From Peterkaempfera griseoplana (GTDB taxonomy: Bacteria; Actinomycetota; Actinomycetes; Streptomycetales; Streptomycetaceae), in contig NZ_LIQR01000381.1 in assembly GCF_001418575.1 (NCBI RefSeq), positions 1 to 33,232 on the forward strand: a DNA stretch of 33,232 nucleotides. Reading direction: 5' to 3'. The notes under the pieces are model-generated. The model searched no databases and had not been told where the DNA came from. It worked only from the letters and a program-made list of their open reading frames with translations. A program made the translations under genes and the position numbers. Positions 1 to 33,232 of the stretch are shown one piece after another. Each line of letters starts with the position of its first letter. Positions within the stretch are counted from its first letter, which is position 1.

Positions 1-1716
1 GGTCGGGGGCGTGGTGGTGGGCGGGGTGGTGGAGCCGGCCGGGGGCAGCACCAGCTCGGTGACGGAGTAGCCGGGCAGCGTCAGGGTGGCGCTGCCGTCG
101 GTGAGCTGCTGGTCCGCCAGGTGCTGAATGGCGGTGAGGTCGTCCTGGCCGTACCGGTAGACCTTGGCGGCGTCGATGCCCGTCCGCCCGGCGACGGTGA
201 GCGGCGAGGTCACGGCGTCGGGGGACTTGTTGACCGCCATCACGGTGAGGTCGCCGTCGCTGCTGCGCCCGGCGGCGTACACCGCCACCTGGTCCTGGTC
301 GGTGCTGGCGGCCCGGACCGCGGTGTCACCGAAGGAGGAGCCCGCGCCGTCGTAGTTCAGGTACATCCGGAAGGCGAAGGCGCCCGGGTCGGTGGGGGCG
401 GGCGGCGCCCACAGGGTGGCCAGGTCCAGGCCCTCACGGCCGAAGATGCCGAGAATGTCGGCCTCGGCGATCCCGCCGTCGATCTTGTCCAGGGCGCCCC
501 AGTTGTACTCGGTGACGGCGGTCTTCGTCCCCGGGTAGTTGGCGTCCACCAGCGACTTCATCCGCGGGATCGCCATCACGGGCTGGTTGATCCAGCTCTC
601 GTCGGTGTACGTCGGGTCCCACAGCCCCCGGGTGGAGCGCAGCCGCACGGCCTGGGTTGCGGCGTCGTCGGCCGAGCCGGAGACACCGCCGGCCTGCGGG
701 TACCAGTGGTTGTCGTAGTAGTCGAGGATCCGGGTGCCGTGGGCCTTCTCGTACGCGGCCATCTGCTGGAGGTACCAGGCGCCGAAGTCGGTGCCGCCGT
801 GGGCCGCCCAGTCCGGCGGGTTGGACCAGCAGCTGCCGCCCTCGGCGTTGCAGGTCTGCTGGTCGGAGCCGGAGAGGGTGATGGAGCTCCAGCCCCAGCC
901 GGTGGGGCCGAGGGTCCTGGCGCCCGGGTCGGCGGCCTTGACGGCGGAGGCCACCGCGTAGGTGGAGTCCCTCATCTCGTCGTAGGTCGCGCCCTTGGGG
1001 TGGACGTCCCGGTGGGTGGAGTGCCAGATGTCCGGCTCGTTGTCGAGGTTGTAGAACTTCACCCCGCCGTGCGCCGCGTCGCCGTACTTCCCCTTCAGGT
1101 ACTTCACCCAGCCGGAGACGTAGTCGGCGCCCGCGGGCATGCTGGTGTCGGTGGGGTCGTTGCCGGTGATCGGGGTGCCGTCGGGCTTGAGGCCGTTGCC
1201 GCAGTCCGGGGCCCACTGGTCGGTGGACTGCTGCGGGCCGTACTTGGCGACGCTGAAGCCGCAGAGCTTGTCGCGCGTCGCCTTGGGCACCCAGCCGATC
1301 AGCGGCACGGTGACGTCGGTGGCGGTGCCGGCCGCGCGGTCCTTCTCGATGAAGGTGTCGACGGAGGAACCGTCCGGCAGTGCGCCCGGGTCGGCGACGT
1401 CCTCGGGGATGTTCTCGAAGTACCAGTCACTGGCCCGGTTGCTGGTGTCGGTCAGGTAGTTGTAGCGCGTGGTGGCGTTGCCGCCCCAGCGGTCCACCGG
1501 CAGTTTCAGCTCGGCTGCGAGGCCTGCGTCGGCGAAGTTCATGCCGTAGACGTCGCGGCTGATGGCGTGCCGGCCGGCGGAGGGGTCGACGGTGAGTGAC
1601 GGTGCCGCCGCGGCGGCTGCGGACGGGGCCGCGGCAAGGGCCGGGCCGGTGGCCAGTGCGGTCCCGGCGAGTGCCGAGACCAGCAGGGTGGAGAGGAGGA
1701 GCGTGGTGCGCTGCAT
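1..1716 (-). CDS. Secreted GH44 endoglucanase/xyloglucanase, 3' end outside window
   Basis: Reading from ATG at 1716 toward the left edge gives 572 codons with no stop, so the C-terminus lies outside the window. Residues 1-29 or so form a signal peptide (basic start, hydrophobic core, ALA-type cleavage region). The mature part matches glycoside hydrolase family 44: YNLDNEPDIW carries the likely acid/base Glu227 and AVTEYNWG the likely nucleophile Glu403. Their 176-residue spacing fits my recollection of clostridial family members. GH44 enzymes cut beta-1,4-glucan or xyloglucan chains outside the cell. The visible end is a Pro/Thr linker (PPTTTPPT), so a carbohydrate-binding module probably follows. 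A purine-rich AAGGAGA ribosome site lies about 10 nt before the ATG. The overlapping plus-strand open frame is a shadow. A CebR-type operator upstream implies induction by cello-oligosaccharides. Confidence 0.88.
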   Translation of the reverse strand, partial: MQRTTLLLSTLLVSALAGTALATGPALAAAPSAAAAAAPSLTVDPSAGRHAISRDVYGMNFADAGLAAELKLPVDRWGGNATTRYNYLTDTSNRASDWYFENIPEDVADPGALPDGSSVDTFIEKDRAAGTATDVTVPLIGWVPKATRDKLCGFSVAKYGPQQSTDQWAPDCGNGLKPDGTPITGNDPTDTSMPAGADYVSGWVKYLKGKYGDAAHGGVKFYNLDNEPDIWHSTHRDVHPKGATYDEMRDSTYAVASAVKAADPGARTLGPTGWGWSSITLSGSDQQTCNAEGGSCWSNPPDWAAHGGTDFGAWYLQQMAAYEKAHGTRILDYYDNHWYPQAGGVSGSADDAATQAVRLRSTRGLWDPTYTDESWINQPVMAIPRMKSLVDANYPGTKTAVTEYNWGALDKIDGGIAEADILGIFGREGLDLATLWAPPAPTDPGAFAFRMYLNYDGAGSSFGDTAVRAASTDQDQVAVYAAGRSSDGDLTVMAVNKSPDAVTSPLTVAGRTGIDAAKVYRYGQDDLTAIQHLADQQLTDGSATLTLPGYSVTELVLPPAGSTTPPTTTPPT

Positions 1717-1843
1717 GGACAGGCTCTCCTTCGAGCGGATGCGACGCGAGGTGGACGTCGAAGGGCTCGGGGAGCGCCATCAGCGCCGCACCCGGCAGGG
1801 CTCCGTATGGGCACGACCGCGGACACACACGGGGGGCATGGAG

Positions 1844-1857
1844 TGGGAGCGCTCCCA
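1844..1857. promoter_or_regulatory. CebR-type operator upstream of GH44 gene
   Basis: TGGGAGCGCTCCCA is a perfect 14-bp palindrome identical to the known Streptomyces CebR box. CebR is a LacI-family repressor released by cellobiose or cellotriose. The site lies about 127 nt before the GH44 start codon and just downstream of a plausible promoter, so it would cover the transcription start. Repressor binding is inferred; no cebR gene is visible here. Confidence 0.85.
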
Positions 1858-1859
1858 AG

Positions 1860-1889
1860 AGACTGAATGAGCTGTCAGCACACTGTCAA
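1860..1889 (-). promoter_or_regulatory. Putative promoter of the GH44 gene
   Basis: On the minus strand a perfect TTGACA (1889-1884) is followed after 18 nt by CAGTCT (1865-1860), an acceptable actinobacterial -10. Transcription would begin near 1853, inside the CebR-type palindrome, the usual arrangement for a LacI-family roadblock. The start was not measured and the -10 is weak. Confidence 0.5.
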
Positions 1890-2095
1890 GACAATGAGCG
1901 CGCCGACGGCCTCCCCGCCCTCCTCGTGGCCGCTATCGGCCGACTTCGGCCAGCGCCCGGCCCGCCGCAGGCCCTTGGCCACGCATCCGCCGCGCCCGGA
2001 CGCCGCCCGCCCGGCCCGGGAACCGGCCCGCTACCAGGGCCCGCTCCCAGGCCGGGTGCGGGGTCAGGGAGGCGGCAATGCCGACGTGTCCCTGC

Positions 2096-3019
2096 TCAGA
2101 CGCCCAGCCCCCGCAGCACCAGGTCGAGGAGGGCGAAGCAGAAGAGGGCGATGCCGACGAAGCCGTTGACGGTGAAGAAGGCCCGGTTGAGCCGGGACAG
2201 GTCGCCGGGCTTCACGATCGAGTGCTCGTAGAGGAAGGCGCAGGCGACCACGGCCAGGCCCAGCCAGAAGGCCGGTCCGGCATCGGTGAGCACGGCGTAC
2301 CAGACGAGGAGGGCCGTGGTGACGACATGCGAGGCGCGGGCGCCGTGCAGGGCGGCGGCGATGCCGAAGCGGGCGGGCACCGACTTCACCCCGTGGGCGC
2401 GGTCGGCGGCCACGTCCTGGCAGCCGAAGATCAGGTCGAAGCCGCCGATCCAGACGCCGACGGCCAGGCCCAGCACCACCGCGTCCCAGGACCACCGCCC
2501 GGTGACGGCGATCCAGGCGCCGATCGGCCCCATGGCCTGGGCGAGGCCCAGGATGGCGTGCGGGAAGTCGGTGAACCGCTTCCCGTACGGATAGACCACC
2601 ATCGGCACCACCGCGACCGGTGCCAGCGCCAGGCAGAGCGGGTTCAGCAGGGCCGCGGCGCCGAGGAAGAACACCAGGGCGATCAGCGCGCCGGTCCAGG
2701 CGGAGCGGACGGAGACGGCCCCGGTGACCAGCTCGCGGCCCGCGGTGCGGGGGTTTCGGGCGTCGATCTCGCGGTCGATGATCCGGTTGGCGGCCATCGC
2801 GAAGGTACGCAGTCCGACCATGGCCACGGTGACCAGCAGCAGGTCGAGCCACTTCACCGTGCCGCCGTCGAGGTACATCGCGGTCAGGGCGGCGATGTAG
2901 GCGAAGGGCAGCGCGAAGACCGAGTGCTCGATCATCACCAGGCGCAGGAACGCCTTGGTGCGGCCGGGAGCGGCGACGGGGGCCGGCGGGGTCTGGTCGC
3001 CGAGAGCGGCGTCGCTCAC
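2096..3019 (-). CDS. mqnP: UbiA-family prenyltransferase MqnP (menaquinone)
   Basis: A 307-residue polytopic membrane protein with roughly eight to nine hydrophobic segments and both Asp-rich motifs of the UbiA superfamily: NRIIDREIDARNPRT near residue 80 and GCQDVAADRAHG near residue 200. These bind the prenyl diphosphate through Mg2+. Its start overlaps the stop of the UbiD-type gene by four bases (ATGA, 3016-3019), so the two are translationally coupled. The UbiA/UbiD pairing is that of the late futalosine pathway (MqnP, MqnL, with the UbiX-like MqnM elsewhere), in which a dihydroxynaphthoate precursor is prenylated and decarboxylated toward menaquinone. Sequence alone does not exclude another aromatic acceptor. 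Confidence 0.85.
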   Translation of the reverse strand: MSDAALGDQTPPAPVAAPGRTKAFLRLVMIEHSVFALPFAYIAALTAMYLDGGTVKWLDLLLVTVAMVGLRTFAMAANRIIDREIDARNPRTAGRELVTGAVSVRSAWTGALIALVFFLGAAALLNPLCLALAPVAVVPMVVYPYGKRFTDFPHAILGLAQAMGPIGAWIAVTGRWSWDAVVLGLAVGVWIGGFDLIFGCQDVAADRAHGVKSVPARFGIAAALHGARASHVVTTALLVWYAVLTDAGPAFWLGLAVVACAFLYEHSIVKPGDLSRLNRAFFTVNGFVGIALFCFALLDLVLRGLGV

Positions 3020-4473
3020 AGTCCGTATTCCTTCCAGCGTCGGGTGACCAGGGCTGCGGTGTCCGGGTCGGAGGTGATCATCTCCGGCCAGCCGCCGTCC
3101 CGGGTGTAGCCCTCCTCGGGCAGCTTGCGGGTGGCGTCGATGCCGGCCTTGCCGCCCCAGAACTGCTGGTAGGAGGCGTGGTCCAGATGGTCGACCGGCC
3201 CCTCCACCACCACCAGGTCGCGGCTGTAGTCGGTGTTGCCCAGCGCCCGCCAGGCGACCTCGTGGTAGTCGTGGACGTCGCAGTCCTTGTCCACCACGAT
3301 GATCAGCTTGGTCAGGGACATCATGTGGGCGCCCCAGATGGCGTGCATCACCTTCTGGGCGTGCTTGGGGTACTTCTTGTCGATGGCGACGATCACACAG
3401 TTGTGGAAGCCGCCCGCCTCCGGCAGGTCGTAGTCGACGATGTCCGGGATGATGATCTTCAGCAGCGGCAGGAAGAACCGCTCGGTGAACTTCCCCAGCG
3501 GTCCGTCCTCGGTGGGCGGCCGGCCCACCACCACGGACTGCAGGATCGGCCGGCGCCGCATGGTCACACAGTCGATGGTCAGCGCGGGGAAGGGCTCCTG
3601 CGGGGTGTAGAAGCCGGTGTGGTCGCCGAACGGACCCTCCGGCAGCGTCACCCCCGGCTCCAGCCAGCCCTCCAGCACCACCTCGGCGTCGGCGGGCACC
3701 TGGAGCGGCACCGTACGGCAGTCCACCATCCGCACCCGCTCACCCTGGACGAACCCGGCGAAGAGGTACTCGTCGATGTCGCCGGGCAGCGGCGCGGTCG
3801 CCGCGTAGGTGACCGCGGGCGGGCAGCCGAAGGCGATGGCGACCGGCAGCCGCTCACCGCGCCTGGCCGCCGCCTGGTAGTGGTTGCGGCTGTCCTTGTG
3901 GATCTGCCAGTGCATCCCGATGGTGCGCCTGTCGTGGCGCTGCAACCGGTAGAGACCGAGGTTGCGCACCCCGGTGTCGGGGTCCTTGGTGTGGGTCAGG
4001 CCCAGGTTGAAGAACGATCCGCCGTCCAGCGGCCAGGTGAAGAGGGCCGGCAGCTGCTCCAGGTCGACCTCGTCGCCGGTGAGCACCACCTCCTGCACCG
4101 GCGCCTCACCCGGCTTCACCTTCCGCGGCGGGACGTGGGCCATCGAGGCCAGCTTGCCGAAGGCGTCGCGGAACCCGGTGAAGCCCTGGGGCAGTTCCGG
4201 CTTCAGCAGCCCGGCGATCTTCTGCGAGATGTCGTCCGGCGACTTGAGGCCCAGCGCCTTGGCCAGCCGGCGCTCGGTGCCGAAGACGTTCATCGCCAGC
4301 GGCATCGACGAGCCCTTGACGTCCTCGAAGAGCAGCGCCGGCCCCTTGGCCTTCTGCACCCGGTCGACGATCTCGCCGATCTCCAGATGCGGGTCCACCT
4401 GGGCCTTGATGCGCCTGAGGTCTCCCTCGCGCTCCAGCGCCCGCAGGAAGGACCGAAGATCGTCGTATGCCAT
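3016..4473 (-). CDS. mqnL: UbiD-family menaquinone decarboxylase (MqnL-type)
   Basis: A full-length 485-residue UbiD-type decarboxylase dependent on prenylated FMN. The conserved active-site block is LEGWLEPGVTLPEGPFGDHT (Glu268, Glu279), and Arg176 in NLGLYRLQRHD is the likely third member of the Arg-Glu-Glu set. In actinobacteria the homologue beside mqnP removes the carboxylate of the naphthoate intermediate in the futalosine route. The UbiX partner that makes prenyl-FMN is not in this window. The gene is the first of a two-gene operon and overlaps mqnP by four bases. No ribosome site precedes the ATG and a -10-like GATACT ends only 7 nt before it, so the transcript may be leaderless. Confidence 0.87.
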   Translation of the reverse strand: MAYDDLRSFLRALEREGDLRRIKAQVDPHLEIGEIVDRVQKAKGPALLFEDVKGSSMPLAMNVFGTERRLAKALGLKSPDDISQKIAGLLKPELPQGFTGFRDAFGKLASMAHVPPRKVKPGEAPVQEVVLTGDEVDLEQLPALFTWPLDGGSFFNLGLTHTKDPDTGVRNLGLYRLQRHDRRTIGMHWQIHKDSRNHYQAAARRGERLPVAIAFGCPPAVTYAATAPLPGDIDEYLFAGFVQGERVRMVDCRTVPLQVPADAEVVLEGWLEPGVTLPEGPFGDHTGFYTPQEPFPALTIDCVTMRRRPILQSVVVGRPPTEDGPLGKFTERFFLPLLKIIIPDIVDYDLPEAGGFHNCVIVAIDKKYPKHAQKVMHAIWGAHMMSLTKLIIVVDKDCDVHDYHEVAWRALGNTDYSRDLVVVEGPVDHLDHASYQQFWGGKAGIDATRKLPEEGYTRDGGWPEMITSDPDTAALVTRRWKEYGL

Positions 4474-4480
4474 GACAGCC

Positions 4481-4486
4481 AGTATC
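4481..4486 (-). promoter_or_regulatory. Candidate -10 for a leaderless mqnL-mqnP transcript
   Basis: GATACT (4486-4481, minus strand) ends 7 nt before the ATG at 4473. With a typical -10 to start distance, transcription would begin at the start codon itself, which matches the missing ribosome site. No good -35 is visible. Confidence 0.4.
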
Positions 4487-4564
4487 CGCCACGCACTACC
4501 CTGGTCCGGTCATGAGGTCCCTCCTCGGCGGAGGGAGCCGCCGTACCGGGGGAGTTGCACCACC

Positions 4565-4999
4565 GTGCTGAGGTATCTGCCTTTCCTGCTCGTCCTCGCC
4601 CTGTGGATCTGGGCCTTCATCGACTGCCTGCTCACTCCCGAGGAGGAGGTCAGGCACCTTCCCAAGGTGGTCTGGATCCTGCTGATCCTCTTCTTCGGGG
4701 AGGTGCTGGTGGGGCCGATCGCCTGGCTGGTCGCGGGGCGCGGCCGCGTCGGGGCGGGCCGCCGCCGGGTGCCGTGGCCGTCCGGCACGGCCGGGTACCC
4801 GGAGTACGAGCGGCCGCAGCGGCGCATGGTGGCCCCCGATGACGACCCGGAGTTCCTGGCCTCCCTCAAGCGGCACAACGAGCAGCACGAGGACATGCTG
4901 AAGCAGTGGGAGTCCGATCTGCGCCGCCGCGAGGAGGAGCTGCGCCGCCGCTCCGACAACGGCCCCGAGGGCACCGCGGAGCAGGACTCCGGCAACTGA
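4565..4999 (+). CDS. Small PLDc_N-type membrane protein
   Basis: A 144-residue protein from GTG 4565, with GGGGGAG about 10 nt upstream. Residues 4-22 and 35-57 are transmembrane segments with the hallmarks of the PLDc_N (phospholipase D nuclease N-terminal) family: FLLVLALWIWAFIDCL, then PKVVWILLILFFGEVLVGPI. The rest is a hydrophilic tail with a charged, probably helical stretch (about residues 103-130, many Glu/Arg). There is no catalytic HKD motif, so this is only the small membrane module, whose function is unknown. It is divergent from mqnL, and the 91 nt between them must hold both promoters. The frame is open far upstream, inside the UbiD gene, but the GTG with the ribosome site is the natural start. 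Confidence 0.8.
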   Translation: MLRYLPFLLVLALWIWAFIDCLLTPEEEVRHLPKVVWILLILFFGEVLVGPIAWLVAGRGRVGAGRRRVPWPSGTAGYPEYERPQRRMVAPDDDPEFLASLKRHNEQHEDMLKQWESDLRRREEELRRRSDNGPEGTAEQDSGN

Positions 5000-5228
5000 C
5001 GGCCGGGTACGGTACGCAGCCGGCGGAGCGGCCGGGAACCCGCGCGCCGCATCCCCGGCCGCAGCGGTCCCGGCCACCAGCCCCGGCAGTGACGGGGCGT
5101 CACCACAGGCCTCTCTCCCGGCACCGCCCCTGGCTGATCCCCCCTCGCCGTGGCAGTGGTGCCCGCACCGTCCCGGAGTGCGCCGAGCGCACGTTGCCAC
5201 GGGGTGTCACGGGCGGGAGAGTGGGTCC

Positions 5229-5681
5229 ATGAGCGAGACGGCGGAGCTGCGGACCATGCTGGCGGTGGCGCTGGAGGAGGCCCGCGCCGGGCTGGCCGAG
5301 GGCGGGGTCCCGATCGGGGCGGCGCTGTTCGCGGCGGACGGGCGGGTGCTGGGGCGCGGGCACAACCGCAGGGTGCAGGACGGGGATCCGTCGATGCACG
5401 CGGAGACCGCCGCCTTCCGGGCCGCGGGGCGGCTGCGCGGCTACCGGCGGACCACCATGGTGACCACGCTGTCGCCCTGTTGGTACTGCAGCGGCCTGGT
5501 GCGCCAGTTCGGCATCGGCCGGGTGGTGGTCGGGGAGGCGGAGACCTTCCAGGGCGGCCACCACTGGCTGGCGGAGCACGGGGTGGAGGTGGTGGTCCTC
5601 GACGATGCGGACTGCGTCGCCCTGATGCGGGGGTTCATCGCGGAGCGCCCGGAGATCTGGTTCGAGGACATCGGCGAGTGA
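5229..5681 (+). CDS. Cytosine deaminase, yeast FCY1-like
   Basis: A 150-residue zinc deaminase of the CDA/tRNA-adenosine deaminase fold. His57 and Glu59 in HAETAAF and Cys84/Cys87 in SPCWYC form the zinc site and proton shuttle. The C-terminus, ERPEIWFEDIGE, closely resembles the end of yeast Fcy1, as does the block around VVVGEAETFQGG, which points to free cytosine rather than tRNA adenosine or guanine as substrate. The likely role is pyrimidine salvage (cytosine to uracil plus ammonia). I chose ATG 5229 because GGGAGA lies 8 nt upstream and the alignment begins there; an in-frame ATG at 5178 adds 17 unconserved residues. The 229 nt upstream show no other gene. Confidence 0.83.
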   Translation: MSETAELRTMLAVALEEARAGLAEGGVPIGAALFAADGRVLGRGHNRRVQDGDPSMHAETAAFRAAGRLRGYRRTTMVTTLSPCWYCSGLVRQFGIGRVVVGEAETFQGGHHWLAEHGVEVVVLDDADCVALMRGFIAERPEIWFEDIGE

Positions 5682-6646
5682 ACGGTACGGGGTGGGGGCG
5701 CGCGGGGCGGCGGATCCCGGTGGCGGGCCCTAAGCCGTGGCTGCCCCGGGCCCGTACCGCGGCCGGGGTGCACGGCGCGCCGGGTAGGGCCGGTCTGCTG
5801 CCGTCGCCGACCTGGGGGTGAACCGGCGGAGCCGGCTCGCGCGCGGCTTCTTCCGGACCTCCGGCGGGCCAACGGGCGGACGGAGGCCGACGGGTGCGCG
5901 GCAGGCGCCGGGGGCCCGCGCGGCTCGATGATGCGGGCCGGCGCACCGGACGGGCGGCGCCCCGCCGGACGCCCTACCCGTCCGGGCCTTTGCCGGGCCC
6001 TCCGACTCCCTCCTGGACCGCGTCCGCGGCGAAGACGTACAGCGCCCGGCTCCACAGGGCCTCCGGCAGGGCGCTGCGACCGCACAGGGACGGCCCGGGA
6101 CACGCCCTCAGGGCGCCGCGCGCTCACCGGGGGCCAGGCCGACCTGACGGCCCGCTGGACCGGCGACGGCGGCCGACCGCCGCCGCCGCTCCCCCGGGCC
6201 CCTCGGAGGAGCCCGTTTCACCCGTTCGGTGCTATGTGTGTGATCCTCGTAAGGAGCTCTCCCCGCCGCCCCGGCCGTCCTCCGTACGGCGTACCCGGCG
6301 GTCGGCTCCGACCGGCCGTCCAGGGGCCCGGCCGGACCCCGCCCTCGGGCCGCGGACCGCCGTAATCACGGGCCTGCGGGGCGGATCCGGACAGCGGGAG
6401 ATCCCCCTCACAACCGTTTTGCCATGGTTCGCCATCGGCGCCTCCTGTCCGGCTCGGACATGGAATCCGGTCGGACCTTGTACGGAATCGACCCCCGTGC
6501 GGGATGCAGACCGCTCGTAAGGTCGTAAGGGAAGTGTTCGCAGCCGCCGCAGCCGACCCTGCCGTCGCGTGCGCTCCCCACATCGCAGTGGTGGAGCCGT
6601 CGACCCGGCCGCCGAGCGATTCCGGACAGACTTGGAGTGGTTGGAG
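5682..6646. other. 965-nt intergenic stretch upstream of accB
   Basis: No convincing long gene is visible. All long frames here are arginine/proline-rich and have no recognisable motif. The left part (5682-6200) is very GC-rich. The right part (about 6410-6646) is less GC-rich and probably holds the accB promoter and leader. One short minus-strand frame with a strong ribosome site (6232-6435) is listed separately. Confidence 0.5.
6232..6435 (-). CDS. Possible small ORF, unknown function
   Basis: A 67-codon frame starting MANHGKTVVRGIS. Its ATG at 6435 follows a near-ideal AGGAGG by five bases. After about residue 14 the peptide becomes arginine/proline/glycine-rich, as expected from untranslated GC-rich DNA, so it may be noise or a degenerate remnant. 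It lies divergent from accB, and the shared upstream region (6436-6646) could hold both promoters. I do not recognise it. Confidence 0.25.
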   Translation of the reverse strand: MANHGKTVVRGISRCPDPPRRPVITAVRGPRAGSGRAPGRPVGADRRVRRTEDGRGGGESSLRGSHT

Positions 6647-8257
6647 ATGACGGTTCTGGAAGCGGCGACGACCACCGAGGGGGCCGGAGAGGTCCCGTCC
6701 ACCCCGGTCGATGCCCGGGGGCGAGTCGCGGAGTTGCGCGACATCAAGGACCGGGCGCGTAGCGGCCCCAGCGAGCAGGCCACCGAGGCGCAGCATGCGA
6801 AGGGGAAGTTGACGGCTCGGGAGCGGATCGGGCTGTTGCTGGACGAGGGGTCGTTCAGTGAGGTGGAGCCGTTGCGGCGGCACCGGGCGACGGGGTTCGG
6901 GCTGGAGGCGAAGAAGCCCTACACCGATGGTGTGGTGACCGGCTGGGGCACCGTGCACGGGCGGACCGTGTTCGTCTACGCCCATGACTTCCGGATCTTC
7001 GGCGGGGCGCTGGGTGAGGCCCACGCCCAGAAGATCCACAAGATCATGGACATGGCCATCGCCGCCGGAGCACCCCTGGTCTCCCTCAACGACGGCGCCG
7101 GCGCCCGCATCCAGGAAGGCGTCACCGCCCTCGCCGGCTACGGCGGCATCTTCCAGCGCAACACCCGCGCCTCCGGCGTCATCCCCCAGATCTCCGTCAT
7201 GCTCGGCCCCTGCGCCGGCGGCGCCGCCTACTCCCCCGCCCTGACCGACTTCGTCTTCATGGTCCGCGACACCTCCCAGATGTTCATCACCGGACCCGAC
7301 GTCGTCAAAGCCGTCACCGGCGAACAGATCTCCCAGAACGGCCTGGGCGGCGCCGACGTCCACGCCGAGGTCTCCGGCGTCTGCCACTTCGCCTACGACG
7401 ACGAGACCACCTGCCTGGAAGAGGTCCGCTACCTCCTCTCCCTGCTCCCCCAGAACAACCGCGAGACCCCACCCGTCGTCCCCACCGACGACCCCGCCGA
7501 CCGCCGCAGCGACGCCCTCCTGGACCTCGTCCCCGCCGACGGCAACCGCCCCTACGACATGCGCAAGGTCATCGAGGAGATCGTCGACGACGCCACCTTC
7601 ATGGAGGTCCACGAACGCTGGGCCACCAACGTCATCGTCGCCCTCGCCCGCATGGACGGACAGGTCGTCGGCCTCATCGCCAACCAGCCCCAGTCCCTCG
7701 CCGGCGTCCTGGACATCGAAGCCTCCGAGAAGGCCGCACGCTTCGTCCAGATGTGCGACGCCTTCAACATCCCCCTGATCACCCTCCTGGACGTCCCCGG
7801 CTTCCTGCCCGGCGTCGACCAGGAACACGGCGGCATCATCCGCCACGGCGCCAAACTCCTCTACGCCTACTGCAACGCCACCGTCCCCCGGATCCAGCTG
7901 ATCCTGCGCAAGGCCTACGGCGGCGCCTACATCGTCATGGACTCCCGCTCCGTCGGCGCCGACCTCTCCTACGCCTGGCCCACCAACGAGATCGCCGTCA
8001 TGGGCGCCGAAGGCGCCGCCAACGTCATCTTCCGCCGCCAGATCAACGCCGCCGACGACCCCGACGCCATGCGCACCCGCATGGTCAAGGAGTACAAGAG
8101 CGAACTCATGCACCCCTACTACGCGGCGGAACGCGGCCTCGTCGACGACGTCATCGACCCCGCCGAAACCCGCGAGGTCCTCATCCGCTCCCTGGCCATG
8201 CTCCGCACCAAGCACGCGGACCTGCCGTCGCGCAAGCACGGCAACCCGCCCATGTGA
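6647..8257 (+). CDS. accB: Acyl-CoA carboxylase beta subunit (carboxyltransferase), AccB-type
   Basis: A 536-residue biotin-dependent carboxyltransferase that moves CO2 from biotin on an alpha subunit to acetyl- or propionyl-CoA. The N-terminal domain has NDGAGARIQEG and GPCAGGAAYSPALTDF. The C-terminal domain has LDVPGFLPGVDQEHGG and KAYGGAYIVMDSR. Ile429 in GGAYIVM occupies the position that, as I recall, separates S. coelicolor AccB (Ile) from PccB (Asp), so acetyl-CoA as well as propionyl-CoA is likely used. The product would feed malonyl- and methylmalonyl-CoA pools. I chose ATG 6647 for its ribosome site (GGAG about 9 nt before); an upstream in-frame ATG at 6569 lacks one. accE follows after 16 nt. 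Codon usage changes sharply near 7010: G-ending codons dominate before it and C-ending after it. Confidence 0.9.
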   Translation: MTVLEAATTTEGAGEVPSTPVDARGRVAELRDIKDRARSGPSEQATEAQHAKGKLTARERIGLLLDEGSFSEVEPLRRHRATGFGLEAKKPYTDGVVTGWGTVHGRTVFVYAHDFRIFGGALGEAHAQKIHKIMDMAIAAGAPLVSLNDGAGARIQEGVTALAGYGGIFQRNTRASGVIPQISVMLGPCAGGAAYSPALTDFVFMVRDTSQMFITGPDVVKAVTGEQISQNGLGGADVHAEVSGVCHFAYDDETTCLEEVRYLLSLLPQNNRETPPVVPTDDPADRRSDALLDLVPADGNRPYDMRKVIEEIVDDATFMEVHERWATNVIVALARMDGQVVGLIANQPQSLAGVLDIEASEKAARFVQMCDAFNIPLITLLDVPGFLPGVDQEHGGIIRHGAKLLYAYCNATVPRIQLILRKAYGGAYIVMDSRSVGADLSYAWPTNEIAVMGAEGAANVIFRRQINAADDPDAMRTRMVKEYKSELMHPYYAAERGLVDDVIDPAETREVLIRSLAMLRTKHADLPSRKHGNPPM

Positions 8258-8273
8258 CCGAAGGAGTCCATCC

Positions 8274-8477
8274 ATGATCCAGGTCGTCAAGGGCAGCCTG
8301 ACCGACGAGGAGCTGGCGGCGGTCACCGCCGTCCTCCTCGCCCGCGCTGCCATCGGCGCCACCGCCCGGCAGCAGGCGGCCCGCAGCACCGAGCCTCCGG
8401 CCCGCTGGCGGCGGCTGGAGCGGCTCCCGGCCTACTCGGGGTACTCCTCCCCGGTCAGCTGGCAGACAGCAGCCTGA
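8274..8477 (+). CDS. accE: Acyl-CoA carboxylase epsilon subunit
   Basis: A 67-residue protein starting MIQVVKGSLTDEELAAVTAV, the signature of the small actinobacterial epsilon subunit (AccE/PccE) that docks biotin-carrying alpha subunits onto the beta hexamer and raises activity. The helical N-terminal half is conserved and the rest is short and basic, ending near PAYSGYSSPVSWQ. It lies 16 nt after accB with a good ribosome site (GAAGGAG), so the two are one transcription unit. A strong terminator follows at 8491. Confidence 0.88.
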   Translation: MIQVVKGSLTDEELAAVTAVLLARAAIGATARQQAARSTEPPARWRRLERLPAYSGYSSPVSWQTAA

Positions 8478-8490
8478 CGGTACGGCGAAC

Positions 8491-8518
8491 GGCCCGGCCC
8501 CCTCTCGGGGGCCGGGCC
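8491..8518 (+). terminator. Intrinsic-type terminator after accE
   Basis: A perfect 12-bp GC-rich stem (GGCCCGGCCCCC with its complement) around a TCTC loop, 14 nt after the accE stop. There is no U-tract, which is usual in Streptomyces. Confidence 0.75.
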
Positions 8519-8576
8519 GTCGGCGTCAGGTCCGTGCTGTTGGCGTTGCCTGGGCTGCCGGACGGTGCCCCGGGCT

Positions 8577-8613
8577 CCCCGTGGGACGGTGCCAGGGGCA
8601 CCGTCCCACGGGG
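8577..8613 (-). terminator. Strong hairpin terminator after ccsA
   Basis: A perfect 17-bp stem with a 3-nt loop, seven bases past the end of ccsA (minus strand). With the hairpin at 8491-8518 it insulates two convergent operons. The stem is symmetric, so it could stop transcription in either direction. Confidence 0.78.
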
Positions 8614-8619
8614 CGGCTG

Positions 8620-9759
8620 TCAGCCGACGCCGGCGTAGGAGTGCTTGCCGGTGACGAAGATGTTGACGCCGTAGTAGTTGAAGACGAAGCAGGCGAAGGC
8701 CAGCAGCGCCAGGTAGGCGGCCTTGCGGCCCTTCCACCCGGCGGTGGCGCGGGCGTGCAGATAGGCGGCGTAGGCGACCCAGGTGATGAAGGACCAGGTC
8801 TCCTTGGGGTCCCACTCCCAGTACCGGCCCCAGGCCTTCTCGGCCCAGATGGCGCCCGCGATGATGGTGAAGGTCCAGAGCGGGAAGATCACCGCGTTGA
8901 TCCGGTACGCCAGCTTGTCCAGGGAGCCGGCGGAGGGCAGCCGCTGCCAGATGGAGGCGTCGGTACCCAGCGGGCCGGTGGTCCGCCCAGCGGCGATCCG
9001 CCGGTCGTAGCCGTCCTTGAGCAGATACAGCGCGGTCGCCACGAAGGCCGCGTGGAAGGCGCCGCCACAGATGATCGCCGCGGTGACGTGGATGGCCAGG
9101 AACGGCGAGTGCAGCGCCGGCACCAGCTGCTCGGAGTCGGTGTACAGCACGGTGACCGCAAGACCGAGGGTCAGCAGCGCCGAGACCACCACCGGCAGGC
9201 CCAGCCAGCGCACCTTCTTGCCGGTGGCCAGCAGCACCAGGTAGGCGGCGACCGCGGTGAACGCCAGGGCGCAGGAGAACTCGTACATGTTGCCCCACGG
9301 CCAGCGGGTCACCGACAGACCGCGGGTCAGCACACCGCCGAAGTGCAGCACCAGGCCCAGCACCGTGAGCGAGATCGCCATCCGGCCCAGCAGGTCGGCC
9401 TGCTCGTCGCTGCCCGCCGCGCCGGGGCCGTCGGTCTCGTCGTCGCCCCGGCCGCCGGTGACCACGGTGGCGCCCTCGCCGGCCAGGGCGGTACGGGTGA
9501 GGGTGGCCGTGCCGCCGCCGGCCGAGGCCACCGTGACGGTGACCTTCCTGGCGGCGGGCTGCGCGGTGGCCGCGACCGTCTCGGCCAGGGTGCCGCCCTG
9601 CTCGGCGGAGCGGCGGGCGATCGCGCCGCGGCTGCCGAAGGCCCACTCGAAGCAGTGGGCGAGCATGGCCAGCGTGTACACCGCCATCGCCGAGTAGATC
9701 AGGTAGTTGGAGATGTTGGCCAAATGTTCGTTGACCGCCGTGGCAAGGACCACCGTCAA
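8620..9759 (-). CDS. ccsA: Cytochrome c biogenesis protein CcsA/ResC (heme handling)
   Basis: A 379-residue polytopic membrane protein of the heme-handling family. The WWD domain WGRYWEWDPKETWSF, on the outer face, presents heme for ligation. Conserved WGNMYEFS and a hydrophobic C-terminus (NYYGVNIFVTGKHSY) also fit CcsA. Residues of about 45-110 form a hydrophilic insertion after the first membrane helix, typical of actinobacterial members. With ResB it makes the System II cytochrome c synthase. Its ATG overlaps the resB stop by four bases (ATGA, 9756-9759). It is the last gene of resA-ccdA-resB-ccsA and is followed by a strong hairpin. Confidence 0.9.
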   Translation of the reverse strand: MTVVLATAVNEHLANISNYLIYSAMAVYTLAMLAHCFEWAFGSRGAIARRSAEQGGTLAETVAATAQPAARKVTVTVASAGGGTATLTRTALAGEGATVVTGGRGDDETDGPGAAGSDEQADLLGRMAISLTVLGLVLHFGGVLTRGLSVTRWPWGNMYEFSCALAFTAVAAYLVLLATGKKVRWLGLPVVVSALLTLGLAVTVLYTDSEQLVPALHSPFLAIHVTAAIICGGAFHAAFVATALYLLKDGYDRRIAAGRTTGPLGTDASIWQRLPSAGSLDKLAYRINAVIFPLWTFTIIAGAIWAEKAWGRYWEWDPKETWSFITWVAYAAYLHARATAGWKGRKAAYLALLAFACFVFNYYGVNIFVTGKHSYAGVG

Positions 9760-11462
9760 CCCCTCTTCTCGGTCGGCTCGTTCACGGGCGTCTCGGACTC
9801 CTCGGGCAGCGCCGGCGCGTCGTCCTGCAGGGCGACTGCGAGCTCTGCGAGCTCCTCGGCGATCCTGGCGGACTCACTGCGGGCCAGGCCCGCCATCTCC
9901 ACCACGGTGGTGCCGTCCTCCGCTTCGGTGGCCCGCACCCAGACCCGGCGCCGCTGGATCAGCAGCGAGCCGATCAGGCCGAGCACCGCCAGGGCGGCGC
10001 TGCCGAGCGCCACGCTGTTTCCGGGACGGTGGGCGATGTTGAAGCTGGCCCACTGCTGGTAGCCGTCGAAGCTGACGGTGCCGTAGCCGTCCGGGAGGGT
10101 CCAGCCCTGCCCGGGCTTCAGGGCCACCGCGGCCTTGTTGCCGTCCTGGGACAGCTGCTTCATATGGGCGATGTCCAGCTGGTAGACGTTCTGCGGCAGT
10201 CCGGCGTCGGTGCCCAGGTCGCCCTCGTACGCGGTGATGATCAGCTTGGGGTCGGCCGCGGCGGGGAAGAGCGAGTTCCAGCCGGTGGTCATGGAGGCGG
10301 TGACCGGTGCGGTCGGGGAGAAGATGCCGGAGAAGCCCAGCTGCACCTTCTTGCCGTCCTTGGTGCCGTAGTCGCCGACCTTGATGGCGCCGGTGGAGGT
10401 CAGGTTGTTGTCCTGGGGCAGGAAGGGGGTGGGGCCCTGGAAGACCACCTCGCCCTTGGCGTTGCGCACCGTGACGACGGGCGAGTAGCCGTGGCCGATC
10501 AGATAGACCTTGCTGCCCGCCACCTCGAGCGGCTCATTGACCTTGATGGTGCCCTTGCGCAGCCTGCTGTTGTCGGTACCGGTCCAGTAGCGGATGTGCG
10601 CGGTGAAGTCCCGCGGGGTGCCCAGCTGGTCGCCCTTGGTCTGGTACGTCGCCGAGAAACCGTCCAGCTTGAAGCCGAAGGCGTCCAGGTCGTCCGCGCC
10701 GTAGAACGCGGCGCCCTCGAAGTCGTCGTACTGCGTCATGGTGTTGGAGAAGCCCTGCCCCTCCAGCACCAGCTTGCCGCCCTGGCCGCCCGCGACGCTG
10801 CCCCAGGCCATCGCGATCAGCAGGCCGAAGAGCGAGATGTGGAAGAGCAGGTTGCCGACCTCGCGCAGATAGCCCTTCTCCGCGGCCACCGCGTCGCCCA
10901 GGGTGTGCGCACGGAAACGGCGGCCGCCCAGCAGCCGCTCCGCCGCGGCGGTGACGTCCGGCGCTGCGGCGCCGGTGCGCCAGGTCGCGTACACCGGCAT
11001 CCTGGTGAGGTTGCGGGGGGCCGCCGGAGGCATGCTGCGCAGCACGCCGACGAACTGCCAGCTGCGCGGGACGATGCAGCCCGCCAGCGAGACGAAGAGC
11101 AGGATGTAGATCGCGGAGAACCACACCGAGCTGTAGACGTCGAACAGCTGGAGCTTCTCGTAGAGCGGCGCGAGGACGCTGTGGGCGGCCTTCCACTGCT
11201 GGACCCGCAGCGCGTTGGAGCTGGTCTGCGGGATCAGCGAGCCGGGTACGGCCGCCAGCGACAGCAGGAAGAGCAGGATCAGCGCCACCCGCATGGAGGT
11301 GAGCTGCCGCCAGGTCCAGCGCAGCCAGCCGACGGCGCCCAGCGACGGGACGGTGTCCTCGGGGCGTTCCTCGACCGGCGCGGTGGAGAGCCGCTCGGCG
11401 GCCGCCTCGTCGTCGAGCGGCTGCTGGGCCTTGGCGCCGGTGCCGGTGTCCGTGTTGCTCAA
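9756..11462 (-). CDS. resB: Cytochrome c biogenesis protein ResB/Ccs1
   Basis: A 568-residue ResB-family protein with membrane segments in the N-terminal half (RVALILLFLLSLAAVPGSLI; an SAIYILLFVSLAGCIV segment; NLLFHISLFGLLIAMAWGS), a large external domain, and a final helix near residues 490-515. With CcsA it carries heme outward and attaches it to apocytochrome c. I take TTG 11462, two bases after the ccdA stop, because the conserved actinobacterial N-terminus begins there (SNTDTGTG). No clear ribosome site is visible, so translation probably depends on coupling to ccdA. The longer open frame upstream is a shadow of ccdA. Confidence 0.87.
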   Translation of the reverse strand: MSNTDTGTGAKAQQPLDDEAAAERLSTAPVEERPEDTVPSLGAVGWLRWTWRQLTSMRVALILLFLLSLAAVPGSLIPQTSSNALRVQQWKAAHSVLAPLYEKLQLFDVYSSVWFSAIYILLFVSLAGCIVPRSWQFVGVLRSMPPAAPRNLTRMPVYATWRTGAAAPDVTAAAERLLGGRRFRAHTLGDAVAAEKGYLREVGNLLFHISLFGLLIAMAWGSVAGGQGGKLVLEGQGFSNTMTQYDDFEGAAFYGADDLDAFGFKLDGFSATYQTKGDQLGTPRDFTAHIRYWTGTDNSRLRKGTIKVNEPLEVAGSKVYLIGHGYSPVVTVRNAKGEVVFQGPTPFLPQDNNLTSTGAIKVGDYGTKDGKKVQLGFSGIFSPTAPVTASMTTGWNSLFPAAADPKLIITAYEGDLGTDAGLPQNVYQLDIAHMKQLSQDGNKAAVALKPGQGWTLPDGYGTVSFDGYQQWASFNIAHRPGNSVALGSAALAVLGLIGSLLIQRRRVWVRATEAEDGTTVVEMAGLARSESARIAEELAELAVALQDDAPALPEESETPVNEPTEKRG

Positions 11463-11464
11463 GG

Positions 11465-12244
11465 TCAGATTCCGATCGAGAAGCCCTGGGTGGTGGACTG
11501 GAGTTGGGAGATCAGCGAGTCCCAGGCGCCGGTGACGAGCAGCAGCCCCACCACGACGAGCATCCCGCCGCCGACGCGCAGCACCCACTGGTAGTGGCTC
11601 TTCACCCAGCCGAACGCACCCAGCGCACGGCGGAAGGCGAGCGCCGCCACGATGAACGGTACGCCCAGACCGAGGCAGTAGACGGCCATCAGGAAGGCCC
11701 CGCGGCCGGCGCTCGCCTGGTTGAAGGAGAGCATCTGCAGCGAGGTGAGGGTCGGGCCCAGGCACGGGGTCCATCCCACACCGAACACCACCCCCAGCAG
11801 CGGAGCACCGATCAGTCCGACGGCGGGCCGGCGGTGGGAGCGTACCTCGCGCAGGGTGAAGCCCGGCAGCAGACCCATGAAGGCCAGCCCCATCAGCACC
11901 GTGAGCGCGCCCATCACCAGCGAGATGGTGCGGTGGTGGTCCTGGAGGGTGGTGCCGAAGTAGCCGAAGAGGGCGCCGCCGGAGACGAAGACCGCGGTGA
12001 AGCCGAGCACGAAGAGCAGCGAGCCCAGTAGCATCCGGCCGCGCCGCCGCCCGCCGGCGTCCGCCAGGTCGGCCGCGGAGAAGCCGGTGACGTACGACAG
12101 GTAGCCCGGGACCAGCGGCAGCACGCACGGGGAGAAGAACGACACCAGTCCGGCCAGCAGGGCGACCGGGACCGCGAGCAGCAGGGCGCCCTGCAGCACG
12201 GTCGCGTTGGTGTCGCCCACGGCGGCCAGGAGCGTGCCGGTCAC
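11465..12244 (-). CDS. ccdA: Cytochrome c biogenesis thiol transporter CcdA
   Basis: A 259-residue polytopic membrane protein of the CcdA/DsbD family with about six helices. The two redox cysteines sit in FFSPCVLPLVPGY (Cys40) and GWTPCLGPT. CcdA passes electrons from cytoplasmic thioredoxin to ResA, which keeps the heme-binding CxxCH cysteines of apocytochromes reduced. The GTG start overlaps the resA stop (GTGA, 12241-12244), so the genes are coupled. The longer open frame upstream lies within resA and is not conserved. Confidence 0.9.
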   Translation of the reverse strand: MTGTLLAAVGDTNATVLQGALLLAVPVALLAGLVSFFSPCVLPLVPGYLSYVTGFSAADLADAGGRRRGRMLLGSLLFVLGFTAVFVSGGALFGYFGTTLQDHHRTISLVMGALTVLMGLAFMGLLPGFTLREVRSHRRPAVGLIGAPLLGVVFGVGWTPCLGPTLTSLQMLSFNQASAGRGAFLMAVYCLGLGVPFIVAALAFRRALGAFGWVKSHYQWVLRVGGGMLVVVGLLLVTGAWDSLISQLQSTTQGFSIGI

Positions 12245-12858
12245 GGCGTCTCCGCGAGCACCGGCTTGAGCATGGCCTCCAGATCCTCGGCGGCCAGCGG
12301 CTTGAGCGCCCGGGCCGCGACCCGGCCCTGGCGGTCGATCACCAGGGTGGAGGGGATGGCCTGGGGGTTGAGGGTGCCCTTGGGGAAGCGCAGGATCTGG
12401 GCGCCGTCCGGGTCGTAGAGGCTGGGGTAGGTGATGCCGAAGGACTTCTCGAAGACCTCGGCGTTGCGTGCGCTGGTGTCCCGGGTGTTGATCCCGAGGA
12501 ACTGCACGCCCTTGCCCTGGTACTTCTTCCACACCTGCTCGAAGCCCTTGGCCTCCAGCCGGCAGGGCGGGCACCAGGATCCCCAGACGTTGACCACCAC
12601 GACCTTGCCCCGGTAGTTGGAGAGCTTGGCCTGGGTGCCGTCGACGGTCCCGCCGGTGATGTCCGGCGCGGCGTGCCGGGAGGCGGGCGCGGCGGTGTCC
12701 ACCCCGCCGCTGCCGCTGACGAAGCCGGCCCCGGCGGCGTCACCCGAGGACCCCGAGGAGGAGCAGCCCGCGGCGGCGATCACGGCCACGCCCGCGAGGG
12801 CGGCCAGGCGCACACGGGCGCGGGTACGGCGGGAGGCGGGGCGGCGGCCAGGACTCAT
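12241..12858 (-). CDS. resA: Lipoprotein thiol-disulfide reductase ResA
   Basis: A 205-residue membrane-anchored thioredoxin-like protein. Basic residues and a hydrophobic helix lead to a lipobox (IAAAGC, Cys32), so the mature protein is a lipoprotein on the outer face. The redox motif WGSWCPPCR (Cys96, Cys99) lies in a TlpA/ResA-type domain, with the cis-proline stretch IPSTLVIDRQGRV further on. It reduces apocytochrome c cysteines before heme ligation, fed by CcdA. I chose ATG 12858 because the basic N-region of the signal peptide begins there. No ribosome site is visible, so the transcript may be leaderless. An upstream frame extension to 12936 is unlikely. Confidence 0.87.
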   Translation of the reverse strand: MSPGRRPASRRTRARVRLAALAGVAVIAAAGCSSSGSSGDAAGAGFVSGSGGVDTAAPASRHAAPDITGGTVDGTQAKLSNYRGKVVVVNVWGSWCPPCRLEAKGFEQVWKKYQGKGVQFLGINTRDTSARNAEVFEKSFGITYPSLYDPDGAQILRFPKGTLNPQAIPSTLVIDRQGRVAARALKPLAAEDLEAMLKPVLAETP

Positions 12859-12956
12859 GTGAAAAGTTTCGCATGGCTTTCCCACGGCCCTCATCGGGGT
12901 CGGGTGTCGCACCTCACACCCGCCCGGACCCGGCACCCGGCGACGCCCCGCACCCG

Positions 12957-13004
12957 GCCGCGCCTCACGCCCGCGTGGGGGGCGGGCAGGGCGTGAGGCG
13001 CGGC
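12957..13004 (-). terminator. Terminator after the PfpI-family gene
   Basis: A perfect 16-bp inverted repeat (stem starts GCCGCGCCTCACGCCC) with a 16-nt loop, 8 nt beyond the stop at 13013. It separates that gene from resA downstream. Confidence 0.7.
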
Positions 13005-13012
13005 GTCCGGGT

Positions 13013-13585
13013 TCAGGCGGCGATCATCGGCCCCCGGGCGAACTCGGCGACCAGGGCCCGCTCGAACGCCGGGAGGTCGTCCGGCTTACGGCTGGTGACC
13101 AGGGTGTTGGGTCCGTGGTTGCAGACCTTGACCTCCTCGTCCACCCAGTCGCCGCCGGCGTTGGCGATGTCGGTCGACAGACTGGGCCACGAGGTGAGGG
13201 TCCGGCCCCGCACCACTCCGGCCTCGACCAGCGTCCAGGGCGCATGGCAGATCGCCGCGACCGGCTTGCCCGCGTCGAAGAACGCCTTGACGAAGGCGAC
13301 CGCGTCCCGGTCCAGGCGCAGGAAGTCCGGGTTGGCCACTCCGCCGGGCAGCACCAGGGCGTCGTAGTGCCGCGCGGAGACCTCCCCCGCCACATCGTGC
13401 ACCTCGAAGGTGTCCGCCTTGTCGAGGTGGTTGAAGGCCTGGATCCGGCCCGGCCGGGTGGAGACCAGCCGAGGCCTGCCGCCCGCCTGTTCCACCGCCT
13501 TCCAGGGGCTGGTGAGTTCCACCTGCTCGACCCCCTCGGTGGCGGCGAGGAAAGCAACGGTCCTGCCCTGCAGGGTGGTGTCCAC
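13013..13585 (-). CDS. DJ-1/PfpI-family protein
   Basis: A 190-residue protein of the DJ-1/PfpI (class I glutamine amidotransferase-like) superfamily. The nucleophile elbow is AAICHAPWTLVEAG (Cys113, His114), preceded by the typical ALVLPGGVANPD. PfpI-type members are reported as proteases, glyoxalases or protein deglycases and are often stress-induced; which activity applies cannot be read from sequence. GTG 13585 follows GGAGGGCGG with good spacing and starts where similarity starts. The in-frame extension to 13786 has no recognisable sequence. The gene is single, with its own terminator and a 222-nt upstream gap to the phosphatase gene. Confidence 0.85.
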   Translation of the reverse strand: MDTTLQGRTVAFLAATEGVEQVELTSPWKAVEQAGGRPRLVSTRPGRIQAFNHLDKADTFEVHDVAGEVSARHYDALVLPGGVANPDFLRLDRDAVAFVKAFFDAGKPVAAICHAPWTLVEAGVVRGRTLTSWPSLSTDIANAGGDWVDEEVKVCNHGPNTLVTSRKPDDLPAFERALVAEFARGPMIAA

Positions 13586-13807
13586 GACGAACCGCCCTCC
13601 TTTGCATATACGGCGTTCTGTCCCTGTTCGCGCCCCTGCCCGGGGCCCGCGGCAGGAAACCAGCCGAGGGGGCGCCCGTGGTGCCGGACCGCGGCGGAAC
13701 GCCGCCGGGGGCGCGGAGACCGGTGCGGCCGCCCCTCCGCAGAGGTGGGGCTGTAGCCCGTACCGATTCCCGCGCCCCCGGCGCACGCCGTACTGACGAG
13801 CGGGAGG

Positions 13808-14488
13808 CTAGGCGCCGAAGGACTTCCCGACCGGCTGGTTCTTGCCGCCCTTGCCGGTCAGGTGGGCCGGCAGCAGATCGCGTGCGGGCTCGCTGTAGCC
13901 GATGGAGACGATCCGGTCGCCCTCGTAGGTGAAGCTGGTCAGCGACGCCAGGGAGCACTGCCGCTTGCGCGGGTCGTGCCACAGCCGCCGGTGCTCCGCG
14001 AAGCAGCGGGTCACCCAGATCGGCAGCTGGTGGCTGACGCACACCGCCTCATGGCCGCGCGCCGCGTCCCTGGCGGCACCCAGCGCCCCCATCATCCGCA
14101 CCACCTGCTCTATGTACGGCTCGCCCCAGGACGGGCGGAAGGGGTTGGTGAGGTGCTTCCAGTGCGAGGGGTTCTTCAGCGAGCCGTCGCCGACACCGAA
14201 GGTCTTGCCCTGGAAGATGTTCTCCGCCTCGATCAGCCGCTCGTCCACCGTGGTGGTCAGGCCGTGCGCGGCGGCGATCGGCGCCGCGGTCTCCTGCGCA
14301 CGCTCCAGCGGCGAGGCCACGACATGGGTGATGTCGCGCCCCGCCAGGTGGTCCGCCACCCGCTCGGCCATCTCCTTGCCGAGCTCCGACAGGTGGTAGT
14401 CGGGCAGCCTGCCGTAGAGCACGCCCTCCGGGTTGTGCACCTCGCCATGGCGCATGAGGTGGACCACTGTGACGTCTGTGCTGCTCAC
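13808..14488 (-). CDS. Histidine phosphatase (phosphoglycerate mutase-like)
   Basis: A 226-residue histidine phosphatase. The phosphohistidine motif LMRHGEV (His14) lies at the N-terminus, the second catalytic histidine in VCVSHQLPI (His153), and SPLERAQETA is the usual substrate-side block. Family members remove phosphate from small metabolites; the substrate is unknown. It lies 50 nt after hemL on the same strand and is likely co-transcribed with it, an arrangement I recall from Streptomyces. The sequence gives no reason to make it a heme enzyme. Confidence 0.85.
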   Translation of the reverse strand: MSSTDVTVVHLMRHGEVHNPEGVLYGRLPDYHLSELGKEMAERVADHLAGRDITHVVASPLERAQETAAPIAAAHGLTTTVDERLIEAENIFQGKTFGVGDGSLKNPSHWKHLTNPFRPSWGEPYIEQVVRMMGALGAARDAARGHEAVCVSHQLPIWVTRCFAEHRRLWHDPRKRQCSLASLTSFTYEGDRIVSIGYSEPARDLLPAHLTGKGGKNQPVGKSFGA

Positions 14489-14538
14489 CTGAGCTGCTCC
14501 TTAGGGGTACGGGAGGGGTGTGGGAGGCCGGTCCGAGA

Positions 14539-15870
14539 CTACGCGGGGCGCGCCTCGGCCGCGGCACGGGCCGCCACCGGCAGCGCCGCCGCGATCCGCT
14601 CCACGGCCTGGGTGTCGTGGGAGGCGGAGACGAACCAGGACTCGAAGGCGGACGGCGGCAGATAGACGCCCTGAGCCAGCATGGCGTGGAAGAACGGGGT
14701 GAAGCGGAACGCCTCCTGGGCCCTGGCCCCGTCGTAGTCGGTGACCGGCGCCTCGCTGAAGAAGACCGAGAACATGTTGCCCGCGGTCTGCACCCGGTGC
14801 GCCACGCCCTCCTTGGTCAGCGCATCGGACACCAGCCCGGAGACCTCGGCGGCGACCCGGTCCACCGTGGCGTACACCTCGTCGGTGCAGTGCCGCAGCT
14901 GGGTCAGGCCGGCGGCGGTGGCGACCGGGTTACCGGAGAGGGTGCCCGCCTGGTAGACCGGGCCGGCCGGGGCCAGCTGGGCCATCACCTCGGCCCGGCC
15001 GCCGAAGGCCGCGGCCGGGAAGCCGCCGCCCATGACCTTGCCGAAGGTCAGCAGGTCCGGCGCCCAGCCCTCACGGGCCGCCTCCAGGCCGTACCAGCCG
15101 GCCCTGGAGACCCGGAAGCCGGTCATCACCTCGTCGGAGACGAAGAGCGCGCCGTTCTCCCGGCAGAGCTGGTGGAGGCCCTTGTTGAAGCCGGGCAGCG
15201 GCGGCACCACGCCCATGTTGCCGGGGGACGCCTCGGTGATCACACAGGCGATCTCGCCCGGGTGGGCGGCGAAGGCGGCCCGCACCGCGTCCAGGTCGTT
15301 GTAGGGCAGCACGATGGTGTCCCCGGCCTGTGCACCGGTGACTCCGGGGGTGTCCGGGAGGGCAAAAGTCGCCACACCTGAACCGGCGGCGGCCAGCAGG
15401 GCGTCAACATGACCGTGGTAGCAACCTGCGAACTTGACGACCTTGGCCCGGCCGGTGAAGCCGCGCGCCAACCGGATCGCCGACATGGTCGCCTCGGTGC
15501 CGGACGACACCAGGCGCACCTGCTCGACCGGTGTGACCCGCGCCACGATCTCCTCCGCGAGCTCCACCTCCCCCTGGCCGGGGGTTCCGAAGGAGGTGCC
15601 GCGGGCGACGGCCGCCTGGACGGCCTCCTGCACCGCGGGGTGGGAATGGCCGAGAATCATCGGTCCCCACGAGCAGACCAGGTCGACATACTGCCGACCG
15701 TCGGCATCGGTGAGGTACGGACCGGTACCGGACACCATGAACCGGGGCGTACCGCCCACGGCCTTGAAGGCACGCACCGGCGAGTTGACCCCGCCGGGGG
15801 TGACGATGGAGGCGCGCTCGAACCACGTCTGGGACACTGGGGCTTCGTAGGGGTAGCTCACAGAGGACAT
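14539..15870 (-). CDS. hemL: Glutamate-1-semialdehyde 2,1-aminomutase
   Basis: A 443-residue PLP enzyme of the class III aminotransferase fold that converts glutamate-1-semialdehyde to 5-aminolevulinate, the step after HemA in the C5 route to heme. The cofactor lysine is Lys278 in [41 protein letters not shown] and [10 protein letters not shown] are diagnostic. I chose ATG 15870 ([11 protein letters not shown]) from the expected length; an in-frame ATG at 15915 adds 15 residues and cannot be excluded, because the ribosome site (AAGGA) is rather distant. The matching hemA lies on the same strand some 10 kb further on. Confidence 0.9.
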
Positions 15871-16104
15871 GGTCTCAAATCGTGTCCTTCCCACCGGCAT
15901 GTCCTGCCCGATCATCTGGAACGATGATCGGGGTACATCCTGCGGTACCGCTGAGCGGGCGGGCCGCAGCGCCTAGTCTGTCGGTTTCGGCGTATTCCGG
16001 TGAGGATGGTCCGAGTGTCCGAGCGTGACGACTCCGAGGGGACCGCGGGGCCCTCCCGGAGGGCCGCCGGTTCGGCGGGGAGAGGAAGGGGAGGTGGTGG
16101 CCGC

Positions 16105-16632
16105 GTGGGGGTGACCTACAAGTACTTCGGCGCGCCCGACCGTGCCACGGCCGCCCGTGTGCCCACCGCACTCGGCCGCGACGGACTCGGGCTCGACGCC
16201 GGGGAGCTGGGCACCCTGGGCCGCCTCGGCGACCTCATCGGCGCCGAGGAGCGCATCGAGGCGGAGGAGCGCGCCTACGAGCGCGAGGACGCCGTGGGCC
16301 GGCACCTCTCCACCAAGATCAAGCCGGAGACCATGAGCGCCATGGTCCTCACCGGCATCAAGGGCGTCCCCCTCCATCAGGTCCCGCCCCTGGAACTGGT
16401 GGTCCTGCACCCCGACTACGCCGTGGTCCAGCTCCCGTCCAGTGTCGTCGAACCGCTCCGCAAGGCCGACGAGACCGAGCTGGGCGCCGCCGCCTTCATC
16501 TGGTCCACCGTCCCCGACCGGCGCGGCCCGCGCGACGCCTTCGTCATCTACAAGATGCTCCACGAGTGGCAGGACTTCGCCAACCGTCTGCATGACGCGG
16601 GTCACCAACTCTTCTGCCTGGTCTGGCCCTGA
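16105..16632 (+). CDS. Conserved hypothetical protein
   Basis: A 175-residue soluble protein that I cannot assign to a named family. It starts with GVTYKYFGAPD, has an acidic/basic helical stretch (EERIEAEERAYEREDA) near residues 45-65, and ends in a compact, well-composed domain (LELVVLHPDYAVVQLPSSVV; MLHEWQDFANRLHDAGHQ). Composition and third-base GC are those of a real gene. GTG 16105 has GGGGAGG 10 nt upstream; GTG 16111 and an ATG further up are alternatives. It is divergent from hemL across 234 nt. Confidence 0.7.
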   Translation: MGVTYKYFGAPDRATAARVPTALGRDGLGLDAGELGTLGRLGDLIGAEERIEAEERAYEREDAVGRHLSTKIKPETMSAMVLTGIKGVPLHQVPPLELVVLHPDYAVVQLPSSVVEPLRKADETELGAAAFIWSTVPDRRGPRDAFVIYKMLHEWQDFANRLHDAGHQLFCLVWP

Positions 16633-16792
16633 CCTGCGGGTCCCGCAGTCTGTGACCTTCCTCTCAGCGCAGCCGGGAGCAGGGCCGCACGCCCGGCGGG
16701 GCCGTGGTGCGGGTGCACGGCGGCGCCGTGGTCCGCGACCACCGGCGACCCCTGCGTCCCGGCCTCCGACCGGCCGCCGTAGCCTCACCGTC

Positions 16793-17374
16793 ATGGACCT
16801 CCCCGACTGCGGCTGTCTGCTCTGCGACAGCGCCGCCGACGAAACCGCCTGGGACGCACGCGACAGCCGTATCGCGGCGAACATCCGCGAGTACGGCTGG
16901 AACGTCAACGGGGTGGCCGGCGGTGACCTGCCCGGCGACTGGTCCTACTCCATCGGACTCTGGCACACCCTGCGCAGTCCCGAGGTGAGCATCTTCGGCA
17001 TCCCCTCGCAGACCGGCATGCGCATCGTCAACGTCCTCGCCGGGCGGATCCGCCACGGGCATCCGCTCGAACCGGACCAGCGCCGCGGCGACGTCCTGGG
17101 CGGCGGCTTCCCGGTCGCGATCCGGCCCGTCCACCCCAGTTGGTACCCCAGCTTCTTCGGTGCCGGCGTCGACTTCCACCAGCGGCCGCCGCTGCCGATC
17201 ACGCAGATGTTCTGGCCGGACAGGCAGGGGCGCTTCCCCTGGGACGACGGAGTCGAGGAGACCTGCCGAGCCACCCAGCCGCTCCTGTGGACGCCCCGGG
17301 AGGAGTCCACCGGCCCATGGGCGGATGCGGAGCCCCCTCGGTACCGGCCCTGCGGGGATGCGGAGGCTCCCTGA
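16793..17374 (+). CDS. DUF4262 domain protein
   Basis: A 193-residue cytoplasmic protein. The cysteine-containing N-terminus (CGCLLC, Cys6/8/11) followed by DWSYSIGLWHTLRSPEVSIF (residues 49-68) is the DUF4262 pattern. The domain has no established biochemical role. The last 25 residues or so are acidic/proline-rich and variable. I chose ATG 16793 because the domain begins right after it and the preceding 160 nt are low-quality coding sequence; no strong ribosome site is visible. It converges on the broken flavoprotein gene. Confidence 0.75.
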   Translation: MDLPDCGCLLCDSAADETAWDARDSRIAANIREYGWNVNGVAGGDLPGDWSYSIGLWHTLRSPEVSIFGIPSQTGMRIVNVLAGRIRHGHPLEPDQRRGDVLGGGFPVAIRPVHPSWYPSFFGAGVDFHQRPPLPITQMFWPDRQGRFPWDDGVEETCRATQPLLWTPREESTGPWADAEPPRYRPCGDAEAP

Positions 17375-17453
17375 GGCCACCCGCCCTCCCGGCGCTGCCC
17401 CGACGACGGCCCGGGCCGGTCCGCGTCACCGCGCACCCGGGGCTGCCGGACGG

Positions 17454-18084
17454 TCAGCCGTAGAGGTGGTCGGCGTATCCCGAGCCGTAGTGGGCCTCCA
17501 GCTCCGCCAGGTCGGCGTCCGGCCGCTCCAGCGCCTTGCAGATCCGGGCGCGGGAGGGCACGGCCCCGGGCGCCCCGGTGTCGGGTCTCCACAGCCCTGA
17601 GCGGAGAAGGGCCTTGGGGCAGAAGACCTCCGCGATCTCGACCAGCAGGGCGAGCTGCGGACGGTGACCCCGAACGGCCAGCCGGTCGAAGAAGGGGGGC
17701 GTCCCGCAGCAGCCGGGCACGCCCGTTGATGCGCAGGGTGTCGGCGCGGCCGGGGATCATATGGACCAGGCCCACCTGCGGATTGCCGAGGACGTTGCGG
17801 AACCCGTCCGCCCGCCGGTTGCCCGGCCGCTCGGGCAGGGCAACGGTGGTGTCGCCCAGGATCAGGGTGAAGGAGCCCGCCGGGTCGCCCTTGGGCGATG
17901 CGTCGCAACTGCCGTCCGGGGCCGAGGTGGCGACCACGCAGAAGGACGACACGGCGAGCCACCGCCGGTCGTACTCGTGCAGCCGGTTCCGCACCTTGTC
18001 CGCCGCCGCGGCCGTGGGCGGCCTCAGCAGTTCGGTGAGCTCCTGCTCGGAGCCGACCTCCACATACCCGCTCTCCGCCGCCAT
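17454..18084 (-). pseudogene. Frameshifted FMN-binding flavoprotein (PPOX-type, MSMEG_1061-like)
   Basis: From ATG 18084 (GGGGGAG ribosome site) the frame encodes a pyridoxamine-5'-phosphate-oxidase-like split-barrel protein: ASPKGDPAGSF, ERPGNRRADGFRNVLGNPQV and DTLRINGRARLLRDAP are typical of the MSMEG_1061-like subgroup. At a run of six C (minus strand, 17699-17694) the frame is lost. The expected continuation, PFFDRLAVRGHRPQLALLVE through GLWRPDTG, resumes one frame over and ends at 17454. The span is 631 nt, one base more than a whole number of codons, so removing one C would restore about 209 residues. This is either a recent inactivation, a phase-variable tract or a sequencing error. 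The catalytic role of the family is unclear. Confidence 0.8.
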
Positions 18085-18178
18085 GGCCGCTCCCCCGACT
18101 TCCGATGGACCGTCAGCGCGCGTATCGCGTCGCATAATCGTCTCGCGCCGCCGGGCCCGCCCCCACCATGCTGCTGCC

Positions 18179-18799
18179 GTGGACGACACTCCGAGCCGGT
18201 TCCCGGCCGCCCTGAACACACTGCGTGCCGCCGCCCTGAACGCGGGCTTCACCATGTCCTGCGAGGAACGCACCGGCAGCCTGCTGAGCGTGCTCGCCGG
18301 CGCCCGCCCCGGCGGCCGCGTCCTGGAGCTCGGCACCGGCGTCGGCGAGGGCACCGCCTGGCTGCTCCACGGGATGGATGCGACCTCCCGGCTGGTCACC
18401 GTGGAGCTCGACGAGGCCGTCCAGACGGTCGCCCGGGGGCAGTTGGCGGACGACCCCAGGGTGGAGTGGGTGGCCGGGGACGCCGGGGCATGGCTGGAGG
18501 GGTACCGCGGTGAACCCTTCGACCTGGTCTTCGCCGACACCTGGCCCGGCAAGTTCACCCACCTCGACGAGGCCCTGGACCTGGTGGCACCCGGCGGGAC
18601 GTACCTGGTCGACGACCTCCGCCCGCAGCCCGGCTGGCCGGAGGACCACGCCACGGCCGTGGAGCACCTGCTGGCCGTACTGGAGGACCGTGGGGATCTG
18701 CGCACGGTCCGCCTCGACTGGTCCAGCGGCCTGCTGATGGCGGTGCGCGGCACCTGGCAGCCCGAGCAGCCCGGCCGGGCGCAGGACCCGGGGCGGTGA
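18179..18799 (+). CDS. Class I SAM-dependent methyltransferase, O-methyltransferase-like
   Basis: A 206-residue protein with the SAM-binding loop VLELGTGVGEGTAWLL (residues 48-63), acidic end of strand two in LVTVELDE, and DLVFADTWPGKF as the motif IV region. The layout resembles small catechol-O-methyltransferase-like enzymes; the substrate is unknown. I chose GTG 18179 from the domain start. There is no clear ribosome site, so the start is uncertain. It is divergent from the flavoprotein gene (94 nt apart) and its stop lies 4 nt before the LRR gene, so the two are probably co-transcribed. Confidence 0.8.
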   Translation: MDDTPSRFPAALNTLRAAALNAGFTMSCEERTGSLLSVLAGARPGGRVLELGTGVGEGTAWLLHGMDATSRLVTVELDEAVQTVARGQLADDPRVEWVAGDAGAWLEGYRGEPFDLVFADTWPGKFTHLDEALDLVAPGGTYLVDDLRPQPGWPEDHATAVEHLLAVLEDRGDLRTVRLDWSSGLLMAVRGTWQPEQPGRAQDPGR

Positions 18800-18803
18800 G
18801 GGC

Positions 18804-19529
18804 TTGGCCGTCCGGCTGAACTACTGGCGGCAGCCCCTGGGGGCGGTGCCCGAGGCAGTGTGGCGGGCGGCGGACGAGGTGGAGGTGCTGATCCTCGCGG
18901 AGACCGGGCTGACCGGACGGCTGCCGGAGCAGATCGGCCGGCTGAGCCGGCTGCGGACCCTGGATCTCGGCCACAACGCGCTGACCGCCGTACCCGGGCA
19001 GCTGGGCGCGCTGCCGGCGCTCACCGACTACCTCTATCTGCACGACAACCGGCTGACGGAACTTCCCGCCGCACTCGGCCGGCTGTCCGGGCTGCGCTAC
19101 CTCAACGTGGGCGACAACCGGCTGGCCGAACTCCCCGAGGAGATCGGCGGCATGGCCGGGCTGGTCGAGCTGCGGGCCGGACACAACCGGCTGACCGGGC
19201 TGCCCGGGTCGATCGGGCGGCTGAGCCGGCTGCGGGAGCTGTGGCTGCGCGGCAACGCCCTCAGCGGGCTGCCCGCGTCCATGGCCGGGCTGCGCGAGCT
19301 CAGGGAGCTGGAGCTGCGGGAGAACGACCTGACCCGGGTGCCGGAGCCGCTGGCCGGGCTGCCGCTGCTGCGGAGGCTGGATCTGCGCGGCAACCGGATC
19401 ACCACCCTGCCCGACTGGCTGCTGGGGCTTCCCTCACTGGAGAAGCTGGACCTGCGGTGGAACGACGTGGACGCCTCCCCGCACCTGCTGGCCGAGCTGG
19501 CGCGGGGAGGCTGCACGGTACTGCTGTGA
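18804..19529 (+). CDS. Leucine-rich repeat protein
   Basis: A 241-residue protein made almost entirely of about eight leucine-rich repeats of roughly 23 residues (pattern LxxLxxLxLxxNxLtxLPxxI, e.g. LRTLDLGHNALTAVP and LRRLDLRGNRITTLP). There is no signal peptide or other domain, so it is probably a cytoplasmic binding scaffold; the partner is unknown. TTG 18804 is the first start after the methyltransferase stop at 18799, implying coupled translation. Bacterial LRR proteins of this shape are scattered, and the sequence gives no functional clue beyond the pairing with the methyltransferase. Confidence 0.8.
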   Translation: MAVRLNYWRQPLGAVPEAVWRAADEVEVLILAETGLTGRLPEQIGRLSRLRTLDLGHNALTAVPGQLGALPALTDYLYLHDNRLTELPAALGRLSGLRYLNVGDNRLAELPEEIGGMAGLVELRAGHNRLTGLPGSIGRLSRLRELWLRGNALSGLPASMAGLRELRELELRENDLTRVPEPLAGLPLLRRLDLRGNRITTLPDWLLGLPSLEKLDLRWNDVDASPHLLAELARGGCTVLL

Positions 19530-19548
19530 CAGGCTGATTGACGCGTCA

Positions 19549-19917
19549 TCAGATGGCCGGGACTGCCACCCAGTAGCGGGTGTCATTGCTGAGGTTGGCC
19601 GAGTTGCCGTTGAGCTGGCCCTGGATCCAGTGGACCGCGTTCCGGTGGTTGTTGATGTCGGTGGTGCCCGGGTTGCTCAGACCGGAGGCCCCGTTGCGGT
19701 GTCCGGCGAACCAGGTGTGAATGCCGCAGTGGTTCCGGCTCTGGTGGAGGCAGGACACATCGGCGCTGAGACTGCTGTTGAGCACGGCGCCGTTGTTCCA
19801 CTGCGATGCGCTCTGGCCCGAGAAGGTGCTGCAGGCGACCCGGAGGTGCTCCAGGGCGCTGATGAGGGAAGCACCAGCCCGGTTCGGCGTCGATGGACAC
19901 GACAGAAATCCCCCGCG
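19549..19917 (-). pseudogene. Orphan 3' gene fragment, unknown family
   Basis: About 115 codons have normal protein composition (segments such as SASQWNNGAVLNSSLSADV, NHCGIHTWFAGHRNGASGL, SNDTRYWVAVPAI), with several Cys, Trp, His and Asn and less GC than the surroundings. No start codon is found in this frame after the terminator at 19939-19986. The open frame upstream runs through the chaplin gene in the wrong frame. A GTG in another frame near 19900 would need a frameshift to join. The likely reading is the C-terminal remnant of a secreted protein whose 5' part was lost. I do not recognise the family. Confidence 0.5.
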
Positions 19918-19938
19918 GCCGAAGTGCCCGGACAGCAG

Positions 19939-19986
19939 CGAGCCGCCGTCAGCCGCCCTGGGAGGTCGGCGGGTGACGGCGGCTCG
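19939..19986 (-). terminator. Terminator after minus-strand chaplin
   Basis: A perfect 13-bp stem (CGAGCCGCCGTCA and complement) with a 22-nt loop, 10 nt after the chaplin stop at 19997. Confidence 0.6.
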
Positions 19987-19996
19987 GAGCAGTCGG

Positions 19997-20242
19997 TCAG
20001 CCGGCGTTGACGCAGGTGTTGCCGAAGGCCGGGTTGATGGCGGCGATGAGGATGTTGACGGTGTTGCCGCAGACATTGACCGGCACCGAGACCGGCACCT
20101 GGACGACATTGCCGGAGATGACGCCGGGCGAGCCGATCGCGGCACCCTCGGCCTGCGAGCTCGCCATGGCGGAACCCGCACCCGCAGCGATCAGGCCGGC
20201 GGCGGCAAGGGAAACGGCAGCCACCTTCTTGGGCGCGTTCAT
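19997..20242 (-). CDS. Short chaplin (single domain)
   Basis: An 81-residue secreted surface protein. A signal peptide (MNAPKKVAAV, hydrophobic core, AMA cleavage near residue 27) precedes one chaplin domain: GSPGVISGNVVQVPVSVPVN, Cys58, then NPAFGNTCVNAG with Cys77. The two cysteines form the conserved disulfide of the family. Short chaplins assemble into amyloid-like films that lower surface tension and coat aerial hyphae and spores. ATG 20242 has a near-perfect TAAGGAG ribosome site. It diverges from the tandem chaplin pair across about 600 nt and has its own terminator. A loose ECF-like promoter (GGAACG, 16 nt, CGACAT) lies upstream. Confidence 0.92.
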   Translation of the reverse strand: MNAPKKVAAVSLAAAGLIAAGAGSAMASSQAEGAAIGSPGVISGNVVQVPVSVPVNVCGNTVNILIAAINPAFGNTCVNAG

Positions 20243-20836
20243 TGGTATCTCCTTAGTACTCTTGTATGTCGAACCGGACGCACTGGGCGTTCCCCCTGAG
20301 CAACGAGATCTCCGCCGCAAAGGCATGCCCGAGGTCGCGGATTCACTCGCAGGCAGCAATCGGCGCCGGACTGCCGCCCATCCGGGTGATCGCCCGGGGC
20401 CCGGCCGTTCCCGGGCGGCCGATGGCTCGTTCTCCAGCCCGAGGTCCTTGATTCACCACCTCGGGAGACCAGGCCATGCACGACAACGCCAGTACGACCC
20501 CTGCCGGACGCGCCGTCAACATGCCGCAGGCGGCGCGCATCAAGGCCGGGGCCGGCGTTGCCGCGCTCGGCTAGTCGCCCCTTCGGGCAGCTCCCGCAAC
20601 GGCGGATCGCCACCCGCAGGACCGCCTCGACATGCGAGGCATCGCGGCATGTGCCCACACTTCTCTGGGAACGGTGTGTGATCGTCCGACCACTCCGACT
20701 TGCGCCCCGGCGAAACACCGCCGAATAGGCCGCACGGGTGATCGCAACGAAATACCCGCATCCCAGGGGGTTGCATTCTCGTTCGTATGTCGCCCGCCGT
20801 CGTACGGTCGGGCAGAAAGACGGAGGAATTCCCACC
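20243..20836. other. Intergenic region between divergent chaplins
   Basis: This 594-nt stretch should hold promoters for both chaplin units. I found no clear match to the sigma-BldN pattern CGTAAC...CGTTGA. A CGTTGC (minus strand, near 20300) and a CGCAAC (near 20747) each match only half. One 32-codon frame with a ribosome site (20476-20574) is listed separately. The base composition is more AT-rich near 20700-20830, next to the plus-strand chaplin. Confidence 0.5.
20476..20574 (+). CDS. Possible 32-residue peptide, unknown
   Basis: A short frame, MHDNASTTPAGRAVN followed by an Ala/Gly-rich end, starts at ATG 20476 with GGGAGA 7 nt upstream and stops at TAG 20574. Composition is more balanced than typical noise, but the frame is short and has no recognisable motif or signal peptide. 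It may be a real small peptide, a gene remnant or chance. Confidence 0.25.
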   Translation: MHDNASTTPAGRAVNMPQAARIKAGAGVAALG

Positions 20837-21079
20837 ATGCGCTCTTTCAAGAAGGCTGCCGTTGTGACGGTCGCGGCCTCCGGAATGATTCTGGCCGGTG
20901 CCACTGCCGCGTCCGCCAGCAGCGACGCCGAGGCGGCCGCGGTCGGATCCCCCGGTGTGCTGTCCGGCAACGTGATCCAGGTTCCGATCAACATCCCGAT
21001 CAACCTGTGCGGCAACGGCATCAACGTTCTGGCGCTGCTCAACCCGACGTTCGGCAACACCTGCGCCAACGTCGGCTGA
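20837..21079 (+). CDS. Short chaplin (first of tandem pair)
   Basis: An 80-residue chaplin. The signal peptide ends near ASA (residues 25-27), followed by one domain: GSPGVLSGNVIQVPINIPIN, Cys58, NPTFGNTCANVG with Cys76. Expected to form amphipathic fibrils on the aerial hyphal surface. GGAGGAA provides a good ribosome site. The next chaplin starts 69 nt downstream on the same strand with a nearly identical domain, so the pair probably arose by tandem duplication. A weak hairpin lies between them. Confidence 0.93.
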   Translation: MRSFKKAAVVTVAASGMILAGATAASASSDAEAAAVGSPGVLSGNVIQVPINIPINLCGNGINVLALLNPTFGNTCANVG

Positions 21080-21096
21080 ACCAGCCGCCGAGTTCT

Positions 21097-21120
21097 CCGC
21101 CCGGCCCCCGGTGCGGGCGG
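21097..21120 (+). terminator. Weak hairpin between tandem chaplins
   Basis: A 7-bp stem (CCGCCCG/CGGGCGG) with a 10-nt loop in the 69-nt gap. It is too weak to be a secure terminator but could attenuate readthrough or stabilise the first mRNA's 3' end. Confidence 0.3.
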
Positions 21121-21148
21121 TAATCCCACCTGATCCAGGAGTTTTTCC

Positions 21149-21535
21149 ATGCGCAACATCAAGAAGGCTGTCTTCGTCTCCGCCGCCTCCCTCGGCGTGA
21201 TCGTGGCCGGCGCCACCGCCGCCGCCGCCCAGGGCGCCGACGCCGAGGCCGCCGCGGTCGGCAGCCCGGGTGTCGTCTCCGGCAACGTCGTCCAGGTTCC
21301 GATCGACATCCCGATCAACCTCTGCGGCAACTCGGTCAACATCGTCGGCATCCTCAACCCGGCCTTCGGCAACACCTGCATCAACGCCTCCGGCGACTTC
21401 CGTCGCCACTTCGGCCGCGGCCACGAGTCCGGCGGCGAGTTCAGCGGCCACGGCGAGCAGGCCGGCGGCGGCGGCTTCCACTCGCGCGGCAACGACAACG
21501 GCCGCGACAACCGCGACAACGACGACGACAACTGA
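21149..21535 (+). CDS. Chaplin with charged Gly/Asp/Asn-rich C-terminal tail
   Basis: A 128-residue protein: signal peptide to about residue 27, one chaplin domain (GSPGVVSGNVVQVPIDIPIN, Cys59, NPAFGNTCINA with Cys77), then a 47-residue hydrophilic tail (residues 82-128). The tail is rich in Gly, His, Arg and Glu, then Asn and Asp, ending GRDNRDNDDDN. Typical short chaplins stop right after the second Cys motif; long ones carry two domains and a sortase LPXTG signal. This one has neither, so it may be a surface-active protein whose tail stays soluble, binds cations or caps fibrils. CAGGAG is the ribosome site. A strong hairpin follows. Confidence 0.9.
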   Translation: MRNIKKAVFVSAASLGVIVAGATAAAAQGADAEAAAVGSPGVVSGNVVQVPIDIPINLCGNSVNIVGILNPAFGNTCINASGDFRRHFGRGHESGGEFSGHGEQAGGGGFHSRGNDNGRDNRDNDDDN

Positions 21536-21550
21536 TCGTCGGAACCGTCA

Positions 21551-21591
21551 GGCGCTGCCCCTCGGAGCCCGAGAGCCCGAGGGGCAGCGCC
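21551..21591 (+). terminator. Terminator after the tailed chaplin
   Basis: A perfect 15-bp stem (GGCGCTGCCCCTCGG and complement) with an 11-nt loop, 15 nt past the stop. The next gene starts only 35 nt beyond, so some readthrough is likely unless a promoter lies inside the stem region. Confidence 0.65.
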
Positions 21592-21626
21592 GTACGCCCG
21601 ATCAGTACCCGGAGAGGACAACAGCC

Positions 21627-22049
21627 ATGACGATCCTGTCCCGCGCGGGAGGCCGCGCAGTGGCCGCCGCCGGAGCCGCCGTACTCGGCGCGCTGGCCGT
21701 GCAGACGCCCGCCTTCGCGGCCGAGGCGCTGCCGGCCGGTTCGGCCGCGCCGACCAGTGCGACCCGGGCTCCGGGTGCCGCACTGCAGCCGCTGGACACC
21801 AAGGCGGCCCTGGGCACCCTGACCAAGACCACCGGCACCGCGCTGCGGCCGGTGACGGACCTGCGGCTGGACCCCTGGGCGAACTCGGGGGCGGACCCGC
21901 TCACCAACGGTGTCGCCGTACAGCCCAAGACCCCCAACGGCGCCACCCGGCCGCTCAGCACCCTTCCGCTGACCGCCCCCCTGAGCGGCGGCGGCGGCCT
22001 CAAGGACCTGCCGGTGCTCGGCCAGCTCTTCGGCCTGCTGCGGGGCTGA
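21627..22049 (+). CDS. Secreted Ala/Pro/Leu-rich small protein, unknown
   Basis: A 140-residue exported protein with a signal peptide (hydrophobic core VAAAGAAVLGALAV, cleavage near AFA, residue 31). The mature part is low in complexity, rich in Ala, Pro, Thr and Leu, has no Cys, and ends in a hydrophobic GLKDLPVLGQLFGLLRG. That end could be an amphipathic or surface-associating helix. I recall other small secreted proteins beside chaplin genes in Streptomyces, but I cannot name this family. GGAGAGG is a good ribosome site. It follows the tailed chaplin after a hairpin and shares the locus, suggesting a cell-surface role. Confidence 0.75.
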   Translation: MTILSRAGGRAVAAAGAAVLGALAVQTPAFAAEALPAGSAAPTSATRAPGAALQPLDTKAALGTLTKTTGTALRPVTDLRLDPWANSGADPLTNGVAVQPKTPNGATRPLSTLPLTAPLSGGGGLKDLPVLGQLFGLLRG

Positions 22050-22066
22050 CCCCGACCGGACAGGCA

Positions 22067-22115
22067 GACGCCCGAGGGGCCGGCTCCCAGCACGGGAGCC
22101 GGCCCCTCGGGCGTC
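22067..22115. terminator. Bidirectional terminator between secreted protein gene and hemB
   Basis: A perfect 22-bp inverted repeat with a 5-nt loop, the longest hairpin in the window. It sits 17 nt after the plus-strand stop (22049) and 18 nt after the minus-strand hemB stop (22134), so it can serve both convergent units. Confidence 0.85.
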
Positions 22116-22133
22116 AGCGGTCGCTGCGCGCGG

Positions 22134-23114
22134 TCACTGCCGCAGGGTACGGGCGGCCTCGACGGCCCAGTAGGTGAGGATCTGGTCGGCGCCGGCCCGG
22201 TGGATGGAGGTCAGGGTCTCCATGATCACGCGGTCGCGGTCGATCCAGCCGTTGGCCGCCGCGGCCTCCACCATCGCGTACTCACCGGAGACCTGGTACG
22301 CGGCGACCGGCACCGTGGAGGCGTCGGCCACCTGCCGCAGGATGTCCAGATAGGCCATGGCGGGCTTGACCATCACCAGGTCGGCGCCCTCGGCGAGGTC
22401 CAGCTCCAGCTCGCGCAGCGCCTCGCGGGCGTTGGCCGGGTCCTGCTGGTAGGTCTTGCGGTCGCCCTTGAGCGAGGAGCCCACGGCCTCCCGGAAGGGC
22501 CCGTAGAAGCCGGAGGCGTACTTGGCGGTGTAGGCGAGCATGGCGACGTCCTGGTGCCCGGCGCCGTCCAGGGCCTCGCGGACCACTCCGATCTGGCCGT
22601 CCATCATCCCGGACGGGCCGACCATGTGGACGCCCGCCTCGGCCTGCACCACGGCCATCTCGGCGTAGCGCTCCAGGGTGGCGTCGTTGTCCACGCTGCC
22701 GTCGGGCGCCAGCACCCCGCAGTGGCCGTGGTCGGTGAACTCGTCCAGGCAGAGGTCCGACATCACGACCACCTGGTCGCCGACCTCGCCGACCACATCG
22801 CGGATGGCCTGCTGGAGGATGCCGTCCGGGTTGGTGCCCTCGGAGCCGACGGCGTCCTGCACGGCCGGGACGCCGTACAGCATGATGCCGCCGACCCCCG
22901 CCTCGGCCGCCTCCACCGCCGCCTTGCGCAGCGTGTCGCGGGTGTGCTGGACGACACCGGGCATCGAGCCGATCGGCACCGGCTCGCTGATGCCCTCCCG
23001 CACGAAGGCGGGAAGGATCAGCTGAGCCGGGTGCAGCCGGGTCTCGGCGACCAGGCGGCGCACCGCGGGGGTGGTGCGCAGCCGGCGGGGGCGGTGGAGG
23101 GGGTAGCCGGTCAT
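22134..23114 (-). CDS. hemB: Delta-aminolevulinic acid dehydratase
   Basis: A 326-residue porphobilinogen synthase that joins two aminolevulinates. The Schiff-base lysines are Lys198 ([15 protein letters not shown]) and Lys250 ([13 protein letters not shown]). The metal loop [14 protein letters not shown] keeps two cysteines (122, 132) but has Asp124 where zinc enzymes have the middle Cys, so metal use may be mixed or Mg-dependent. It is the last gene of rex-hemACDB, 40 nt after hemD. ATG 23114 begins the conserved [13 protein letters not shown]. The longer open frame is a shadow. Confidence 0.92.
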
Positions 23115-23154
23115 GGCGTGTTGTCTGCCTTTCAGCGGGCCCTTCGCGGGCCCT

Positions 23155-24858
23155 TCAGCGGGCCTTCCTGCGGGAGCCCGGACGGCGCTCGCTCGGCCGG
23201 TACACCTGCTCGCCGGCCTCCAGGGCGGCGTCGCGGCGGGCCGCTCCGAACTCGGCCAGGGCCTCGGCGAGCGCCGCGGCCGAGGGCGCCGGGGAGAGGA
23301 CGTCGACCCGCAGGCCGTGCTCCTCGGCGGTCTTGGCGGTGGCGGGACCGATGCAGGCGATGACGGTGACATTGTGCGGCTTGCCGGCGATGCCGACCAG
23401 GTTGCGCACGGTGGAGGAGGAGGTGAAGAGCACCGCGTCGAACCCGCCGCCCTTGATCGCCTCCCGGGTCTCGGCCGGCGGCGGCGAGGCGCGCACGGTG
23501 CGGTAGGCCGTGACGTCGTCCACCTCCCAGCCGAGGTCGATCAGGCCGGCCACCAGGGTCTCGGTGGCGATGTCGGCACGGGGCAGCAGCACCCGGTCGA
23601 TCGGGTCGAAGACCGGGTCGTACGGCGGCCAGTCCTCCAGCAGCCCGGCGGCGGACTGCTCGCCGGACGGCATCAGGTCGGGCTTGACGCCGAAGTCGAT
23701 CAGGGACTGGGCCGTGGTCTCGCCGACCGCGGCGACCTTGATCCCGGCGAAGGCGCGGGCGTCCAGCCCGTACTCCTCGAACTTCTCACGGACCGCCCGC
23801 ACCGCGTTGACCGAGGTGAAGGCGATCCACTCGTAGCGTCCGGTGACCAGGCCCTTGATGGCCCGCTCCATCTGCTGCGGGGTGCGCGGCGGCTCCACCG
23901 CGATGGTGGGCACCTCCTGCGGGACCGCGCCGTAGGAGCGCAGCTGGTCGGAGAGCGAGGCGGCCTGCTCCTTGGTCCTGGGGACCAGGACGTTCCAGCC
24001 GAAGAGCGGCTTGGTCTCGAACCAGGAGAGCGAGTCGCGCATCGACACCTGCTCGCCCACCACGGCTATCACCGGGGTCAGCGGGTCCACCGGTGCGGAC
24101 ACCGGGGAGGGCAGCACCTTGGCGGTCTTCAGCTCGGCGGCGATGGTGGCCAGCGTCGCGGTGAAGGTGCGCTGCCGGGTGGTGGTGCCGCCCAGGGTGG
24201 CCGAGAGGGCGGAGTCCGGCTTGCGGCCCTGCGCCACCAGGGCGGTGGCGGCGGCCGGCAGCTGGCCCAGGGTGGTGCGGACCACCAGGGTGGCGTCGCA
24301 GCCGCCCAGGTCGGTCCAGCCCTGGGGGTCCAGGGTGGCGGCGTCCACGAAGCGGACGTCGGCCCCGCGGGCGCCGCGCAGCGGCACTCCGGCGTACGCG
24401 GGCACGCCGACGGACTGGGCGACACCGGGGACGACCTCGAAGGGGATCCGGTCCTTGGCGCAGACCAGCATCTCCTCGGCGGCCCGGCCGTCCAGGCCGG
24501 GGTCGCCGTCGACGGTGCGGACCACGTGCTTGCCGGCCTTGACGGCGGTGGAGACCACCTTGGCCAGCGCGGCGGCGCCCCACTCCGCGGTGTCCGCGGC
24601 GGCGTCCCCCGGGTCGGCCTCGGCCGTGGTGCCGCCGGGGGTGTACACCTCCACGCCCTCGGGGCAGTGGGTGCGCACGGCTGCCGCGGTGAGCGGGTCG
24701 GCGACCAGGACGTCGGCCGATCCCAGCACCTCCACCGCACGGAGGGTCAGCAGCCCGGGGTCTCCGGGCCCGGCGCCCAGGAAGGTGCAGCGTCCGGCGG
24801 ATCCGCCGGGACCGGCCTTGCGAAGACCGTTGGCGTCGGTGTTGGCGGTGGGGCTCAC
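23155..24858 (-). CDS. hemD: Uroporphyrinogen-III synthase fused to degenerate C-methyltransferase domain
   Basis: A 567-residue two-domain protein. Residues 22-265 resemble a uroporphyrinogen-III methyltransferase: [20 protein letters not shown] is well kept. The catalytic loop, however, reads [19 protein letters not shown] instead of the usual RLKGGDPFxFGRGGEE, and the conserved VTGH block is missing. I expect weak or no SAM methylation. Residues 287-545 form the HemD domain ([40 protein letters not shown]) that closes hydroxymethylbilane into uroporphyrinogen III. As I recall, actinobacterial HemD proteins commonly share this degenerate fusion. GTG 24858 overlaps the hemC stop (GTGA). Confidence 0.9.
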
Positions 24859-25928
24859 AGGTCTCGCTCCCCCATCAGACCGGCCGCGCCCCGGGCGAGC
24901 ATCCGGGCGGCGAGGTCGCGGCCGAGGGCCGCCGCCTGCTGCTCGAAGGTCCCGTCCAGAGCGATCGGACCGGTGGTGGACATCTGCAGCAGGGTGGTGC
25001 CGTCGGGGGTGCCGACGACGCCCTCCAGCCGCAGTTCGGTGGCAGGACCGTCGGTCCCGAGCACGGTGGCCAGCGCGCCCACGGGGGCGGAGCAGCCGGC
25101 CTCCAGGGCGGCGAGCAGGGCTCGCTCCGCGGTGACCGCGGCCCGGGTGGGCCGGTGGTCGAGCGCGGCGAGGGCGGCGGCGAGCCGCGTGTCGTGCGCG
25201 GCGCACTCCACCGCCAGCGCCCCCTGGCCGGGGGCGGGCAGCATCAGGTCGAACCCGAGCAGCTGGGTGGCCTCGGAGAGGCGGCCGAGCCGGCTGAGGC
25301 CGGCGGCGGCCAGGACGACGGCGTCGAGCTCGCCCGAGCGGACGTAGCCGATGCGGGTGTCGACGTTGCCGCGGATCGGGACGGTCTCGACGGCCAGGCC
25401 GTGCGCGGCGGCGTAGGCGTTGAGCTGCGCCATGCGGCGCGGGGAGCCGGTGCCTATCCGGGCGGGGCGGCCGTCGCCGTGGGCGACGCACTTCTCGGCG
25501 AGCTCCACCAGGGTGAGGCCGTCGCGGGCGACCAGGGCGTCGCGGCTGTCCTCGCGTACCGGGACGGCGGCCAGCAGCAGACCGTCGGGGGCCGCCGTGG
25601 GGAGGTCCTTGAGGGAGTGCACGGCGAGGTCGATCCGGCCGCCCTGCAGGGCGTCGCGGAGTGCGGAGACGAAGACCCCGGTGCCGCCGATCTGCGCCAG
25701 GTGCTCACGGGAGGTGTCCCCGTAGGTGGTGATCTCCACCAGTTCGACGGGGCGGCCGGTGAGTTCGGCGACCTGCTCGGCGACCATGCCCGACTGGGCC
25801 GTCGCCAGTGCGCTGCGGCGGGTGCCCAGCCTCAGCGTCTGCTGCTTCAACTCGCTTGGGGTAGTGCGAAGTTGACCATTCATGACATGATCGTCCCGGT
25901 CGTACTGGTTGCCTGGATGGTGGTTCAT
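24855..25928 (-). CDS. hemC: Hydroxymethylbilane synthase (porphobilinogen deaminase)
   Basis: A 357-residue enzyme that polymerises four porphobilinogens. TLRLGTRRSALATAQ opens the fold, LAVHSLKDLPT lies in the active site, and Cys279 in ALEAGCSAPVGA holds the dipyrromethane cofactor. ATG 25928 overlaps the hemA stop (ATGA, 25925-25928) and has AGGGG upstream, so I chose it; ATG 25883 (MNGQLRTTPS) is closer to the usual start and remains possible. It is the third gene of the Rex-controlled operon, coupled on both sides. Confidence 0.92.
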   Translation of the reverse strand: MNHHPGNQYDRDDHVMNGQLRTTPSELKQQTLRLGTRRSALATAQSGMVAEQVAELTGRPVELVEITTYGDTSREHLAQIGGTGVFVSALRDALQGGRIDLAVHSLKDLPTAAPDGLLLAAVPVREDSRDALVARDGLTLVELAEKCVAHGDGRPARIGTGSPRRMAQLNAYAAAHGLAVETVPIRGNVDTRIGYVRSGELDAVVLAAAGLSRLGRLSEATQLLGFDLMLPAPGQGALAVECAAHDTRLAAALAALDHRPTRAAVTAERALLAALEAGCSAPVGALATVLGTDGPATELRLEGVVGTPDGTTLLQMSTTGPIALDGTFEQQAAALGRDLAARMLARGAAGLMGERDL

Positions 25929-27289
25929 CGGATGTCGCCCCTCGCGGCTGCGACCTGCACTCCGGCGGCCCGCGCCCCGGTCGCCTGCTTGGGGGCGCCC
26001 GACACGGCCTCGACGGCCGAGGGATCCAGATCGAAGAGCTCCCGCAGCGCCTCGGCGTAGTTGGCGCCGCCCGGCTCTCCGGCCAGCTGCTTGACCCTCA
26101 CGGTCGGGGCGTGCAGCAGCTTGTCGACGACCCGGCGCACGGTCTGCGCGATCTCCGCGCGGGAGCGCGGGTCGAGGTCGGGGAGCCGGCCGTCCAGCCG
26201 CTCCAGCTCGCTCAGCACCACGTCCGAGGCCATGGTGCGCAGCGCGACCACGGTCGGGGTGATCCGGGCGGCACGCTGGGCGGCACCGAACGCCTCGACC
26301 TCGTGCGCCACGATGCCCCGCACCGCGTCGACGTCGACCGCGCCGTCGCGGTCGGCGGCGGCCTCGGCGAGGCTCTCGATGTCGACCAGGTGGGCGCCGG
26401 GCACGGCGTGCACCTCGGCGTCCACATCGCGCGGCATCGCGAGGTCCAGCAGCGCCAGCGGACCGGCGCCGTCGAGGGCGCTCCGGGCGCGTACGGCGGC
26501 GCGCACCTGCTCGGCGCCGATGACCAGCCCGGCGGCTCCGGTGCAGGAGACCACCAGGTCGGCGTCGGCCATCGCCTCGGCGACCTTGTCGAAGGGAACA
26601 GTACGGGCGCCCAGGCCCGCGGCGAGCCGCTCGGCGCGCTCCGGGGTGCGGTTGGCGATCGCCAGGTCGGCGACGCCCGCGCGGTCGAGGGTCGCGGCGG
26701 CGAGCGAGCTCATCGAGCCGGCACCGACCACCAGGACCCGCTTGCCGGCGACCGGGCCGATGGCGGCGGCGACCTGCTCCAGGCCGAAGGTGACCAGCGA
26801 CTGGCCGGCCTTGTCGATGCCGGTTTCGCTGTGGGCGCGCTTGCCGACCCGCAGGGCCTGCTGGAAGAGCTCGTTGAGGCCGCGGGCCGCGGTGTGCTCC
26901 TCCTGGGCCAGTGACAGGGCGTCACGGATCTGCCCGAGGATCTGGCCCTCGCCGACCACCATCGAGTCCAGCCCGCACGCCACCGAGAAGAGATGGTGCA
27001 CGGCGCGGTCCTCGTAGTGGACGTAGAGGTGCGCGGTGAGTTCCTCCAGGCTGACGCCGCTGTGCTCGGCGAGCAGGCCGGAGAGCTCCGCGACCCCGGC
27101 GTGGAACTTGTCCACGTCGGCGTAGAGCTCGATCCGGTTGCAGGTGGACAGCAGGGCGGCCTCGGCCACGGTGGCGGAGGCGGCCGAGGCGTGCAGCAGC
27201 CGGGGGCGGGCCTCACCGGTGAGGGCGGCCCGCTCCAGGACCCCTACGGGCGTGGTGCGGTGGCTGAGGCCGACGACGAGGAGGCTCAT
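25925..27289 (-). CDS. hemA: Glutamyl-tRNA reductase
   Basis: A 454-residue NADPH-dependent reductase that commits glutamyl-tRNA to tetrapyrrole synthesis. The catalytic Cys50 is in LLSTCNRIELY. The NADPH-binding fold shows VLVVGAGSMSSLAAATL, and a dimerisation domain follows. The start MSLLVVGLSHRTTPV overlaps the rex stop (ATGA, 27286-27289). Its product is the substrate of HemL, encoded elsewhere in the window. Control by Rex links heme supply to the NADH/NAD+ ratio. The longer upstream open frame is a shadow of rex. Confidence 0.93.
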   Translation of the reverse strand: MSLLVVGLSHRTTPVGVLERAALTGEARPRLLHASAASATVAEAALLSTCNRIELYADVDKFHAGVAELSGLLAEHSGVSLEELTAHLYVHYEDRAVHHLFSVACGLDSMVVGEGQILGQIRDALSLAQEEHTAARGLNELFQQALRVGKRAHSETGIDKAGQSLVTFGLEQVAAAIGPVAGKRVLVVGAGSMSSLAAATLDRAGVADLAIANRTPERAERLAAGLGARTVPFDKVAEAMADADLVVSCTGAAGLVIGAEQVRAAVRARSALDGAGPLALLDLAMPRDVDAEVHAVPGAHLVDIESLAEAAADRDGAVDVDAVRGIVAHEVEAFGAAQRAARITPTVVALRTMASDVVLSELERLDGRLPDLDPRSRAEIAQTVRRVVDKLLHAPTVRVKQLAGEPGGANYAEALRELFDLDPSAVEAVSGAPKQATGARAAGVQVAAARGDIR

Positions 27290-28074
27290 GCCGGCATCAC
27301 GGCGGGGAAGTCCCCGTCCGTCCCGGTCGACGCCGCGCGGCGCAGCTTGGCGGCGGCCTTGGCGGGCGCGGCGACCGGCTGGTCGGCGCCGTCCTCGCCG
27401 GACTTGCGCTGCTCGTGGAAGGCCAGGATCTGCAGCTCTATGGAGAGGTCGACCTTGCGCACGTCCACGCCGTCGGGGACCGACAGCACGGTGGGCGCGA
27501 AGTTCAGGATGGAGGTGACCCCCGCCGCGACCAGCCGGTCGCAGACCTGCTGGGCGGCGCCGGGCGGCGTGGTGATGACGCCGATCGACACCTGTTCCTC
27601 CTCCGCGATCTGCTCCAGCTCGTCCATGTGGCGGACCGGGAGGCCCGCCGCGCTGGAGCCGACCACGGCGGGGTCGGCGTCCAGCAGCGCCGCCACCCGG
27701 AAGCCGCGGGATGCGAAGCCTCCGTAGTTGGCCAGCGCATGGCCCAGGTTTCCGATACCGACGATCACCACGGGCCAGTCCTGGGTGAGGCCCAGCTCGC
27801 GGGAGATCTGGTACACGAGGTACTCGACGTCGTAGCCGACCCCGCGGGTCCCGTAGGAACCGAGGTAGGAGAAGTCCTTCCGCAGCTTGGCGGAGTTCAC
27901 TCCGGCGGCGGAGGCGAGCTCCTCCGAGGAGACCGTGGGCACGGACCGCTCCGACAGCGCGGTCAGGGCGCGCAGATAGAGCGGCAGCCGCGCAACCGTG
28001 GCCTCCGGAATGCCTCGGCCACGGTTGGCCGGGCGGCGCCGGTCGGCAGGGTGTGTGGGTCGGCCAGTTGCCAC
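27286..28074 (-). CDS. rex: Redox-sensing repressor Rex
   Basis: A 262-residue dimeric repressor. Residues of about 22-80 form a winged helix (IPEATVARLPLYLRAL; SSEELASAAGVNSAKLRKDF; SYLGSYGTRGVGYDV). A Rossmann domain follows with VVIVGIGNLGHAL (Gly106, 108, 111). Rex binds DNA when NADH is low and releases it when NADH rises, as shown in S. coelicolor. The C-terminal 40 residues are Ala/Lys-rich and variable. GTG 28074 has an AGGAG ribosome site 4-8 nt upstream. It heads rex-hemACDB and has its own operator 47 nt before the start. Confidence 0.94.
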   Translation of the reverse strand: MATGRPTHPADRRRPANRGRGIPEATVARLPLYLRALTALSERSVPTVSSEELASAAGVNSAKLRKDFSYLGSYGTRGVGYDVEYLVYQISRELGLTQDWPVVIVGIGNLGHALANYGGFASRGFRVAALLDADPAVVGSSAAGLPVRHMDELEQIAEEEQVSIGVITTPPGAAQQVCDRLVAAGVTSILNFAPTVLSVPDGVDVRKVDLSIELQILAFHEQRKSGEDGADQPVAAPAKAAAKLRRAASTGTDGDFPAVMPA

Positions 28075-28109
28075 GATGCTCCTGAGGGTGAAGCTGGGCT
28101 TTGGCAGCC

Positions 28110-28138
28110 AGGCTATGCGTTTGTGAACGTGTGCACAA
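28110..28138 (-). promoter_or_regulatory. Putative rex-hem promoter overlapping Rex operator
   Basis: On the minus strand TTGTGC (28138-28133) is followed after 17 nt by TAGCCT (28115-28110). The -35 lies inside the Rex operator, so repressor binding would block RNA polymerase. The promoter is inferred. Confidence 0.5.
28121..28138. promoter_or_regulatory. Rex operator (ROP)
   Basis: TTGTGAACGTGTGCACAA closely matches the Rex consensus TGTGAACnnnTTCACA; only one half-site position differs. It lies 47 nt before the rex start and implies autoregulation of rex-hemACDB, as known for the S. coelicolor operon. Confidence 0.88.
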
Positions 28139-28175
28139 AGATGGTGTCCGATTTGTCCCCGAACAGTGACGCGCA

Positions 28176-28916
28176 TCACGCCGCACCTCCCGAGGGGCCC
28201 GGAACCGGGAGTGGCGCCGGGGCGTTCGCCCGCGCGGCACGGCGGCGCAGCAGCGGTGCGCGGCCCGGCGCCAGGCTCGGCCAGTCCAGCACAGCCGCCT
28301 CGCGCAGCGCTCGGGTCCACTCCGCACTGCGGGTGGGGCGCCCGGGGCGGGCGGCGGCGCAGTGGCGCAGCAGATCGGCGGTGGCACGGGCGTCGCCCAG
28401 CGCGGTGTGCGCCGCGTACGGGGGCAGCCCGGCCGCCTCCGTGCAGGCCCGCAGGCCGAAGCCGCCCGCCGCGGGCAGCTGGTCGCGGGCCAGCCGCATG
28501 GTGCACAGGGTGGGGACGGGCGGCAGCGCCACCCCGATCCGGGCGAACTCACGCTCCAGGAACGCGTGGTCACAGCTGACGTGGTGGCCCACCAGCAGCC
28601 GGCCGGAGAGCAGTTCCAGCAGATGCGGCGCGACATCGCCGAAGCGGGGGGCGCCCGTCACCTCGTCCTGGGTGATCCGGTGCACATGGGTGGGGCCCAC
28701 CGGACCGTCGGGGTCCAGCAGGGTGGTGAACTCGGCCTCGGCCCGCAGGAAGCGGTCCAGTACGACGACGCCGACCTCCACCACCCGGTGCCGCCACGGG
28801 CTGCGCCCCGTCGCCTCCACGTCCACCACGGCATAGCCGGTCTGGTCGGTGCGGGTCGTGGCCGCCGTCTCCGGGCGGGGCACGGCGGGCGCCCCCTGGA
28901 GTCGGCCGAGCAGCAC
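28176..28916 (-). CDS. DnaQ-like 3'-5' exonuclease (DEDDh)
   Basis: A 246-residue exonuclease of the epsilon/RNase T fold. The DEDDh residues are visible: Asp32 and Glu34 in VVDVEATG, Asp116 in HVSCDHAFLEREF, His170 and Asp175 in HTALGDARATADLL. The C-terminal 60 residues are Arg/Ala/Pro-rich and probably disordered. There is no polymerase or helicase fusion, so it is a stand-alone trimming or proofreading-type nuclease; the substrate is unknown. GTG 28916 follows GGAGGAGAGG; an in-frame start at 29015 adds an unlikely N-terminus. Its 3' end lies 38 nt from the Rex operator of the next unit. Confidence 0.83.
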   Translation of the reverse strand: MLLGRLQGAPAVPRPETAATTRTDQTGYAVVDVEATGRSPWRHRVVEVGVVVLDRFLRAEAEFTTLLDPDGPVGPTHVHRITQDEVTGAPRFGDVAPHLLELLSGRLLVGHHVSCDHAFLEREFARIGVALPPVPTLCTMRLARDQLPAAGGFGLRACTEAAGLPPYAAHTALGDARATADLLRHCAAARPGRPTRSAEWTRALREAAVLDWPSLAPGRAPLLRRRAARANAPAPLPVPGPSGGAA

Positions 28917-29021
28917 GCGGGTCCTCTCCTCCGGTCGACCCCCCGATTGGCCTAAAACCCTAAGATGGTAAGCCGACGAACCGGACATTCGACAAGCCGA
29001 CGGCGGGACCTCCACGGCGGG

Positions 29022-29300
29022 TCAGCGCACCAGCGCGCTGCGCAGCCGCTTCTCGTCGACCCGCCAGAAGTCGTGCTGGCGTCCGTCGATCAGCGTCACC
29101 GGGATCTGCTCCCAGTAGAGGCGGTACAGCTCCTCGTCCTGGGTGATGTCGCGCTCCTCGAAGGCGGCGCCGAGTTCGCCGGTGACCCGGCGGATCACCT
29201 CGCGGGCCTCGTCGCACAGATGACAGCCGGGCCTGCCGACCAGGGTCACGGTGCGGTCGGCGGGATCGGGCCGTTCGGTTCGGCGCAGCAGTGGACTCAC
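29022..29300 (-). CDS. Glutaredoxin-like protein (DUF836 type)
   Basis: A 92-residue thioredoxin-fold protein with the redox motif GRPGCHLCDEA (Cys26, Cys29) and the cis-Pro region QIPVTLIDG. It resembles the small glutaredoxin/DUF836 proteins that sit beside the BldN/Rex region in streptomycetes; a thiol-disulfide role is likely but the partner is unknown. I chose GTG 29300 because the domain begins just after it. The ribosome site is weak and the N-terminal extension to 29447 is low-quality sequence. It is divergent from the HAD gene and 105 nt upstream of the exonuclease. Confidence 0.78.
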   Translation of the reverse strand: MSPLLRRTERPDPADRTVTLVGRPGCHLCDEAREVIRRVTGELGAAFEERDITQDEELYRLYWEQIPVTLIDGRQHDFWRVDEKRLRSALVR

Positions 29301-29491
29301 CCGGCCATTCTGCTCCCGGGCGGGCCCTGGGCACAGCCGTCGGAGGGCACTGCCGGCGATGTGTCCTTCGCCACCCCGCCGCCGCCCACCGCCGCCTCCC
29401 GCCGCCCGCGTCACACCGCCGACGCGCGCTGTTGACCCGGACTGCACCTCCGCGCAACGGTCTGCCCGGTCTGTCTGGCTATGCTCGCCCT

Positions 29492-30502
29492 ATGGCTGCG
29501 CTGCGTAGGCTCACCCACAGGAAGCGATCCGTCACGGAGCGGACCGTGCTGGCAGGCGAGGCCGCCGCCGACGCCGCACACTCCGCCGCGACCGCCGACG
29601 AGCGTCAGCGGCAGGAGTCCGCGGACTCACCGGCGCGGCGCCGCGGGCTGCCCTTCCTGGACCGCGAGAAGGGGACGAGGGCCGAGAAGCCCGGCCCCGG
29701 CGGCGCCGCCGAGCAGCCGCCCGCCGCGGGCGACCCGCGCGCGGCCGCCTTCTTCGACTGCGACAACACCCTGCTCCAGGGCGCCGCCATCTTCTATCTG
29801 GGCCTCGGCCTCTACAAGCGGCAGTTCTTCACCCACCGCGACGTGGCCCGCTTCGTCTGGCAGCAGGCCTGGTTCCGGCTGCACGGCGCCGAGGACCCGG
29901 GCCACATGGCCGAGGCCCAGGACACCGCGCTGGGGATAGTGGAGGGCAAGCGGGTCGACGACCTCGAGGTGATCTGCGAGGAGATCTTCGAGGAGGTCAT
30001 GGCCGACAAGATCTGGCCCGGCACCCGCGCACTGGTCCAGATGCACCTGGACGCGGGCCAGCGCACCTGGCTGGTGACCGCCGCCCCGCAGGAGGCCGCA
30101 CGGATCATCGCCCGGCGGCTCGGCATGACCGGCGCGCTGGGCACTGTTGCGGAGGCGGTCGACGGCGTGTACACCGGCCGGCTGGTCGGTGAGCCGCTGC
30201 ACGGGCCGGCCAAGGCCGCCGCGGTACGGGCGCTGGCCCGCCGGGAGGGTCTGGAGCTGGAGCGCTGCGCGGCGTACAGCGACTCGTCCAACGACATCCC
30301 GATGCTGTCGCTGGTCGGCTACCCCTATGTGATCAACCCGGACACCGCGCTGCGGCGGCACGCCCGGGCCGAGGGGTGGCGGGTGCGGGACTTCCGCACC
30401 GGCCGCAAGGCCGCCAAGGTCGGCATCCCCGCCGCGGCGGGGCTGGGTGCCGCCGCCGGAGGCACCGCGGCGGCGCTGGCCCTCTACCGCAGGCGCCGCT
30501 GA
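29492..30502 (+). CDS. HAD-superfamily IB phosphatase with membrane tail
   Basis: A 336-residue protein. The first 80 residues are charged and low in complexity. The HAD domain starts with FFDCDNTLLQG (nucleophile Asp89, acid Asp91). TWLVTAAPQEAARIIA provides motif II, and YSDSSNDIPMLSLVG the Mg2+-binding acidic motif of SerB-like IB hydrolases. A C-terminal Ala/Gly helix ending YRRRR (about 311-336) looks membrane-associated. The substrate is unknown. ATG 29492 has no strong ribosome site. I recall homologues just upstream of bldN in Streptomyces, but any developmental role is conjecture. Confidence 0.82.
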   Translation: MAALRRLTHRKRSVTERTVLAGEAAADAAHSAATADERQRQESADSPARRRGLPFLDREKGTRAEKPGPGGAAEQPPAAGDPRAAAFFDCDNTLLQGAAIFYLGLGLYKRQFFTHRDVARFVWQQAWFRLHGAEDPGHMAEAQDTALGIVEGKRVDDLEVICEEIFEEVMADKIWPGTRALVQMHLDAGQRTWLVTAAPQEAARIIARRLGMTGALGTVAEAVDGVYTGRLVGEPLHGPAKAAAVRALARREGLELERCAAYSDSSNDIPMLSLVGYPYVINPDTALRRHARAEGWRVRDFRTGRKAAKVGIPAAAGLGAAAGGTAAALALYRRRR

Positions 30503-30520
30503 CCCCGCCTCCCGCACCCG

Positions 30521-30561
30521 CCGCGCCGGGGCCGCGCCGTACGGCGCCACGCCCGGCGCGG
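30521..30561 (+). terminator. Hairpin after HAD gene
   Basis: A perfect 10-bp stem (CCGCGCCGGG/CCCGGCGCGG) whose 21-nt loop itself contains the palindrome GCGCCGTACGGCGC, 18 nt after the stop. A nested stem like this is a plausible terminator. Confidence 0.5.
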
Positions 30562-30649
30562 CCGCGCCCGGCCTCTGCCCCGCCTCTGCCCTGCCCGACG
30601 CATACGACGCCCTGTACCGCCGCGCCCGGCCGGCCGGCGGCGCGCAGGG

Positions 30650-30726
30650 CCGCCCGTACGGCGCCGCGCGTCCCTGACCGTTCCGCCGCGCCGCCCGTAC
30701 GGCGTGTCCCGCCCCTGACCGTTCCG
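30650..30726. repeat. Imperfect 36-bp direct repeat
   Basis: Two 36-nt copies (30650-30685 and 30691-30726) share CCGCCCGTACGGCG at the left end and CTGACCGTTCCG at the right end. They lie in non-coding DNA between the HAD gene and bldN. The CGTACGG core also occurs in the hairpin at 30534-30547. Function unknown. Confidence 0.7.
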
Positions 30727-30875
30727 TCCACCCGAGCGGCGCAGGTCCCAGGTCCATGCCGAGTTGCGGCGTGATGCGGTGACCGGATCCGATCGCTCGC
30801 AGGGGCCGGAAATTCGGGGGTTACACCCGTGCGAAGCAGGGAACGCCGCCCGCTCCCTCACAAATTCGGTCACCC

Positions 30876-30909
30876 AGTGTTCACTTCGAATCACTGATAG
30901 CCGCTCACC
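30876..30909. promoter_or_regulatory. Candidate BldD-type sites upstream of bldN
   Basis: AGTGTTCACT (30876-30885) and ACTGATAGCCGCTCACC (30893-30909) resemble the BldD pattern AGTGA-spacer-TCACC with one mismatch in the left half. bldN is a known BldD target in S. coelicolor. The match is loose, so this is a suggestion only. Confidence 0.35.
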
Positions 30910-31100
30910 CATCGGACAGCTTGACCACTTTCAGCTATCGAGCCGTAACGGAAGAGACTCAAGCGACCACTTTGGCGACACCGTGTAGCGGTGCTTGCAC
31001 AAAGCGTTATCCTCGTCAGACGCACGCCGGAGCCCATACGTCACCACGGTGGGTGAGCGGTCCCGCACTGCACGCATACAGTTCTGCCACTGGGAGTCCC

Positions 31101-31901
31101 GTGTACCCACACGTCCGGAACGACGCGCCCGCTCCCTACGACGCCTGCGGAGCCACCGGGCTGGACCTGCTGCGCACCCTGGTCCGGGACCAGCTGCTTT
31201 CCGCCGCGCCGGTGCTCCTTCCCGCCACCCCCGCACTGCTGCCCGCCGGCACCGTCCTGCGCAGCGGCACCGCCCCCGGCACCCGCGCCCGAACCGCGCC
31301 GGGCCCCCGGACGGCACAGGGCCACCGCTCCCGGCAGGCCCCGGTCGAGTCGGAGCACAACCCGGTGATGGAGCTGGTCGAGCGGGCCCAGGCCGGGGAG
31401 AGCGAGGCCTTCGGCAGGCTCTACGACCACTACTCCGACACGGTCTACCGCTACATCTACTACCGGGTCGGCGGGCGGGCCACCGCCGAGGACCTCACCA
31501 GTGAGACCTTTCTGCGCGCCCTGCGGCGGATCTCCACCTTCACCTGGCAGGGGCGGGACTTCGGCGCCTGGCTGGTGACCATCGCCCGCAACCTGGTGGC
31601 CGACCACTTCAAGTCCAGCCGCTTCCGGCTGGAGGTCACCACCGGGGAGATGCTCGACGCCAACGAAGTCGAGCGCAGCCCCGAGGAGTCCGTGCTGGAG
31701 TCGCTCTCCAACGCGGCGCTGCTGGAGGCGGTGCGCAAGCTCAACCCCCAGCAGCGGGAGTGTGTGACGCTGCGCTTCCTGCAGGGGCTGTCGGTCGCCG
31801 AGACCGCGCGGATGATGGGCAAGAACGAGGGCGCCATCAAGACCCTCCAGTACCGGGCCGTACGCACCCTGGCCCGGCTGCTGCCCAGCGACGCCCGGTG
31901 A
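31101..31901 (+). CDS. bldN: ECF sigma factor BldN with N-terminal pro-extension
   Basis: A 266-residue sigma factor controlling aerial hypha formation. After an unusual N-terminal extension (about 88 residues, Pro/Ala/Arg-rich in its second half) comes sigma region 2 (LVERAQAGESEAFGRLYDHY; DTVYRYIYYRVGG; DFGAWLVTIARNLVADHFKS) and region 4 (NPQQRECVTLRFLQGL; MMGKNEGAIKTLQYRAVRTL). The core is nearly identical to S. coelicolor BldN, which is made as a precursor and loses its N-terminal part. The extension begins VYPHV as there. GTG 31101 has GGGAG 4 nt before the final spacer. Known targets are chaplin and rodlin genes, bldM and rsbN. Confidence 0.94.
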   Translation: MYPHVRNDAPAPYDACGATGLDLLRTLVRDQLLSAAPVLLPATPALLPAGTVLRSGTAPGTRARTAPGPRTAQGHRSRQAPVESEHNPVMELVERAQAGESEAFGRLYDHYSDTVYRYIYYRVGGRATAEDLTSETFLRALRRISTFTWQGRDFGAWLVTIARNLVADHFKSSRFRLEVTTGEMLDANEVERSPEESVLESLSNAALLEAVRKLNPQQRECVTLRFLQGLSVAETARMMGKNEGAIKTLQYRAVRTLARLLPSDAR

Positions 31902-31940
31902 CCACGCCAGGATGAATCGTCGGTCACATGATCAGGCGTG

Positions 31941-31969
31941 CGTAACCGACGCCCGCCACTGCTCGTTGC
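31941..31969 (+). promoter_or_regulatory. Sigma-BldN-type promoter of rsbN
   Basis: CGTAAC (31941-31946), 17 nt, then CGTTGC (31964-31969) closely matches the sigma-BldN pattern (CGTAAC, about 16 nt, CGTTGA). It is the best such match I found in the window and sits about 160 nt before rsbN, between bldN and its anti-sigma gene. It implies that BldN activates its own inhibitor. Confidence 0.75.
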
Positions 31970-32131
31970 CCAGCATGCAAGCCCCCACCGGGGCGGCGTC
32001 CGGCAGTCCGGTCCCCCTCCGGACGCGATCGGCAGCCCCGGAGGTGCCTCACTCTACGGGTGGTTCGGGGCGGCGGAGGGCAACTGTCCGACCGGCCGGG
32101 GTGTCGACAACGACGAGAGGAGGTGCGACCC

Positions 32132-33232
32132 GTGACAGCGAACGTGCTTGAGCACCGGCGGGCGAAGGCCTTCGCCGAGGCGTTGACGGAGCACCAGAGC
32201 GCCGACCGGCGGAACGGAGGCGTCGACGACGCCCCCGCCCGCGGCCACTCCACCGCCATGGCGGAACTGCTCGCCACCGCTGATGTGCTGGCCGCCCACG
32301 CGGTACCCGCACCGGCCCTCGACCCCGAGGTGCGCACGGTGCAGCGGGCCCGGCTGGTGGCCGCCTTCGAACAGGCGGTCGCCGAGGGCAGCGGGCCGGG
32401 CGTCCCGGCCCAGCGCCGCGGCGCCCACCGGGCGACCGCGGCCGTCAGCGGCGCGGCGGCCCGGCTGCGGCCCCGCACCCGCTGGGGCCGCCGCCTCGCG
32501 GCCGGCGGCCTGGTCGCCGGGATCGCCGTCGGCGGCTTCGCCGGGGTGGCCATGGCCAGCACCGGAGCGCTGCCCGGCGACGCCCTGTACGGGATGAAGC
32601 GCAGCCTGGAGGGCTGGCAGCTGGACTGGGCCGGATCCGACAGCGAGCGCGGCGCGCTGCTGCTGGACCAGGCGTCCACCCGGATGGCCGAGGCACGGCA
32701 GCTGGTGGTCCGCTCCGGCGGCGCGGGCGGCTCCTCGGCGATCCTCAGCCCGGCCACCGTGGAGCAGATCCGCAAGGCCCTGGCCGACATGCACACCGAG
32801 GGCACCAGCGGACGCAGGCTGCTCTGGTCCGTCTACCGTTCCAACGGGTCCCTGGACCCGATGCGCAGGCTGGCCGTCTTCGCCCGCTCCCAGGACGACC
32901 AGTGGCCCGCCCTCCGTCGCCAACTGCCCCAGCAGCTGGCCCCGGTGGCCTCCCAGGTGACCCAGCTGCTCGACGACATAACGGCGGACGTCGCGCCACT
33001 GCACTTCCTCGACTCGTCCCGGCAGGGCGGCGGCGAGGACGGCACGGCGGGCGACGGCGACCACCGCGGCGGCGGCGGTACGAGCAGCGGCCGCTCCACC
33101 CCCGGCACCCGGGCACCCGGCGACGACGACAGCGCATCGCCCCGTGCATCCAGCGGTGCCACCCCCACGGGCCCCTCCGGCTCCCCCACGCCCGGCGCCA
33201 CGCCGGCGGGCGGGGTGGGCGGCCTGGTGGAC
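32132..33232 (+). CDS. rsbN: Anti-sigma factor RsbN (DUF5667), 3' end outside window
   Basis: From GTG 32132 (AGAGGAGGTG ribosome site) the frame is open for 367 codons to the window edge, so the C-terminus is missing. The cytoplasmic N-terminus (residues 1-120) should bind the sigma factor. A membrane helix follows (about 121-143, LAAGGLVAGIAVGGFAGVAM), then the DUF5667 external domain (LPGDALYGMKRSLEGWQLDW). The last 55 residues seen are a Gly/Ser/Pro/Thr/Asp-rich, probably wall-spanning tail. In S. venezuelae the neighbour of BldN is the membrane anti-sigma factor RsbN. The minus-strand open frames here are shadows. Confidence 0.9.
   Translation, partial: MTANVLEHRRAKAFAEALTEHQSADRRNGGVDDAPARGHSTAMAELLATADVLAAHAVPAPALDPEVRTVQRARLVAAFEQAVAEGSGPGVPAQRRGAHRATAAVSGAAARLRPRTRWGRRLAAGGLVAGIAVGGFAGVAMASTGALPGDALYGMKRSLEGWQLDWAGSDSERGALLLDQASTRMAEARQLVVRSGGAGGSSAILSPATVEQIRKALADMHTEGTSGRRLLWSVYRSNGSLDPMRRLAVFARSQDDQWPALRRQLPQQLAPVASQVTQLLDDITADVAPLHFLDSSRQGGGEDGTAGDGDHRGGGGTSSGRSTPGTRAPGDDDSASPRASSGATPTGPSGSPTPGATPAGGVGGLVD

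Follow-up and report, generated by a model that had tools for sequence, protein, structure and literature searches.

A tailed short chaplin of Peterkaempfera griseoplana without the terminal cysteine carried by its positional orthologues

Organization of the chaplin locus

In the window analysed here, a stretch of 33,232 nucleotides from Peterkaempfera griseoplana, a tailed short chaplin gene lies between a tail-less short chaplin gene and the gene of an orphan secreted protein, SEC (Table 1). Its reading frame opens with an ATG at 21149 and closes with the stop codon at 21533–21535, exactly as noted earlier, and the product is matched by the Pfam family PF03777 (ChpA-C) over residues 24–79 with 92.7 bits, against a curated cut-off of 21. 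Both cysteines of the domain are invariant in alignment A1. The translation contains no sortase signal of the LPXTG type, and both this absence and the combination of one chaplin domain with a hydrophilic, charged tail agree with the original prediction. The same prediction had placed the protein in neither the short nor the long chaplin class, which could not be upheld: the single domain and the missing sortase signal are those of a short chaplin, the features of the long class are absent (there is one Pfam stretch and no LPXTG/LAXTG motif, membrane segment or basic tail), and ChpG as well as many Streptomyces short chaplins are tailed. We conclude that the gene encodes a genuine short chaplin with an extension. 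Its core has a dN/dS of about 0.3–0.6 over 79 codons, and would on this measure not plainly be decaying. A phmmer search against the PDB found no chaplin-like chain, and the AlphaFold model, built from an alignment of 20 rows, was not usable (mean pLDDT 50, pTM 0.16).

Table 1. Features of the chaplin locus (positions in the window)
Feature	Position	Strand	Evidence or remark
Divergent tail-less short chaplin	19997..20242	-	PF03777; same order in congeners
Tail-less short chaplin directly upstream	20837..21079	+	PF03777; same order in congeners
Tailed short chaplin, 128 aa	21149..21535	+	Translation; PF03777 E 1e-26; orthologues in both congeners
Signal-peptide-like N-terminus, about residues 1–27	21149..21229	+	Lys pair, hydrophobic stretch, Ala-rich cleavage region, read by eye
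Chaplin domain with conserved cysteines C59 and C77	21218..21385	+	Pfam; alignment A1
Variable charged tail, residues 80–128	21386..21532	+	GC3 0.98; fast-drifting, present in both congeners
Last codon AAC (Asn); TGC (Cys) in both congeners	21530..21532	+	Three 3' ends aligned, stop and hairpin in register
Strong hairpin 3' of stop	21551..21591	+	-42.7 kcal/mol with flanks, z -7.8; identical in three species
SEC, orphan secreted protein, 140 aa	21627..22049	+	Fixed downstream neighbour of Cys-tailed chaplin, three genera
hemB, conserved landmark beyond SEC	22134..23114	-	PF00490 E 7e-137

A gap of 69 bp separates the tailed gene from the tail-less chaplin gene upstream, with which it probably forms one operon, and the hairpin behind its stop codon is probably where the transcript ends; a scan for sigma-70 promoters and T-run terminators was uninformative. 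SEC has no family match in Pfam or NCBIfam. A match to it was found in 99 of the 121 family genomes searched, and hemB lies close to it in some loci of each of three genera, namely Kitasatospora, g3 and the genus of the window strain. Ten loci of Streptomyces and other genera were read, and no chaplin was detected within about 3 kb of SEC in any of them. It is possible that SEC is a coat protein. Beside the divergent chaplin gene, positions 19550–19850 have a lower GC content (0.66) and no clear conserved gene, and could represent an insertion or a decayed gene.

The charged tail and its last codon

After the domain, the window chaplin continues with ASGDFRRHFGRGHESGGEFSGHGEQAGGGGFHSRGNDNGRDNRDNDDDN, which amounts to 49 residues when counted from the domain end and to 47 when taken as residues 82–128. 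The 49 residues (G13 D7 R6 N5 H4 S4 F4 E3 A2 Q1) carry a net charge of −4. Since GC3 is 0.98 in the tail, compared with 0.96 in the core, and the stop codon is followed 15 bp on by the hairpin shared by three species, the tail is coding sequence and not read-through, and the 47-residue extension originally predicted is real.

Both congeners (G001 and G002) possess an orthologue in the same gene order, with tails that extend 60 and 51 residues past the domain, and in the core tree the window copy groups with these two (SH-aLRT 98). The congener tails, which end in ...GGDDC and ...GKDC and contain repeats such as HEYGGERG, align only loosely with the tail of the window copy, and a search within the genus using the 47-residue tail on its own returned the window copy as the sole match. 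The tail itself hence has no detectable homologue in the genus, and the orthologues surface only through their cores. It had been considered from the outset that the extension might be rapidly drifting and found in this strain only; the fast drift was confirmed, whereas the restriction to one strain was not, as both congeners carry a tailed orthologue. The suggested search for similarly tailed chaplins was likewise fruitful, tails being found in the congeners, Kitasatospora, g3 and Streptomyces. Further tailed chaplins of the same genus (L004 in G000:C279, L377 in G001 and L379 in G002) have tails of about 25–54 residues composed of Arg, Gly, Glu and His, which are without cysteine and also fast-drifting.

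The three 3' ends read GAC-AAC-TGA in the window strain compared with GAC-TGC-TGA in both congeners, and the window chaplin consequently lacks a third cysteine in the last or penultimate position, AAC replacing TGC before the stop. A single frameshift hiding the cysteine was considered and rejected, as there is no Cys codon near the end of the tail in any forward frame. The window chaplin is a positional orthologue of terminal-cysteine chaplins without their mark. The alternative to a loss in the window lineage would be an independent gain in both congeners, and the outgroups favour the loss, since Kitasatospora and g3 carry the terminal cysteine. Another short chaplin of the genome (L350, G000:C15:2423-2665) has a cysteine where the two congeners have Ser; it was judged unlikely to be a compensating gain, as it stands at −2 of the signal cleavage site expected between AGAACA and TGGG and would be removed.

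The tail as such is ordinary variation, and the unusual fact is the missing family-wide terminal cysteine. Because the residue that argues for a function is lost here, the roles originally suggested for the tail (hydration, metal binding or the capping of fibrils) cannot be read from the window sequence alone.

Terminal-cysteine chaplins in three genera

The window chaplin lies directly upstream of SEC and near hemB, and in all 66 Kitasatospora genomes counted, all 14 g3 genomes and both congeners this slot holds a chaplin with a Cys-ended tail. A terminal cysteine is thus present in 82 of the 83 genomes of the three genera, the window strain being the sole exception. By script, the chaplin directly upstream of SEC was Cys-ended in 63 of 64 Kitasatospora, 14 of 14 g3 and two of three genomes of the window's genus; in the 64th Kitasatospora genome (G080, L174) this result came from a wrongly chosen ORF, and the copy does end in cysteine (ANIDAPVEDDC). 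The count of 66 includes two genomes read outside the script (G200 and G035, both Cys-ended), while G068, G086, G148 and G190 stand outside it, the former two also having no SEC match; the genus label Kitasatospora (g14) rests on members' tails matching K. griseola and K. humi records.

The slot tails of Kitasatospora extend about 9–44 residues beyond the second core cysteine and have ends such as ADDC, EDC, DNC, DDDDC, EDCD and EDCP, and those of the SEC-adjacent chaplins of g3 include PDNC, QPGC, APC and QDC. Among the 76 Cys-tailed sequences tabulated, the cysteine stands at the very end in 70 and one position earlier in six (such as DCD, DCP and DCN), and it is preceded by Asp in 66 and by Asn in six, Asp-Cys being the usual end. 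The tails of this set measure 6–62 residues and are otherwise variable in sequence, with His in 47 of the 76 tails and an acidic residue within four positions of the cysteine in 74. That the cysteine is last or next to last, with a movable stop behind it, argues for selection at the protein level. In the 154 further single-domain chaplins collected from Kitasatospora, no cysteine follows the domain. Each Kitasatospora genome has a single Cys-ended copy, whereas those of g3 usually have two.

The g3 clusters (L275–L286, L182, L183) mostly comprise two Cys-ended chaplins. The tail of one is very short (APC, PDNC), and that of the second, which is encoded at the opposite end of the cluster, is long and often Trp/His-rich (WHHHWWHHDDD...QDCD). 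The long-tailed proteins end in DDCN, GDDCC or QDCD, several of them finishing in CC or CD. A different type of variation is seen in two Kitasatospora Cys-tailed chaplins, L180 and L181, whose cores resemble that of the divergent paralogue of the cluster in an apparent tail-sparing gene conversion; L180 (G040) still has the MQNVKK start along with its Cys tail, which suggests that conversion replaced the core and left the end in place.

In g4 (one genome read) the SEC/hemB locus is the same and the SEC-adjacent chaplin is tail-less, and in g7 (one genome) a chaplin ends in DDCEH and the SEC copy is located on another contig. Since the chaplin cores cluster by genus and not by Cys-tail class in the core tree (76 columns, poorly resolved), a putative descent of all Cys tails in the three genera from one ancestor rests on gene order, which agrees with it. 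The chaplins with a near-invariant terminal cysteine in Kitasatospora, g3 and the window's genus apparently constitute an undescribed group. Charged tails on short chaplins were known already, from ChpG and Streptomyces, and the novelty lies in the cysteine at the end of the tail. This novelty is provisional: the residue is not mentioned in the papers found by a literature search, but the search missed central chaplin papers, and most of those in subscription journals lay outside it.

A possible disulfide tether and its alternatives

As a family, chaplins have a core that is exported, loses its signal peptide and joins the amyloid rodlet layer, and the core of the present chaplins would be expected to follow the same route. 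To this core, the slot occupant in the three genera adds a length-variable, hydrophilic and mostly acidic spacer ending in cysteine. The two domain cysteines of chaplins are able to form an intramolecular bond (PMC5618249), and should the core pair here join in the same way, as proposed for other chaplins, the third cysteine would have no intramolecular partner and would be left alone at the tip of a flexible arm. From this position on the fibril surface, it could make intermolecular disulfides, either from fibril to fibril or from fibril to another envelope protein, and such a thiol tether would stand beside the sortase anchor of the long chaplins. With TGC changed to AAC in the window strain, the arm would have outlived the tether and would now be a charged brush, in which only the charge and hydration of the spacer could act. 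We consider it nearly an even chance that the tail is indeed a variable hydrophilic spacer on which a third cysteine, left unpaired, serves to tether fibrils through disulfides, and that the tether was lost in the window strain. More tentatively, and with the balance tilting against it, Kitasatospora, g3 and the window's genus may possess a second fixation of the amyloid sheath. It would be provided by a chaplin dedicated to this task, whose unpaired C-terminal cysteine, borne on a disordered arm, would link fibrils covalently through disulfides, and the window strain would be a natural Cys-loss mutant.

The terminal disulfide is putative, and several observations weigh against it. Its loss in the window strain and the tail-less chaplin beside SEC in g4 show that some lineages can dispense with the Cys-ended tail, and reduced chaplins still make fibrils in vitro, where the core cysteines are not needed (PMC3079736, PMC5618249), so that thiols may matter little. 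In addition, the frequent occurrence of His makes metal binding a competing explanation, in which the Asp/Glu/His-rich tail, with its terminal cysteine and free carboxylate, would chelate Cu or Zn on the surface of the hyphae, whether to store the metal, to sense it or to bridge fibrils through it. Many tails do end in HHHDDDC or HHDDDDC, acidic residues near the cysteine are almost universal, and copper stimulates the switch of streptomycetes to aerial hyphae (PMC3603459). However, 29 of the 76 tails are devoid of His (for example VELPPPPADNC and VDLPDDDC), as are the short g3 tails (APC, KPC, QPGC), many of which also have no acidic residue beside the cysteine, and only the cysteine is constant among the tails; we regard a metal-binding arm as unlikely. 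A plain hydrophilic brush, wetting one fibril face or setting spacing and charge like the tails of Streptomyces chaplins, with the terminal cysteine of the relatives being secondary, appears no more probable to us. It would fit with the Cys-less hydrophilic tails on other chaplins, including the second tailed chaplin of the window's genus, and with the window copy having kept its tail without the cysteine, yet it leaves unexplained why the end cysteine stays in 82 of 83 genomes while the rest drifts, and why it is absent from cluster mates.

It is also conceivable, with a low probability, that the third cysteine swaps disulfides with the core pair and thereby delays or triggers surface assembly. 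Most members have an odd number of cysteines (three), and the core cysteines matter in vivo, where aerial growth and fibril morphology suffer when ChpH is stripped of both (PMC3079736), as opposed to in vitro; on the other hand, a spacer ranging from about 5 to 62 residues seems loose for intramolecular exchange, and some g3 members end in CC. Finally, the genome is a draft of 802 contigs, and a sequencing or assembly error could in principle hide a Cys end in the window. This is very improbable, given that the difference consists of two adjacent in-frame substitutions (TG>AA) with stop and hairpin in register, and that no forward frame offers a Cys codon near the end of the tail.

Chaplins are divided into long forms, which are anchored to the cell wall, and short forms, which assemble freely, and what their cysteines do in vivo is an acknowledged puzzle. 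If the disulfide tether is true, the terminal cysteine of the relatives could introduce cross-links into the coat that surrounds aerial filaments, and the sheath of the window strain would be held without that tie. A near-invariant extra terminal cysteine on a short chaplin provides a one-residue handle for testing covalent stitching of a bacterial functional amyloid, with the window strain as a natural loss for comparison and the locus as a natural test of the role of the residue.

Comparison with known chaplins

The short chaplins ChpD–H of S. coelicolor (PF03777) share with the window copy a signal peptide, one two-Cys domain and the lack of a sorting signal, and differ from it in the extension, which comprises 49 residues in the window copy versus the 11-residue Asp/Gly tail of ChpG (PMC3079736). 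A closer likeness is offered by the tailed short chaplins of Streptomyces, in which the domain is also followed by a hydrophilic Gly/His/charged extension that varies in length; these tails are roughly 10–57 residues long, consist of His, Gly, Lys and Asp, and often end in GYGG, HGEY or GKH. Unlike the window copy, they are encoded away from the SEC/hemB locus in the loci read. A terminal cysteine was present in only two records of the Streptomyces tails collected, both with tails matching Kitasatospora copies, and as this sample was gathered by similarity to the window protein, its tail frequencies are not prevalences. Three Streptomyces short chaplins (L030, L034 and L069), one of them on a plasmid (S. 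nigrescens SNP1), have nearly identical His/Lys tails of 55–57 residues (RHVVLLRHDVEHRHF...KKHHKK), which are conserved rather than drifting.

The long chaplins are sortase-anchored, whereas the short ones are not (PMC4255298). ChpA–C resemble the window copy in having an extended region after the chaplin domain, and differ in possessing two domains and an LAXTG-type sorting signal; the window genome has such a long chaplin elsewhere (C15, L001), ending in LASTG, a hydrophobic segment and RR. The terminal-cysteine chaplins of Kitasatospora, g3 and the congeners share the SEC/hemB locus, the spacer tail and the short-chaplin core with the window copy, and differ from it by the terminal cysteine, which the window copy lacks.
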